Shown here in pieces: positions 1 through 64,000 of a DNA stretch of 64,000 nucleotides. The position numbers and the translations under genes were made by a program. This DNA comes from Bartonella sp. AU18XJBT (GTDB taxonomy: Bacteria > Pseudomonadota > Alphaproteobacteria > Rhizobiales > Rhizobiaceae), in the NCBI RefSeq assembly GCF_028618595.1, contig NZ_JAQITE010000001.1:1-64000 (forward strand), given 5' to 3'. Position 1 is the first letter of the stretch. Each line of letters opens with the position of its first letter. Under the pieces are notes generated by a model. The model was not told the DNA's origin. It made no database searches and worked only from the letters and a program-made list of their open reading frames with translations.

Positions 1-294
1 GTCAAAATCTATTTTGACAAAACCCGCATTTAATGCTAAAAAATAACCATAAAAACAACAAATTACCACGTATTCCTACCTAATCCAACCTCTTCCCACT
101 TAGTATAAAACCTACTGTCAAACTACAGTTATTGTAGCTGTATGTATGTAGCTTGCCAGCGGGTTTTGTATATTTTTCCACTCGGTTTTGTGCCAATTTA
201 TTTTTTCTCAAAGTTTTTCTAAGATTCGTAATTTCTTGTGAAGCATCTATTGGATTGGGGGGCTTAGATCATAAGATAACAATTTTTAACCTAG
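1..294. other. Intergenic, no gene seen
   Basis: No convincing coding frame is visible on either strand in this AT-rich stretch. The first 18 bases form a small inverted repeat (GTCAAAA, 4-nt loop, TTTTGAC), which could be the end of a terminator for a gene lying outside the window. Nothing else can be supported. Confidence 0.4.
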
Positions 295-578
295 ATGGAT
301 TTTTCTGAAAAGTTACCGTTGTCTATTAGGTCGTTAAAGCCGTGTAAAATAAGCTTGAAAAGCGAGATGGACAATTCCCATTGGTTCATGACGTTGCTTG
401 GCAACAATAACTTTATTTCTTACCATCCCGAGAATAATTTTTCAGTATTGGCGGCGGATCTTTTGCTGCCTTTTTAAAAGAATTTGGTGTTACTTTTGAG
501 CTGACGGATTTTTTTACAGCCCCAGTATTAAAAGATCAATTTAAAATGATGAACAATGACAAGAAAAACAAATGTTAA
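295..578 (+). pseudogene. Decayed gene fragment upstream of GNAT gene
   Basis: A 60-codon frame from 295 stops at 477. A different frame, open from about 438 to a stop at 576-578, continues with protein-like composition (it contains FSIGGGSFAAFLKEFG and ends near KNKC). One frameshift around 433-441 would join the two into a protein of about 93 residues. Its end overlaps the ATG of the following acetyltransferase by a few bases, as in an operon. I do not recognise the family. It may be the 3' remnant of a longer gene or a chance pair of frames. Confidence 0.3.
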
Positions 579-1387
579 ACAAATCAAAAATTGACTTATC
601 ATTAGAGAATAATTTTTGCTCAAAAGTACGTTTTTTACCGAAATTATGCCCTAAAATGAAGGTTGTTGATTTTCCAAATGGAGTATCTTCTGTTAATTCA
701 ACATTTGCTTCAGACACATTCAATATTGTCTCTGCTAAAAATTTACAAGAAACTATACCTGTAGACCAAGCAAAATCTATAATCGATTCCTTTAATGCGC
801 AAAAACTGCCTTTAGCTTGGTGGGTTGGACCGCATTCGTCTCATTATAAAGTTGATGAAATTCTCTTATCTATGGGTTTAGAGCATGTTGAAACAGAGGT
901 AGGAATGGCAGCTTTAGCACAAAATATAGACTCACATGTTACTTCTATGCCGGATAACTTCAAAATCAAGGAAGTTGAATCACTTCAAGATTTTAGAGAT
1001 TACGGAAATGTTATGGCATCAGTATTCGAGCCTTTTGATGAAGAAGCGGTTATATTTTATGAAACAATAGGCCGTTGTTATAAAAAAGACTCTGATGTAG
1101 AGATGTTCGTTGGTTATATAAACAATAGTCCTGTAGCAATATGTTTTTGTATGAAAGCAGATGGTGTTGGTGGAGTGTATGATATTGTCACCAATCCAGA
1201 TTTTCAGAAAAGAGGTGTTGGGACATTAATGACAAAAATTGCTATTGAACATTTAAAAAGAAAGAAATGTCATGTTATTGGTATGCAAGCCTCTCACGAG
1301 GGAATTGGCATTTATAAAAAATTGGGTTTTATAAACTTTGGTGAATTCAAAGTTTATTCCAATAAACACATAATCATTGAGCAATGA
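572..1387 (+). CDS. GNAT family N-acetyltransferase
   Basis: A 271-residue protein with an acyl-CoA-binding GNAT fold in its C-terminal half. The motif A segment NPDFQKRGVGTLM (about residues 209-221) matches the Q/R-x-x-G-x-G/A pyrophosphate-binding loop, and YKKLGF near residue 250 is the usual motif B tail. The first 120 residues form an extra N-terminal region, as in two-domain GNAT proteins, so the substrate cannot be inferred. The start is the first ATG, preceded only by a weak purine-rich stretch. It stands alone between decayed fragments, which suggests an isolated or recently acquired gene. The family is secure; the function is unknown. Confidence 0.8.
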   Translation: MLNKSKIDLSLENNFCSKVRFLPKLCPKMKVVDFPNGVSSVNSTFASDTFNIVSAKNLQETIPVDQAKSIIDSFNAQKLPLAWWVGPHSSHYKVDEILLSMGLEHVETEVGMAALAQNIDSHVTSMPDNFKIKEVESLQDFRDYGNVMASVFEPFDEEAVIFYETIGRCYKKDSDVEMFVGYINNSPVAICFCMKADGVGGVYDIVTNPDFQKRGVGTLMTKIAIEHLKRKKCHVIGMQASHEGIGIYKKLGFINFGEFKVYSNKHIIIEQ

Positions 1388-1404
1388 ATTCTTTTCATCG
1401 ATAA

Positions 1405-1816
1405 ACGAACTTATTATTTTCAGCAAAACTCAAATACAGAAAACCAATCTATACAACCAAAAAAGTTTATCCAATCCCCTTTAATACTGATAGTGAAAAG
1501 CTAAAATCAGTTATTACAAATATAATTATTTCAAATGACGCACTCAAATTTTCTTACTTTTATAATTTTCAGGATCATTGTCTTAAAAAAGATATCTATC
1601 ACAGATCTAAGTTGAACAAGTGAAAATTTTATTTGATATGATTGATAATTTACTGTCTGTTACTGATAATTATAAAAAACTCGAAAAAGCAAATATTTAA
1701 AACTACAATTATATCATAGTTTGTTAGATGGTTAGTCTGTTAGTCAATTAATAGAAAAAATCTTCGCTTTATACAATAACCAAAGGAGCTTAAAAACCCT
1801 TTTAAAGGTCCTTTAA
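1405..1816 (+). pseudogene. Decayed coding sequence, family unknown
   Basis: After the acetyltransferase a frame is open from 1405 to a TGA at about 1621 with protein-like content (for example KLKYRKPIYTTKKVYPIPF). The sense then passes to another frame at 1620 (VKILFDMIDNLLSVTDNYKK, stop at 1698) and to a third at 1700 (KLQLYHSLLDG, an internal TAG at 1733, then SVSQLIEKIFALYNNQRS to a TAA at 1814). Two frameshifts and one nonsense codon would rebuild a product of about 135 residues. No start codon is evident, so this looks like the 3' part of a dead gene. I do not recognise the family. Confidence 0.4.
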
Positions 1817-3331
1817 AAATCCTTTATGTATATTGTTTTTTTATATCACAGTTGATGATAAGGAATCTCTCACGCTAATTGTATTATTTTTACACGAAAT
1901 AAACTGTTTTCACCTACTATTTAGAATAAATTAAGTTTTTGAGAATTCTGACACATTATTTGAAATGACAAAAGAAATTTTCCCTTGTACTTGTGCAAAC
2001 AGCGTGAACATCCTTTTATAAACCTCTTTCTTGAACAAATTCTTATCCAGAATAATCTTCAACACAAAAATAAATCAATAATTTGATTTATAAAGATAAT
2101 TTATCATTATTCATATTGAGCAAGCGTCTCAAATATCATAGGATTATCTCATTTCAAATCTCTATATATTAAATCACTCACAATCATCTGCTTACACATC
2201 ACGAGCGGAATTGACGTATCAATAAAATTCACTTGAAGAAATGAATTAAAGTTCTTCTTATGAATGCTCTAAAATACCAAAACTTATCGCAACATTGGGA
2301 GCTAAAAATAATATAGGGGACACCCCTTTCACCTTAAAAAGGTAAAAATGAAAGCATAATGGCTTTATACACTTCATAGAGGTTTTAGAACATTCACGGA
2401 CGTTATTATAAAATGGATGTGACACACCTTAAAATAAACATGTGAATTAACAATATAAGTGCATTCTCCTTGAAGCATACTATTTTACATGAGGAACATA
2501 ACTTCAATCAACGTAAAATAAGGTGTTGAACAGTCATAGCACACAATAAAATCAGATCAGTTTAAATACTTAATAATGAAATCCGTTAAATGACAGAATA
2601 AAAATTCAAGTTTGAAAAGATTAAACCACACGCTACAGGTCTATTGAAACTCCGATTGTGCAATCGACTACCTTCTCGCTAGAACTAAGTCACTATAAAT
2701 ATAAAAACCTTAAAACCCGCTCTAAATCCGTAAAAGTTTCTAGATCTTGCTGCATTAAATGTTGAAACTCCTCATGAGTGCTCATCTGAAACGCCAATAA
2801 TTCCATAAAGCAGTTCCATAAAAAGAAGATAATGACGTTGTAATATCCGAAAAAATTCACCTCATCACCTAAAAGATCATTGATAACTCCATCAGGACGT
2901 ATCAATTACCATTTAGAAAACCCTACCCATGCCGACAAAAACTCTGTAAATGTTAGATATATTCAATAATTTTGATAACGATTTTGGCTCATCCTGTTTT
3001 GCTACCAATGTAAGAAACAGCAAATATAGTGGGATCAGCCAGCTTCAATATCACTTTGTAAAAGGTCTTTCCTTCTATCCTTTTTGCTATCAAATCCTGA
3101 TTTACAATTCCTTTCTCTCCTTTTTATACTCAAAATTGCCTCTGAAACAGGATAGATTAATCGTAAAAAATATATAAAAGAAATAGATTATAACATTTTT
3201 TTCTCATCCTTCTTAATACAAAATAACTGTTAAGCTACAATGCGCTAACATTTATCAGTCATAAGTCCAAAGTAGCATGTAATAACGAAACAAATTCATA
3301 GAGTGAAGATTTTTCACAATCAATTATTGTA
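1817..3331. other. Long non-coding spacer with repeat copy A
   Basis: About 1.5 kb without a supportable gene. It contains one diverged copy of the dispersed repeat described separately (about 2080-2430). Two 70-75 codon frames (2693-2905 minus, 2950-3177 plus) have no recognisable motif or ribosome binding site and are not called. The rest is AT-rich and looks like decayed sequence. Confidence 0.5.
2080..2430 (+). repeat. Dispersed intergenic repeat, copy A
   Basis: This is a diverged copy of a family seen at least seven times in the window. Shared blocks are the leading TTTGATTTATAAAGATAA, then GGATTATCTCATTTCAAATC (compare AAGATTCTCTCATTTCAAAT in other copies), then ACATCACGAGCGG (compare ACATTACAAGCGG), and GCAACATTGGGAGCTAAAAA. 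The end is set by similarity with copies C and F and is approximate. Confidence 0.6.
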
Positions 3332-4186
3332 TTAATCTTTCCATAATGCGTAAAAATGATGAAGCGGCCCTCGCCCTTTCCCTACTTTTAAAGCATTTGA
3401 GGCAGTTAAAGCGCCATGCAAATAATCTTTTGCTTGTTTAACAGCGCAATCCAAAGGTTGGGTAGGTAACAAAGCTGCAATAGCGGCAGAAATGGTACAC
3501 CCTGTCCCGTGATCATGAGTGGTTGAAAGACGAGAAGCTTCAAGTATAATAAGGTTTTCACGATCACAATAAAGATCTGGACTAGAATAATCGTAATTTT
3601 CTGTACTATTCTTGGTAAGCGTATTCAAATGTCCCCCTTTTAACAGAACTGCATGACACCCTAGCGCCAAGAATCGTGGAGCATATTGATACATAGTCTC
3701 TAAAGACCATTGCACTTCACCTCCCAATAACAGTGCAGCTTCAGGCAAATTTGGCGTGATCAAAGTTGACATCGGCACAAGAACATCACGCATAATTTCA
3801 ATTGCATCAGACTTTAAAAGAACATCAGCACTTTTTGCAACCATAACCGGATCAAAAACAATGGAACGCGCTTTATGATAAGTAAGACGTTCTGCAATAA
3901 CCTGTGCAATCTGAGCATTTGCAACCATACCAATTTTAACGGCATCAACATGGATATCCTCAAAAACAGAATCAATTTGATCTGCCACAAAAGAAGCATC
4001 TAATGCCTGAAAAGAACGCACACCCTGAGTATTTTGTGCAACAACAGCTGTAACCACACTCATACCATAAGTTTTCATAGCTGAAAAAACCTTCAAATCC
4101 GCCTGCATTCCAGCGCCACCAGAAGGATCTGTTCCCGCAATAGATAAAATCCGTGGAATAAAAAGTTTATCTTTTTGTAATTCCAT
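3332..4186 (-). CDS. thiD: Hydroxymethylpyrimidine/phosphomethylpyrimidine kinase
   Basis: ThiD phosphorylates HMP and HMP-phosphate to HMP-diphosphate, the pyrimidine half of thiamine diphosphate, in the cytosol. The 284-residue protein has the ribokinase-like signature GTDPSGGAGMQADLK near the N-terminus and DHGTGCTISAAIAALL near residue 230, the anion hole with its catalytic Asp/Gly-Cys region. Length matches the family. I chose the ATG at 4186, with AAGGA and GAGG upstream, over the in-frame TTG one codon earlier. It stands alone, divergent from plsC across 130 bp. No other thiamine gene and no obvious TPP riboswitch is visible next to it. Confidence 0.93.
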   Translation of the reverse strand: MELQKDKLFIPRILSIAGTDPSGGAGMQADLKVFSAMKTYGMSVVTAVVAQNTQGVRSFQALDASFVADQIDSVFEDIHVDAVKIGMVANAQIAQVIAERLTYHKARSIVFDPVMVAKSADVLLKSDAIEIMRDVLVPMSTLITPNLPEAALLLGGEVQWSLETMYQYAPRFLALGCHAVLLKGGHLNTLTKNSTENYDYSSPDLYCDRENLIILEASRLSTTHDHGTGCTISAAIAALLPTQPLDCAVKQAKDYLHGALTASNALKVGKGRGPLHHFYALWKD

Positions 4187-4315
4187 CAACCTCGTTCCTT
4201 CTGTTTTTAAATATCGGAAAATGAGTTACCGAAAAAATAGATGCTTGAAAAAACATAAAGAAGATGTTTTCTCATGTGAATTATATTATATACGAAGTCT
4301 TCTTATAGATATAAA

Positions 4316-5122
4316 ATGGAAAATGTAGTGCTTATCCTTCGTTCTATTCTTTTTACGTTCGCTTTTTATACAACGACTTTCATACAAATGATTCTTTACG
4401 CTCCCGTTTATTTTTTAATGCCCCGCAAAAAGGCATGGATTGTCCCTAAAACATGGGCGCGCGTTACACTCTTTTTGCAAAAATACATCGCAGGTACAAG
4501 TTATGAAATTGAGGGTTTAGAAAATCTTCCCAAAGGCGCCTATATCATTGCTCCAAAGCATCAATCGGCTTGGGAAACTTTCAGTCTTGTTCCCTATTTA
4601 GATGATCCCACTCTCATTTTAAAACGTGAATTGATGTGGATTCCATTGTTTGGCTGGTATATGGCAAAAACACAAATTATCCCCATTAACCGCACAACGC
4701 CTATCAAGTCCTTAAAAATGATTATACAAAAAGCAAAAGAGAAAGTAAAACAAGGGCGCCAAATCTTAATTTTTCCCGAAGGAACACGCCGACAACCCGG
4801 TCAAGAACCAGATTATAAGTCAGGAATTGTCGCGCTCTATCATGAATTAGGGCTTCAAGTTGTGCCTATTGCACACAATGCGGGTTTATATTGGCCACGC
4901 AATAATTTTCGCCGCTATCCCGGAACAATTCGTGTCCGTATTCTTCCCCCGATAGAGGCTGGTTTAAGCAAACATGATTTTCTAGATCAACTTGTCCAAA
5001 AAACTGAAAAAGCGTGTGATGAACTGCTTCTCTTAGCAGCTCAAGATCCTACCCCTCCCCCTATGCCACCATACGCTGTTCAGAAACTTCAAAAACTAAA
5101 TCATCATGAAACAATGCACTAA
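4316..5122 (+). CDS. plsC: 1-acyl-sn-glycerol-3-phosphate acyltransferase
   Basis: The enzyme acylates lysophosphatidic acid to phosphatidic acid at the inner membrane in phospholipid synthesis. The 268-residue protein has an N-terminal hydrophobic segment (about residues 8-35), then the acyltransferase block I KHQSAWETF, an H-x4-E variant of H-x4-D common in proteobacterial homologues, and block III FPEGTRRQPG. Block IV is seen as VPIAHNAG. It is transcribed divergently from thiD, and the next 700 bp contain no gene, so it is probably monocistronic. The family is secure. Confidence 0.92.
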   Translation: MENVVLILRSILFTFAFYTTTFIQMILYAPVYFLMPRKKAWIVPKTWARVTLFLQKYIAGTSYEIEGLENLPKGAYIIAPKHQSAWETFSLVPYLDDPTLILKRELMWIPLFGWYMAKTQIIPINRTTPIKSLKMIIQKAKEKVKQGRQILIFPEGTRRQPGQEPDYKSGIVALYHELGLQVVPIAHNAGLYWPRNNFRRYPGTIRVRILPPIEAGLSKHDFLDQLVQKTEKACDELLLLAAQDPTPPPMPPYAVQKLQKLNHHETMH

Positions 5123-5825
5123 TTGGTCAGAATAACGTATCACTTTGTATATTGAATGCAGCATATGGAAAAAAAATATAAGAAAGATACTTCAAACTTT
5201 CTAATTCAAAATTATAAAACACATGTACATTACAAGAAATGATCAATGTGTGAATTTTTTTTTGAGAAATAATTCCTTCTCTCTTTAAAATCATTTAAAA
5301 AACATACATCACATTGATTTACAATGATATTTTATAGCCATTCAACTTGAATGGGAATCCTGAATACCGTAAGATTCTCTCATTTCAAATCTATTTGATG
5401 TTGAATCAATTAGAATCATTTGCTTGCACATTACAAGCGGGGATACCTCGAGTGAATAAAATGATACAAGAAAAGATTAAAATTTTTTTTACGAACCGTC
5501 TCAATCTCAAGTGCCCAGAGCTATCCTCACAGGAGGTCAAGAAAAATGTATGATTATGCCGATTCATTCCTTCCTGAGAAACATAAATCCCCCCAAATAT
5601 CTGAAATCTTGTACAATCTTCATTATTTAAAAAGTATTTCTTGAGATACTTAAGTCATCAAACCAAATTCAAGGGGAAAATTAAAGATGAGTATTGGTTT
5701 TTATCTCCGAGACACAACGGATACAGTAATTAACCATCTTTCCTTCCTAACCTAGACTTAAAAGCTTTGTGTGCTACATTAAAACAATTCTAAATAACGA
5801 ATAAGAGGGAACTAGATTTAAATTA
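5123..5825. other. Intergenic spacer with repeat copy B
   Basis: This 703-bp gap holds copy B of the dispersed repeat (about 5311-5560) and otherwise AT-rich sequence. A 68-codon frame at 5347-5553 lies wholly inside the repeat and is treated as part of it, not as a gene. Confidence 0.5.
5311..5560 (+). repeat. Dispersed intergenic repeat, copy B
   Basis: This copy begins with ATTGATTTACAATGATA and carries the family core TGAATACCGTAAGATTCTCT followed by CATTTCAAATC, then TTGAATCAATTAGAATCATT and TGCTTGCACATTACAAGCGG. It includes a frame reading MLNQLESFACTLQAGI, which is shared with copy D (MLNQLELFACTLRARI). The two copies may therefore preserve part of an ancestral small ORF. It continues through ACCGTCTCAA, also shared with copy D. 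Confidence 0.75.
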
Positions 5826-6923
5826 ATGCAACGTCTCTTCTATAATTTATTTTTTTCTTTCATTTTGATTTTATCCAGCGCTGTTGCTCAAGCACAGCCT
5901 TTTATTTCTGTTGATGTTACAACGGGGCATATCTTAAAACATAATCAAGCTTTTGAGCGTTGGTATCCTGCTTCCTTGACAAAGTTAATGACCGCTTATG
6001 TTATTTTTCGTGCCATGAGCCGAGGAGAAATTTCACCAAACAAACATATCACCATTAGCGAATACGCCGCAAAAGCTCCCTCATATCGTTCAGGCTATAA
6101 AGCTGGTTCTGTACTCACACTTGATACAGCTTTAAGTATCACCATGGTTAAATCAACCAATGATTTGGCCATTGCCATGAGTGAAGCCGTTGCAGGCTCA
6201 CAGAAAGATTTTGTACGTAAAATGAATAGCGAAGCTAAACGTTTAGGCATGTTTGGCACCCATTTTGCGAACGCAAGTGGTTTGCCAGACCCTCAAAACT
6301 ACTCCACAGCACGCGATATTGCTCTCTTAGCTGTTCAGATACGTCGAGAATTTCCACAATATGCTCATTATTTTTCTATTCCAGCCATTGATTTTGGTAA
6401 TAATCGAAAAATCCAGCATAACTCAAACAACCTCATTGGCCGTTTTTATGGAATAGACGGAATGAAAACAGGCTTTATTTGTGCCTCTGGTTTTAATCTT
6501 GTTGCCTCAGCCACCCGCAATAAACGTACAATTATTGCTGTCATTCTGGGTGCTAACAACATAAGTGAAAGAGAAGAAAAAGCTGCACAACTTCTTGAAA
6601 CAGGATTTTTGCATCAAGGAAGCCCCCAATTAACACTAGCAACATTAAAACCCTATGGGAGAAACATAACACAAGCCAACAATATGAGGCAACAAACATG
6701 CACACCTGAAGCCATAAAAATGCATGCAAATTCATATGATGATCAAGGAAATATTATTCTCACCTCACCTTTTATCACTGCTCCACCTTCTTTTTCTCAT
6801 CCTTTATCAGTACACCTCATTCATACGCCACAAACACCTAAAATAACAGTAAAACCACTAAGAAAACCCTATATTCCGTATAAAAGGCACGCAAACCATT
6901 CTATAAAAAGCCATAAATCATAA
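5826..6923 (+). CDS. D-alanyl-D-alanine carboxypeptidase (PBP5/6 family)
   Basis: This is a periplasmic serine peptidase of family S11 that trims the terminal D-Ala of peptidoglycan pentapeptides. The 365-residue protein has a signal peptide (residues 1-23, ending AQAQ) and the three penicillin-binding motifs in order: SLTK (S50-x-x-K53), STN (S110-x-N112) and KTG (214-216). After the catalytic domain there is a basic, proline-rich C-terminal tail of about 100 residues instead of a clear PBP5 C-terminal beta domain. It is similar to the DacF/DacC annotations of Rhizobiales. It is monocistronic, flanked by repeat copies B and C. Confidence 0.9.
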   Translation: MQRLFYNLFFSFILILSSAVAQAQPFISVDVTTGHILKHNQAFERWYPASLTKLMTAYVIFRAMSRGEISPNKHITISEYAAKAPSYRSGYKAGSVLTLDTALSITMVKSTNDLAIAMSEAVAGSQKDFVRKMNSEAKRLGMFGTHFANASGLPDPQNYSTARDIALLAVQIRREFPQYAHYFSIPAIDFGNNRKIQHNSNNLIGRFYGIDGMKTGFICASGFNLVASATRNKRTIIAVILGANNISEREEKAAQLLETGFLHQGSPQLTLATLKPYGRNITQANNMRQQTCTPEAIKMHANSYDDQGNIILTSPFITAPPSFSHPLSVHLIHTPQTPKITVKPLRKPYIPYKRHANHSIKSHKS

Positions 6924-6940
6924 TCTACAATTAATTATAA

Positions 6941-7305
6941 TGCTTTGATTTATAATGATAAATTAATTATTTTGTACCTTATGTCAGCACCACAAGTATG
7001 TAAGATTCTCTCATTTCAAATCTGTATTTGTTGAATCAATAAACACCAGTCTCTTGCGCGCCACAAGGTGGATGAACATGTAGATAAAATAATTAAAACA
7101 AAGAATAAAAATTCTTCCTATAAGTCCTTTCAAGAACCAAGAATTATCATAACATTGACGCTAAAAAGTGTATGATATACCCACGTGCACTTAACCTTAT
7201 AAGCGTAAAGATAGTAATACAATGGATTATAGGAGATTGACCATTATATCCCTCGCGGATACCATTATAAATTGGTGAGACGTACTGAGATATGTTTTTT
7301 TAAAC
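6941..7305 (+). repeat. Dispersed intergenic repeat, copy C
   Basis: This copy starts at TTTGATTTATAATGATAAAT and carries TAAGATTCTCTCATTTCAAA, TGTTGAATCAAT, ATAACATTGACGCTAAAAAG and a 3' block (ACCATTATAAATTGGTGAGA) that is also seen in copies A and F. It fills nearly the whole gap between the carboxypeptidase and cobW genes and ends about 15 bp before the cobW start, so the cobW promoter would have to lie inside or at the end of the repeat. Confidence 0.7.
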
Positions 7306-7318
7306 AAAACTACGGTTG

Positions 7319-8389
7319 ATGATTAATATGAAAATAAAGCGCATCCCTCTCACGCTTATTACTGGTTTTTTAGGCTCTGGCAAAACAACTTTGCTTAACC
7401 GTATGCTACAAGACCCTCTTTTAACAGAATGTGCTGTTATTATCAATGAATTCGGCGAAATCAGTATTGATCACCTTCTAGTTGAAAAAACGACAGAAGG
7501 AATTATTGAGCTTGCCAATGGTTGCTTATGCTGCAATTTACGTAGTGATCTCATCGATACATTAATTGATTTAATAAATCGCGTTCAGACAGGACAGATC
7601 AAACAACTCCATCATATTATCATTGAAACCACAGGGATGGCTGATCCCGCCCCTATTTTACAAATACTTTTAAGCCACCCGTTATTTATTCAAACATTGT
7701 CCATAAATGCTGTCCTTGTAACATTTGATACATTAAGCACACTTTCCATATGTGAGCGCTATCCTGAAATATATAAACAATTAATATTTGCTGATAAAAT
7801 TATTTTCACCAAAACAGATCTTAGAGATCCACAAACGCTTTCAGATACACTCCTTAACACACTTAAAACAATGAATCCTACAGCACAAATCATTGACGCC
7901 CATTCTGAAGGTTTCTATGCAAATATGTTAATAAATAACACATTCTGGGATGAAAAAGTAGAAAATACAAAACTTAAACAAAATCTTACGACCACCCCAC
8001 ATGATCATACTCCTCATAAAACCATTCGTACCTTTTCACTCAACTGTGAGGGTCCTGTTGATTACGCCACAATTGAAGCTTTTTTAGATATCCTACAAGA
8101 GCGTTATGGTACAAAACTATTACGTATTAAAGCAATTATCGCATTGCGTGATGACCCTTGTCGCCCACTTGTATTACATGGCGTACAAACATTTTTTCAT
8201 GCTCCCATAAGATTACCAGCATGGACAAAAGGAATAAAACAAACACGTTTTGTCATCATTGCCGATGGTGTTGAAAAAGAAGCAATACAAAAGCTCCTCA
8301 ATGCTTTTTTTAATAAACCAGCAATAGATACTGCAGACAAAACAGCTCTCTTAGAAAATCCTCTAGTCATTCCAGGAATGAAATTTTAA
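7319..8389 (+). CDS. CobW/COG0523 family GTP-dependent metallochaperone
   Basis: A G3E-family P-loop GTPase of the CobW/YeiR/ZigA type, thought to insert metal (often zinc) into client proteins in the cytosol. It shows the Walker A loop GFLGSGKTT (about residues 17-25), the diagnostic metal-binding CxCC in NGCLCC, the switch segment IETTGMADP, and the TKTD guanine motif. A His-rich linker (PHDHTPH) precedes the C-terminal CobW_C domain, as in zinc-linked members. The first ATG is at 7319; an ATG at 7328 is an equally good start. No Zur box could be assigned. It is flanked upstream by repeat copy C and downstream by copy D. Confidence 0.88.
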   Translation: MINMKIKRIPLTLITGFLGSGKTTLLNRMLQDPLLTECAVIINEFGEISIDHLLVEKTTEGIIELANGCLCCNLRSDLIDTLIDLINRVQTGQIKQLHHIIIETTGMADPAPILQILLSHPLFIQTLSINAVLVTFDTLSTLSICERYPEIYKQLIFADKIIFTKTDLRDPQTLSDTLLNTLKTMNPTAQIIDAHSEGFYANMLINNTFWDEKVENTKLKQNLTTTPHDHTPHKTIRTFSLNCEGPVDYATIEAFLDILQERYGTKLLRIKAIIALRDDPCRPLVLHGVQTFFHAPIRLPAWTKGIKQTRFVIIADGVEKEAIQKLLNAFFNKPAIDTADKTALLENPLVIPGMKF

Positions 8390-8399
8390 TTTTTTCTCC

Positions 8400-8725
8400 C
8401 CTTCAATGATACAACATTAAATTCATTGGCACCACCATCTTTATGCTTTTAAAGGAGTAAACCGGCACCATCACACACTTTGCTAATTCCCAATGTTGAA
8501 ACAAAAAGCTCTTGGCACTTGAGACGGTACGTAAAAAGCATATTAGTCTTTTCTTGCACCGTTTCACCCACACAGCTATCCTCGCTCGTAATGTACAAGC
8601 AAATAATTCTAATTGATTCAACATAGAACAGCTTTGAAATGAGAGAATCCTACGATATTCAGAATTCTAATTCAAGTCGAACAACGCTAAAATAGCATTA
8701 TAAATCAATATGTTATAATTTTATA
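8400..8725 (-). repeat. Dispersed intergenic repeat, copy D
   Basis: Read on the minus strand it begins at TTGATTTATAATGCTATTTT, followed by TGAATATCGTAGGATTCTCT, CATTTCAAAG, TTGAATCAATTAGAATTATT and TGCTTGTACATTACGAGCG. A 73-codon frame (8403-8624 minus, starting MLNQLELFACTLRAR) lies within it and is similar to the frame in copy B. This is the best preserved ORF-like copy, but no ribosome binding site or known domain is evident. Confidence 0.7.
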
Positions 8726-8809
8726 AAACCTTTCATAAATATTCTTATTCAAGTTTATTCACATAATGGAATAAAAAATAAGAAAATACATATTTTTAAC
8801 AATGCTTTC

Positions 8810-8920
8810 CACACCATAATGCCTCCCATAAAATTATTCGTACCTTTTCACTGGACGGCAAAATTCCCATAGACTACCACAATTGAAACTTTTTAGCTTT
8901 CTTACAAAACCGCATGACGC
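8810..8920 (+). pseudogene. Partial duplicate of the cobW-like gene
   Basis: This segment resembles the interior of the neighbouring CobW gene (about 7996-8115). Shared blocks include ATTCGTACCTTTTCACT and CACAATTGAA with matching spacing (compare CTACCACAATTGAAACTTTTT with the parent GCCACAATTGAAGCTTTTTT). It corresponds to the parent's His-rich linker and the start of CobW_C. Reading-frame damage shows that it is not expressed as a protein. It is probably the remains of a tandem paralogue or partial duplication. Confidence 0.55.
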
Positions 8921-9309
8921 AAAATAACCACGTAGTAAAACACTCCAGCGCTAACATATTACCTTTATTTGTAAAATAATCGCCCTCACACAAAATAGAA
9001 CATCATTGTATCACGAATTCACGCATTCGTTTAAAAACACCGTCTCTCAATACGCATCATCCCTATTTCAAGACGCTACCCATAAATAATATAATACAAA
9101 ATTCTCCATGAAATATATGAGCCCCATTCCTCATCTTTACTTTATAAATGTGCAAGCTGGTAGCCTCATATTTTTTCAAGTTAAAAATATTTTGGAAAAC
9201 TTGGTACTTTAGAGTACTCATGAAAACTATCTGTATTCCTTTCTTTAAGAGTTTTATTCACATACCAATCCAATTTTATGGCGTACAAAAAATGGTTTCG
9301 ATTAATTCA

Positions 9310-9405
9310 TCATAAACAGATTTTAAGATAAAAGAATCTGATGATATTGAGTCCCTCAATTCAAATTGTAAAATGATAAATTATTACAAATCAAATTGTT
9401 ATGGT
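9310..9405 (-). repeat. Dispersed intergenic repeat, copy E (degenerate)
   Basis: On the minus strand it reads TTTGATTTGTAATAATTTATC, then TTTGAATTGAGGGACTCAATATCATCAGATTCTTTTATC, matching the start and core of the family at lower identity. Only the first 100 bp can be aligned by eye. Confidence 0.4.
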
Positions 9406-9770
9406 AAAATTTTAATATCCATCAACCTGTAATCAAATTGTTTTCTCTCTAAATGTGCTTCATCTGCAAACCACTTCATGTGACTTATTTCACAAACAGA
9501 TTGGACAAATTCTTGGCTCTAAAATAGTCTGCTCAACTCTATGATTTACTCCAGCTAATTGAAATCAAAATCCCTGTTGAGGCAAAAAACCAAAATCAGA
9601 CAGAGGCAATATCGCATTTTAAAATATGTGAATGTATCTTATATAACAGCGACAAGATAATATTTTACAGCATGAAAGAATAAAACTCTTTGAAAGAAAT
9701 AAAAAGAGAGGTACATTTTATGTTAACTTACTCTTCACTAAAAACGAAGATTGGCACCAGTACTGATGTG

Positions 9771-9827
9771 CAAACAATCCAACTTCTTTGAGAAAATTCC
9801 TCTTGGTTTCTCACTTCATCTGATTTA
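9771..9827 (+). repeat. Short repeat, also at 25672-25727
   Basis: The block AACAATCCAACTTCTTTGAG continuing to a TGATTTA end matches 25672-25727, which begins AACAATTCAAGTTCTTTGAG and continues with CTCCTCTTGGCTTCC. About 45 of 55 positions agree by eye. It belongs to no gene here, and its origin is unknown. Confidence 0.5.
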
Positions 9828-9968
9828 CTCACATAAGGCTCTATGAAAAAAATCTGCGCTTTAAAAGATGGACTACTCACTTAAACACCTTATGCGTAAA
9901 GTTTTTGCATATCCTGTATCGCCATTTATAAGTGATCGTGTTTACGGCACAGCAGGATACAATAACAC

Positions 9969-10718
9969 TCACTGTATTAAAGAAACTGAAGTTTTATCAA
10001 TATCGCGATTAAAAACGTAACGTTTTCCATAAACTTCAACAGTTGGAGGTTGACGATTTTTTTCAAAAAAATCATAACCTTTCTTAAGCATAACCCAGAA
10101 TTGATAGTGAGGATCTTTGCTATGACGTGACATATTATCCTCGGTCATGCGGAAAGGAAAAGCCTGCAACTGAAACTCTCTTTGTCCTCCTTTAAAAGCA
10201 TCCCGTGCAAACGCATAAATCTGAGCCATGTTCTTATCACTCATAGAATAACAACCTGCGGAAAAGCAAGAACCATGCACCATAAGATTGCTTCCTGTAC
10301 GACCATTTTCCTGATCATAAAGGTTAGGAAATCCTATATTAAAAGAAAGATAGTATTTTGAATAAGGATTCATTTGGTTTGCGCTAATAGTATAAAAACC
10401 CTCTGGTGTCTGAAGATCCCCTTCTTTATATTTAGGTCCAAGCTTACCAGACCATTTGCAAATGCCATAGCGAGCAACCAAGATAAAAGTCCCTGAACGA
10501 GATTGCTTCCAAACTTCAGCAAGATTTTCTTCCTTGAAAAATCGCATTACAATTGGTGCATAAGGATCAATATCGTACAAAGCCATTCTATTCTGGATTT
10601 CTTGCGGCAACGGCTGCTCAACCTTAGCACGAATAGAAGCTGGTAATCTTCCTTCACATGCCGTCAATATTCCCATTACAACCAACACACACACAGCGAG
10701 GAATCTGCTAAATGTCAT
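9969..10718 (-). CDS. Lipoprotein L,D-transpeptidase (YkuD/YafK type)
   Basis: This is a periplasmic YkuD-fold enzyme expected to act on peptidoglycan L,D-cross-links or on their attachment to envelope proteins. From the ATG at 10718 it has 249 residues, a lipoprotein signal with lipobox LTAC (Cys21), and the catalytic signature HG-x-C-x-S-A-GC (His148, Cys156) followed by YSM. I prefer this start, with GGAG 9 nt upstream, to an in-frame GTG 30 nt earlier, because it places the signal peptide at the N-terminus. YafK-like members in enterobacteria (DpaA) hydrolyse the link between Lpp and peptidoglycan; which activity applies here is open. It lies 40 bp after accA on the same strand and may be cotranscribed with it. 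Confidence 0.85.
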   Translation of the reverse strand: MTFSRFLAVCVLVVMGILTACEGRLPASIRAKVEQPLPQEIQNRMALYDIDPYAPIVMRFFKEENLAEVWKQSRSGTFILVARYGICKWSGKLGPKYKEGDLQTPEGFYTISANQMNPYSKYYLSFNIGFPNLYDQENGRTGSNLMVHGSCFSAGCYSMSDKNMAQIYAFARDAFKGGQREFQLQAFPFRMTEDNMSRHSKDPHYQFWVMLKKGYDFFEKNRQPPTVEVYGKRYVFNRDIDKTSVSLIQ

Positions 10719-10758
10719 CGAATAAAACTCCAATCCAACACCCCTCACAAAAAATAAC

Positions 10759-11715
10759 CTATGTTAGAGATCGACCAATTTGAAGATATTTTTCCCTTCG
10801 CTCTTGTTTAAGAGCTTCACCATCTTTTCCAGCCATAGCTTTTAAAGCCTCTGAAATAACATCACCCGTTGCATCAATGACAATCTCTTTGCCACGATGC
10901 GCTCCCCCTAAAGGTTCCGAAATAATGCCATCAATAATCTTTAAGCGATACAAATCTTGAGCGGTAATACGCATATTCATTGCAGCATCTTTTGCACGAG
11001 CTGGATCACGCCATAAGATAGAAGCTGCTCCTTCTGGAGAAATAACAGAGTAAATTGCGTGCTCCAACATATAAACTTTGTTGGCAGCCGCGATTGCTAT
11101 CGCCCCTCCAGAACCGCCTTCTCCAATAACAACGGAAACCACAGGAACTTTTAGGCGCAAAGTTGCAGCTGTTGATTGAGCAATTGCTTCCGCTTGCCCA
11201 CGTTCTTCAGCGCTTACCCCAGGATAAGCACCTGCTGTATCAATAAAAGTGAGGAGAGGCAAACCAAAGCGGTCAGCCATTTCCATAATACGTACAGCTT
11301 TACGATAGCCTTCTGGACGTGCAGAACCAAAATTATAGCGCAAACGTGTTTGCGTATCGTGACCTTTCTCCTGACCGATATAAGCAACGGCCTCACCTTT
11401 AAAGCGTGCAAATCCTGCTTGAATAGCCTCATCTTCAGCAAACTTGCGATCTCCGGCCAAAGGCGTAACATCACTCAATAGGCGTTTAGAATAGTCCATA
11501 AAATGGGGACGATCAGGATGACGAGCGACTTGTGTTTTTTGCCACGGCGATAATTTTTTATAAATATCGCGCAACGCTGTTTGAGATCGCGCTTCAAGAC
11601 GAGCAATCTCATCGCTCATATCAAGACTGCCTTTTTCCTGAGAAATTTTTTTTAATTCAAGAATTTTCCCATCAAGATCAGCAACTGGTTTTTCAAAATC
11701 AAGATAATTATACAT
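10759..11715 (-). CDS. accA: Acetyl-CoA carboxylase carboxyltransferase subunit alpha
   Basis: AccA pairs with AccD to transfer the carboxyl group from biotin-BCCP to acetyl-CoA, the first step of fatty-acid synthesis. The coiled-coil N-terminus (LDFEKPVADLDGKILELKK) and the crotonase-like carboxyltransferase domain are visible, including GEGGSGGAIAIAAANKV and FIDTAGAYPGVSAEERGQ. Family members begin with M-x-x-Y/F-LDFE, so I take the ATG at 11715, giving 318 residues, over an in-frame GTG at 11739. The ribosome binding site is weak. It follows xerD on the same strand after 78 bp. Confidence 0.95.
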   Translation of the reverse strand: MYNYLDFEKPVADLDGKILELKKISQEKGSLDMSDEIARLEARSQTALRDIYKKLSPWQKTQVARHPDRPHFMDYSKRLLSDVTPLAGDRKFAEDEAIQAGFARFKGEAVAYIGQEKGHDTQTRLRYNFGSARPEGYRKAVRIMEMADRFGLPLLTFIDTAGAYPGVSAEERGQAEAIAQSTAATLRLKVPVVSVVIGEGGSGGAIAIAAANKVYMLEHAIYSVISPEGAASILWRDPARAKDAAMNMRITAQDLYRLKIIDGIISEPLGGAHRGKEIVIDATGDVISEALKAMAGKDGEALKQERREKYLQIGRSLT

Positions 11716-11793
11716 TTGTGCCAACTCATTCAGTGTCACTTATACACTTATAATTTGCTTTATAAAGTCTTTTTCAAAAATATCACATTTTCT

Positions 11794-12732
11794 TTAACGA
11801 TCCTTTTGCTCATCGGCAAGTGGATGATGCTCATTGACTAAACGATAAAGTCCCTCTTCCAACACGTGGGTATAAATCTGAGTAGTAGAAATATCAGAGT
11901 GACCTAACAAATGTTGAACTGCACGCAAATCAGCACCATTTTGCAAAAGATGACTAGCAAAAGCATGACGTAACACATGGGGAGAAAAGCTATCACTTTC
12001 TATCCCTGCTCTTCTAGCGAGATTTTTCAACTCCCGCGCAACGACTTGACGAGCAATATATCCTGTCTCGGAATGCGCAGGAAAAAGATAAGGACTTGCG
12101 GCATCCTTTCCCTGATCACGCAAGTTTAACCACTGTGAAAGAACTTGGCATGCTTTTTTTGATAAAAGCACCATTCGTTCTTTTTTGCCCTTACCACGAA
12201 CCAAAACGCTATACTCCTTCCTTCGAACAGACTGAACCGGCAAACTCACCAATTCACTGATGCGTAACCCTGTTGCATACAGCATTTCAATCAATAGCTG
12301 AAGACGCAGTGAGCGGAAATACTCTTTAGACCCATAATCTGCTTGATTAACCTCCAACTGTGCCAAATCAAGCAATTTTATCACTGCATCTTCACTCATG
12401 ATTTTGGGCAAAGGACGCCCCTGACGAGGTGCATCAATATCATGAGAAGGATCATCTGCTCTCAACCCTTCAGCATAAAGAAATTGATAAAACTGACGCA
12501 AAGTCGATAAACGGCGTGCTTGCGAAGATGCCGCAAAACCAAAAGTATGCATAAGCGACAAAAGAGCGATTAAATCTTCTTTTTGTGCTGAAAAAAGCGA
12601 AACAGAGTGTGAAGACAATTCGTCTTGTGCCCACTGCAAATCATGCTGATAAGCCGCAAGCGTATGAGGTGAAGCCCCTCTCTCCGCACTCATCATTTCA
12701 AGAAAATGATCTATCACAGCACCACTTTTCAT
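11794..12732 (-). CDS. xerD: Site-specific tyrosine recombinase XerD
   Basis: XerD, with XerC, resolves chromosome dimers at dif. From the ATG at 12732 the protein has 312 residues, typical of XerD. It has an N-terminal SAM-like core-binding domain and a catalytic domain with Arg157 (TGLRISEL), Lys near 181 (RGKGKKER), His252-x-x-Arg255 (HVLRHAFASHLL), His278 (LLGHSDISTTQIYTH) and nucleophile Tyr287. The longer in-frame extension lacks family similarity. The start is one base after the stop of a 53-residue membrane protein gene, suggesting translational coupling. Confidence 0.92.
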   Translation of the reverse strand: MKSGAVIDHFLEMMSAERGASPHTLAAYQHDLQWAQDELSSHSVSLFSAQKEDLIALLSLMHTFGFAASSQARRLSTLRQFYQFLYAEGLRADDPSHDIDAPRQGRPLPKIMSEDAVIKLLDLAQLEVNQADYGSKEYFRSLRLQLLIEMLYATGLRISELVSLPVQSVRRKEYSVLVRGKGKKERMVLLSKKACQVLSQWLNLRDQGKDAASPYLFPAHSETGYIARQVVARELKNLARRAGIESDSFSPHVLRHAFASHLLQNGADLRAVQHLLGHSDISTTQIYTHVLEEGLYRLVNEHHPLADEQKDR

Positions 12733-12733
12733 T

Positions 12734-12895
12734 TCATTGATTCGCTTCCGTAGAAAGATTCCATGAATCCAAGGGAACATCAATGTACATATCCACACTT
12801 ACTGGTTCAACCCAAACCACAAGAGCACCCATTATAACGAAAAGAACAGAAAGCAAAATGAAAAGAATCATCAAAAATCTGGTCAATGTTGGCAT
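12734..12895 (-). CDS. Small single-pass membrane protein upstream of xerD
   Basis: This short reading frame (53 residues) starts at an ATG at 12895 and stops at 12734, one base before the xerD ATG. It has one strong transmembrane segment (about residues 6-29, rich in L, I, V and F) followed by a 24-residue acidic tail (for example PVSVDMYIDVPLD). The tight spacing (TGA-A-ATG) and hydrophobic pattern argue for a real gene in a two-gene operon with xerD. I recognise no family. Its position between xerD and the divergent aroK would make it easy to miss in annotation. Confidence 0.6.
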   Translation of the reverse strand: MPTLTRFLMILFILLSVLFVIMGALVVWVEPVSVDMYIDVPLDSWNLSTEANQ

Positions 12896-12992
12896 AAGAC
12901 AATAACCTACCCAAAAATATTCTATCTTGTATTATGCCTCACAAAGATTAACAGGAATTGACTTTAAGATGGATAAATGCCGAAATAAAGTT

Positions 12993-13610
12993 ATGAAAAG
13001 CAATCGACCAAAACGCGTTCCCATAACACAGATAAAGAATCAGCTCTTATCGTCCCTTGATAAAAGAGCACTTGTCCTTGTTGGTCTTATGGGGGCAGGC
13101 AAATCAGTGATCGGAAAACGCGTCGCCACCATGCTTCGTTTACCCTTTTATGATTCTGACCAAGAAATTGAAAAAGCTGCACAAATGACAATCACTGAAC
13201 TCTTTGAAATTTATGGTGAATCCGAATTTCGTGCTCTTGAACAGCGTGTTATTCTAAACCTCATGAAAAAAAATCCCCTTGTTTTAGCAACAGGTGGTGG
13301 TGCCTACATAAATGAAAATATCCGAAAAGCCATTCACAAAAATGGTATATCCATATGGCTAAAGGTCGATCTTGATATCCTCATGCAACGTGTCTCAAAG
13401 CACCCAACACGCCCCCTGCTTCAAACAGCCAATCCTAAAGAAACCATGCAAAAACTCATGGAACAGCGTTATCCTATCTATGAAAAGGCAAACGTAACAA
13501 TTAACAGTCATAAAGAAAGCCGTCATACCGTAGCACAAAATGTTATACGATCTGTACAGCACTACCTATACACAGAAATTAACAATAGGGATAACCAGCA
13601 TGCAAATTAA
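12993..13610 (+). CDS. aroK: Shikimate kinase
   Basis: The enzyme phosphorylates shikimate to shikimate 3-phosphate with ATP in the chorismate pathway. From the ATG at 12993 the protein has 205 residues with Walker A GLMGAGKS (Gly31-Ser38), the shikimate-binding DSDQEIE and GGGAY segments, and the RPLL lid region. An upstream in-frame TTG at 12927 would add 22 residues not typical of the family. It overlaps the aroB start by 11 bp, an arrangement conserved in Rhizobiales, so the two are cotranscribed. It is divergent from xerD and its small partner gene. Confidence 0.92.
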
Positions 13611-14733
13611 AACAGTCACCGTTAAACTGGACAAACGCTGTTACGATATCATCATTGGTCCGGGTCTAATTGCACAATCTGCTTCACAGATTAAAAATGC
13701 TCTTAACAAAAAAGATCCTCATCCAACGCGCTTGGCACTTGTTACAGATACAAATGTTGCGTCCCTTCATTTGGAGATACTACAAGCAGAGTTAACAAAA
13801 AATAACATTCATACTGTCCCTATTATTGTAGAAGCAGGAGAACAATCAAAATCATTTTCAACCCTGCAAGTTGTCATCGATCAAATTCTTGCCGCGCGTT
13901 TAGAAAGAGGCGACTGTGTTATTGCTTTTGGCGGTGGTGTCATTGGCGATTTAGCAGGATTTGCTGCAAGTATAATCCGCCGTGGTATGAACTTCATTCA
14001 AATGCCCACAACGCTTCTTGCACAAATTGATTCCTCTGTCGGTGGAAAAACAGCCATCAACAGCCAATATGGCAAAAATCTTATTGGTGCTTTTTTTCAA
14101 CCGCAATGCGTTATTGCTGACACCTGTGTCCTTGATACCCTATCACTGCGCGAATTTCGTGCTGGTTACGCGGAAATGGTCAAATATGGACTCATTAACC
14201 AGCCTGATTTTTTTGAATGGCTTGAAAAAAATGGACAAGAAGTCTTTTCTAATGGCCCTATGCGAACAGAGGCCATTGTTCGCTCATGCCAATTTAAAGC
14301 CGCCATTGTAGCACGTGACGAACACGAAACAGGAGAACGCGCACTCTTAAATCTCGGCCATACATTCGGACACATGCTTGAAACAGCAACCGCTTATGAC
14401 TCAAAACGTTTAATTCATGGTGAAGCTGTATCAATTGGAATGATTCTAGCACATCAATTTTCTGCTCAACTAAATTTAATAAGCCCCGCACTTACACAAC
14501 GCATTGAAGCGCACTTCAAATCTATAGGATTGCCTACACAATTAAAGGATATCCCAGGGAACTTACCAGATGCTGAAACTTTAATGACTCTCATTGCCCA
14601 AGATAAAAAAGTCTCAAAAAACAATTTGACCTTCATCTTAACACGCGGACTTGGCCAATCATTTATTGCAAAAAATGTCTCTTCAGAAGCAGTTTTGACT
14701 TTTCTGGAACAAAAATTAGCAGAAATTCGTTAA
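13600..14733 (+). CDS. aroB: 3-dehydroquinate synthase
   Basis: AroB converts DAHP to 3-dehydroquinate using NAD+ and a divalent metal, the second step of the shikimate pathway. The ATG at 13600 gives 377 residues, the usual length. Visible motifs are [14 protein letters not shown] (NAD binding), the [15 protein letters not shown] substrate loop, and the metal ligands around E-x-x-K (AEMVKYGLI) and NLGHTFGH. The start overlaps the end of aroK. It is followed 60 bp later by the split tRNA gene. Confidence 0.95.
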
Positions 14734-14793
14734 TTCATATTGAATATAATTGATTCGTTTTTATACTTCTATTAAAGGAATAAGTATGATGAT

Positions 14794-15097
14794 GTCTGCG
14801 TAGCTCAGTAGGATAGAGCACAGGATTCCTAAAGAAATTGGGCATTTTGAGGAGAAATCCTCAAAGTGAATCTGCTCAAATTCGGGGAAAGCTTCATGGG
14901 AGACTATATGCCAATCCCGAGCCAAGTCTCTCTTCAAATGAGAGAAAGGTGTAGAGACTGAACGGGCAGCACCTAAAGAGCAAAAGCTTCAAGGTGAAGA
15001 GACAGTCCAGACCACAAACAGCCGTGAAAAGCTGGCGGTGAAAATCGAAGTGGTATGAATCCTGGGGTCGCAGGTTCGAATCCTGCCGTAGACACCA
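14794..15097 (+). tRNA. tRNA-Arg(CCU), interrupted by a group I intron
   Basis: Exon 1 (14794-14830) and exon 2 (15058-15097) join into a 77-nt cloverleaf. The acceptor GTCTGCG pairs with CGTAGAC (one G-U), the D arm is GCTC...GAGC, the anticodon stem CAGGA/TCCTG encloses the loop TTCCTAA with anticodon CCU, and the T arm is GCAGG-TTCGAAT-CCTGC. The discriminator A and the CCA end are encoded. The exon junction falls directly after U36 of the anticodon. tRNA-Arg(CCU) reads AGG codons. It cannot function without removal of the 227-nt insert. Confidence 0.93.
14831..15057 (+). ncRNA. Group I self-splicing intron in tRNA-Arg(CCU)
   Basis: The insert follows U36 and ends in G, as group I introns do. 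Helices seen by eye: P1, where exon CCU (14828-14830) pairs with GGG at 14840-14842, placing a U-G wobble at the 5' splice site; P2, a 6-bp GAAA-capped hairpin at 14848-14863; P5, TCGGG (14882-14886) with CCCGA (14916-14920); a P6-type TCTCTC/GAGAGA stem; P7, GACTG (14956-14960) with CAGTC (15003-15007); and P8, CACCT (14970-14974) with AGGTG (14992-14996). It has no ORF. Introns at this site are known in alphaproteobacteria such as Agrobacterium, and their ribozymes self-splice. Confidence 0.92.
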
Positions 15098-15150
15098 TCG
15101 TATCAATCAAATTATTCTTTGTGCGCAATATAGGAATATAGGGAAGCATC

Positions 15151-15546
15151 ATGAAAAAAACTTTACATATTTTAGGATTTTTCACCGCTTTAAGTTTATC
15201 ACTCTTCAGCTCAAACAATAGCTTAGCTGGTTCTTTAATCATTGAAGTACCAGACAATCCAGAGCCAAAAACAGAGACCATTACCTACCAGTGTGATACT
15301 GGAACAGGTAAAGAGCGCGTTGAGGCAGTCTATCTTAATGCTGACAATATTTCGTTGGTTGATTTCAAATGGAACGGTGATCGTGTCATTGCTGCTAATG
15401 TCATCGCGGCGACAGGAGCAAAATTTGCAGGAGCTCAGTATATCTGGTGGGAGAAGAACAAAGAAGTCATGCTTTATGACCTTGCTCAGGATCCAGAAGA
15501 AAAAAAACCTATCCTCTGTAAAGATGAGTCAACATTATTATTTTAA
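15151..15546 (+). CDS. Secreted MliC-like protein, copy 1
   Basis: A 131-residue exported protein with a signal peptide (residues 1-27) and a domain resembling the MliC/PliC lysozyme-inhibitor fold: TYQCDTG near the N-terminus, an AATGAKFAGAQYIWW segment near residue 95, and a C-terminal Cys (PILCKDE) that could pair with the first Cys. MliC proteins inhibit host C-type lysozyme in the periplasm; that role is inferred from pattern only. There is no lipobox Cys at the cleavage site, so it is probably soluble. It is the first of two tandem paralogues just downstream of the split tRNA gene. Confidence 0.65.
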   Translation: MKKTLHILGFFTALSLSLFSSNNSLAGSLIIEVPDNPEPKTETITYQCDTGTGKERVEAVYLNADNISLVDFKWNGDRVIAANVIAATGAKFAGAQYIWWEKNKEVMLYDLAQDPEEKKPILCKDESTLLF

Positions 15547-15563
15547 ATAACACGGGAAATATT

Positions 15564-15956
15564 ATGAAAAAAATTTCTTTTACTAAACAATTTTTCATTA
15601 CTTTAAGTGTGTTCCTCCTAGGTTCAATTAATGCATTAGCAAGTTCTTTAGTCATTGAAGTACCAGATGATCCAGAACCAACAACAGAGACCGTCTCCTA
15701 TCAATGCGTTATGGGAACAAGCAAAGAGCATGTTGAGGCAACTTATCATAATGCTGGCAATATTGCGCTTGTTGATTTAAAATGGAACGGTAAGCGCATC
15801 ATTGGTTCTAATGTAATTGCCGCTTCTGGAGGAAAATATGTAGGTGGTCAATACATTTGGTGGATAACTAAAAATGAAGCCATATTTTACGATCTTATTA
15901 ATGATCCAAAAGAAGAAAAGCCCATCCACTGTGTAGAAGAAAAAAGCACAGAATAA
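15564..15956 (+). CDS. Secreted MliC-like protein, copy 2
   Basis: This 130-residue paralogue begins 17 bp after copy 1 and is clearly a tandem duplicate: EVPDDPEPTTETVSYQC matches EVPDNPEPKTETITYQC, and AASGGKYVGGQYIWW matches the equivalent segment of copy 1. It has a signal peptide (about residues 1-27, ending ALAS) and the same two conserved Cys positions. The pair is probably cotranscribed. It converges on the 3' end of the pha operon. The lysozyme-inhibitor role is an inference from motif spacing. Confidence 0.65.
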   Translation: MKKISFTKQFFITLSVFLLGSINALASSLVIEVPDDPEPTTETVSYQCVMGTSKEHVEATYHNAGNIALVDLKWNGKRIIGSNVIAASGGKYVGGQYIWWITKNEAIFYDLINDPKEEKPIHCVEEKSTE

Positions 15957-15972
15957 GGAAGGTTCTTACATT

Positions 15973-16383
15973 TCAAGAACCGCGCTGGCTCTCATCGCTT
16001 GATGTTCCTTCTGACGTGGGTAACTTTTCCTCCGTCTGGTGTGATAAAAGAGCCAGCGGTTTTTCTGACTGTTCTTCTGAATGATGTCGATAAGCTGCTG
16101 TATGTGAGAGCAACATAGAAGCTACCGGTGCTGTTAAAAACAAAAAAAACATCAGCAACACTTCATGAAAAACAAAATAATGGTCCACAAATATTGAATA
16201 AAGAAATGAAGAAATAAGAATGCTACCAACACCCCAACTCGTACATACTGAAAGCATATGCAAACGCTCATAAAAACTGGAAAAACGCACCAAACCTATT
16301 GTTGCGATCAGAGTCAGTCCAGACCCTAATATTAAGAAAACTGTGATAGCAATAGCAACTACAAGCGATACATCATCTTTCAT
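15973..16383 (-). CDS. phaG: Mrp-type cation/proton antiporter subunit G
   Basis: Last gene of the seven-subunit Mrp/Pha antiporter operon. The 136-residue membrane protein has three transmembrane segments in its first 100 residues and the MnhG/PhaG core (GLVRFSSFYERLHMLSV). The last 35 residues form a hydrophilic, Ser/Glu-rich cytoplasmic tail. Its start overlaps the phaF stop by 4 bp, so translation is probably coupled. Confidence 0.9.
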   Translation of the reverse strand: MKDDVSLVVAIAITVFLILGSGLTLIATIGLVRFSSFYERLHMLSVCTSWGVGSILISSFLYSIFVDHYFVFHEVLLMFFLFLTAPVASMLLSHTAAYRHHSEEQSEKPLALLSHQTEEKLPTSEGTSSDESQRGS

Positions 16384-16661
16384 TCAATAATCTCCCCTCG
16401 CATGAGAAATTTCGCCAAAGCAATACTCGAGACAGGACCCAACAACCCAATAATGAGAGCTGCTACGAAATAAATGGTTGTTCCTGAACGGATATCGAAT
16501 GTAAGAAATAAAAGAATAGTGGTTATATAAAGAGCATCCAAACCAACAATCCTATCCTGCGCCCGCGGACCACCAATCAACCGAAACAGCGCGAAAATCA
16601 CCGCTAAACTTAAAAAAAACTGTGAAAAGAAAAGCCCCCAATAAAGAATCACCATACTCAT
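16380..16661 (-). CDS. phaF: Mrp-type cation/proton antiporter subunit F
   Basis: This 93-residue protein has three transmembrane segments and the MnhF/PhaF signature FRLIGGPRAQDRIVGLDAL. It is an integral subunit of the PhaABCDEFG complex in the cytoplasmic membrane. It overlaps phaG by 4 bp and phaE by 1 bp. Confidence 0.92.
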   Translation of the reverse strand: MSMVILYWGLFFSQFFLSLAVIFALFRLIGGPRAQDRIVGLDALYITTILLFLTFDIRSGTTIYFVAALIIGLLGPVSSIALAKFLMRGEIIE

Positions 16662-17143
16662 TAAAAAATCTCCAAAAGCAATTGCTCGTACCGTTGTTTG
16701 ATCAACTGTTTGTAATCATATCCATTTTTTAAATTTAAGACATGAAGCAAAAGTTCACCTTTTTTACTATTATAGGCAACCCAAGCCGTTCCAGGAGTTA
16801 CCGAAAGGATGCATGCTAAAATAGCCAAAGCAGTGCGATTATGAAGCAGAAGAGGTACTACAATAAAACCAGATTTCTGCTCTCGAGACCTCTTTGTTAA
16901 AACAAACCAAGCAACCGAAACATTTGAGAATATAGAATCTATAAATACTCGAAAACCCAGACGAAAAACCGCACTCCAGCTTTTAATAACAGCTTTCTCT
17001 GGCTCCAGAAGCCATATCATCCAACCACAAAACAAAGCGGTTAAAATCCCTAAAAGCAATTGCCCTAAACTAAAACCATTTAAAATAAGCCACATAAGGA
17101 CAATAACACCACTGAAAAAGGGGGAAGGACAAAAACGATTCAC
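16661..17143 (-). CDS. phaE: Mrp-type cation/proton antiporter subunit E
   Basis: This 160-residue MnhE/PhaE family protein has two or three N-terminal transmembrane segments (LIMWLILNGFSLGQLLLGIL region) and a conserved C-terminal cytoplasmic part with SVTPGTAWVAYNSKKGELLLH. The family is required for assembly and activity of the Mrp antiporter. It overlaps phaD by 4 bp and phaF by 1 bp. Confidence 0.92.
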   Translation of the reverse strand: MNRFCPSPFFSGVIVLMWLILNGFSLGQLLLGILTALFCGWMIWLLEPEKAVIKSWSAVFRLGFRVFIDSIFSNVSVAWFVLTKRSREQKSGFIVVPLLLHNRTALAILACILSVTPGTAWVAYNSKKGELLLHVLNLKNGYDYKQLIKQRYEQLLLEIF

Positions 17144-18762
17144 TTATTCATCTCCCTATTTTCGAGAGAAAAATCCGTTAAAACGCCCTCAATATAATTT
17201 TGAGGTTCATACAAAGACTTAGCTGTTTCAGACATATAATGACTAACAGGACCGGCTACAATTGTTATAAGAAAACACAAAGCAAGGAGAACGGCAATAG
17301 GTGCAAATTCTATCACCTGCACACGGGGAACGCGGACTTCAAGAGAAACCCAAAAAGTTCGAATCCCCGTTCGTGTCAATGCAATCAAAGCCGCAAAACC
17401 AGAGAGAGTGACAAAAACAACAAAAAGCCAATCTTGGTAAACCGGAAGAGAGGCAGAAAAATCCTCTCTACTGTGGTTTAAAATTGCCATGAACATCATA
17501 AGTTTAGCAACAAAACCAGAAAAAGGTGGCAACCCAACAATCAAAATGGCACAGATACCAAAACACGCTCCAAGAATTGCTAGGGTTACTGGAAAATAGG
17601 TACCAACTTCATCCTCTTCCTCCTCTTCATCGTCACCATACACCTCCATTGTAACAGCAAGAACATTAGCAGCCACATCTTGACAGCGCTCAACCAACTC
17701 TACCAAAAGAAAAAAGGCTCCCAGTGCTAAAGTTGAGGAAACAATATAAAAAAGTGCGCCTGCTGTCAGTGCTGCATTGCCGATCCCGATCGCAGCCAAC
17801 AACGTACCAGAAGAGACAAGGACGCTATAAGCTGCCAAACGCACCAAAACTTGACTTGCTAATACCCCAATAAAACCAACAATCATAGTGGCAAGCCCAC
17901 CATAAAACAAAACCGTATGACCAAAATGGCTAAAATACACACTTTCAGGACCAAACCATAGCAGCGTTAAACGTAAAATAACATAAATACCAACCTTGCT
18001 CAAAAGTGCAAAAGAAGCTCCAACTGGCGCTGCTGCTGCACTGTAAGTTGGCACCAACCAAAAATTAAGCGGCCACATACCCGCCTTAAGCAAAAAAGCA
18101 ATACCTAAAAGTGCAACACCTATTTCGAACAAAACAACATCTGTGGAAGATATATATTTTATTTTAACAGCCAAATCGGCCATATTAAGAGTACCAACGA
18201 CTCCATAAATGAGCGCTATACCAACTAAAAAAAATAATGAAGCAACAAGATTAACCACGACATAATGCAACCCTGCGCGCACACGCGTCTGACCAGAACC
18301 ATGCAAAGCAAGCCCATAAGAAGCCGTTAACATAACTTCAAAAAACACAAATAAATTAAATAAATCGCCGGTCAAAAAAGCGCCATTTATCCCCACCATA
18401 AAAAATTGCATCAGTGACTGAAAATGAGAACCAGCTTTGTACCAATGAGCCCGCGCAAAAACCAACACGCTAATCACCAACAAGCTGGAAAGTAAAAGCA
18501 TCATAGCGCTTAAGCGATCAAGGACTAAAACAATTCCGAAGGAAGAAGGCCAATTGCCAAGTCGATAAACATCGCAAGCCGGTGCTATCTCAAGAGTACG
18601 CATAACCAATAAAATGGCAGTAACAACCAACAGTCCCGCAGAAGAAAGACTGATGAATGATTTAAATTTTGCACGACGTTCATCATAAAAAAGAAGAAGT
18701 GCTCCAGTGATTAACGGCAAAAGAATAGGCAAAATAAGGAGATGATGCACCCCTACTTCCAT
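17140..18762 (-). CDS. phaD: Mrp-type cation/proton antiporter subunit D
   Basis: A 540-residue, roughly 14-helix subunit related to NuoM/NuoN of complex I and one of the two proton-translocating subunits. The key Lys lies in LLKAGMWPLNFWL (about residue 226) and the conserved Glu in FFEVMLTASYG (about residue 142). A run of acidic residues (DDEEEEEDE, about 377-385) interrupts a loop after the tenth helix and looks like a lineage-specific insertion. It overlaps phaC by 1 bp and phaE by 4 bp. Confidence 0.93.
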   Translation of the reverse strand: MEVGVHHLLILPILLPLITGALLLFYDERRAKFKSFISLSSAGLLVVTAILLVMRTLEIAPACDVYRLGNWPSSFGIVLVLDRLSAMMLLLSSLLVISVLVFARAHWYKAGSHFQSLMQFFMVGINGAFLTGDLFNLFVFFEVMLTASYGLALHGSGQTRVRAGLHYVVVNLVASLFFLVGIALIYGVVGTLNMADLAVKIKYISSTDVVLFEIGVALLGIAFLLKAGMWPLNFWLVPTYSAAAAPVGASFALLSKVGIYVILRLTLLWFGPESVYFSHFGHTVLFYGGLATMIVGFIGVLASQVLVRLAAYSVLVSSGTLLAAIGIGNAALTAGALFYIVSSTLALGAFFLLVELVERCQDVAANVLAVTMEVYGDDEEEEEDEVGTYFPVTLAILGACFGICAILIVGLPPFSGFVAKLMMFMAILNHSREDFSASLPVYQDWLFVVFVTLSGFAALIALTRTGIRTFWVSLEVRVPRVQVIEFAPIAVLLALCFLITIVAGPVSHYMSETAKSLYEPQNYIEGVLTDFSLENREMNK

Positions 18763-19103
18763 TATTGCACCTCACGTCCATCAACGTGATCAGAACCTGT
18801 TAAACCGCGTGAAACCAGAAGAATAACTAAAAATAAAGCTGTTGTTGCAAAACCAATCACAATCGCAGTTAAAACCAAAGCTTGTGGGAGAGGATCGACA
18901 TAATTAGCTGGATTAATAACAGTGTTAGGATCAACAATTGGGGCAGCATTACTACGCGGTCTACTCATTGAAAACATAAAAAGATTCACACCATAAGAAA
19001 GTAGAGACAAACCAAGAATAATCTGAAAAGTTCTTGGACGTAAAATAAGCCAAATTCCTGATCCAACAAGAATACCAATACCTAAAGAAAGAACAATTTC
19101 CAT
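18762..19103 (-). CDS. phaC: Mrp-type cation/proton antiporter subunit C
   Basis: This 113-residue, three-helix protein is related to NuoK of complex I, with the family block YGVNLFMFSMSRP and PLPQALVLTAIVIGFATTA. It pairs with the A and D subunits in the membrane. It overlaps both neighbours by one base, giving a translationally linked operon. Confidence 0.93.
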   Translation of the reverse strand: MEIVLSLGIGILVGSGIWLILRPRTFQIILGLSLLSYGVNLFMFSMSRPRSNAAPIVDPNTVINPANYVDPLPQALVLTAIVIGFATTALFLVILLVSRGLTGSDHVDGREVQ

Positions 19104-22024
19104 TAATTTTCCTTCTCTTTCAAAACAGGTTTCTTACCGATTCGGTAACTCCGAATTGACTGGTGTGCAAGTGCAATTAAAATGAGAACAGTTGCCCCTA
19201 ACACAAGAGAAAGCACACCAAAATCAAACAAAAAAGCAGATGCCATGGGAACTTTTCCAATTAACGGAAGATGAATATATCGAAAAAAGGAGGTTAAAAA
19301 AGGATATCCAAAAAACCAAGAGCCCATCCCCGTTACGACTGACAACAATAAGCCAAAGCCTATCCAACGCAAAGGTAAAACTCTCAAATGCGTTTCTACC
19401 CACCGAATATCGCGTGCAAGATATTGTAAAATAAATCCTATCGCCAAAGTAATACCACCGACAAATCCGCCTCCTGGCAGATCATGACCTCGCATGAATA
19501 AATAAACCGCAAAAGCGATAATAACCGGAAAGAACCAACCCATAATGACAGCAGGAACAGTGAGATAATTCAACACCGTATCCCCTACATTTCGATTAGG
19601 CTGTGCTATATCAAAAGCTTTCTGAATACGTTGTTGAAAAGGCGCATCAATACTTTCAGGCGCAGGACGAAAACGTCGTAAGAGGGCAAAAACTGTAAGG
19701 GAAACAACACCCAAAACCACAATTTCTCCCATGGTATCAAAACCACGGAAATCAACCAACAACACATTCACAACATTGCGACCACCAGCATCAGAGTAAG
19801 CCTTGGTGAGAAAAAAATCAGAAATCGTTGTACCTTGAGGACGTGTCATCACTGCAAAAGAGAGCCATGCTACACCAGCACCTCCCACAAGAGCTATGAT
19901 AAAATCACGGATACGACGCAAGCGCACGAAAAAATGAACAGGCGTTGGAGTAGGATTATGCAAGCGTTTAGGCAACCACCGTAAACCAAGCAATAATAAG
20001 ACGACTGTAACAACCTCAACAACTAATTGTGTTATTGCTAAATCAGGAGCAGAAAGCCATAAAAAGGTTGCACAAGTCATCAAACCAGCTCCCCCCGATA
20101 ACATGAGTGATGCAAGACGATGAAACTTTGCTTGCCAAGCAACTAAAAGCGCACATAATCCGCCAACTAACCAAAGAGCGAGAAAAGGAATATCAACTGG
20201 AAAAAGTGGTAACGCCCCCACTGGAATGAACCCATCGCACCAAAGTAAAAGACCAACAAATGCAAAACACACCCAAAAAATCCAATGCAACTGTATCTGC
20301 AAACGGCGTGTTGACAAAACAGATTCCACCGCACGTGCCCATTTCCAAGAAATAATCACGAGAATGCGTTCAAAAATACGCGGTCCATTCAAGTGACGAA
20401 AAAAAGGCGCCCCATCATCACAGGATAAAAAATAACGATGCCCGACAGCATAAAGCAATCCGCCTCCTAATAACGCAACAAAACTCATCACTAATGGAGT
20501 ATTAAACCCATGCCAAACAGCTAAACTATAAGGGATTGTCATTGGTCCTAAAACAGATACGACCGCATTATCTAAAATAGGTCCTATTGTTAAATTAGGA
20601 AAAATACCAACTGCTAAACAAATAAACACCAAAAGCTCCATTGGTAAACGCATAAAATGCGGTGGTTCATGGGGAATTTTGGGTAAATTGACAGGTTTTG
20701 GTCCTAAAAAAACACCATGAATAAAGCGTATAGAATAAGTTACACTAAACAAACTAGCCAGCGTTGCTACATAAGGTGCAATCCAATCGAGCCATGATTC
20801 CATATGCGTTTCAACAGCTTCAGCAAAAAACATTTCTTTCGATAAAAAACCATTCAACAAAGGAACTCCAGCCATCGCTGCACTTGCAACTAAAGCGAGA
20901 GTTGCTGTAATAGGCATAGAACGATAAAGCCCAGACAATTTACGCATATCACGTGTTCCTGTCTCGTGATCAATAATGCCAGCAGCCATAAATAAAGAAG
21001 CTTTAAAAGTAGCATGATTGGCCATATGAAAGATCGCTGCAACACATGCAAGTGGACTACCAAGGCTTAAAAGCGTTGTAATTAATCCAAGATGACTAAT
21101 GGTTGAGTAAGCAAGCAACCCTTTCAAATCTTGCTGAAACATGGAAAAATAGGCACCAAGTAGCAATGTTGAGAGTCCTGAAAAACCAACCAGCCAAAAC
21201 CAAGATTCTGTCCCAGAGAGTACTGGCCATAAACGAACAAGTAAAAACAACCCTGCTTTTACCATTGTTGCTGAATGTAAATAAGACGATACTGGTGTTG
21301 GAGCAGCCATCGCGTTGGGTAGCCAAAAATGAAAGGGAAACTGCGCACTTTTTGTTAATCCCCCTAATAAAATACAAATAAGGATAGGACTATAAAGAGA
21401 ACTTGACCGGATCATATCTCCAGACTGAAGCACCTTATCCAAATCAAAACTGCCAACAATATACCCAATCAATAAAACCCCAATAAAAAGGGCAAAACCA
21501 CCAAAACCTGTGATCGTTAGAGCCATACGCGCACCCTCACGCGCACTTGCATTATGGTACCAATAGCCGATCAACAAAAAAGAAAAAATACTGGTGAGTT
21601 CCCAGAAAACAACCAAAAAGACGAGATTACCTGATAAAACTATTCCTATCATTGATCCCATAAAGGCCAAAAAAAAGGAAAAAAAACGCGGTACAGAATC
21701 CGCCGGATCCATGTAATAGCGTGAATAAATGACAACAAGTAACCCAATCCCTGTAATGAGCAAGCAAAAAAGCCATGACAAACCATCTATACGGAGAATC
21801 AAATCACTCCCCCATTCTGGCAGCCAAGAAATATCTAAACGCACTACGTGGTTTCCGCGAACTTCCGGATAAAGCATTATTGTAAAAATAAGACAGAAAA
21901 GTGCAACAATCCCAGCAAACCACGCTTCATTATTTTTTGCTGTCGAACGAAAAAATCCTATGATAGCACTTCCACCAAAGGGAAGCAAAACGAGCAATAC
22001 CAACATTGCTTCCCGTGTTGTCAT
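19103..22024 (-). CDS. phaAB: Fused Mrp-type antiporter subunits A and B
   Basis: First gene of the pha operon. The 973-residue protein joins a NuoL-like MnhA/PhaA region (about residues 1-760) to an MnhB/PhaB domain (about 790-970, with MRGHDLPGGGFVGGITLAIGF). The A part shows the conserved Glu (VFWELTSIFSFLLIGYW) and Lys (LTKSAQFPFHFWLP) of proton-translocating subunits. Group 2 operons (pha type, as in Sinorhizobium) have this fusion, while group 1 operons keep A and B separate. The complex exchanges K+ or Na+ for H+ across the cytoplasmic membrane. The promoter would lie in 22025-22250. Confidence 0.94.
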   Translation of the reverse strand: MTTREAMLVLLVLLPFGGSAIIGFFRSTAKNNEAWFAGIVALFCLIFTIMLYPEVRGNHVVRLDISWLPEWGSDLILRIDGLSWLFCLLITGIGLLVVIYSRYYMDPADSVPRFFSFFLAFMGSMIGIVLSGNLVFLVVFWELTSIFSFLLIGYWYHNASAREGARMALTITGFGGFALFIGVLLIGYIVGSFDLDKVLQSGDMIRSSSLYSPILICILLGGLTKSAQFPFHFWLPNAMAAPTPVSSYLHSATMVKAGLFLLVRLWPVLSGTESWFWLVGFSGLSTLLLGAYFSMFQQDLKGLLAYSTISHLGLITTLLSLGSPLACVAAIFHMANHATFKASLFMAAGIIDHETGTRDMRKLSGLYRSMPITATLALVASAAMAGVPLLNGFLSKEMFFAEAVETHMESWLDWIAPYVATLASLFSVTYSIRFIHGVFLGPKPVNLPKIPHEPPHFMRLPMELLVFICLAVGIFPNLTIGPILDNAVVSVLGPMTIPYSLAVWHGFNTPLVMSFVALLGGGLLYAVGHRYFLSCDDGAPFFRHLNGPRIFERILVIISWKWARAVESVLSTRRLQIQLHWIFWVCFAFVGLLLWCDGFIPVGALPLFPVDIPFLALWLVGGLCALLVAWQAKFHRLASLMLSGGAGLMTCATFLWLSAPDLAITQLVVEVVTVVLLLLGLRWLPKRLHNPTPTPVHFFVRLRRIRDFIIALVGGAGVAWLSFAVMTRPQGTTISDFFLTKAYSDAGGRNVVNVLLVDFRGFDTMGEIVVLGVVSLTVFALLRRFRPAPESIDAPFQQRIQKAFDIAQPNRNVGDTVLNYLTVPAVIMGWFFPVIIAFAVYLFMRGHDLPGGGFVGGITLAIGFILQYLARDIRWVETHLRVLPLRWIGFGLLLSVVTGMGSWFFGYPFLTSFFRYIHLPLIGKVPMASAFLFDFGVLSLVLGATVLILIALAHQSIRSYRIGKKPVLKEKEN

Positions 22025-22162
22025 TCTTTAAACTCCATTTTGCCTTAATATTTTGTCATCGACAAAACAAAAACTTATTTTCTCACCCCCCATTCCACAC
22101 TTAATGATAATAAGATTTAATAAAACTTAAAAGCATTTAATTTTTTTAAAAAAAACAACGCT

Positions 22163-22236
22163 TGCATGAAAATATTGCGCACCACACAATTTTCTCTTTA
22201 TTGTAAGAACAATAACGCCCACGACAAGAAGTAATT
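22163..22236 (-). pseudogene. Remnant of a second BA14K gene
   Basis: Read on the minus strand this stretch encodes ITSCRGRYCSYNKEK, matching IESCRARYRSYNKID of the intact BA14K gene just upstream. The frame then continues with unrelated residues, and no start or full domain is present. It is most simply a decayed tandem duplicate that keeps only the central part of the conserved motif. Confidence 0.5.
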
Positions 22237-22253
22237 AAAATTTTATTTATTTT

Positions 22254-22751
22254 CTATCCTTTAAAAAAGCGTGATAAACACTGCTTACGCCCCCCATGAA
22301 AAGGCTGAAAACTATTATCAATTTTATTATAAGAGCGATAACGCGCACGGCAAGATTCAATATGTTGTTTAAGCATCCATGGCTCTTTTTTTTCTAATTT
22401 TTCCGAAGAAGACGTTAAAAATACTTTTTTAGCATTTGATACAACTTTTAATGATGGGCCTTTTGTGCTTAAGTGCGGTGATGTAACAAATGCCATTTCA
22501 GGATACCACCAATTATCACTGTATTTACGATAACCACGCCGATAATGACGATAACCTTTAAAACCATTAATTTCTCTACGCCCCGTAAAAATCAAAGGCA
22601 CCGAACCATCTTGGACAGAAGTCTGTGCAACCAGTTTGGCTTTAGCATCACTCCTATTTTGCCCCCAATTAACAAGAGTGGTTGTTATAATGAAAAAACT
22701 GCTAACCAATACAAAAGCTAAAGCGTAACATAATTTTTTTTTCATACTCAT
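22254..22751 (-). CDS. BA14K family protein
   Basis: A 165-residue protein with an N-terminal hydrophobic signal or anchor segment (residues 7-29) and a C-terminal BA14K motif HIESCRARYRSYNKID, followed by NSFQPFHGGRKQC. BA14K was described in Brucella as an immunogenic protein with lectin-like activity, and the family is abundant in Rhizobiales. The middle is Tyr/Arg-rich (YRHYRRGYRKY). Two Cys flank the motif. Its neighbour downstream is a decayed second copy. Family assignment is good, though the biological role here is unproven. Confidence 0.82.
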   Translation of the reverse strand: MSMKKKLCYALAFVLVSSFFIITTTLVNWGQNRSDAKAKLVAQTSVQDGSVPLIFTGRREINGFKGYRHYRRGYRKYSDNWWYPEMAFVTSPHLSTKGPSLKVVSNAKKVFLTSSSEKLEKKEPWMLKQHIESCRARYRSYNKIDNSFQPFHGGRKQCLSRFFKG

Positions 22752-22915
22752 AGCAAAAAACTCAACATAATAAACAACAGTAATTACAGAAAGCCTTTCT
22801 CTTGCTAGACAGAAACAGATTCTTTTCTTAAGATTCTTTTTTCTTGAGACATTCTGTTACTCTTTGTACTAAACGTTGATCTTGGTAATAAGATCCTTCA
22901 AAAAAGAATGAATAA

Positions 22916-24016
22916 ATGATGATAAAAACCCCCTATTATCTTATAGACAAATCGAAACTCATCAAAAACATGCAAACAATTTCTCGTTTACGGGAAATGT
23001 CCGGAGCTAAAATTTTACTTGCTTTAAAATGTTTTGCCACATGGAGTGTTTTTGATTTAATGTCTGAATTCATGGATGGAACCACATCATCATCCCTTTA
23101 TGAACTGCGTTTAGGAAGAGAAAAATTTGGTAAAGAAACCCATGCTTATTCAGTGGCTTGGGCCGATCATGAAATTGATGAAGCCTGTGGCTATACAGAC
23201 AAAATTATCTTTAACTCAATCCAACAGCTTCAACGCTTTTCTGATGCAACAAAAACCATTCAAAGAGGCTTGAGGTTAAATCCAGGAATCAGCGCATCCA
23301 ATTTTGATCTTGCCAACCCCTCTCGCCCTTTTAGCCGCTTAGGAGAAACCAATCAAAGCGCTATTAAAGAAGTTCTACCCCTCATAAATGGACTAATGAT
23401 CCATAATAATTGTGAAAATGCTGATTTTAATCTTTTTAACCAAATGCTTGGGTATATGGAAGAAAAATTTGCAGAACTTTTCGCTGCGGTTGACTGGATA
23501 AGCCTTGGCGGTGGTATCCATTTTACGGCTGAAAATTATCCTCTAGAAGCTTTCGCAAAACGCTTAAAACAATTTTCTAAAACTCATGGTGTTACTCTTT
23601 TTCTAGAACCAGGAGAAGCTGCTATTACCAAAAGCACCACATTAGAAGTCAGCGTTCTTGACACATTGTATAATGAAAAGAATCTAGCCATCGTCGATAG
23701 CTCCATTGAAGCTCATATGCTTGATCTTCTCATTTATCGTGAAAATGCCAAATTAGAACCCAATCAAGGACCACACGAAATTATGATTTGTGGAAAATCT
23801 TGTCTTGCCGGCGATGTTTTTGGAACATTTCAATTTCAAAAACCTCTCAAAATAGGCGATAGACTGTCTTTTCAGGATGCAGCAGGTTATACAATGGTCA
23901 AGAAAAACTGGTTTAATGGCGTTACAATGCCTGCTATTGTTCTCAAAGAGTGCGATGGTACATTAACACTTCAACGCCAATTTAGCTATAACGACTATCA
24001 GGAAAGCCTTTCATAA
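22916..24016 (+). CDS. nspC: Carboxynorspermidine/carboxyspermidine decarboxylase
   Basis: This PLP-dependent fold III enzyme decarboxylates carboxy(nor)spermidine to (nor)spermidine. In its 366 residues the PLP Lys lies in LLALKCFATW (Lys38), the glycine-rich phosphate loop is SLGGGIHF, and the C-terminal Cys/Asp motifs are GKSCLAGDVFG and DAAGYTMVKKNWFNG. It is followed after 53 bp by the dehydrogenase that makes its substrate. Together they form the aspartate-beta-semialdehyde-dependent route to spermidine common in bacteria that lack SpeD/SpeE. Either of the tandem ATG codons could be used. Confidence 0.92.
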   Translation: MMIKTPYYLIDKSKLIKNMQTISRLREMSGAKILLALKCFATWSVFDLMSEFMDGTTSSSLYELRLGREKFGKETHAYSVAWADHEIDEACGYTDKIIFNSIQQLQRFSDATKTIQRGLRLNPGISASNFDLANPSRPFSRLGETNQSAIKEVLPLINGLMIHNNCENADFNLFNQMLGYMEEKFAELFAAVDWISLGGGIHFTAENYPLEAFAKRLKQFSKTHGVTLFLEPGEAAITKSTTLEVSVLDTLYNEKNLAIVDSSIEAHMLDLLIYRENAKLEPNQGPHEIMICGKSCLAGDVFGTFQFQKPLKIGDRLSFQDAAGYTMVKKNWFNGVTMPAIVLKECDGTLTLQRQFSYNDYQESLS

Positions 24017-24069
24017 AGATCAACCATAAAAACGTCATACAACAGTATTAAAAAGGAGATAAACCTACA

Positions 24070-25308
24070 ATGAAAAAAAATATTCTCATTATTGGTGCTG
24101 GAGGTGTTGCACAAGTTGTTGCACACAAATGTGCTCAAAACAACGATATTTTTGGTGAAATTCATATTGCTTCACGAACACTCAAAAAATGTGAAGCCAT
24201 CATTGCTTCTATTAAAGAAAAAAACACAATGAAAGAACAGGGGATTCTCAAAAGCCATTCGCTCAATGCCATGAATGTAGAAGAAACTATAAAGCTCATC
24301 CAAAAGACTAAATGTGAAATTGTCATTAATGTTGGTTCTGCCTTTCTTAATATGTCTGTTCTTTCAGCTTGTATTGAAACTAAATGCGCTTATATCGACA
24401 CAGCGATTCATGAAGACCCATTGAAAATTTGTGAAACACCTCCTTGGTATGGCAATTATGAATGGCCTCGGCGTCAAGAATGTGAAAAAGCTGGTATAAC
24501 CGCTATTTTAGGAGCAGGTTTTGACCCAGGTGTAGTGAATGCTTATGCAGCATTAGCGCGCGATGATTATTTTGATAAAATCACAGATATTGATATTATT
24601 GATATTAATGCCGGAAATCATGGGCGTTGGTTTGCTACAAACTTTGATCCAGAAATTAACTTCCGTGAATTTACAGGACAAGTCTGGTCATGGCAAAATA
24701 AAAAATGGACTTCCAATAAAATGTTTGAAGTCAGCCATGAATGGGATCTTCCTGTTGTTGGAAAACAAAAAGCTTATATGACAGGACATGATGAAATTCA
24801 TTCACTTTCCAAAAATCTTGATGTAGAGAATGTCCGTTTCTGGATGGGATTTAGTGATCGTTATATCACTGTTTTTACAGTTCTAAAAAACCTCGGACTC
24901 TTATCCGAACAACCAATTAAAACGGCAGAAGGTCAAGAAGTCGTGCCCTTGAAAGTCGTGAAAGCCGTCTTACCCGACCCTTCTTCTCTCGCCCCAGACT
25001 ACACAGGAAAAACCTGTATCGGAGATCTTATTAAAGGCGAAAAAGATGGACACTCGGGAGAAATTTTTATCTATAATATAGCCGATCACAAACAAGCTTT
25101 TAATGAAACCGGAGCACAGGGTATTTCTTATACAGCCGGTGTACCAGCCGCCGCAGCAGCCCTTCTCATTGCCACAGGTGAATGGGATGTTAAAACTATG
25201 GTCAATGTAGAGGAATTACCACCCCGCCCTTTCCTTAAATATCTTGATCATATGGGGCTTCCCACTTTTATAAGAGAACAACAAGAGGATAAAAAATTAG
25301 AATTTTAA
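24070..25308 (+). CDS. Carboxynorspermidine/carboxyspermidine dehydrogenase
   Basis: A saccharopine-dehydrogenase-like enzyme that condenses aspartate semialdehyde with a diamine (putrescine or diaminopropane) and reduces the product with NADPH. Its 412 residues begin with a Rossmann motif (IIGAGGVAQVVAHKCA) and carry LGAGFDPGVVNAYAALA and the C-terminal GISYTAGVPAAAAALLIATG segment. The AAGGAGAT ribosome binding site is strong. Pairing with nspC supports the polyamine role over lysine metabolism. A rho-independent terminator lies 260 bp downstream. Confidence 0.92.
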   Translation: MKKNILIIGAGGVAQVVAHKCAQNNDIFGEIHIASRTLKKCEAIIASIKEKNTMKEQGILKSHSLNAMNVEETIKLIQKTKCEIVINVGSAFLNMSVLSACIETKCAYIDTAIHEDPLKICETPPWYGNYEWPRRQECEKAGITAILGAGFDPGVVNAYAALARDDYFDKITDIDIIDINAGNHGRWFATNFDPEINFREFTGQVWSWQNKKWTSNKMFEVSHEWDLPVVGKQKAYMTGHDEIHSLSKNLDVENVRFWMGFSDRYITVFTVLKNLGLLSEQPIKTAEGQEVVPLKVVKAVLPDPSSLAPDYTGKTCIGDLIKGEKDGHSGEIFIYNIADHKQAFNETGAQGISYTAGVPAAAAALLIATGEWDVKTMVNVEELPPRPFLKYLDHMGLPTFIREQQEDKKLEF

Positions 25309-25571
25309 TACCTATAGAAAGCATATGCTTGATTTTTTAAGTTATCAGAAAACTGCCTACTGAAAACAAATTTAATATTCTCATGTAATTATGGTTTTCA
25401 AAAAAAATTTAGCTATTCGTTATATTTTGGCAACATTGCGATTTCTTAACAACCTCAAAGAAGAAACATATCATCTTTGATCAAGAAAAACAGAAAAGAA
25501 AAAACTAATTTAATCACACTGCATCACTTGTCATTATCATCAAAAAGATAGTGTCATAAACAAAGATAATA

Positions 25572-25605
25572 AAAATACCGCTCTTTTAAAGAAGAGCGGT
25601 ATTTT
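25572..25605 (+). terminator. Rho-independent terminator (probably bidirectional)
   Basis: A perfect 14-bp stem, AAAATACCGCTCTT with AAGAGCGGTATTTT, closes a 6-nt loop and has A and T runs on either side, so it could stop transcription in both directions. It lies 264 bp after the carboxynorspermidine dehydrogenase gene. Confidence 0.8.
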
Positions 25606-25671
25606 GTAGAATATACAATCCCTGCCCTCTTCATCTTAAATGACAAAGATCCTTAACCCACACCAATCATT

Positions 25672-25727
25672 AAACAATTCAAGTTCTTTGAGCAAACTCC
25701 TCTTGGCTTCCCTCTTTATATGATTCA
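25672..25727 (+). repeat. Short repeat, also at 9771-9827
   Basis: This is the second copy of the roughly 55-bp block. It keeps GTTCTTTGAG, then CTCCTCTTGG, with scattered substitutions. It lies just upstream of repeat copy F, whereas the first copy is not in the same arrangement with copy E, so the two elements are probably independent. Confidence 0.5.
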
Positions 25728-25739
25728 TCATCATATATA

Positions 25740-26150
25740 ACATGTTGATTTATAACAATAAAACATCATTTTCAACTTGATTCATAATGCTGAATACTGT
25801 AAGATTCTCTTAATCACAAACTCTCTAACATTGAAGCAATTAAAATCTTTTGTCTGCACATCACAAAAAAAGCGAGCGTGTAAGGTAAAATGTTAAAAGA
25901 AAAGAATAAAAATTTCTATTATGAAAACTCTCAAATAACAAAGAGCTTTAGCAATATTGAGAACTGAAAAGTGTATTATAATGTCAGCGTGTACTTTTAC
26001 TAAACAGAAAGATGATAGTGCACAATAGATCTTATAACAGTTTGAATGAATTTATATATTTCAAGAGGAACTTTACAGCGATACCATTCACGAACACCAT
26101 CGTGAAGTGGATTTGTGCATTTTGAGAGATGTTTTCTTAAAACAAAGCAC
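25740..26150 (+). repeat. Dispersed intergenic repeat, copy F
   Basis: Contains GTTGATTTATAACAATAAAA, TGAATACTGTAAGATTCTCT, TGAAGCAATTAAAATC and ACATCACAAAAAAAGCGAGC. A long 3' part (AAAAGTGTATTATAATG and TGAAGTGGATTTGTG) aligns with copies A and C. This is the longest copy in the window, about 400 bp. Confidence 0.65.
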
Positions 26151-26443
26151 GCAAATAAACTCAGAATCCTATCTTAAATACTTTATAACAGTATAAAAAC
26201 TACCCCATATATAAAACTTTACATAAACCAAACACCACCGCTCTAAACAATCGTGCACAATAGGATAATCAATCAAAACTGTACAACAGAGCTCTAAAAC
26301 AATAATTATCGAAAAGCATACAACAAATGGAACACTTCAATACAATTGGTTATATTCCTTTTTAAAGTTTTAAAATATTGTTGCATGCTTCACAAATATT
26401 TTCTGCTCCCAGAACCTTTTAAAATGTACTTTCTAAAAGCTTT

Positions 26444-27850
26444 TTAAATATGAAGTGGTTTAGCAAATGTTGCCAAAGCTGCCTCACGCACGGCTTCTGA
26501 TAAGGTAGGATGCGCATGGCAACAACGTCCCAGATCTTCTGATGAACCACCAAATTCCATCAAAATTGCAATTTCATGGATCATTTCACCAGCACCAAAC
26601 CCAAGAATATGCCCCCCTAATACCCGATCTGTTTTTTTATCAGAAAGGATTTTAACGAACCCATCACTCTTTTGCATTGCACGTGCACGACCATTGGCCA
26701 TAAAAGGAAACTTGCCAACATTATATTCAATACCAGCAGTTTTTAGCTCTTCTTCTGTTCTTCCTACACTCGCAATTTCCGGTTGTGTATAAACAACACT
26801 AGGAATAACATCAAAATTAACATGCCCTTTTTGACCTGCCAAAATTTCTGCCACCGCAACGCCTTCTTCCTCTGCTTTATGCGCTAACATTGGCCCTTTA
26901 ACGACATCACCAATCGCATAAATTCCTGGAACATTCGTCTGCCAATGGGCATCAATTGCAATAAATCCGCGTTCATCTAACTGAACACCAGCCTCTTGTA
27001 AGCCAAGCCCCTCCGTATACGGAGAACGTCCAGTAGCAATAAGCACAACATCAGCCTCTAAAGTTTCAGCTGCACCACCTTTGACGGCTTCAAAAGTCAC
27101 CTGAGCAGTTGAGCCAGATTGTGTAATAGCTGTTACTTTTGTTCCCGTCTTATATTCTATTCCCTGTTTTTCCATTAATTTCTGAAATTGCCGTGAAACT
27201 TCACCATCCATTGAGCCCAAAACTTTATTAAGATACTCAATAATGGTCACCTTAGCACCTAAACGGCTCCAAACTGATCCAAGTTCTGAACCAATGACAC
27301 CAGCACCTACTACAATCATATGCGCTGGTACTTTTTCAAGTGAAAGAGCTCCCGTAGAAGAAACAATAGTCTTTTCATCAATTTCAACATTCACCCCTGG
27401 AATGCCTGAACTTTCTGAACCGGTAGCAATAATAATATTTTTTGTTTCAATTGTTTGTTTATTACCATCTCTGGCAACAACTTCCACATGACCCGCACTC
27501 AAAATTTTGGCTGTCCCAAAAAAAGTATCAACTTTATTTTTTTTCATCAAAAAAGAAACACCACTTGTATTGGCTGTCACCACAGCTTTCTTATGAACCA
27601 TCATTTGTTCAAGATTAAGCTTAGATTTACCAATAGAAATACCAAGCGTTTCAAAACCATGCTGGGTTTCAGAAAACACTTCTGAAGCATGCAACAACGC
27701 TTTAGAAGGAATACAACCAACGTTGAGACATGTTCCTCCTAATGTTGTACGCTTTTCAATAATCGCTACTTTAAGTCCTAGTTGTGCCGCCTTTATTGCT
27801 GCTACATAACCACCTGGACCTGCTCCGATCACAGCCACATCATAAGACAT
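26444..27850 (-). CDS. lpdA: Dihydrolipoyl dehydrogenase (E3)
   Basis: E3 reoxidises the lipoyl groups of 2-oxoacid dehydrogenase complexes with FAD and NAD+. In its 468 residues one sees the FAD dinucleotide fold (VIGAGPGGYVAAIKAAQ), the redox disulfide GGTCLNVGCIPSK (Cys41, Cys46), the NAD fold VVGAGVIGSELGSVW, and the active-site His-Glu pair in CCHAHPTLSEA. It closes the run sucA-sucB-lpd, so it most likely serves the 2-oxoglutarate dehydrogenase complex. Confidence 0.95.
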   Translation of the reverse strand: MSYDVAVIGAGPGGYVAAIKAAQLGLKVAIIEKRTTLGGTCLNVGCIPSKALLHASEVFSETQHGFETLGISIGKSKLNLEQMMVHKKAVVTANTSGVSFLMKKNKVDTFFGTAKILSAGHVEVVARDGNKQTIETKNIIIATGSESSGIPGVNVEIDEKTIVSSTGALSLEKVPAHMIVVGAGVIGSELGSVWSRLGAKVTIIEYLNKVLGSMDGEVSRQFQKLMEKQGIEYKTGTKVTAITQSGSTAQVTFEAVKGGAAETLEADVVLIATGRSPYTEGLGLQEAGVQLDERGFIAIDAHWQTNVPGIYAIGDVVKGPMLAHKAEEEGVAVAEILAGQKGHVNFDVIPSVVYTQPEIASVGRTEEELKTAGIEYNVGKFPFMANGRARAMQKSDGFVKILSDKKTDRVLGGHILGFGAGEMIHEIAILMEFGGSSEDLGRCCHAHPTLSEAVREAALATFAKPLHI

Positions 27851-27881
27851 CCGTTTCTCCTTTCATCCTGAAAACTGTATT

Positions 27882-29093
27882 TTACAAATCAAGAACAAGG
27901 CGTTCCGGATCCTCTAAGCTTTCCTTAACACGTACAAGGAAAGTTACAGCTTCTTGCCCATCCACAATACGGTGATCATAAGAAAGCGCTAAATACATCA
28001 TGGGGCGGATCACAACTTGGCCCTCAACAACCATTGCTCGCTCTTTAATCGCATGCATTCCCAAAATACCAGATTGTGGTGCATTCAAAATCGGTGTTGA
28101 CATCAACGATCCATACACACCACCATTGGTAATGGTAAAAGTCCCGCCCTGCATATCAGAAACGGCTAATTTTCCATCACGCGCAAGGCGCCCCAAACGC
28201 CCAATTTCTTTTTCAATCTCTGCCAATGACATTTGATCTGCATCTCGCACGACTGGAACAACAAGCCCTTTATCCGTTCCAACAGCAATTCCAACATTGA
28301 CATAGTTTTTGTAAACAATATCTGTCCCATCAATCTCGGCATTAACAGCAGGAAGTTCTTTTAATGCATGACAAACAGCCTTGGTAAAAAAACCCATAAA
28401 ACCAAGTTTAACACCATGTTTCTTTTCAAAAAGATCCTTATAACGCTTACGCAAATCCATCACAGCTGACATATCAACCTCATTAAATGTGGTTAACATT
28501 GCTGCTACATTTTGTGCATCTTTAAGACGGCGAGCAATTGTTTGACGCAATTTAGTCATGCGAACCCGCTCTTCACGTGTTTCTTGGACAGGAGTTGCCG
28601 AAGAACTTGTCGCAGAAGAAGAGGGTGTAGGGGCATTTGTACTTTGTTTTAATCCACCAAGAACATCTTCTTTAAGAATTTGTCCACGTTTTCCAGAACC
28701 TGAAATATCGCTTTTTGTAACATTATTTTCAGCCATCAATTTTGCTGCTGAAGGAGAAGGAGGCATTGCACTGCTCGAAGCAGACTTCTCCGATTCAGAT
28801 GAAGCCACTGGAACAAGTGTAGCAGAAGGTGAAGATGATTGGGAGACACCAGCTTCTCCAGCTTCCACCACTCCTAAAAGAGCCTTTACTTCAACCGTAT
28901 CGCCTTCTTTTACAATGATTTCAGATAATATCCCTGCAATAGGAGAAGGAACTTCAACGGTTACCTTATCAGTTTCTAATTCAACCAAAGGCTCATCCAT
29001 AGCGACAGCTTCGCCAAGTTTTTTAAACCATTTGCCAACCGTTGCTTCGGTAACCGATTCGCCCAAAGTAGGAACACGAATTTCAGTAGTCAT
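27882..29093 (-). CDS. sucB: 2-oxoglutarate dehydrogenase E2, dihydrolipoyl succinyltransferase
   Basis: The 403-residue E2 core has an N-terminal lipoyl domain with the lipoylated Lys43 ([13 protein letters not shown]), an Ala/Ser/Pro-rich linker (about 85-120), a peripheral subunit-binding domain ([12 protein letters not shown] region), and the catalytic domain ending in [13 protein letters not shown], with the His and Asp of the acyltransferase. It moves the succinyl group to CoA. It lies between sucA and lpd with gaps of about 32 bp, consistent with one operon. Confidence 0.95.
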
Positions 29094-29125
29094 AATATTT
29101 TTCCATACATCAGAGTAGTAATAAA

Positions 29126-32125
29126 TTAAGAACCTAACGCGTCTTTAAGAAACGCAGCCAGTTGTTCAAGGTGTTTCACCATTAACCCAGAGGCCGGTGA
29201 CGCACTCGCAGGACGTCCTGCATAACGAGCACGTGAATATTGCGCATTAATATGCGTCAAAACCCATTCCAAATAAGGCTCAATAAATGACCAAGCCCCC
29301 ATATTTTTTGGTTCCTCTTGGCACCAAAAAACTTCCGCCTGCAAAAAGCGCGACAACACATTCACCAAAACTTTTGCAGGAAAAGGATAAAGCTGTTCAA
29401 CACGAAGGAGATAAACATCATCAATACCCTTTTTTTCACGTTCTTCATAAAGGTCGTAATAAACCTTACCAGTACAAAGAACGACACGGCGAATTTTATT
29501 ATCTTTCTGCAACTTAATGACAGAATCTTTGAGACATTCTGCATCATCAAGCAATACACGACAGAAACTTGTTTCTGGCCCCATTTCATTGAGAAGTGAA
29601 ACAGCTCGCTTATGACGCAAAAGTGATTTCGGTGTCATCAAGATCAATGGCTTACGAAAATCACGCTTAATTTGTCGCCGCAAAATATGAAAATAATTTG
29701 CAGGGGTTGTACAATTAGCAACCTGCATATTATCTTCCGCACAAAGTTGAAGAAACCGTTCTAAACGTGCAGAAGAATGCTCTGGCCCTTGCCCTTCAAA
29801 ACCATGAGGCAATAAACACACAAGACCAGACATACGAAGCCACTTACGCTCTGCAGATGAAATAAATTGATCAAAAATGACCTGTGCACCATTAGAGAAA
29901 TCACCAAATTGTGCTTCCCAAAGCGTTAATCCTCGTGGTTCAGCAAGAGAATATCCATATTCAAAACCAAGAACAGCTTCTTCAGAAAGCATAGAATTAA
30001 CAACTTCATAAAGCGCTTGCCCCTTTTGTAAATGATTCAAAGGAATATAACGCACCTCATTTTCTTGGTCATAAAGAACGGAATGACGTTGTGAAAAAGT
30101 TCCCCGTTCAACATCTTCACCGGAAAGACGAACCGGTGCTCCTTCCAAACAAAGTGAACCAAAAGCCAAAGCTTCAGCGGTTGCCCAGTCAACACCTTCA
30201 CCGGTTTCAAAAATTTTAGCACGATTATTTAAAAAACGTTGAATGGTTTTGTGAACGTGAAAATCTGCCGGAATTTCGACAATTTTCTGACCAATTTCCT
30301 TTAAAATTTTTAATTCAACACCGGTTGTTCTAGAATGCTGCTCATCAGAACTACTAAAAGCTTTGAGTCCCGTCCAGCTTCCATCAAGCCAATCAGCCTT
30401 ATTAGGCTTATAAGAAGCACTTGCTTCAAATTCACCTTCAAGCTTATCGCGCCATAATTTTTTTTGTTGCTCAATATCTTCTAAAGAAATCACCCCTTCT
30501 GCTACCAATTGGTCACTGTAAAGCTGAAGTGTTGTTTTATGATTACGAATTGCCTTATACATAAGCGGCTGCGTAAAGGAAGGTTCATCACCTTCATTAT
30601 GCCCATAACGGCGATAACAAAACATATCAATAACCACTGGTTTATGGAAAATTTGGCGAAATTCTGTTGCTATTTTGGCAACAAAAACAACTGCCTCAGG
30701 ATCATCACCATTCACATGGAAAATTGGTGCATCAATCATTTTTGCAACATCTGATGGATAAGGCGAAGAACGTGAAAACCGTGGAGATGTTGTAAAACCA
30801 ATCTGGTTATTGATAATAACATGAAGTGAGCCTGCAACACGATAACCTTTAAGACCGGAAAGACCAAAAGTCTCTTGGATAACACCTTGTCCTGCAAAAG
30901 CAGCATCACCATGAATAAGCAATGGCATCACTTTTGAACGCTCACTTAATGAGAGTAAATCAGTATGCGCAGGCCCCATAAGTTGATCTTGTTTAGCACG
31001 TGCTTTTCCCATAACAACCGGATCAACAATCTCAAGATGAGATGGATTGGCCAACAGCGATAAATGAACTTTTTTACCATCAAAGTCCAGATCAGCGGTA
31101 GTTCCCAAATGATATTTGACATCACCGGATCCCTCCACATCATCAGGCTTATAAGATCCTCCTTTGAATTCATGAAAGATAGCCCTATGCGGCTTAGCAA
31201 GAACTTGTGAAAGAACATTTAAACGACCACGATGTGCCATTCCTAAAATAACTTCCCTAACCCCTAAAGCACTACCACATTTGATAATCTGTTCAAGAGC
31301 GGGAATCAGCGCCTCACCACCATCGAGTCCAAAACGCTTTGTACCTTTATATTTAGTGTCTAAAAACTGCTCGAATCCTTCTGCTTGAATAAGTTTTTTC
31401 AGGATAGCTTTCTTGTCTTGTTGTGTGAAAGAAATTCTTTTATCTCTTCCTTCAATGCGTTCTTGAAGCCATGCTTTCTGAACCGGATCAGAAACATGCA
31501 TATATTCCACACCGATTGTTGAACAATAAGTAAGGTTGAGAATTTCAAGCATTTGTGGAATAGTTGCATATTCCAACCCTAAAACATTATCAATAAAAAT
31601 GGGACGCTCGTAATCAGCTGGAGTAAAACCATAAGCTTCTGGAGAAAGTTCCTTATAATCTTCTTGTTTTTCGGCCAATTGAAGAGGGTCAAGCTTTGCC
31701 CGAAGATGCCCCCGTGCTCGAAACGCACGAATCATCATAATTGCATGAACGGAATCACGTGTTGCACGAATAATATCTTGCTCACTGGAAGTTTTTCCCT
31801 TTTGTGCAGCACCTGTTATTGCTTTTTCCTTTAATTTATCACCAAGATATTTTTCAAGAGAAGACCAATCACCATCAAGAGCAGAAACCAATTCTCCATT
31901 TGCCTTTACTGGCCAATGATCACTTTGCCATGTTGCCCCTTCAGCATTTCTGAGAACATCTTCTTTATTATCATGAAGTCCTTCAAAAAAAGCACGCCAC
32001 TGTGAATCAACACTGGTAGGATCTTTTTCATATTGAGCATAAAGTTGATCTATATAATCCGCATTGCCACCATAAAGAAATGATGTCTGTGCAAAAAGGC
32101 TATTTATTTCGTCCTGCCTTGCCAT
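29126..32125 (-). CDS. sucA: 2-oxoglutarate dehydrogenase E1
   Basis: This thiamine-diphosphate enzyme decarboxylates 2-oxoglutarate and succinylates the E2 lipoyl group in the TCA cycle. The 999-residue length is typical. The N-terminal helix that tethers E1 to the complex ([20 protein letters not shown]) is present, as are [11 protein letters not shown], the ThDP motif GDAAFAGQG...NNQIGFTTS, and the C-terminal transketolase-like domain ([22 protein letters not shown]). It is 163 bp downstream of sucD with an inverted repeat in the gap. Confidence 0.96.
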
Positions 32126-32241
32126 ATACCTCTCCGGAACATCTATTCCGTCTCCTTATATCTCTTTTCGACCTTTAAATGCTTACAAAACAAGCAATGA
32201 TCAAACATTCAAAAAAGTTTTACCTTCTTATACTCAAGTTT

Positions 32242-32281
32242 TTTCACCTGAATCTAAGAACTTTTTCTTATTCAGGTGAAA
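32242..32281. other. Inverted repeat in the sucD-sucA gap
   Basis: Perfect 12-bp arms, TTTCACCTGAAT (32242-32253) and ATTCAGGTGAAA (32270-32281), enclose 16 nt. A T-rich run follows on the plus strand (ATTTTCTTTT), but the operon is read on the minus strand, where no U tract follows. It is therefore not a simple terminator for sucCD. An RNA-processing or mRNA-stabilising hairpin, or a partial attenuator, is more plausible. Confidence 0.55.
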
Positions 32282-32288
32282 TTTTCTT

Positions 32289-33191
32289 TTAGCCTTTCAA
32301 AACTGACATCAAAGTCTTACCTATCTGTGATGGTGAAGGAGACACTTGAATCCCTGCTGATTCCATTGCCGCAATTTTATCTTCTGCTCCACCTTTACCA
32401 CCAGAAATAACAGCACCAGCATGTCCCATTGTACGTCCTGGAGGAGCTGTACGGCCAGCAATAAAGCCAACAACTGGTTTTTTACGACCTTTTCTTGCTT
32501 CATCTTTCAGAAACTGTGCTGCTTCTTCTTCAGCAGAACCACCAATCTCCCCAATCATAACAATAGACTGAGTTTCATCATCCGCTAAAAACATTTCCAA
32601 CACATCAATAAATTCAGTGCCCTTAACAGGATCTCCACCAATCCCTATCGCGGTTGTTTGCCCGAGACCTTCCTGACTCGTTTGAAAAACGGCTTCATAA
32701 GTTAAAGTTCCCGACCTCGAAACAACCCCAACAGAACCTTTTCTAAAAATAGAACCAGGCATAATACCAATTTTACATTCATTTGGTGTAAGAATACCGG
32801 GACAATTAGGTCCAATAAGACGAGACTTTGAATTTTCTAATCGCGCCTTCACTTTAACCATATCCATAACGGGAATACCTTCCGTAATACAGATAATTAA
32901 ACGAACTTCAGCTTCAATAGCCTCTATAATAGCTGCCGCAGCTCCTGCAGGAGGAACATAAATAACGGAAGCATCTGCACCTGTTTTTTCTTTTGCTTCT
33001 GCAACATTAGCAAAGATAGGAAGAGCTTCGCCTTTTGAACCTTCCCATGTTTCTCCACCCTTTTTAGGATTAACACCCCCAACCATTTGCGTACCATGAT
33101 AAGCAAGCGCCTGTTCTGTATGAAATGTTCCTGTTTTTCCTGTAAGCCCTTGAACTAGAACTTTTGTCTCTTTATTCACAAGAATCGACAT
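32289..33191 (-). CDS. sucD: Succinate-CoA ligase subunit alpha
   Basis: SucD with SucC interconverts succinyl-CoA and succinate with substrate-level phosphorylation. The 300-residue protein has the CoA-binding Rossmann domain ([12 protein letters not shown]) and the phospho-histidine loop [16 protein letters not shown]; the His in GHAGA is the one phosphorylated. It is 3 bp from sucC and clearly cotranscribed. Confidence 0.96.
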
Positions 33192-33194
33192 AGC

Positions 33195-34391
33195 TTAAGC
33201 TCCCTTCACGGCTGCAACAATTTTTTGGGCAGCATCATCTAAATCATCAGCAGGAATGACATTCAAACCACTGTCATTGATAATTGCTTTACCTTGCTCA
33301 ACATTAGTGCCTTCAAGACGAACAACCAAGGGAACCTTTAAACCAACATCACGAACAGCAGCAACTACACCTTCAGCAATGACATCGCAACGCATAATAC
33401 CACCAAAAATGTTAACCAAAATGCCCTTAACATTTGGATCGGCCGTAATAATTTTAAAAGCAGCTGTCACTTTTTCTTTTGAAGCTCCACCACCAACATC
33501 AAGAAAATTTGCAGGCTCAGCTCCATAAAGCTTAATGATATCCATCGTTGCCATAGCAAGACCTGCACCATTAACCATGCAACCAATCGTACCCTCAAGA
33601 GCAACATAAGCAAGATCATGCTTTGACGCTTCTATTTCCTTTGGATCTTCTTCTGAAAGATCACGCAACTCTAAAATATCTGGATGACGAAATAGAGCAT
33701 TATTATCAAAAGAAACTTTTGCATCAAGAACACGTAAACGACCATCTTTCATCACAATAAGCGGATTGATTTCTAAAAGGCTCATATCTTTTTCGCAAAA
33801 TACCTTATAGAGAATCGGAAAAAGCTTTTCACCATCTTCTCGCGTACTACTTTGTAGTTTCAACGCATCACAAAGTCTTGCACAATCAGCAGAAGTAACA
33901 CCCTCTACAACATCAATGGGAAGCGTGAATATTTTTTCTGGTGTCTCTTCAGCAACCGTTTCAATATCCATTCCACCTTCTGTTGAAACAACAAAAGCAA
34001 TTCGACCAACACTACGATCAACCAAAAGCGAAAGATAAAGCTCCCGTTCAATATCGGCACCGTCTTCAATATAAAGGCGATTGACCTGCTTACCTTCTTG
34101 ACCTGTTTGTTTGGTTACCAAAGTTTTTCCAAGCATTTCTTGAACATTTGCAACAACTTCTTCAACAGATTGTGCAAGCCGAACACCACCCTTTGCATCA
34201 GGACCAAGTTCTTTAAACTTACCCTTACCACGGCCACCAGCGTGTATCTGACTTTTAACCACATAAAGAGGTCCGGGCAATTTTTCCGCCCATTTTTCAG
34301 CTTGCTCTACAGAATAAACAGCAACACCATTTGCAATTGGTGCTCCATATTCATGAAGCAGACGTTTGGCCTGATACTCATGGATATTCAT
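33195..34391 (-). CDS. sucC: Succinate-CoA ligase subunit beta
   Basis: The 398-residue subunit has an N-terminal ATP-grasp domain ([16 protein letters not shown] start, [14 protein letters not shown] nucleotide site) and a C-terminal ligase domain with the glycine-rich [15 protein letters not shown] segment. It provides the nucleotide-binding half of the enzyme. The order mdh-sucC-sucD-sucA-sucB-lpd is standard in Rhizobiales. Confidence 0.96.
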
Positions 34392-34480
34392 GCATTTGTC
34401 CTTTTCTTTTATGGATCATTATTAATCATAAAGTTTTAATATTCTAAATACTTATTTTAATGAATTAAATCTTGTTCAAT

Positions 34481-35461
<981 letters not shown>

Positions 35462-35731
35462 TTAGATAATTCAGCGCACACCCATCAGCGTCCCTATACT
35501 GAATATTTTTGACTTCAACCATATTCAAACAATGTCATAAAAAGGAGTAAAGAAATGAAATTTACAAATTTTTCTCCTTACAGAAACAACAACCCTCCGC
35601 TGAAACAACTATTAGAAAATTATCACGATGTATCGATAAAGTGAATTAAAAAAAAATACAACAGAATTATTACATTTCTTTAATTTCAAAGAGTTATTGT
35701 TTTTACAGTTTACGTAAAGGTAAAAGTATAA

Positions 35732-36931
35732 TCAATGCTTCTTCTTCAAAAGAAAATGTTCTTCCCAAAGTTGTAAATAATCGTGACTTTGCATTTCAAA
35801 AAGACGTGACTGTGTTCTTTGAAATTCAAATGTTTCCGTAATCTGCGCATGCCCTTTATACAAGTCCCCCACCTCTGCCGCTGCCGACATAAATAACCGT
35901 ATGTGGCGCTCATAAAGAATATCTATAAGCAAAATAAACCGTTTTGTTTCATTGCGACATGTATCATCCATAACCGGTACATTATCAATAAAAATCGTAT
36001 GATAACGCTCCCCTAATACCAAATACTCAGCCGCTGCCAAAGGCTTTGCACATAAATCTCTATAATCAAAGCGTGCACATCCTGCACCAACGCGCGGAAT
36101 AGGAATAAGGCGCCCTTTTATAGAAAGCTCATCAGATATCTCCTTATGTCCTTGCAATACAAGTGCCCATGCTTGATCCATGCATTCATCTGCTTTTTTC
36201 CCTAAAGGTGCTACATACACAGGCTGTAGATTTGATTTTTCAAGGCGATAATCTGTTTTTGCATCAAGATTAACAACACGAACATATGCTTTCAAAACTT
36301 GAATAAAAGGCAAAAAGAGTTCACGATTTAAACCATTACAATAAAGGTTATCCGGCGCCACATTTGAAGTCGCAATAAAGAAAACTCCTTTATCAAACAA
36401 AGCAGAAATAAGCCGCCCCAATACCATAGCATCAGCAATATCTGTTACACTAAACTCATCAAAACAAAGTACCTTTGCTTCTCGTGCAAGATCTTCAGCA
36501 ACGGCTAAAATAGGATTATCTTGTTTAAATTTTTTACTCCCAGATGCTTGACGATAAAAATTAATACGCTCATGCACATCAGCCATAAAATCATTAAAAT
36601 GGGCACGCTTTTTATGACCTTTAGGCAAACAAGAAAAGAATAAATCCATCAGCATGGTTTTGCCCCGCCCTACTTCACCATAAATATACAATCCCTGAAA
36701 AGAACCTTGTTCATCCCCTTGTTTTACAACACAAGAAATACTTTGTTTTTTCCTTTTAAATATTCTATTAAAGAAAGAGCAAAATATCCAACTCCAAGGA
36801 CGAGAGATGTTTTGTTCTGCTATTTTTTTTAATAAATGATCAAAATATTCTGTTATAGCTAATTGAGCGGGATCAAAACAAACCTCTCCTTTAGAGACAA
36901 GCTCCTTATAACGTGTTGAAACGAGAATCAT
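35732..36931 (-). CDS. zapE: Cell division protein ZapE (AFG1-like ATPase)
   Basis: An AAA-type ATPase that associates with the divisome under stress in Escherichia coli and is related to mitochondrial AFG1/LACE1. From the ATG at 36931 it has 399 residues with Walker A GEVGRGKTMLMD (Lys91), Walker B VLCFDEFSVTDIADA, and the family block FIATSNVAPDNLY. A basic insert (FNRIFKRKKQS) lies before Walker A. The upstream TTG at 36949 has no better ribosome binding site than AAGG before the ATG. Position next to mdh is typical for Rhizobiales. Confidence 0.9.
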   Translation of the reverse strand: MILVSTRYKELVSKGEVCFDPAQLAITEYFDHLLKKIAEQNISRPWSWIFCSFFNRIFKRKKQSISCVVKQGDEQGSFQGLYIYGEVGRGKTMLMDLFFSCLPKGHKKRAHFNDFMADVHERINFYRQASGSKKFKQDNPILAVAEDLAREAKVLCFDEFSVTDIADAMVLGRLISALFDKGVFFIATSNVAPDNLYCNGLNRELFLPFIQVLKAYVRVVNLDAKTDYRLEKSNLQPVYVAPLGKKADECMDQAWALVLQGHKEISDELSIKGRLIPIPRVGAGCARFDYRDLCAKPLAAAEYLVLGERYHTIFIDNVPVMDDTCRNETKRFILLIDILYERHIRLFMSAAAEVGDLYKGHAQITETFEFQRTQSRLFEMQSHDYLQLWEEHFLLKKKH

Positions 36932-37028
36932 CCAAAAAACCTTTTTCAAACCGTTCTCAATGAAAAATACAAAGTCTTTTCACTAATCTGTCTGTCTAGC
37001 TTAGTTTTCATAAACGATCAAAAATAAT

Positions 37029-37574
37029 TTAACGGCTTAAAACAACGGGATGATCATCAAGTGTACGTCCCTCAAAACGATCAACATTTGAAGAATAAAG
37101 GACAAAGATAACACGTCCAGAGTTATTATAAAAATATAATCTTTTTCCTTTAACAGCCCACGATCTCACTTGGGAAGCAATTCCTGGACAGTGTAAAGGA
37201 CCAGCACGGTACCCTTGTCCAAACTTTGTTTGTGGAGTTGCAATCCGGCAAACTTTTCCTCCCATAGAAAGATTCCATACGCCAGCAATACTTGCAGGAA
37301 ATAAATCAGTAGCATTACTTGGCAATTCGAGACTAGCCATTCGCCCATCGCTCTGAGAATCTCCTTTTTCATACATCGAAGCGTTTGCATCTTCAGATAT
37401 TGACGAAGAATTAGACGACAGATCAGACGCTTCCAATATTGTTATTTGTTGAGATGGATAAAAAACTTCTAATGCGTTACTACCGTCATTACCGTCAAAC
37501 CGTGTTGTTGAACATCCCCCTAAAAGCATTACAGTTGATAGTGTAACGAAAAACGAAATTTTTGAAAACGACAT
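37029..37574 (-). CDS. omp19: Omp19-like outer membrane lipoprotein (Inh family)
   Basis: A 181-residue lipoprotein with lipobox LGGC (Cys about 20) after a short signal peptide. Its second half matches my memory of Brucella Omp19: GVWNLSMGGKVCRIATPQTK, then GQGYRAGPLHCPG, LYSSNVDRFEGRT and a C-terminal LSR. Omp19 belongs to the AprI/Inh protease-inhibitor fold and, in Brucella, protects against host proteases and is a T-cell antigen. The ATG at 37574 with GGGAGAG upstream is chosen over 28 extra codons. The linker after the lipid Cys is Ser/Asn-rich. Confidence 0.88.
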   Translation of the reverse strand: MSFSKISFFVTLSTVMLLGGCSTTRFDGNDGSNALEVFYPSQQITILEASDLSSNSSSISEDANASMYEKGDSQSDGRMASLELPSNATDLFPASIAGVWNLSMGGKVCRIATPQTKFGQGYRAGPLHCPGIASQVRSWAVKGKRLYFYNNSGRVIFVLYSSNVDRFEGRTLDDHPVVLSR

Positions 37575-37799
37575 ATCTGTACTCTCTCCCACGACAATAA
37601 ATAAGTTCACAAAAAAATTAAGTGAATATTTGTTATAGTTACAAAGATAAATTAACAAATTAAAAAAAACAGGTTAAAATCGCTTATTTTAAAAGAAATA
37701 ATTTATGTACCTGATTTTATATTTATTAAACACTAGAAATTTATAAGATTTTCAGCCATATATCCCTTTATAAGTAATCATTAGAAATAGAGAAGTTTC

Positions 37800-38651
37800 A
37801 TGAAAACGCCATTTAGCAAAATGGACGGTCTTGGAAATCAAATTATTGTTGTTGATATGCGTGAAAGCACTCATGCTCTTACACCACAAGCAATCCTTGC
37901 TTTGTCAGCAGATCCTGAAATGCATTTTGATCAAATCATGGCTATCCACACACCGACCCAGAAAAAAGCCGACTTCCGGGTCGAAATATGGAATACCGAC
38001 GGATCAATGGCTAAAGCTTGTGGCAATGGTACCCGCTGTGTCATTGCATGGCTTAAAGATCACGATTTTGGTGAAAAATTTCGTTTAGAAACTCCCACTG
38101 GAATTATTGAAGGGAAATACCAAACCGATAATCTCATTTCTGTTGATATGGGATGCCCAAATTTCAATGCAAAAGAGATGCCTGTTTCACGTGAAATAGT
38201 TGATACCAATCACGTAGAAATTACGGCTGGTCCCCTAAAAGATGCTTGTCTCATATCCGTTGGAAATCTCCATGCTATCTTTTTTATTGAAAATGATATT
38301 CAACATATTCCATTAGAAAAATATGGGACAAAACTTGAACATGATCCCCTGTTTCCAGAACGGTGCAATATTTCCATTGCTTGCATAACGTCAAAGAAAA
38401 GTCTAAATTTACGTACATGGGAGCGAGGAGCAGGATTAACACAAGCATGTGGGAGTGCTGCTTGTGCAAGTGTAGTGGCTGCTTATCGTCGTGGTCTTAC
38501 ACAACGCCATGTTGATGTAAACTTACCAAAGGGAACGCTTAATATTTTTTACCGAGAAGACGATCACGTTATTATGACAGGACCAATAAAATATCAATTT
38601 AGTGGTTTTTTAAGCCCTTTAACAGGGTGCTACAAAAAGGATCACCCCTGA
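37800..38651 (+). CDS. dapF: Diaminopimelate epimerase
   Basis: The enzyme interconverts LL- and meso-diaminopimelate for lysine and peptidoglycan synthesis. The 283-residue protein has the two catalytic Cys motifs, ACGNGTRC (Cys74) and ACGSAAC (Cys227), one in each half of the pseudo-symmetric fold, and the N-terminal F-x-KMDGLGN signature. Its stop overlaps the mtaB start (TGATG), so the two are coupled. It is the first gene of dapF-mtaB-ftsY-yciB. Confidence 0.96.
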   Translation: MKTPFSKMDGLGNQIIVVDMRESTHALTPQAILALSADPEMHFDQIMAIHTPTQKKADFRVEIWNTDGSMAKACGNGTRCVIAWLKDHDFGEKFRLETPTGIIEGKYQTDNLISVDMGCPNFNAKEMPVSREIVDTNHVEITAGPLKDACLISVGNLHAIFFIENDIQHIPLEKYGTKLEHDPLFPERCNISIACITSKKSLNLRTWERGAGLTQACGSAACASVVAAYRRGLTQRHVDVNLPKGTLNIFYREDDHVIMTGPIKYQFSGFLSPLTGCYKKDHP

Positions 38652-39934
38652 TGGCTATAGAAATTGTAACTTTTGGTTGTCGACTTAATAGTTACGAATC
38701 GGAAATCATTCGCAAAGAAAGTACTTCTTCAGGGTTAGATCAGCTTGAAAATGGTGCTATTATCTTTAATACCTGTGCTGTCACTGCCGAAGCCGTACGA
38801 CAAGCAAAACAAGCTATCCGCAAAGCACGACGTGAAAATCCTCATGCGCGTATCATTGTAACAGGGTGTGCAGCCCAAACAGAAACACAAAATTTTGCCT
38901 CAATGACAGAAGTGGATCTCGTTTTAGGAAACGAAGATAAACTTCACGCCCATTCTTATCGTCAACTTCCTGATTTTGGTATTAACCATTCTGAAAAGGT
39001 GCGTATCAATGACATTATGGAAGTACAAAAAATTGCTCCACATATGGTCAGTGCAATGCAAGAGCGCACCCGCGCTTTTGTACAGGTACAAAACGGATGT
39101 GATCATCGCTGTACATTTTGCATTATTCCTTATGGACGAGGACCATCTCGTTCAGTTCCCATGGGCGCTGTCATAGAACAAATTAAAAAGCTGATAGATG
39201 ACGGTATCCAAGAAGTGGTCCTTACAGGTGTTGACCTTACAAGTTATGGCCACGATCTTCCTGGAAAAGCTACTCTAGGAAAATTAACTTCAGCAATTTT
39301 GCATCATATCCCTGACTTAGCGCGATTACGCCTCTCATCTATTGACTCTATTGAAGCAGACGAAGAACTCATCAATCTTTTAGCTTATGAAACAAGGATT
39401 ATGCCCCATTTGCATTTATCTTTGCAAGCAGGTGATAATATGATTTTAAAACGGATGAAACGGCGACACTTACGCGAACATGCCATTCAATTTTGCCAAG
39501 AATTGCGTGCCAAACGTCCTACTATGGTTTATGGTGCTGACTTAATTGCTGGTTTTCCTACAGAAACAGAAGAGATGTTTCAAAACAGTCTTGTTTTAAT
39601 CAAAGATTGTAATTTAACCCATCTCCATGTCTTCCCCTTTAGTCCCAGAGAAGGAACACCTGCCGCACGTATGCCACAAATCAACCGCAAAATAGTTAAG
39701 ATGCGTGCTGAAAAATTACGTAAAGCAGGTGAGGAAGCTTACCAAAAGCATCTTACTCATTTACAAAACAGCCTACAAACAATTCTCGTTGAAAAAGATG
39801 AAATCGGACGAACAGAAGATTATACTCTTGTACAAGTTAAAGGTGCAAAAGCAGGAACAATTGTTCAAGCCCTTATCGTTGATCATGACGGCGATAAACT
39901 GATTGCTATCCTTCCAAAATTAAACGCTGCTTGA
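38651..39934 (+). CDS. mtaB: tRNA-t6A37 methylthiotransferase MtaB-like
   Basis: A radical-SAM methylthiotransferase that adds the methylthio group to t6A37 of ANN-decoding tRNAs. The 427-residue protein has the N-terminal UPF0004 domain (VTFGCRLNSYES with a cluster Cys, FNTCAVT), the radical-SAM triad CDHRCTFC in NGCDHRCTFCIIPYGRG, and a C-terminal TRAM-like end. The ATG at 38651 overlaps the dapF stop, and the in-frame TTG-type extension upstream is not needed. MtaB rather than MiaB is indicated by the start and gene order dapF-mtaB-ftsY. Confidence 0.92.
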   Translation: MAIEIVTFGCRLNSYESEIIRKESTSSGLDQLENGAIIFNTCAVTAEAVRQAKQAIRKARRENPHARIIVTGCAAQTETQNFASMTEVDLVLGNEDKLHAHSYRQLPDFGINHSEKVRINDIMEVQKIAPHMVSAMQERTRAFVQVQNGCDHRCTFCIIPYGRGPSRSVPMGAVIEQIKKLIDDGIQEVVLTGVDLTSYGHDLPGKATLGKLTSAILHHIPDLARLRLSSIDSIEADEELINLLAYETRIMPHLHLSLQAGDNMILKRMKRRHLREHAIQFCQELRAKRPTMVYGADLIAGFPTETEEMFQNSLVLIKDCNLTHLHVFPFSPREGTPAARMPQINRKIVKMRAEKLRKAGEEAYQKHLTHLQNSLQTILVEKDEIGRTEDYTLVQVKGAKAGTIVQALIVDHDGDKLIAILPKLNAA

Positions 39935-39948
39935 GCAGGAAAATTCTT

Positions 39949-41202
39949 ATGGCTAAATCTTTTATAAAAAAAATATTCTCTTTTAACAAATCTCAAGAGC
40001 AGGAAATGGAACAACAGATTTCTATTCCTGATAAAAGCGATATAATAGAAGAGAATAAAGACAAAAATGAAAGGACAAAAAATAACCAAATCTCTATAGA
40101 CACAGAAAAAGAAGAACAAACAAAAAATCAAGAGTCAACACTTACAAAATATGATGAAAAATCTCCATTTCTAGAATCCCATTCTGATAAAATTCCCTTT
40201 TCTGGTAAAATTATTGTCACAGACAACATCCGTGAAAAAAAGAATGAAGGAATTTTATCTGAGCCTTCTGTTGAACAAAAAAAGATAGCGTGGTTTGGGC
40301 GCCTTAAAAAAGGTCTGTCCCTTTCTTCACAGCGCCTAAGCGGATCAATTAGCGATCTCTTTGTTAAAAGAAAACTTGATGAAGATACATTGCAAGAGCT
40401 CGAAGATATTCTTATCCAAGCTGATCTTGGGGTAGAGACAGCAACACGCATCACAAATGCTTTAGCTTCCAGTCGTTACGGAAAAGACCTCTCGCCAGAT
40501 GATATTCATACTATTGTAGCTGACGAGGTCAAAAAAGTTCTGGAACCTGTTGCGATACCATTAGAACTTGATCTCAGCCATAAACCTCATGTTATTTTGC
40601 TGGTAGGTGTAAATGGCACTGGAAAAACAACAACAATCGGAAAACTTGCAGCAAAATTAACAGCAGGGGGATTAAAGGTTATGCTGGCAGCTGGTGATAC
40701 TTTCAGAGCCGCAGCTATTGAGCAACTACATATTTGGGGTAAACGTACTGATTCTCCTGTTATTTCGACAAAATTGGGGGCAGACGCCGCCAGCTTAGCC
40801 TTTGATGCTTATGAAAAAGCAAAAAAAGCAAACAGTGATGTCTTAATTATTGATACAGCAGGGCGTTTACAAAATAGATCTGAATTGATGGATGAGTTGG
40901 CAAAAATTATTCGTGTTTTAAAAAAACACACACCCCAAGCACCCCATACAATCCTTCAAACGCTCGACGCAACTACCGGACAAAATGCACTTAACCAAGT
41001 GGAGATTTTCCGTGAGATTGCTGGTGTTAATGGTTTAGTCATGACAAAGCTGGATGGAACCGCACGAGGAGGAATTCTTGTCGCTATCGCAGCAAAATAT
41101 AAATTACCCGTTTATTTTATCGGTATAGGAGAAGATATTGAAGACCTTCAACCTTTTTCTGCTTCTGACTTTGCCGAAACTATCGCAGGAAAACATACAT
41201 GA
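39949..41202 (+). CDS. ftsY: Signal recognition particle receptor FtsY
   Basis: FtsY is the SRP receptor GTPase that delivers ribosome-nascent chains to the translocon. From the ATG at 39949 (GGAA upstream) it has 417 residues: a long charged A domain rich in K, E and N (about residues 1-120), then N and G domains with GVNGTGKTTTIGKLA, DTAGRLQNRSELMDEL and TKLDGTARGG. A TTG at 39931 inside mtaB is an unlikely start. It ends with a 4-bp overlap with yciB. Confidence 0.95.
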   Translation: MAKSFIKKIFSFNKSQEQEMEQQISIPDKSDIIEENKDKNERTKNNQISIDTEKEEQTKNQESTLTKYDEKSPFLESHSDKIPFSGKIIVTDNIREKKNEGILSEPSVEQKKIAWFGRLKKGLSLSSQRLSGSISDLFVKRKLDEDTLQELEDILIQADLGVETATRITNALASSRYGKDLSPDDIHTIVADEVKKVLEPVAIPLELDLSHKPHVILLVGVNGTGKTTTIGKLAAKLTAGGLKVMLAAGDTFRAAAIEQLHIWGKRTDSPVISTKLGADAASLAFDAYEKAKKANSDVLIIDTAGRLQNRSELMDELAKIIRVLKKHTPQAPHTILQTLDATTGQNALNQVEIFREIAGVNGLVMTKLDGTARGGILVAIAAKYKLPVYFIGIGEDIEDLQPFSASDFAETIAGKHT

Positions 41203-41885
41203 AACAGCCTTTATCTAACTCTAATTCACGCAATAATTCTGAAAAAAATATGAATAACAATATGAAAGCCCCTCTCTCACCAACATTTAAGTTTTTTTTA
41301 GAAATGGGTCCATTGGTTGCCTTCTTTTTTGCCAATTATAAAGGCGAATGGTTGATAAAAAACATTGGATTTTTTCAAAATTTTAGTAAACCTATTTTCC
41401 CTGCAACAGCTATTTTTATGATAGCGATTATTATTTCTCTAAGCTTATCATGGATCCTTGCAAGACAAATTCCTATTATGCCTCTTATTTCAGGAATATT
41501 TGTTTTAGTTTTTGGCTTTCTAACTCTCTGGCTTCATAATGATACTTTCATCAAAATGAAACCAACAATCATTAATAGCTTATTTGCTTTTATACTTTTT
41601 GGTGGGATGTTTTTTAAAAAACCACTTTTACGTTATGCTCTTGATTCTACCTTAAAACTTGATGATTTAGGTTGGCAAAAACTTACCTATCGTTGGGCAT
41701 TCTTTTTCGTTTTTCTTGCCCTTTTGAATGAAATAATTTGGCGTAATTTTAGCGATAATTTCTGGACAAATTTCAAAGTATTTGGCGTCATGCCTATAAC
41801 AGTCCTTTTCATGTTTACCCAAATGCCTATCATTATGAAACATTCAAAAGGACTTTTTACAGAAGAGGACAAATCTGATTCTTAA
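41199..41885 (+). CDS. yciB: Inner membrane septation protein YciB/IspZ
   Basis: A 228-residue protein with about five transmembrane segments and the family start KFFLEMGPLVAFFFANYK plus LNEIIWRNFSDNFWTNFKVFG near the C-terminus. YciB (ispA/IspZ of Shigella) contributes to cell-envelope and septation functions. The extra 28 N-terminal residues are Asn/Ser-rich; an internal start at the second Met cluster is possible. The ATGA overlap with ftsY suggests coupling. The gene order ftsY-yciB is conserved in Rhizobiales. Confidence 0.9.
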   Translation: MKQPLSNSNSRNNSEKNMNNNMKAPLSPTFKFFLEMGPLVAFFFANYKGEWLIKNIGFFQNFSKPIFPATAIFMIAIIISLSLSWILARQIPIMPLISGIFVLVFGFLTLWLHNDTFIKMKPTIINSLFAFILFGGMFFKKPLLRYALDSTLKLDDLGWQKLTYRWAFFFVFLALLNEIIWRNFSDNFWTNFKVFGVMPITVLFMFTQMPIIMKHSKGLFTEEDKSDS

Positions 41886-41948
41886 AAAAAATCACCACTA
41901 CCGATTATTTTATAGATTCATCGCCAAACACTGTTCGGGAGAAAAAAT

Positions 41949-42710
41949 ATGTTGATTGAACAGTTTATTTGTCGAGAAGATAATTTCGGTGTACTCATTC
42001 ATGATGAAAAAAGCGGTATGACAGCTGCAATAGATGCTCCTGAAAGTGAAGCAATTCATAACGCCTTAAAACGTCGTAACTGGACACTTCAGACTATTTT
42101 TGTAACTCATCATCATCACGATCATGTAGAAGCACTAGAAGAATTAAAACAGGTTTATAAGGCTGTCGTTATTGGACCAGAAGCAGAGAAAGAGAAGATT
42201 AATCATCTTGATCAAACACTTCAACCTGATGAAAATCTTTTCTTTGGCACGCACCCGCTTTTAGCTCTTTCAACACCTGGTCATACTTTAGGCGCATTAT
42301 CTTATTATCTTCCCGAGAGAGGTGTACTTTTTGCTGGAGATACACTTTTTTCACTTGGCTGTGGACGTCTTTTCGAAGGAACAGCTGCACAAATGTTAAA
42401 TTCTTTAAAAAAACTTCGTGAACTTCCTGATGAAACACTTCTCTATTGTGGACATGAGTATACAAAAAACAATGCTTTTTTTGCGCTAACAATTGATCCA
42501 CATAATAAAAAGCTCCACCAAAGAATAGAGGAAGTTTTTTTATTGCGTGCAGGAAATGCTATGGCTTTACCTGTCACTTTAGGACAAGAAAAAACAACAA
42601 ATCCCTTTCTTCGTTGGGATAATCCTGCAATCAGAGAGAACCTCTCAATGACCAATGCTACAGATGAAGAAGTTTTTGCTGAAATTCGAAAAAGAAAGGA
42701 TAAATTTTAA
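41949..42710 (+). CDS. gloB: Hydroxyacylglutathione hydrolase (glyoxalase II)
   Basis: This metallo-beta-lactamase-fold enzyme hydrolyses S-lactoylglutathione to lactate and glutathione in methylglyoxal detoxification. The 253-residue protein shows THHHHDHVEAL, the THxHxDH metal site, then STPGHTLGALSYY, FAGDTLFSLGCGRLFEG and YCGHEYTKNNAFF with further metal ligands. Its C-terminal codons are partly duplicated at about 43290-43355, just before a tandem copy of the next gene. Confidence 0.95.
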   Translation: MLIEQFICREDNFGVLIHDEKSGMTAAIDAPESEAIHNALKRRNWTLQTIFVTHHHHDHVEALEELKQVYKAVVIGPEAEKEKINHLDQTLQPDENLFFGTHPLLALSTPGHTLGALSYYLPERGVLFAGDTLFSLGCGRLFEGTAAQMLNSLKKLRELPDETLLYCGHEYTKNNAFFALTIDPHNKKLHQRIEEVFLLRAGNAMALPVTLGQEKTTNPFLRWDNPAIRENLSMTNATDEEVFAEIRKRKDKF

Positions 42711-42712
42711 CC

Positions 42713-43210
42713 ATGCTTAAGTTCGTATTACGTTTGTTTCTCTTTTTTCTTTTCGTGATACATATTCAACTAACAATGGCAGAAGAAAAGGAAACAGATA
42801 ATTCTTCTCTTATATCACCTCTCATTGCAAATTATCCCTTAACAGAAGATTTTCTTTTAAAGCTGGAAAAAATCGAAAAAGAATGTAAAAATTTACTTCC
42901 AGAAACAAAAAATGATCTTATCACTTATGATTCTATTATCCACTCTAGTATTGAAAACTATGCTACTTATATTTCTAGTAAACCAAAATTTGTAAATATT
43001 TTACAAGAAAATAATCTCAAACCAAAAGATTTTGCTGCTGGAACCTTAGCTCTTAAAGAAATATCAACGCTTCTTACATTTGTACCTGAACAGGAATATT
43101 CTACTGAGAAAAATACTATCTTTTTAAACAATATTGAATTTGTTAAAAAGCATTTTTACAAAGCAACAATTCTTTTAGATAGCTGTGAAAAACTCATTTT
43201 GAGCAACTAA
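42713..43210 (+). CDS. Small secreted protein, intact copy
   Basis: A 165-residue protein with a hydrophobic signal peptide (residues 1-23, ending TMAEE) and a mainly alpha-helical mature part (LTEDFLLKLEKIEKECKNL at about 43-61), with only two Cys, which may pair. It starts 2 bp after the gloB stop, so the two are probably cotranscribed. I do not recognise a family. It has a frameshifted tandem copy 148 bp downstream that is nearly identical over the central 50 codons. Confidence 0.7.
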   Translation: MLKFVLRLFLFFLFVIHIQLTMAEEKETDNSSLISPLIANYPLTEDFLLKLEKIEKECKNLLPETKNDLITYDSIIHSSIENYATYISSKPKFVNILQENNLKPKDFAAGTLALKEISTLLTFVPEQEYSTEKNTIFLNNIEFVKKHFYKATILLDSCEKLILSN

Positions 43211-43289
43211 TCAGTTATCAAACATTAGAAAATATCATCCCACTAATCTAATAAAGAAGTCAGTGCATCAAAAAATCACAGCGTTTTTC

Positions 43290-43355
43290 TACAAATAACG
43301 AATAACCGACGAAAAAATCTTTATTGAAATTCAAAAAAGAAAGGATAATTTTTAG
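43290..43355 (+). repeat. Duplicated 3' end of gloB
   Basis: The sequence TTGAAATTCAAAAAAGAAAG and the GGATAA that follows match the last codons of gloB (GAAATTCGAAAAAGAAAGGA, about 42680-42707), again placed right before an ATG. It shows that the duplication covered the end of gloB and the whole secreted-protein gene. Confidence 0.75.
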
Positions 43356-43357
43356 TC

Positions 43358-43823
43358 ATGTTTAAATTTTTAGTGTGTTTTTTTCTTCATTTTTCCTTTT
43401 GCATCATACGCTCAAGAAAATAAACAAGAAATAGATGATCCTTCTTTTATACCACCTTTCATTGCAAATTATCCCTTAACAGAAGATCTTCTTTTAAAGC
43501 TGGAAAAAATCGAAAAAGAATGTAAAAATTTACTTCCAGAAACAAAAAATGATCTTATCACTTATGATTCTATTATCCACTCTAGTATTGAAAATTATGC
43601 TACTTATATTTCTAGTAAACCAAAACTTGTGAATATTTTACAAGAAAATAATCTCACACCGAAAGATTTTGTTGTTGCTCACCTAGCTCTTCAAGCTACA
43701 TTGTATGTACTTACTGATGAGGAAAAATCTACTTATGAAAAAGACGTTTTGCCTTCAAGCAATATAGAATTTGCTAAAGAGCATATGTATAGAATAATCA
43801 AAATTTTAAAAGATAACTGTTAA
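43358..43823 (+). pseudogene. Tandem copy of the secreted protein gene, frameshifted in the signal peptide
   Basis: A start ATG at 43358 reads MFKFLVCFFLHFSFC and hits a stop after about 22 codons. A frame one step away, from about 43380, instead gives a normal cleavage region (FASYAQENKQE) and then the rest of the protein to 43823, ending ILKDNC. The frames differ by one base and meet at a run of seven T at 43378-43384, so one T gained or lost there explains the break. The central part (for example LLLKLEKIEKECKNLLPETK) is the same as in the intact copy, while the last 60 residues differ. An internal ATG at 43629 could start a truncated product. Confidence 0.75.
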
Positions 43824-43846
43824 AAAAATCATTTTAGAACAATTGA

Positions 43847-44752
43847 TTAACTTTGTAAACGCCGACAAATTTCATCTAATTGTTCTAATGAAGAGTAATG
43901 TATTTTTAAATCGCCACCTTTCTTACCATGTCGAATAATAACTTTCATTCCTATCACATCTGCAAGTAATTTTTCTAAAGATTTTGTTTCAGTATCTTTT
44001 TCCGTATTGGTACGCTTTTTAGCTTTAGGATTAGCTTTCTCATATGCAAGTATTTCTGTTTGACGTACTGAAAGCCCTTCACTAATAATTTTCTCAGCTA
44101 AATTTTGTGGATCATCAACGGTTATAAGACAACGTGCATGACCTGCAGAGAGTTGTCCATCAATTAAGAATTGTTGTACTTTTTCTGGAAGTTTTAACAG
44201 ACGAAGCGTATTTGCAACATGACTACGACTTTTTCCAATAACTTGTGCTAAATCTACTTGTGTATAATCATGTTCATTTAGGAGCATATCATATCCCTTT
44301 GCTTCTTCTATAGGATTAAGATCTGCACGCTGAACATTTTCAATAATAGCCAATTCCAAAGCAGTTTTATCATCTACATCTCGAACAATAACCGGTAATT
44401 TATTTAAATTGGCTCGCTGGGCAGCACGCCAACGACGTTCACCAGCTATCAATTCAAACTGATGAGGATAATCTTTTAAAGGTCTTACAATAACAGGTTG
44501 GACAACACCGTGCTGACGAATTGATTGTGCTAAATTATCAAGTTCTGAATCAGTAAAATGGCGTCGCGGATTATGTGGATTGCATGAAATAGATTCAAGT
44601 GGAACAAATCGTTCAGAAACAGGAGAAACTATATTGGACTCTATAAATTTGTCAGTATTTGATGAACGTGTAAGATCATTGTTTAAACTGATATCCCCAA
44701 TTAATGCCGCTAATCCACGACCCAGTCTTTTTTTTGATTGATCATCATTCAT
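43847..44752 (-). CDS. parB: Chromosome partitioning protein ParB
   Basis: ParB is a CTP-dependent clamp that loads at parS and spreads, driving origin segregation with ParA. The 301-residue protein has the N-terminal ParA-interacting start (KKRLGRGLAALIGD), the CTP-binding GERRWRAAQRA motif (about residue 104), the HTH region QVDLAQVIGKSRSHVANTLRLL, and a C-terminal dimerisation domain. It is 40 bp downstream of parA. Three parS-like sites lie 1.4-3.5 kb upstream. Confidence 0.95.
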   Translation of the reverse strand: MNDDQSKKRLGRGLAALIGDISLNNDLTRSSNTDKFIESNIVSPVSERFVPLESISCNPHNPRRHFTDSELDNLAQSIRQHGVVQPVIVRPLKDYPHQFELIAGERRWRAAQRANLNKLPVIVRDVDDKTALELAIIENVQRADLNPIEEAKGYDMLLNEHDYTQVDLAQVIGKSRSHVANTLRLLKLPEKVQQFLIDGQLSAGHARCLITVDDPQNLAEKIISEGLSVRQTEILAYEKANPKAKKRTNTEKDTETKSLEKLLADVIGMKVIIRHGKKGGDLKIHYSSLEQLDEICRRLQS

Positions 44753-44792
44753 AATTTTGCTCTTTGAGTTTTCTTATAATTTTTTTACATTT

Positions 44793-45590
44793 TTAAGCAG
44801 CAGCACGTGCTTGTTTTTCACGTTGAATCATTTCTGATGCTAGACGCAAATAAGCTTGGCTCCCAGCACATTTGAGATCATAAAGCAATACAGGTTTTCC
44901 AAAAGAAGGCGCTTCTGATACTCTTACATTTCGTGGAATAACAGTACGATAAACTTTATCTCCCATAAAAGAACGTACATCTTCAACAACTTGATTTGAA
45001 AGATTATTACGTCCATCATACATTGTTAGAACAATACCTTGAATTTCTAAAGATGGATTAAGTACGGATCGCACTTGTTTTACTGTTTCAAGTAATTGAC
45101 TTAAACCTTCAAGTGCTAAAAATTCACACTGCATAGGCACTAAAACAGAATCTGCTGCTCCCATAGCATTAAGTGTTAAAAGATTAAGGGAGGGAGGACA
45201 ATCAATTAAAATATAATTGAATTTTTTTTCCATTTCCGGATCATCATAGAGAGCCTTACGTAAGCGTTGTATGCGATCTTGTGATGAAGAAATTTCCATT
45301 TCCACACCCAAAAGATCAAGTGTAGAGGGAACTATATAAAGATTGGGTACTGCTGTTTTTAAAGCTGCCTGTGTAATTGAAACGCCTGAAACCAAAACAT
45401 CATAAGAAGACAAAGGACGGTTATTACGATCAATCCCTAAACCTGTACTAGCATTACCTTGTGGATCAACATCCATAATCAGGACATTTTCACCAATAGC
45501 CGCTAAAGCTGTTGCAAGATTAATTGCTGTGGTTGTTTTTCCGACTCCACCCTTTTGGTTTGCAATAGCGATAATTCGTGTTTCGCTCAT
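44793..45590 (-). CDS. parA: Chromosome partitioning ATPase ParA
   Basis: A deviant Walker ATPase of the ParA/Soj family. The 265-residue protein begins with IAIANQKGGVGKTTTAINLA, which carries the signature lysine of KGGVGKTT, followed by DVDPQGNASTGLG and LIDCPPSLNLLTLNA. It forms ATP-dependent dimers on DNA that move ParB-parS. It is 6 bp from rsmG, so the parAB-rsmG-mnmG set is compact. Confidence 0.96.
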   Translation of the reverse strand: MSETRIIAIANQKGGVGKTTTAINLATALAAIGENVLIMDVDPQGNASTGLGIDRNNRPLSSYDVLVSGVSITQAALKTAVPNLYIVPSTLDLLGVEMEISSSQDRIQRLRKALYDDPEMEKKFNYILIDCPPSLNLLTLNAMGAADSVLVPMQCEFLALEGLSQLLETVKQVRSVLNPSLEIQGIVLTMYDGRNNLSNQVVEDVRSFMGDKVYRTVIPRNVRVSEAPSFGKPVLLYDLKCAGSQAYLRLASEMIQREKQARAAA

Positions 45591-45596
45591 TTTGCT

Positions 45597-46244
45597 CTAC
45601 CCTCTATATGATCTAATATGAGAAATTTCTAAAATAACAGAATTTTCATCAACTTTACTTTTATGTTTTAACAGATCAAAGCGCCAATTGGCAGAGGCAT
45701 TTTTTATTTCTGTATCGTAATCCCGACCTTTTTGCAAAAGAGCGATTGTTTTTTCTGTTAATAACGGAAAAATAAGTTGTAAAAGAGTATTGAGCGGCGC
45801 TAATCCCCGTGCCGTTATAATATCAGATATGGGAATTTTTTGATATACATCTTCAATTCTAGCGTGATAAACTGTTGCTGGAAGATTAAGTTGAGCAATG
45901 ACTGTTCTCAAAAAAGCAACTTTTTTTCCATTGCTTTCAACAAGATTAATATGTCCTGCTCTTTTTTCTTTTAAAAAGATAGCAATCACAATTGCAGGAA
46001 AACCTCCTCCTGATCCTAAATCACACCAATGTAAAGAATGAGAATACAAAGGAAAAATTTGTGCTGAATCTAGAATATGCCGTGTCCATAGATCTGGTAT
46101 TGTTGTAGCAGATATCAAATTAATATGCGCATTCCATTGAAGTATTAAAGACTCAAACTGAATTAAATTTTCCATCGTTTCACGTGAAACAAAAGGAACA
46201 ATATTTAATAATTGTTGATATTTTTTTTCTGTAGAAAAATCCAT
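45597..46244 (-). CDS. rsmG: 16S rRNA (guanine527-N7)-methyltransferase RsmG
   Basis: The 215-residue SAM-dependent enzyme methylates G527 of 16S rRNA. The SAM-binding motif is DLGSGGGFPAIVIAIF (about residues 72-87) with NLVESNGKKVAFLR after it. Formerly gidB. It overlaps the mnmG stop by one base. A parS-like palindrome lies inside its first 25 codons (46176-46191). Confidence 0.95.
   Translation of the reverse strand: MDFSTEKKYQQLLNIVPFVSRETMENLIQFESLILQWNAHINLISATTIPDLWTRHILDSAQIFPLYSHSLHWCDLGSGGGFPAIVIAIFLKEKRAGHINLVESNGKKVAFLRTVIAQLNLPATVYHARIEDVYQKIPISDIITARGLAPLNTLLQLIFPLLTEKTIALLQKGRDYDTEIKNASANWRFDLLKHKSKVDENSVILEISHIRSYRG
46176..46191. promoter_or_regulatory. parS site 1 (inside rsmG)
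   Basis: CGTTTCACGTGAAACA matches the bacterial parS consensus TGTTTCACGTGAAACA at 15 of 16 positions and is about 1.4 kb from the parB gene. It falls in the coding sequence of rsmG, as parS sites often do. Confidence 0.85.
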
Positions 46245-48121
46245 TAAGCTATTTTAGCCTTTTCACGTCGTTGACGTTGAATATATGTAATAATAAGCGA
46301 TAACGCGGCGGGTGTCATACCATCAATTTTTTGTGCATCAGCAATTGAACGCGGCGACACTTCTTTAATTTTTGATTTAAGTTCATTTGAAAGACCTGAA
46401 ATTGCCTGAATATCAAGAGAAGAAGGAATTTCTAAACGCTCATCTCTCTGAAGAGAGGCAATATCTTGTGCTTGTTTATCTAAATAAACCGCATATTGTG
46501 CTTCAATTTCTAAAGATTCTGCTGTTTTAGAATTAATTGTTCGTAATTGTGACCAAAAATCTGAAAGACGCTCTAAAGTCATATGAGGATAAGCAAGAAA
46601 ATCATAGGCCGAACGTCGAATTCCATCATGATTAACGTGTAATCCATGAGCAGAAGCTTCATTAGGTGTTAAAAAAAGATTTTGACATATTGATCGTGCT
46701 TGATCAAGCTGTTGTTGTTTTTTCTGATAACATTCCCAACGTATTTTACTAACAATACCCCATTTTTTTGCCAAAGGTGTTAAACGCGCATCAGCATTAT
46801 CAGATCGTAAAGATAAACGAAATTCAGCACGTGATGTAAACATCCTATAAGGTTCACAAACACCACGTGAAACCAAATCATCAACCATAACACCAATATA
46901 AGCAGTAGAACGACTTATAAATATTTCATCTAATTTACCTACTTTACGTGCCGCATTTAATCCAGCTAAAAGTCCTTGTGCTGCTGCTTCCTCATATCCT
47001 GTTGTACCATTAATTTGGCCTGCTAAGAACAAACCAGGTAAAGAGCATAATTCTAAGCTTCTCGTTAATTGTTGTGGATTAACAAAATCATATTCAATAG
47101 CATAACCAGGTTGTAAAACTATAGCATTTTCCAATCCTTCAATGGTTTTCAATAGAGAAATTTGCACATCTTCAGGAAGAGAAGTAGAAAGACCATTTGG
47201 ATAAACAGTATCATCATTTAATCCTTCTGGTTCAAGAAAGATCTGATGTCCATCACGTTCTCCAAATTTAACAATTTTATCTTCAATAGAAGGACAATAA
47301 CGTGGTCCTAACCCTTCAATATTTCCAGAATATAAAGCAGAACGATAAATATTCTCGCGAATAATTTGATGTGTTTTCTCATTTGTACGTGTTATTGCAC
47401 ATTCAATTTGTTGTTGTTCAATTTTCTCTGTTAAAAGAGAAAAGGGAATGGGATTTTCATCTGCTTGTTGTTTTGGAAGATGATCCCAAGCAATTGTTTT
47501 TTTACTCAAGCGAGCAGGAGTTCCTGTTTTTAATCGACCAAGTTTTATATTATAATTTTTTAAACGTTTAGCAAGTTGCACACTTGACTGATCTCCCATC
47601 CGTCCAGCAGCCCATGTTTTATCACCAATATGAATAAAACCATTTAAAAATGTCCCTGTTGTTAAAACAACAGCTCCAGATAAAATTGTTCCTTGTTTTT
47701 TTAAAATAACACCTGATACACAATTATTTTTAACGACCAGATCAATAACTTCATCCTCAATAAGAGTAAGATTTTCTTGTTCTTTTAATAATTCTTGAAT
47801 TGCTTTTTTATAAAGTCGTCGATCCGCCTGTGTCCGTGGTCCTCTTACTGCCGGTCCTTTACGTCTATTAAGTAATCTAAACTGAATTCCAGCAGCATCT
47901 GCTGCTCTTCCCATGAGACCATCCAACGCATCTATTTCACGAACTAGATGCCCTTTTCCAAGACCACCAATAGCAGGATTACACGACATTGTTCCCAGTG
48001 CTGATATTTTATGTGTAATAAGCGCCGTTTTAGCTCCTACACGCGCTGAAGATGAAGCAGCTTCACAGCCAGCATGACCACCGCCAACAATAACAACATC
48101 ATATGATTGCATTTTATTCAT
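46244..48121 (-). CDS. mnmG: tRNA U34 carboxymethylaminomethyl synthase subunit MnmG
   Basis: With MnmE it makes the cmnm5/nm5 modification of wobble uridine. The 625-residue FAD protein starts with the dinucleotide fold [13 protein letters not shown], then [17 protein letters not shown] and a C-terminal helical domain for tRNA and MnmE contact ([19 protein letters not shown]). The length is normal. Formerly gidA. It sits between mnmE and rsmG; two more parS sites lie just upstream of its start. Confidence 0.95.
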
Positions 48122-48140
48122 TCCGTAGAAAATATTCTAA

Positions 48141-48156
48141 GGTTTCACGTGAAACA
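48141..48156. promoter_or_regulatory. parS site 2 (upstream of mnmG)
   Basis: GGTTTCACGTGAAACA matches the parS consensus at 15 of 16 positions and lies in the short gap between mnmG and mnmE. Confidence 0.85.
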
Positions 48157-48202
48157 GTATATAAATTACATAATCTTTATAATCTGTCTATGAAATAATC
48201 AA

Positions 48203-48218
48203 TGTTTCACGTGAATCA
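48203..48218. promoter_or_regulatory. parS site 3 (mnmG-mnmE gap)
   Basis: TGTTTCACGTGAATCA matches the consensus at 15 of 16 positions, with one mismatch in the right arm. It is 47 bp from site 2 and abuts the mnmE stop codon. Confidence 0.75.
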
Positions 48219-49526
48219 TTATTTACCAACACAAAACTCTGAAAAAATAATATCGAGTAAATCTTCAACATCAATATCTCCTGTAATTCTTCCAAGAAAA
48301 TCACTTGCACAACGGAGATGTTCTGCACGTAAACTGAGATCAAGAGAATGATAATTAAGAGAAAATTCAATCTCTTTAACAGCCTCCTTTAATAATTGAA
48401 GTTGTCTTTTACGCGCCGGAACAATATTTCCAATTTCAGAAGCACGATGATGACAAAATGATTCAAGTTCTTTGATAAAATAATCAAAATTTAAACCAGT
48501 TAATGCGGAAAATTGTATAGACCAATGCTGATCATTTTTTTCATAAAGATCAAGCTTATTGCCAACACACCATATTTCAGCCGATGTTTCTGGTAAATCA
48601 ACCTGCTTAGGATTTCCTATATCATAAACCAGAATAACCAAATCAGCTTCCCTAATATGCTGTTTAGCAATTTCTATTCCCATTTGTTCTATTTTATTTT
48701 CTGTTTTTCTAAAACCAGCAGTATCCGTTAAAAAAATAGGTAAACCACCAAGAATAATTCTCATTTCTAAAGCATCACGAGTTGTTCCTTCTTCTTCCGT
48801 CACAATAGCAACAGATTTTCCTGAAAGACGATTCATAATGCTTGATTTTCCAGAATTTGGAGCACCAGCAATAACAATTTTTAATCCATCACGTAAAATA
48901 CTCGCACGCTCTCCTTCAATAATATATTCTCGAAGAGAAGCACAAAGATCCTCAACATCTTTCCAAATTTTATCAGATATTGCGTTTGGAATATCTGCTT
49001 CATCAACAAAATCAAGTTCTGCCTCAATAAAAGCACGCGCCTTCATAAGCTTATGACGCCAATCACGATAAAGCGTCGTTAAATGTCCACTTGTACCCAT
49101 AACAGCTAAACGCCGTTGGCTTTCTGTTTCTGCCTCTATTAAATCAGCAAGACCTTCTGCTTGAACAAGATCTAATTTTCCTTCTATAAAAGCACGACGT
49201 GAAAATTCACCTGCCTCTGCAATACGACATCCAGAAAACGTCGACAATTCATCTAAAAAACGATTAACAACTGCTTTTCCTCCATGTAAATGGAATTCTG
49301 CACAATCTTCCCCCGTAAAACTGTGAGGAGCAGGAAAAAAAACAGTTAAAGCAGAATCTAAAAAACTGCCATCACGAGCAGTAAGATTTCCATAATGCAT
49401 AAAACGTGCTTTAGGTAAACGACCACAAAGCGTTTTAACTATATCCACAACATGAGGACCAGAAAGCCGAATGACTGCAACCCCTGAAGGTAACAATCCA
49501 CTCGAAACAGCAAAGATTGTATCCAC
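48219..49526 (-). CDS. mnmE: tRNA modification GTPase MnmE
   Basis: The 435-residue partner of MnmG binds formyl-tetrahydrofolate in its N-terminal domain, has a G domain ([18 protein letters not shown] Walker [14 protein letters not shown] switch, NKLD) embedded in a helical domain, and ends with the catalytic CxGK motif (FCVGK). The start is GTG at 49526 with AGGA upstream. Its stop lies next to a parS site. Confidence 0.95.
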
Positions 49527-49556
49527 AGGTTTTATCCTAATAAAAACTTTAAGACT

Positions 49557-50822
49557 CTACGTATTCATTGAATCAAAAAATTCACTATTGTTTTTTGTTT
49601 GCTTTAATTTATCAATCAAAAACTCAATTGCATCTGTTACATTCATAGATGCTAAAATACGACGAAGAACAAAAATTTTATGCAAATCTTGTCGTTCTAC
49701 CAGAAGTTCTTCCTTACGCGTTCCTGACTTTAAAATATCCATAGCGGGGAAAATACGCTTATCAGCAACTTTTCTATCAAGAACAATTTCTGAATTACCA
49801 GTTCCTTTAAATTCTTCAAAAATAACCTCATCCATACGGCTGCCTGTATCAATCAAAGCCGTTGCAATAATGGTTAAAGATCCGCCTTCTTCAATATTAC
49901 GTGCTGCACCAAAAAAACGTTTTGGACGCTGGAGAGCATTTGCATCCACACCACCTGTTAAAACTTTACCCGAAGAAGGAACAACTGTATTATATGCACG
50001 TCCAAGACGTGTAATAGAATCAAGAAGAATAACAACATCACGCCCATATTCAACGAGACGTTTAGCTTTTTCAATGACCATTTCTGCCACTTGTACGTGA
50101 CGTATTGCAGGCTCATCAAAAGTAGAAGAAACCACTTCTCCTTTTACTGAACGCTGCATATCAGTAACTTCTTCTGGTCGTTCATCTATTAAAAGAACAA
50201 TGAGATAACATTCCGGATGATTAGTGGTAATAGAATGAGCAATATTTTGAAGTAAAACTGTTTTTCCCGTCCGAGGAGGAGCTACAATTAACCCTCTTTG
50301 TCCTTTTCCCAACGGAGATATTAAATCAATCACGCGTGATGACATATCTTTCTCTGTAGGATCTTGTATTTCCATTTGAAAACGCTCATTTGAATAAAGA
50401 GGTGTAAGATTATCAAAATGAATTTTATAACGAATCTTTTCAGGTTTTTCAAAATTAATTGTATTAATTTTAAGGAGAGCAAAATAACGTTCTCCCTCTT
50501 TTGGACTGCGTATAAGACCTTCAATTGTATCACCTGTTTTTAAAGAAAACGACTGTATTTGTGCAGGTGAAAGATAAATATCATCCGGACCTGGAAGATA
50601 ATTAGCATCAGCAGATCTCAAAAATCCAAATCCGTCTTGTAAAACTTCAACAACACCCTCTCCTATGATTTCTACATCTTGTAGAGCAAGTTTTTTCAAA
50701 ATAGCAAACATTAATTCTTGTTTGCGCATAAGGGAGGCATTTTCAACTTCTAATGTTTCAGCAAAAGAAACAAGTTCAACCGGATTTTTGCTTTTAAGCT
50801 CTTGTAGTTTCATTTTTTGCAT
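49557..50822 (-). CDS. rho: Transcription termination factor Rho
   Basis: A hexameric RNA/DNA helicase that ends transcription. The 421-residue protein has the N-terminal RNA-binding OSD ([18 protein letters not shown]), Walker [15 protein letters not shown], Walker B ([16 protein letters not shown]) and the Q-loop and R-loop segments ([20 protein letters not shown]). In many alphaproteobacteria rho is followed by hemE/hemH toward the origin. Here it is followed directly by the presumed oriC gap. Confidence 0.96.
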
Positions 50823-51151
50823 GAAATATGCTCTTTGTAATTAGGAGAAGATTATCTTAAATATTATGGAAATTTATGAATGAAATATTCTTAAGAAAAA
50901 AACATTCTACACTCAATTTTTTCAATCTGCAAGTACCATTTATATGAAATTTATTCCTGTAATATGTGAGTAATTATATGAAAAACTTTTTAAAATATAA
51001 AAATACAAATAGCGTTTAATTATTTTATAACAAAAATATGAATTAAAGTTATAGCATTAATCAAAGACTATTCAAAAGTATTTTTTACAGAAATTTATAT
51101 TAATAAATTTATATTAAAAGAGAGATTCTTCTTATTTATAACTGTGTTTAG

Positions 51152-51185
51152 TGTGGATTATTATTTATCCTCAATTTTATCCACA
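51152..51185. promoter_or_regulatory. DnaA-box cluster
   Basis: Three boxes are packed in 34 bp: TGTGGATTA at 51152-51160 (reverse; 8 of 9 with TTATCCACA), TTATCCTCA at 51165-51173 (8 of 9), and a perfect TTATCCACA at 51177-51185. They lie in the AT-rich gap assigned to oriC. Confidence 0.75.
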
Positions 51186-51350
51186 AAAGGAACTAAAAAA
51201 AGAATAAAAATAACACTATCTTAAAGATATTATCCCCTCTTTTTTATAAAAGGAATTAATTTATCACAAGCATTTTATTTGTGCATAAAAACGGAGAATT
51301 TTTCCTAAATTTTAGTTTTATAAAAAACGACAAGGATATATACACATATC

Positions 51351-51365
51351 TTAACAAGGAGTTAA
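51351..51365. promoter_or_regulatory. Candidate CtrA-binding site
   Basis: TTAACAAGGAGTTAA is a perfect TTAA-N7-TTAA, the CtrA consensus of alphaproteobacteria. It overlaps the ribosome binding site of ppsR (AAGGAG). In Caulobacter CtrA silences the origin through such sites. The motif is short and the region is AT-rich, so chance cannot be excluded. Confidence 0.5.
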
Positions 51366-51372
51366 AATTTTT

Positions 51373-52197
51373 GTGACAAAAGAAAAAAAGTTCTTTCATT
51401 TACACATGCTTTCTGATGCAACGGGAGAAACATTAATCTCTGTTGGAAGAGCTGTAGCATCACAGTATGCAATGAGTCAGGCAATAGAGCATATTTATCC
51501 TATGATTCGTAATAAAACACAGTTACAAAAAGCTCTTGATGAAATACAACAAGAGCCAGGTATTGTTCTTTACACAATAATTGATGAAGAACTTAAACTT
51601 CTCCTTCAAAAAAGGTGTAAAAAAATAAAAGTTTTCTGTGTTGATATATTGCACCCTGTTTTAAATGCTTTTCAGTCTTACCTTGGAATGCCAACACATT
51701 TACGTGCGAGCGCACAACATGATCTTAATGCAGATTATTTTCGCCGTATTGAGGCATTGGATTTTACAATAGAACATGATGATGGACAGTCTTCCAGTAG
51801 CTTATTCGAAGCAGATGTGATCCTTGTTGGAATTTCAAGAACCTCTAAAACGCCAACAAGTATCTATTTAGCAAATCGCGGAATAAAAACGGCTAATGTT
51901 CCTCTTATTCCTAATATTGATTTGCCAGAATCCCTTTTAGAGGCAAAAAATTCTTTAATTATTGGTTTAATTGCTTCAGCTGAAAGAATTTCACATATTC
52001 GCCAAAATAGAGATTTGGGAGAAGGTTTTGCTCTTGATAGTTATACAAATCGTATCAACATAGCTGAAGAGTTAATCTATGCAAAACGCATTTGCGAACG
52101 TTTTGGTTGGCCTATTATTGATGTCACAAGACGCTCTATTGAAGAAACTGCTGCTGCAATATTTGAACTTTTATCACGATTTCGTGAAGGAAAATGA
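51373..52197 (+). CDS. Pyruvate,phosphate dikinase regulatory protein (PPSR/DUF299)
   Basis: A bifunctional serine/threonine kinase and phosphorylase that controls pyruvate phosphate dikinase or PEP synthase. The 274-residue protein has the family start FHLHMLSDATGETL, the P-loop-like GISRTSKTPTSIYLANRG and the C-terminal DVTRRSIEETAAAI. The start is GTG at 51373 with AAGGAG upstream. It is the first plus-strand gene beyond the presumed oriC, the position of the homologous gene in Caulobacter. Confidence 0.9.
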   Translation: MTKEKKFFHLHMLSDATGETLISVGRAVASQYAMSQAIEHIYPMIRNKTQLQKALDEIQQEPGIVLYTIIDEELKLLLQKRCKKIKVFCVDILHPVLNAFQSYLGMPTHLRASAQHDLNADYFRRIEALDFTIEHDDGQSSSSLFEADVILVGISRTSKTPTSIYLANRGIKTANVPLIPNIDLPESLLEAKNSLIIGLIASAERISHIRQNRDLGEGFALDSYTNRINIAEELIYAKRICERFGWPIIDVTRRSIEETAAAIFELLSRFREGK

Positions 52198-52209
52198 GAG
52201 AAAATTATT

Positions 52210-52806
52210 ATGAATGCAGATACATTAATATTAGCATCTCTTAGTTTTTATCGTGCAAAATTATTAAAAAAAGCAGGTTTAAATTTTTTCATTGAAGGGG
52301 CTTCTTTTGATGAAAGAGAAGTAGAAAAAAAAGCAAAAGAAAAAACACCTAAAGAACTCAGCTGTTTTCTTGCGAGCGCAAAAGCAAAAAATGTTTCAGA
52401 TCGTTTTCCTGATGCTTTCGTTATTGGTTGTGATCAAGTGCTTGATTTGGAAGGTAAAGTTTTTCATAAAGCAACAAATATTAAGGAAGTACATCAACGT
52501 TTATGTAAGTTATCAGGAAAAACCCATTCTCTTCATAGTGCAGTAGCTTTATTTAAAAATGGTCAAAAAATTTGGGTTGAAGCTTTTAGTGCACATATGT
52601 CCGTCCGTTTTCTTTCGTCAGAATTTATTGAACGTTATTTAGCACGCGTAGGAAAAGATGTTCTAAACAGCGTGGGAGTATATCAAATTGAAGGGGAAGG
52701 AATTCATCTCTTTGAAAAAATTGAAGGAGATTTTTTTACCATTGTTGGTTTACCTTTGCTGCCTCTACTCGTAAAACTGCGTCATTTAGGAATTATTGAT
52801 GACTGA
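52210..52806 (+). CDS. maf: Maf-like nucleoside triphosphate pyrophosphatase
   Basis: Maf proteins hydrolyse modified or canonical NTPs such as dTTP, UTP or m7GTP to monophosphates. The 198-residue protein has the N-terminal [15 protein letters not shown] (S/T-x-R site), [15 protein letters not shown], the [13 protein letters not shown] segment and the C-terminal GVYQIEGEG. It is 12 bp after ppsR and overlaps aroE, so the block is an operon. Confidence 0.9.
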
Positions 52807-53671
52807 CTTAACAATAAAAAAAACAAATTATCCACGTGCTTTTGTTGTTGGTTATCCAATTCATCATTCAAAATCGCCAAAAATTCACAATTTTTGGCTT
52901 AAGCAATATGGTTTACAAGGAGAATATATTGCACAAGAAGTAACATCTGAAGAATTCAGTCATTTTATTGCGTCTTTACAAAAAATAGGCTTTTGTGGAG
53001 GAAATGTTACTTTGCCTTATAAACAGGAAGCTTTTCGTTTAGCAGATTATAAAGATGAGAAAGCAACAATGATTGGTGCTGTTAATACACTTTGGTATGA
53101 AGGAGATAAGCTTTGTGCCACGAATAGCGATGCCTATGGTTTTAGTGCTAATCTTGATGATTTTGCATCTGATTGGGGGGGGGAAACAGCTCTTGTTTTT
53201 GGAGCAGGTGGTGCCGCACGCGCTATCATATATGCCTTAAAAAAACGCGGATTCGAACAGATTTATTTAATTAACCGTACAAAACAACGCGCTGATAATT
53301 TAGCTCAGCATTTTGGAAAATCAATTAAAGTTTACGATTGGCATAAAATCCATGAAATACTTCATCAAGCTGACTTGATTGTTAATACAACATCTATTGG
53401 CATAAAAAATCCAGAAGAAAAAAGTGCTTCTTTTTTTTGTGATTTTCATAAAGCAAAAAAAACGGCGTTAGTAACAGATATTATTTATACACCATTGATA
53501 ACTCCTTTTTTACAACAGGCAAAGGCTTGTGATCTCAAGACAGTTGATGGGCTTGGAATGCTTCTACATCAGGCTGTTATAGGGTTTGAACAGTGGTTTG
53601 GAATAAGGCCACAGGTAACAAAAGCTTTACGGACAGCCATTTTAGAGGATATGAGTGAAAAGAAAGAATGA
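52799..53671 (+). CDS. aroE: Shikimate dehydrogenase (NADP+)
   Basis: The enzyme reduces 3-dehydroshikimate to shikimate. The 290-residue protein has the shikimate-binding Ser pair in [14 protein letters not shown], the catalytic Lys in [11 protein letters not shown], and the NADP fold [18 protein letters not shown] followed by NRTKQRA. I take the ATG at 52799, which overlaps the maf stop. It overlaps coaE by 4 bp. Confidence 0.94.
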
Positions 53672-54252
53672 AGATCATAGGATTAACGGGATCAATTGCT
53701 ATGGGAAAATCAACAGTTGCTGATTTTTTTAAGCAAGCGGGTATTTCTGTTTTTAGTGCTGATGAAGCAGTACAACAACTTTACAAAAGTGAGCCAGCTT
53801 TGTCATTTATAGAGCGTATTTTTCCTGGTGTTGTTGAAAACGGTGAAGTTAACCGTTTGAAACTTTCTGAAATTTTGATTGATGATAAGGAAAAATTACA
53901 AACATTAGAAAAAATAATTCATCCTTTGGTGCAAGAAAAAGAAAGGGAATTTATTAATATAGCACGTAAACAAGGGGAAAAATTAGTTATTCTTGATATT
54001 CCACTTCTGTTTGAAAAAAATGGTGAAAGTCGTGTGGATAGCGTTATTGTTGTTTCTGCTCCATCAGAAATACAAAAAGAACGTGTAATGATTCGCAAAG
54101 GTATGAATGAGAAAAAATTTGCCTTTATCAATTCTCAACAAATGCCAGATGAAAAAAAACGAGAACGTGCTGATTTTGTTATTTATACAGGTAAAAATTT
54201 AGAGAATACACGTCAACAGGTTTTTGATGTGATAAAAAAACTAAAGAATTGA
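53668..54252 (+). CDS. coaE: Dephospho-CoA kinase
   Basis: CoaE phosphorylates dephospho-CoA, the last step of coenzyme A synthesis. The 194-residue protein has Walker [18 protein letters not shown], the substrate-binding DEAVQQLY, and the lid-type [15 protein letters not shown]. It is coupled to aroE by a 4-bp overlap and is 4 bp before dnaQ. Confidence 0.94.
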
Positions 54253-54256
54253 AGTT

Positions 54257-54964
54257 ATGCGGGAAATTATTTTTGATACAGAAACAACAGGTTTAGATAA
54301 AGAAAAAGATCGCATAATCGAAATTGGTTGTGTAGAAATGGTTGATCGTTATCTTACGGGGCGCCAATTTCATGTTTATTTAAACCCTGAAGGCGTTATT
54401 ATTCCTGATGAAGTTGTAGCAATTCACGGATTAACCAATGAACGCCTAAAAAACGAGAAAAGTTTTAGTGATATTGTTGATGAATTTTTGGAATTTATCA
54501 AAGGCGCGACAATGATTGCACATAATGCGAGCTTTGATATTGGTTTTATTAACGCAGAATTAAAACGCGTCAACAAACCGCTTATCAGTGTTGATAATAT
54601 TCTTGATACACTGGCTATGGCACGACGTAAATTTCCTATGGGTCCTAATTCTCTTGATATTTTATGCAAACGTTTTGGAATTGATAACAGCCATCGTGTT
54701 CTTCATGGTGCTTTGCTTGATGCAGAGATTTTAGCCGATGTTTATATTGAACTGATCGGTGGAAAGCAAGGTGTATTGGGTTTTGACAACAGAAAGGGTC
54801 TTGATGAACATATCCAGAATGATAAAGATACATCTTATGCAGTTAAAATTCGCCCACAGGTTTTACCTTCAAGATTGAGTCCGCAAGAAAAAAGGTTGCA
54901 CGCTGATTTTATCGACAATATGGGTGAAAAAGCTCTGTGGAATAACTTCAAAATTCATGAATAA
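54257..54964 (+). CDS. dnaQ: DNA polymerase III epsilon subunit (3'-5' exonuclease)
   Basis: The proofreading subunit of the replicative polymerase. The 235-residue protein has intact exonuclease motifs: Exo I FDTETTGLD (D and E present), Exo II AHNASFDIGF, and Exo III HGALLDAEILADVY, with the HxAxxD pattern of the DEDDh class. It has a C-terminal tail for alpha-subunit binding. It ends the origin-proximal operon. Confidence 0.94.
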   Translation: MREIIFDTETTGLDKEKDRIIEIGCVEMVDRYLTGRQFHVYLNPEGVIIPDEVVAIHGLTNERLKNEKSFSDIVDEFLEFIKGATMIAHNASFDIGFINAELKRVNKPLISVDNILDTLAMARRKFPMGPNSLDILCKRFGIDNSHRVLHGALLDAEILADVYIELIGGKQGVLGFDNRKGLDEHIQNDKDTSYAVKIRPQVLPSRLSPQEKRLHADFIDNMGEKALWNNFKIHE

Positions 54965-55016
54965 CATCATTTTTTCTCTAACAAAATCACTCTTTAAATT
55001 AAAGAATATGGATGTC

Positions 55017-55058
55017 AAAAAAAACGGTCGTTGTGGGGAGGGGAACACCACAACGACC
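55017..55058 (-). terminator. Rho-independent terminator of the small RNA
   Basis: A perfect 11-bp stem with an 11-nt loop and a T8 tract on the minus strand. No T run follows it in the plus direction, so it does not serve dnaQ. Confidence 0.8.
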
Positions 55059-55140
55059 TCGTCGCTACATTGTACCTCAGCCATCATAGGAGGAGCAAAA
55101 TGAAAGCTATTAATCCTGTAACAGCAAAGAAAAGCTCTAG
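55017..55140 (-). ncRNA. Candidate small RNA with anti-Shine-Dalgarno loops
   Basis: On the minus strand a 9-bp hairpin (arms at 55100-55108 and 55079-55087, one mismatch) presents the loop TTTGCTCCTCCT. About 20 nt later a perfect 11-bp stem (GGTCGTTGTGG with CCACAACGACC, 55026-55058) presents TGTTCCCCTCC and is followed by eight T, a complete Rho-independent terminator. Two CU-rich loops able to pair with AGGAGG are typical of alphaproteobacterial sRNAs such as the ar14 group; that family match is only a resemblance. The 5' end is not located, and the upper boundary is approximate. Confidence 0.6.
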
Positions 55141-55285
55141 GTACTTAATATAAAGTGCAACGACTTTATGTCTTATGAAAAGAAAAAATGGCTTTTTAGA
55201 GGCAAAATGAAAAAATAAAAATAAAAGTGAAAAAAATATATACAGGTAATTTGTTTTTTAGCTGAAATGGAGAAATAGAATTGTC

Positions 55286-58195
55286 ATGAAAGCAACAGAT
55301 CATCTTTTTTTGGTTGACGGATCAGGCTATGTTTTTCGTGCTTATTATGCTTTGCCGCCTTTAAAACGTAAAAAGGATGGACTTCCTGTAGGAGCAGTAG
55401 CTGGTTTTTGTAATATGCTATGGAAATTACTTTGTGATGCTCGTAATACAGCGACTGGTGTTGTTCCAACACATTTTGCTGTTATTTTTGATTATTCATC
55501 TGATACTTTTCGGAAACAAATTTATCCTGAATATAAAGCGAATCGCGCTGAACCTCCTGAAGATCTAATTCCTCAATTCGCGCTAATACGCCAAGCAACG
55601 AAGGCTTTTAATTTGCCTTGTATTGAAAAGGAAGGCTTTGAAGCGGATGATTTAATTGCTACCTATGCAAAATTGGCAACAAAGGTTGGGGCAAAAACAA
55701 CCATTATTTCTTCTGATAAGGATCTTATGCAACTCGTAAATACGCATGTATCTTTGTATGATGGAATGAAAGACAAGCATATAGGTATCTCAGAAGTTGT
55801 AGAAAAGTGGGGTGTTGCGCCTGAAAAAATGATTGATTTACAAGCATTAATTGGAGATTCAACAGATAATGTACCGGGTATTCCAGGCATTGGTCCAAAA
55901 ACTGCAGCTCAGTTGTTAGATCAGTTTGATTCTCTTGATCTTTTATTGCAAAACGTAAAAGAAATTAAACAAACAAAACGACGTGAAAACATTCAGGCTT
56001 ATAGAGAACAAGTTAAAATTTCTCGTGAACTTGTTAGGCTTAAAACAGATGTTCCTATAGATAATGATTTAGATGATTTTGTTTTGGAGCCACAGGATGG
56101 TCCACGTTTAATTGCTTTTTTGAAAGCGATGGAATTTTCAACATTAACGCGTCGCGTGGCAGAGGCAACATCATGCGATGCAGCTGTTATTGATGCACTT
56201 GATATAGTTGTTGAATGGGAAAAACTGAGCCATGGGCATGATTCTGATATCAAGAATATTGAGCGCACATCTCTTCACAATTTTTCTGAAAATTCTCCAC
56301 AAGTTTTTGCACAAAAACGTAAAGATCAAGCACTGACTCAAAAAATTACAAGAGATGCTTATACAACAATTCTTGAGGAGGAAGTTTTAAAAGAGTGGTT
56401 ATCACAAGCACAAGAGCAGGGTTTTTTTGCATTTGATATCAAAACAACATCTATTGATCCGATGCAAGCAAAGCTTGTTGGTTTTTCACTCGCATTACAG
56501 CCAGAAAAAGCAGCTTATATACCTTTTGAACATTTTGATGAAGAAGAAGAGGACCTTTTGAGGGGCGGGCGCATTGTCTCGCAGATTGAGACCCAAAAAG
56601 CTTTAGCACTTTTAAAACCGATATTAGAAGATTCAGCGGTATTAAAAATTGGTCATAATATAAAATATGATTGGTTGGTGATGAAGAAATACGACATTAT
56701 GATAAGCTCTTTTGATGACACCATGCTTTTATCATATGCTTTTGATGCTGGAACGTTAACCCATAATATGGATGATTTGTCTGAACGTTGGCTTGAGCAT
56801 AAACCAATTGTCTATAAGGATTTAACGCATAACGGAAAAAAAATTACTTCTTTTGCACAAGTAGATCTAAAACAAGCAACCCTTTATGCGGCGGAAGATG
56901 CTGATATAACGCTACGTCTTTGGCAAGTATTGAAACCGCAACTTGTTGCTCGTGGAATGACAAAAATTTATGAGCGTCTTGATCGCCCCCTTGTAGAAGT
57001 TCTTGCAAGAATGGAAGAACGTGGAATTCTTATTGATCGGCAAATTTTATTGCGTCTTTCAGGAGAATTGGCACAAGCTGCTTTGATTCTAGAAGAGGAA
57101 ATTTATAAACAAGCTGATGAAAAGTTTAATCTTGCTTCGCCAAAGCAATTAGGGGATATCCTTTTTGGTAAAATGGGATTGCCTGGAGGCGCTAAAACCA
57201 AGGGTGGACAATGGTCAACTTCTGCACAGACCTTAGAAGAGTTAGCTGCTGAAGGTCATATTTTACCGCGTAAAATTATTGAGTGGCGTCAACTTACAAA
57301 GTTAAAATCTACCTATACAGACGCCTTGCCTTCTTATATTTTTCCAAAAACAGGGCGAGTTCACACGAATTATTCTTTGGCAATAACATCAACAGGGCGG
57401 TTATCATCATCAGAGCCAAATTTGCAAAATATTCCAGTGCGAACTGCTGAAGGACGTAAAATTCGAACAGCTTTTATTGCTCCCAAAGGACATGTATTAC
57501 TTTCTGCTGATTATAGTCAGATTGAATTGCGCATTCTTGCACACATTGCGGATATAAAAGCATTAAAAGAAGCTTTTTCTAAAGGGCATGATATTCACGC
57601 TATAACGGCATCACAAATGTTTGGTGTTGCGATAGAGGGAATGCATTCAGATATACGACGGCGTGCAAAAGCGATTAATTTTGGTATTATTTATGGTATT
57701 TCAGCTTTTGGATTAGCCAATCAATTGGGAATTTCACGCCAAGAATCAGGTCGTTATATTCAACTGTATTTTGAAAGATTTCCAGGAATTAAAGATTATA
57801 TGGAGAAGACCAAAATCTTTGCACGTGAAAATGGTTATGTAGAAACAATTTTTGGACGTCGTATCCATTATCCAGAAATAAAAGCAAAGAATGTAAAAAT
57901 TCGTTCTCTTAATGAGCGAGCAGCTATCAATGCTCCAATTCAAGGTTCTGCGGCCGATATTATTCGCCGCGCTATGATACATATGGAAGGTGCTTTAAAA
58001 GAAGAAAAACTATCAGCAAAAATGTTACTGCAAGTGCATGATGAACTGATTTTTGAAGTACCAGAAGAAGAAAATAAAAAAACCATGGCTGTTGTTAAAA
58101 ATGTTATGGAAAATGCTACAATGCCGGTTTTATCTTTATCTGTACCGCTTGAAGTAAAAGTCATGACGGCTCAAAATTGGGATGAAGCACATTAA
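55286..58195 (+). CDS. polA: DNA polymerase I
   Basis: The 969-residue repair and Okazaki-fragment polymerase has a 5'-3' exonuclease domain (about residues 1-300, with GFEADDLIATYAK and GDSTDNVPGIPGIGPKTA), a 3'-5' exonuclease domain (about 355-560), and a family A polymerase domain (motif A ADYSQIELRIL, motif B RRRAKAINFGIIYG, motif C VHDEL). In the proofreading domain Exo I reads FDIKTTS (Asp384, Ile385, Lys386) where the catalytic Asp-x-Glu is expected, so the metal-binding Glu is replaced by Lys. Exo II (HNIKYD, Asp462) and Exo III (YAAEDAD, Asp538) remain. Proofreading by this enzyme is likely weak or absent. Confidence 0.95.
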   Translation: MKATDHLFLVDGSGYVFRAYYALPPLKRKKDGLPVGAVAGFCNMLWKLLCDARNTATGVVPTHFAVIFDYSSDTFRKQIYPEYKANRAEPPEDLIPQFALIRQATKAFNLPCIEKEGFEADDLIATYAKLATKVGAKTTIISSDKDLMQLVNTHVSLYDGMKDKHIGISEVVEKWGVAPEKMIDLQALIGDSTDNVPGIPGIGPKTAAQLLDQFDSLDLLLQNVKEIKQTKRRENIQAYREQVKISRELVRLKTDVPIDNDLDDFVLEPQDGPRLIAFLKAMEFSTLTRRVAEATSCDAAVIDALDIVVEWEKLSHGHDSDIKNIERTSLHNFSENSPQVFAQKRKDQALTQKITRDAYTTILEEEVLKEWLSQAQEQGFFAFDIKTTSIDPMQAKLVGFSLALQPEKAAYIPFEHFDEEEEDLLRGGRIVSQIETQKALALLKPILEDSAVLKIGHNIKYDWLVMKKYDIMISSFDDTMLLSYAFDAGTLTHNMDDLSERWLEHKPIVYKDLTHNGKKITSFAQVDLKQATLYAAEDADITLRLWQVLKPQLVARGMTKIYERLDRPLVEVLARMEERGILIDRQILLRLSGELAQAALILEEEIYKQADEKFNLASPKQLGDILFGKMGLPGGAKTKGGQWSTSAQTLEELAAEGHILPRKIIEWRQLTKLKSTYTDALPSYIFPKTGRVHTNYSLAITSTGRLSSSEPNLQNIPVRTAEGRKIRTAFIAPKGHVLLSADYSQIELRILAHIADIKALKEAFSKGHDIHAITASQMFGVAIEGMHSDIRRRAKAINFGIIYGISAFGLANQLGISRQESGRYIQLYFERFPGIKDYMEKTKIFARENGYVETIFGRRIHYPEIKAKNVKIRSLNERAAINAPIQGSAADIIRRAMIHMEGALKEEKLSAKMLLQVHDELIFEVPEEENKKTMAVVKNVMENATMPVLSLSVPLEVKVMTAQNWDEAH

Positions 58196-58199
58196 TTTT

Positions 58200-59063
58200 T
58201 TATTTATTTTTAAGAATGTTGATTGCGTTGGAAAGATTAAGATAGGCTTTGATAGGTAAATGATCTGAAGCAATGCGTGCAAGCGGTGATTGATGATTTT
58301 CAATACTTGTTACCAATTGGTGGGGAAAAGAAAAAACTCTATCAAGGGCTAACAAAGGAAAGCGAGAGGGAAAGCTTGGTACAACTTCAAAAGTGCTATC
58401 AAAATAGGGAGAAAAATGATTCAAAGATGAACCTTTTCCCATCCGCCATTCATTAAAATCTCCTATGAGGAGTGTAGGCATAAGAGAGCGTTTTTGAAAA
58501 ATTTCAAGGAGCATTTTTGTTTGTTGTTTACGGGAGTAACGTAATAAGCCAAAATGAGCCGCAATAATACGAATAGGGCCTGCTGCCATTTCCAACTCTA
58601 CAACTACGGCCCCACGTGGTTCAATACTAGGAAGAGTGATTTGTAAAGTATCACGTACATATCCCTTTCGCAAAAAGAGAGCATTCCCATGCCAACCATG
58701 GCCATGAGGTGACATAGTATTAAGAGGTACAGGAATCAAACCGGTTTCAGCTTTTAATAGCTGAAGATTAATCAAACCGATACGTTCTCCAAAACGTTTA
58801 TCTGCTTCTTGAAGAGCAAGGATATCAACTTGTAATTCAGTAATAACACGGACAATTCTTGTGGGATTAAAAATTTTATCAACACCTACACATTTATGTA
58901 CATTATAGGAAGCAACGGTCAGATCGTAATTACTATTTTGATTGATGATGTTTGATTGATGATGAGAGCGGCTGTGAATTGCATTTAAAAGGGAGTTATG
59001 AAGTTTTTGTTGGATAAAACCGGTAAACCAAGGAAATTTTTGCTTATAAGGTATTTTTGTCAT
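58200..59063 (-). CDS. Endonuclease/exonuclease/phosphatase family protein
   Basis: A 287-residue hydrolase of the EEP superfamily, which includes DNases, phosphodiesterases and sphingomyelinases. It shows the conserved steps SYNVHKCVGVD, LALQEADKRF (catalytic Glu), IAAHFGLLRYSR, LIGDFNEWR (catalytic Asp and Asn) and SDHLPIKAY (catalytic Asp-His). There is no signal peptide, so it may act in the cytosol. The substrate cannot be told from sequence. It converges on polA; a few bases separate their stops. Confidence 0.85.
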   Translation of the reverse strand: MTKIPYKQKFPWFTGFIQQKLHNSLLNAIHSRSHHQSNIINQNSNYDLTVASYNVHKCVGVDKIFNPTRIVRVITELQVDILALQEADKRFGERIGLINLQLLKAETGLIPVPLNTMSPHGHGWHGNALFLRKGYVRDTLQITLPSIEPRGAVVVELEMAAGPIRIIAAHFGLLRYSRKQQTKMLLEIFQKRSLMPTLLIGDFNEWRMGKGSSLNHFSPYFDSTFEVVPSFPSRFPLLALDRVFSFPHQLVTSIENHQSPLARIASDHLPIKAYLNLSNAINILKNK

Positions 59064-59118
59064 TTTGCGAAAAGAATAGTCTCTAAGAGGCCAAGGGTAA
59101 AAACTTACACTAAAAACA

Positions 59119-59153
59119 AAAGAACCTTGTCTCTTTTAGAAACAAGGTTCTTT
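59119..59153 (-). terminator. Rho-independent terminator downstream of the BI-1 gene
   Basis: Perfect 12-bp arms, AAAGAACCTTGT and ACAAGGTTCTTT, enclose an 11-nt loop. On the minus strand the stem is followed by a T-rich run (TTTTGTTTTTA), so it terminates the gene whose stop lies at 59176. Confidence 0.8.
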
Positions 59154-59175
59154 AATTAAGTTATGATTTTTGCAA

Positions 59176-59949
59176 TCAATCACGGTTTGAGCCAAGAAAC
59201 TGTAGCAAGAAAACAAACATATTGATGAAATCAAGATAAAGATTCAACGCGCCCATAATAACTTTACGTCCTCTGGTGTCGCTTTCATCTCCTTCGTAAT
59301 ACATCAACTTAATACTCTGGGTATCGTAAGCTGTCAAACCAGCAAAGATAAAAACACCAATCACAGAGATAGCAAATTGCAAAGCGCTTGATCCAAGAAA
59401 AATGTTCACAATCATGGAAAGCAGCAAGCCGATCAATCCGATGAATAAGAATGAACCGATTGCTGTGAGATCACGCTTTGTTGTGTATCCATAGAGTGAA
59501 AGAGCTCCAAAAGTTGCGGCGGAAATGACAAAGGTTTGCACAACACTTTCTGTCGTATAGCGCAAAACAATTGAAGACAGTGAAAGACCAACCAGAGCAG
59601 CATAACCAAAAAAGAGACTACGAGCAGCATTTGTGCTCAATGTATTAATTCTAAAACTGAGGAATAAAACTGCTATGAGTGGTGCAAACATAACAATATA
59701 AGAAAATGGCGATGTATAAAATGTTACTCCAAATGGTGTTAGATAAACACTGCTATTGATTTGAGCTGCTGCTTGGCTCATATCTGTTGTCGTTGCTAAT
59801 GATACAATTGCATAAGCGGCAGCAGCTGTAATAAGCAAACCAATGGCCATTGTATTATAGACACCCAACATATAGTCGCGTAATCCCTGATCAATTGATG
59901 CATCGGCATGAGAAGCAGGTGCCGAACGTAAATCTTTAAAATTAGCCAT
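59176..59949 (-). CDS. Bax inhibitor-1 family membrane protein (YccA-like)
   Basis: A 257-residue polytopic protein with about seven transmembrane segments, the BI-1/TMBIM fold. The conserved C-terminal motif GLTAYDTQSIKLMYYEGDE is present, with the Asp pair implicated in pH-sensitive calcium permeation in the family. In bacteria some members restrain FtsH. The N-terminal 25 residues are hydrophilic. A terminator follows at 59119-59153. Confidence 0.9.
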   Translation of the reverse strand: MANFKDLRSAPASHADASIDQGLRDYMLGVYNTMAIGLLITAAAAYAIVSLATTTDMSQAAAQINSSVYLTPFGVTFYTSPFSYIVMFAPLIAVLFLSFRINTLSTNAARSLFFGYAALVGLSLSSIVLRYTTESVVQTFVISAATFGALSLYGYTTKRDLTAIGSFLFIGLIGLLLSMIVNIFLGSSALQFAISVIGVFIFAGLTAYDTQSIKLMYYEGDESDTRGRKVIMGALNLYLDFINMFVFLLQFLGSNRD

Positions 59950-61075
59950 AATATAAAATCCTTTAGCATATGTTCCGTCAGGTATAGGGCTTTAAAAGTA
60001 TCTCTGTCATTACACAGATAAACTTAGTATAAACCTTAATTGGGCAAATACAAAAACCCTCAAGAATCACTGACAGAATTCCAGCATATCTGCTCTTATT
60101 ATGGAGATTTATTTAAAAATTACAAGAGATTTATATAAGCAAGGAACCTTACAAATTTTTAAGGAAATAGTTCATTTTAATAAAAAATATTTCCATTTTT
60201 CGCCATATTTTTGCAAGATAAAAAGACTATACTTAAAAATTTTCTATTATTCACGGGAATTATGTAATACAATATTTATAAAATATCCACTATCTTTACG
60301 CTTATAAGAAAAGCGGCAAGTATCATTGCACTATTTTTCAGCCTCAGATTATTGCATCTGTTTTGTATGGTTAGAAGAGCTATTGAATTAGATTTTATAT
60401 AACATATTGATATATAATGATAAATTGTCTTTTTTGAATGCTAAATGATACTCCGAATACCGTAAGATTCTCTGGTTGCAAATCTGCTTATTTGAATCAA
60501 TTAATATTATTGACTTTCTTGTGTCTTGCAAGAGACATGGTTTTCATGGATTAAACATGAACAGATTCCAAATAAAAGCGATTTAGGCTATTAAGGGCTT
60601 TTATTAAATATGAAAAAAGGTAATTTATATTTATAATCAATATTTTGCTTTAACAAGAGACCATTGAAAATAGTTGAAAAAATGTTTTTTATTAAACAAG
60701 ATATAAAATAAAAAAGGAGAGCTTTTAAACGAAGCACTTAAGAAAGGCTCTGTAAAAAAACAATACCTGTAAAAACTAAAGAAACATGCGAAAAACAATT
60801 GTCCTAATCAAATAAACAGAACTTTAAATGCTGTGAAATATTTCCTCAAAAATTATGATGTAGGACACATGGATAAAAAATATTGATTTCTATTTGAGTT
60901 CATTTCTTTTGTACTAACTAAGTGTAGAATGTAAGGTTGAAAAGAAAGAAAGATCTTATAGTTCCATGAAGAGAAACACGTGAAATAACGAGCAACAAGA
61001 ACTGATTAAGAAAAATCAATGTGTAATCATACTTGTGATGGTCAATAATCTCTGTTTTCTAAGGCAATGAGTATA
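59950..61075. other. Long spacer with repeat copy G
   Basis: About 1.1 kb with no supportable gene. A 68-codon frame at 60101-60307 has no ribosome binding site or motif. Copy G of the dispersed repeat lies at about 60395-60570. The remainder is AT-rich and featureless by eye. Confidence 0.5.
60395..60570 (+). repeat. Dispersed intergenic repeat, copy G
   Basis: Contains ATTGATATATAATGATAAAT, the core GAATACCGTAAGATTCTCTG, and TTGAATCAATTAATATTATT followed by a diverged CTTGTGTCTTGCAAG. Only the 5' half of the family is recognisable here. Confidence 0.65.
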
Positions 61076-61579
61076 TCAATGAGAAGATGTACTCTTGGAA
61101 TGACGTTTTGCTTTCATCCAAGTACGCAATTCTTCAATAAGGATTGCAATAACACCGAGAGTGATAAAACTATCTGCAAGGTTGAAAATAGCAAAATAAA
61201 AAATATCATCAATATGAAAAAGTATATAATCAGTGACATGATGAAAGCGAATACGATCAATGAGATTGCCGATTGCTCCTCCAATAATAAGAATAAGGCC
61301 AAAGCGCATTAAAGGCTTATTGTATTCAGTATTTTTCCATAACCATAGAAGGAAGATAATCACGATCATCGTAATGGCAATGATTCCCAAGTGAGAAAAG
61401 GAAGAAAAAAACGAAAATGCAATGCCAGAATTACGCACATGATAAAGGGAAAGAAAAGGAATAAGCGAAATTTCTGTTCCTAAGGGCACATTGTGCATAA
61501 CCCAGTATTTGACAACTTGATCAAGTACTACTGTCAAAGCCAAGCCCAAGAGAAGAAAAGGGAGTGATTTACGAATCAT
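61076..61579 (-). CDS. lspA: Signal peptidase II (prolipoprotein signal peptidase)
   Basis: This inner-membrane aspartic protease cleaves lipoprotein signal peptides before the lipidated Cys and would process the Omp19-like and L,D-transpeptidase lipoproteins of this window. From the ATG at 61579 it has 167 residues and four transmembrane segments, with the catalytic Asp motifs GGAIGNLIDRI and FNLADSFITLGV. The in-frame GTG at 61591 is an alternative start. It overlaps the end of the upstream methyltransferase gene. Confidence 0.94.
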   Translation of the reverse strand: MIRKSLPFLLLGLALTVVLDQVVKYWVMHNVPLGTEISLIPFLSLYHVRNSGIAFSFFSSFSHLGIIAITMIVIIFLLWLWKNTEYNKPLMRFGLILIIGGAIGNLIDRIRFHHVTDYILFHIDDIFYFAIFNLADSFITLGVIAILIEELRTWMKAKRHSKSTSSH

Positions 61580-62423
61580 ATTTTTTCTCACATGGTTCCA
61601 GTATTAAATAGGGGCGACGGATTTCATAAAGCATAACAGCTGTTGCTACAGCTAAATTAAGCGAGTCTGCACGTCCGCTTTGTGGAATACGCGTAAGTTT
61701 ATCACACCGATTTGTAAGAAGATCTGATAATCCCTGTTTTTCATTCCCCATTAAAAGGATAATAGGGCCATTTTTGAAATCAAGTGTGCGATAATCTTGA
61801 GACCCTTTGAGATGTGTTCCAACGATCATACCTTTAAAGTGAGCAGACCAGTTTAAAAAGGCGCTTTCATCAAGACGATAAAGTGGTACAGAGAAAATAG
61901 ACCCCATGGTTGCACGGACCGTTTCAGGCGAGAAAGGGTCTGTTGTTTCGCCAATTAAAATAACACCTTTAGCACCTACAGCATCAGCGGTTCGAATAAT
62001 GGTACCAAGATTTCCAGGATCACGTACACGATCAAGCGCGATGTAAACATCTTTGATCTGTCCTTTTATCATTTCAAAAGAGTGCCATTTTTGCTTGAAA
62101 ATACCAATAACTGTTTGTGGATTATCGCGTCGGGTAAGTGATTCCATAACCTTTTGTGAGGCTTTAATAACAAAACCACCGTTGGCTACAGCACGTGCAG
62201 CAGTATTTTCGATAGCAGCATTACCAATTTTACTTTTAGAAAAAATAAGCGTCTGTATTGTCCAGCCGAGATCGAGAGCATCAATGACCAATTTCAATCC
62301 CTCTGCCATGAAAAGACCTTCTCTATTACGATTTTTCTTTTGGCTAAGTGCTTTAAGATCTTTTATGATGGGGTTGCTAAGAGAGGTAATTTCTTTCACT
62401 CTGCCAGTTTTGGGTCTACACAT
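61569..62423 (-). CDS. TrmH/SpoU family RNA 2'-O-methyltransferase
   Basis: A 284-residue SPOUT-class enzyme that methylates rRNA or tRNA ribose. It has an N-terminal substrate-binding domain (PIIKDLKALSQKKNRNREG) and the three SpoU motifs: RVRDPGNLGTIIRTADA, LMGNEKQGLS and IPQSGRADSLNLAVATAV. The specific target (for example the RlmB site G2251) cannot be set from sequence alone. The ATG at 62423 is preferred to an in-frame TTG 15 bp upstream. It lies between the class I methyltransferase and lspA on the same strand. Confidence 0.9.
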   Translation of the reverse strand: MCRPKTGRVKEITSLSNPIIKDLKALSQKKNRNREGLFMAEGLKLVIDALDLGWTIQTLIFSKSKIGNAAIENTAARAVANGGFVIKASQKVMESLTRRDNPQTVIGIFKQKWHSFEMIKGQIKDVYIALDRVRDPGNLGTIIRTADAVGAKGVILIGETTDPFSPETVRATMGSIFSVPLYRLDESAFLNWSAHFKGMIVGTHLKGSQDYRTLDFKNGPIILLMGNEKQGLSDLLTNRCDKLTRIPQSGRADSLNLAVATAVMLYEIRRPYLILEPCEKKYDS

Positions 62424-62425
62424 AT

Positions 62426-63358
62426 TCAAGCAATCCAACGGCTAAAAAGAGAAGTAGAAAGAGCACGTCCTGCAACTTCTTCACGCAAAATGAGTTCTCC
62501 TGATTCGACTGTACCACCAAGATTTACAAATGCATCACGCATTAAAGCATGAAGTGCAAAGAAGGAAGCACGAATAGAATAAGCTGTAAGGACAACAGAG
62601 AGCGGTTTATCAGAGAGAAGTTTACGACAATTTGTGATCATAGCGGGTAAATGATCAAACAGTTGCCAAATTTCACCATGGGGTCCACGCCCATAAGCGG
62701 GGGGATCAAGAAGAATCATATCATAGCTTTTCTTACGACGCAGTTCACGCTCGACAAATTTCATAGCATCATCGCAAATCCAGCGAATAGAATGATCTGG
62801 TAATTCTGCTTTTTCTTGATTAGCTTTTGCCCACGCGATGGCTTTTTTAGAAGCATCAACATGGGTAACATTCGCACCCGCTCGTGCCCCAATCAAAGAG
62901 GCGATACCTGTATAGCCAAAAAGATTCAACAATTTTATAGGACGTTCGGCTTTAACAATTTGTTCTTCCATAGAGCGCCAATGGGCATCTTGTTCAGGAA
63001 AAACCCCCACATGCCGAAAGGAAGTAAAACGGCCTAGAAAAGACAATCCATTCCAAGCAAGAGTCCATGTTTCATCAAGTGGCTTTTTAGGAAAATGCCA
63101 ACGACCAACCCCTTCTTCATCACGGTTTCCTGTGAAAATAGCATCAACATCAGCCCATTGTTTTCGTGATAAAGCGGGTTTCCATAGTGCTTGACCTTCT
63201 GGTCGAATAATGCGGTAAGCTCCATAACGTTCTAATTTTTGTCCATGACCAGAATCAATGAGAGAATAGTTTTCACTTATACCTGTTTCTAAAATAAGGG
63301 GCAACTTTTCCTGCGGATATCTATTGTTATGGGAGGATTGAAAGCATTGTGCAAGCAT
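62426..63358 (-). CDS. Class I SAM-dependent methyltransferase (RlmI-like)
   Basis: From the ATG at 63358 this is a 310-residue protein with a Rossmann methyltransferase core: SAM motif LLNLFGYTGIASLIGARAGA, acidic VDASKKAIAWAKANQ, and catalytic DPPAYGRGPHG. The D-P-P-x-Y/F motif marks the RlmI/RlmKL group that makes m5C or m2G in 23S rRNA, but the usual N-terminal PUA domain is short or absent, so the target is open. No strong ribosome binding site is visible. The next methyltransferase gene follows directly. Confidence 0.82.
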   Translation of the reverse strand: MLAQCFQSSHNNRYPQEKLPLILETGISENYSLIDSGHGQKLERYGAYRIIRPEGQALWKPALSRKQWADVDAIFTGNRDEEGVGRWHFPKKPLDETWTLAWNGLSFLGRFTSFRHVGVFPEQDAHWRSMEEQIVKAERPIKLLNLFGYTGIASLIGARAGANVTHVDASKKAIAWAKANQEKAELPDHSIRWICDDAMKFVERELRRKKSYDMILLDPPAYGRGPHGEIWQLFDHLPAMITNCRKLLSDKPLSVVLTAYSIRASFFALHALMRDAFVNLGGTVESGELILREEVAGRALSTSLFSRWIA

Positions 63359-63530
63359 GTTTTGTATCACGGTATATGAGGTATGAAGATGTATTATAAA
63401 GCTCTTAAGTGTTTCGTAAAAGTGCAAAAAAGCTAAAGTCAATTAAAATATGTATAAAAAAAGAAAAAGAGCACTTTTAACTCTGTACTGAATATAAAAT
63501 ACAGAGAGAAAAGATTTCATTAAAATACCA

Positions 63531-63827
63531 TTACACCAGATTTGTGATAGATGTTTTCAATTTCTCGATCTCGGCATTACTTTTTTTGAGAGCTTTTTTG
63601 TATTTGTGATAGGAAAACCAACTGATCAGATTTCCTAATAAAATACCAAAACCAAAGAAAATAAAGAGCCATACAAAGAGGGGAGCATGATAAGTAAAAC
63701 TTTCAGAATCTGCTCGAAAAGGATCAAGGGTTAACGGAACCATTTGACGATTAGCCACGATAAAAACAATCAAAAACGCTGCGAGAATCACACCGATACT
63801 TGTTAGAAGAATACGTTTAATTATCAT
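63531..63827 (-). CDS. LapA-domain membrane protein
   Basis: A 98-residue protein starting at the ATG at 63827, with two transmembrane segments (about residues 5-26 and 50-72) and a C-terminal coiled-coil stretch of alternating Lys and Glu residues (KKALKKSNAEIEKLKTSI). This layout matches the LapA/YciS (DUF1049) family, which in Escherichia coli works in LPS assembly. It follows ihfB by 7 bp, an order seen in many proteobacteria. Confidence 0.78.
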   Translation of the reverse strand: MIIKRILLTSIGVILAAFLIVFIVANRQMVPLTLDPFRADSESFTYHAPLFVWLFIFFGFGILLGNLISWFSYHKYKKALKKSNAEIEKLKTSITNLV

Positions 63828-63834
63828 AAGTTTC

Positions 63835-64000
63835 TCACTGATTAAGACGGTCGCGTAAATCCTTGCCAGTTTTAAAAAAAGGAATCCACTTTTCTTCAAC
63901 AGAAACGGCTTCACCTGTTCGTGGATTACGTCCATTACGGGCTGAACGGCTTTTTACAGAAAAAGCTCCAAATCCACGAAGTTCAACGCGATTTCCGTTT
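63835..64000 (-). CDS. ihfB: Integration host factor subunit beta, 3' end only
   Basis: The window ends inside this gene. The last 54 codons read [18 protein letters not shown], then [16 protein letters not shown], with the DNA-intercalating Pro in RNPRTGE and the typical LRGFGAF core of HU/IHF proteins. The longer C-terminus ([12 protein letters not shown]) points to IHF-beta rather than HU. IHF bends DNA at promoters and origins. The N-terminal half lies beyond position 64000. Confidence 0.88.

Follow-up and report, generated by a model that had tools for sequence, protein, structure and literature searches.

The first 64,000 nucleotides of contig NZ_JAQITE010000001.1 of Bartonella sp. AU18XJBT, referred to here as the window, hold the two halves of a tRNA-Arg(CCU) gene separated by 227 nt. 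We wondered what the interrupting segment is, whether it is removed from the precursor, and how it came to lie there. ARAGORN with default settings found no tRNA in the window; in intron mode it returned tRNA-Arg(cct) with an intron of 227 nt, which closes an annotation gap, the split gene having been missed by the default tRNA caller. We established the anatomy of the gene, the covariation within its intron and its distribution. Our overall reading, to which we give a probability of about 97%, is that a splicing group I ribozyme splits tRNA-Arg(CCU), that it is the orthologue of BbgpI of B. bacilliformis, and that it is most likely ancestral to the genus.

A group I intron directly after the anticodon

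The features of the locus are collected in Table 1. The intron starts with AAAGAAATTGGG and ends with G, and its insertion point lies directly 3' of the anticodon of tRNA-Arg(CCU), as is characteristic of the family. When the whole window was compared with Rfam by cmscan, RF00028 matched positions 14818-15021 with 66.3 bits (cut-off 50, E 1.3e-14) and was the sole Rfam family above its curated cut-off in the window. The longest ORF that lies fully within the intron has 38 amino acids, so there is no homing endonuclease ORF, and the length of 227 nt leaves no room for an endonuclease. A promoter scan found 2 against 1.5 expected, no better than chance.

Table 1. Features of the split tRNA-Arg(CCU) locus, in positions of the window
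Feature	Span	Paired strands or detail	Strand	Basis
aroB (3-dehydroquinate synthase), upstream neighbour	13540..14733		+	TIGR01357, 358 bits
5' exon of tRNA-Arg(CCU)	14794..14830	anticodon CCT at its end	+	ARAGORN intron mode; acceptor stem 7/7 pairs with 3' exon
Group I intron	14831..15057	227 nt	+	RF00028, 66.3 bits; pair counts, 79 copies
Internal guide	14836..14842	AATTGGG	+	read from sequence; invariant columns in 79-row alignment
P2	14843..14868	14843-14853 with 14858-14868 (11 pairs); GAAA cap 14854-14857	+	
P3	14872..14877 (5' strand)	3' strand 14964-14969	+	100% of cells paired
P4	14882..14920	14882-14886 with 14916-14920; encloses P5	+	pair counts
P5		14891-14892 with 14910-14911	+	pair counts
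P6	14922..14949	14922-14923 with 14948-14949	+	
P6a		14927-14932 with 14940-14945	+	
P7	14956..15007	14956-14960 with 15003-15007; crosses P3	+	5/5 pairs invariant, 78 distinct rows
P8	14970..14996	14970-14974 with 14992-14996	+	
P9	within 15011..15054	15011-15015 with 15050-15054	+	pair counts
P9a		15019-15022 with 15031-15034	+	pair counts
P9b		15036-15039 with 15044-15047; GAAA loop	+	pair counts
3' exon of tRNA-Arg(CCU)	15058..15097	with encoded CCA	+	ARAGORN intron mode; BLAST of joined exons

The surroundings of the intron were compared across 88 separate loci, 71 from Bartonella and 17 from other members of the family. The exon context CAGGATTCCT/AATCCTG, the intron-terminal G and the encoded CCA are identical in all of them. 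Every 5' exon ends in CCT (88/88), and ATTGGG lies inside the first 25 nt of the intron in 87/88. An earlier, sequence-only reading of this DNA had described a minimal, ORF-less group I intron directly after the anticodon, flanked by exons that pair fully once 14831-15057 is removed, with a U.G pair at the 5' splice site and a terminal G. All of this agrees with our results, and the covariance-model search that it had proposed returned a group I match, as given above.

That reading had also stated that the site is known from Agrobacterium, so that the type is not new. The precedent is closer still: the same intron at the same site has been published, with splicing, for the sister species B. 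bacilliformis (PMC7717549). There, the tRNA-Arg(CCU) intron BbgpI, located at c42404-42711, is described as self-splicing in vitro and spliced in vivo; it had first drawn attention as a small RNA that is highly expressed under multiple conditions (PMC7717549). In one of our Bartonella genomes (G401) the split gene lies at 42403-42709 on the minus strand, within two bases of these coordinates, and because of this fit to the published locus we took the G401 copy as BbgpI. The window intron is 87.9% identical to it (227 vs 230 nt). The two introns thus share genus, tRNA, insertion site and similar size, whereas splicing was tested in B. bacilliformis and the window intron is known here from its sequence.

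The same tRNA and the same insertion site are also found for the tRNA-Arg(CCU) intron of Agrobacterium tumefaciens and its alphaproteobacterial relatives. The A. tumefaciens intron was reportedly described by Reinhold-Hurek and Shub in 1992, and Paquin et al. are said to have argued in 1999 for horizontal transfer of alphaproteobacterial tRNA-Arg introns. The IC3 introns of Azoarcus tRNA-Ile and cyanobacterial tRNA-Leu(UAA) are likewise small group I introns of tRNA genes and resemble it in their core, but they occupy other host tRNAs and other insertion points. By this resemblance, the window intron is putatively a member of subgroup IC3.

Conserved and compensated secondary structure

To describe the fold, we wrote a structure on the window intron sequence and counted its pairs in an alignment of 79 rows, comprising 71 Bartonella copies (one per genome) and eight from other genera of the family. 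Pairing holds in 95.6% of cells across the 78 distinct rows, and 27 of the 55 pairs show a change on both sides (240 cells of this kind in all). Of 500 shuffles, none reached the observed value on any of five measures. When the partners were slid by 1-3 columns, the paired cells fell to 28.7-45.8%, a control in which the window's own row favours the structure because the structure was written on that row.

P3, P4 and P7 are paired in 100% of cells in the 78 distinct rows, giving the P3-P9 core with the P3/P7 pseudoknot that is expected of the family. P7 is presumably the guanosine-binding helix, as in other group I introns. P4 and P7 are invariant and therefore lend no covariation support; P2, P6a, P8 and P9a vary with compensation. 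Changes on both sides occur in 10 of the 11 pairs of P2 (87.9% of cells paired), all six of P6a (92.3%) and three of the five of P8 (92.6%), three of the P2 pairs having been added by eye to the eight of the structure written on the window sequence. Some pairs fail, among them two in P2 (in 32 and 35 of the 78 rows), one in P8 (29) and two in P6a (13 each). These counts bear out the GAAA-capped P2, the P7 and the P8 that had been proposed from the sequence. P5, proposed along with them, is present, but P5 itself amounts to 2 bp only in the present counting, with a variable extension.

The guide GGG pairs with the exon CCU to form P1, with U.G at the splice site, and its ATT can pair with AAT of the 3' exon (P10). 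RNAalifold, run unaided, returned 62 pairs, 33 of them with a change on both sides. For the window intron alone, the predicted folding energy is -68.7 kcal/mol (z -2.93), lower than in any of 200 shuffles. Folding that admits no pseudoknot places TGGGC of the guide region opposite GTCCA, close to P7, and this predicted pairing would compete with P1 and P7.

Present in all Bartonella genomes searched, patchy in the family

The intron is present at the same site in 71 of the 71 Bartonella genomes searched, 70 by ARAGORN on RF00028 match loci and one (G396) by exon search. RF00028 alone was rejected as a test of presence: the weak match in G396 (21.5 bits) is false, with no tRNA by ARAGORN and no similarity to the window exons or flanks, and the true split gene of this genome lies at 452485-452793, where it was confirmed by ARAGORN and the locus scored 53 bits in a further Rfam scan. 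Intron lengths range from 220 to 278 nt.

In 151 genomes of the family, the RF00028 matches numbered 17, which ARAGORN, applied to both strands, assigned to tRNA-Arg(CCU) in ten cases (including the window and G091) and to tRNA-Leu(UAA) in seven. For a wider survey, the 3' splice junction pattern was searched with at most one mismatch in 394 sampled genomes from 109 genera. It gave 48 matches in 46 genomes and 23 genera, with all eight sampled Bartonella among the 46; the reversed pattern had no match among the rows listed. By ARAGORN, 38 of the 48 are tRNA-Arg(CCU) with an intron, five have an intron of 215-235 nt but carry the label tRNA-His(atg), likely a register error, and five gave no tRNA. 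Counted by genome, the split gene is confirmed in 38 of 394, likely in five, and without a tRNA in three. Genus g7 was confirmed in 4/4 sampled genomes, and genus g18 was matched by the junction in 7/7 and confirmed in five. At the 30 best-matching loci fetched from whole-gene matches in the 151 family genomes, tRNA-Arg(CCU) is uninterrupted in every case. The intron is patchy in the family and uninterrupted genes are common. What the survey adds is an intron in every Bartonella genome searched that is patchy between genera; alphaproteobacterial tRNA-Arg(CCU) introns have been called sporadic, in contrast to the 71/71 seen here.

Descent at one locus or horizontal transfer

The patchiness across the 394 genomes and the uninterrupted genes at all 30 loci favour horizontal transfer of the intron, or of the entire split gene, into the lineage, whereas its presence in all 71 Bartonella genomes speaks against it. 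The gene neighbourhood and the intron trees bear on the same question. Within the flanks examined at the Bartonella loci (about 600 to 1500 bases), aroB was found in 67 of 71, and the downstream neighbour in three of the other four. A first intron tree of 93 rows (71 Bartonella, 17 family and 5 Leu outgroup copies, with repeat loci left out) joined 5/5 aroB-adjacent relatives to Bartonella and 0/12 others. In a larger tree of 107 rows, made by adding 14 copies, including L038, seven of the eight aroB-adjacent relatives group with the full set of 71 Bartonella copies in a single clade (100/96), which also takes in one of the 23 copies for which no neighbouring aroB was found. This grouping argues against transfer; the change from 5/5 against 0/12 to 7/8 against 1/23 led us to lower the inheritance reading and raise transfer.

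Two copies in particular favour transfer. The split tRNA-Arg(CCU) of G083 (L263) lies beside aroB, and its intron is far from those of Bartonella and of the other aroB-adjacent copies; it could represent an ancient lineage, have replaced an earlier copy or stem from an independent insertion. A tree constrained to keep every aroB-adjacent copy in one group is worse by 28.97 log units (p-AU 0.0795), which makes such a clade disfavoured, not rejected. The other is the long-branch intron of G093, which falls inside Bartonella in both trees. Well-supported branches of the larger tree exclude Bartonella as one clade; in the first tree, Bartonella as one clade is not rejected (p-AU 0.766). Weighing the gene neighbourhood and the intron tree together, we incline, exceptions notwithstanding, to descent at a single locus and so to old inheritance with some loss or replacement, and we consider horizontal transfer unlikely. 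The intron of the window was most likely inherited from the Bartonella ancestor.

A matched empty site was found in a 1.9 Mb relative (G072; L167 1433-1572), in which an uninterrupted tRNA-Arg(CCU) lies beside aroB with a spacing of 47 bases, vs 60 in the window. This matched gene makes gain versus loss of the intron testable. A protein tree of aroB, built to ask whether the G072 gene reflects a loss of the intron, has 39 rows (of 52 loci, 49 gave a match and 10 of these proved too short) and an open backbone that favours neither answer.

Several further observations concern these loci. G093 (L011) is a 1.2 Mb relative that has tRNA exons identical to those of the window and carries the intron; its aroB is 43-45% identical only and sits on a very long branch. 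The aroB of G091, another Bartonella genome (G091:C3:140511-141550), was matched as two overlapping pieces, the second with two internal TGA, reflecting a frameshift either in the gene or in the assembly. Downstream of the tRNA gene, the window holds two adjacent MliC-type lysozyme-inhibitor genes (PF09864) on the plus strand, at 15151-15546 and 15564-15956. MliC matches occur in 57 of the 71 Bartonella loci and in none of the other 14, one of which is cut by a contig end; 13 of these 14 form one clade in the first intron tree, and L124 branches first.

Probable splicing and the decoding of AGG

In the proposed mechanism, the group I ribozyme would act on its own precursor; it separates anticodon position 36 from base 37 in the one tRNA-Arg(CCU) gene that was found. 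The precursor would fold into P3-P9, with the guide GGG paired to the exon CCU. A guanosine supplied from outside and held at P7 would attack after the anticodon, and the freed 5' exon would then attack after the intron-terminal G, joining the tRNA exons. We assume these chemical steps for the window intron from what is known of the family, and by analogy the window copy itself would splice. Nothing in this account changes the view of how group I introns work.

Given that a second, intact gene could supply the tRNA, as the sequence-only reading had recognized, we looked for one in the draft genome (2.39 Mb, 161 contigs). ARAGORN assigned 36 of its 37 tRNA matches, and none of the 36 is a second tRNA-Arg(CCU); the remaining Arg genes among them carry UCU (a single gene covered by two overlapping loci), CCG and ACG. 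In a BLAST search with the joined exons that covered the window genome (G000) and three one-contig Bartonella genomes, only the two gene halves were near-identical, and there was otherwise no cross-junction match above 86% identity. The absence of a second CCU gene is not final, because tRNA-Ile(GAU) and tRNA-Ala(UGC) are also absent from the tRNA list of the draft, which is therefore incomplete in tRNA genes. Since no second CCU gene was found, the maturation of tRNA-Arg(CCU) probably depends on splicing.

Wobble may allow tRNA-Arg(UCU) to read AGG as well, in which case a failure to splice might carry a cost without being lethal. AGG accounts for 25 of the 16,532 codons in 46 mechanically chosen ORFs of the window and is present in 20 of these ORFs. 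The earlier claim that the AGG-reading tRNA depends on splicing therefore stands as far as tRNA-Arg(CCU) has no second gene, but the reading of AGG may be shared with tRNA-Arg(UCU). Its description of the genome as reduced applies only in comparison with larger relatives, since 2.39 Mb lies in the upper part of the genus range of 1.4-2.9 Mb.

The intron is kept in every Bartonella genome searched while many relatives have uninterrupted genes, and splicing or the excised RNA may on that account have gained a use, such as limiting the supply of AGG-reading tRNA, for which the temperature or the guanosine level met in the vector and the host may be candidate cues. We see a slim chance of this, and simple retention explains the same data. 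The idea that the intron is a decayed, non-splicing relic, with AGG read by tRNA-Arg(UCU) alone, draws on the presence of the tRNA-Arg(UCU) gene and the rarity of AGG but is almost certainly wrong, given that P4 and P7 are invariant in the 78 distinct rows and other changes are largely compensatory, that the exon context is intact in 88/88 loci, and that the B. bacilliformis orthologue splices (PMC7717549).

Other group I introns encountered in the searches

In a distant search with window positions 14600-15300, a relative of the intron was found in 1,271 of 72,556 plasmid records, always at 60-80% identity and, among the 20 matches listed, over more than 30% of the query. Two records were opened, L045 (NC_004464.2, pCTX-M3, about 3960-4260) and L046. 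In both, the match has small hypothetical genes on one side and, on the other, a gene for an AAA-family ATPase that adjoins aac(3)-II; we take this ATPase gene to be tmrB. L045 reads as a complete tRNA-Leu(UAA) with the intron after U34 and with complementary acceptor halves (GCGGACG/CGTCCGC), and ARAGORN, in its own register, labels it tRNA-Stop(tta). Against RF00028 it scored 36.8 bits, below the cut-off of 50, with an E of 7.1e-8 in a 501-base search.

In E. coli, the L045 stretch was found in 635 of 5,426 complete genomes, in 624 of them over at least 80% of its length, and the places number 588 on plasmids and 81 on chromosomes. Among the 12 E. coli matches listed, none has an annotated feature at the stretch; the plasmid table has no RNA genes, so its silence is uninformative. 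An exact 42-base piece of L045 occurs in five contigs of the species-genome collection, four from Acinetobacter and one from Kluyvera, and thus points to no clear chromosomal donor. We found no literature joining tmrB with a group I intron. The tRNA-Leu(UAA) intron gene may be a trace of the chromosome from which aac(3)-II came.

One order-level relative has two strong group I matches 1.5 kb apart, with 89.2 and 82.2 bits (G315:C36:10660-12405, L018), and ARAGORN found no split tRNA at the locus fetched. For the order-level loci L019-L044, ARAGORN puts the RF00028 introns in putative tRNA-Phe, -Ser, -Thr and -Leu genes, with L038 as the sole Arg(CCU) host.
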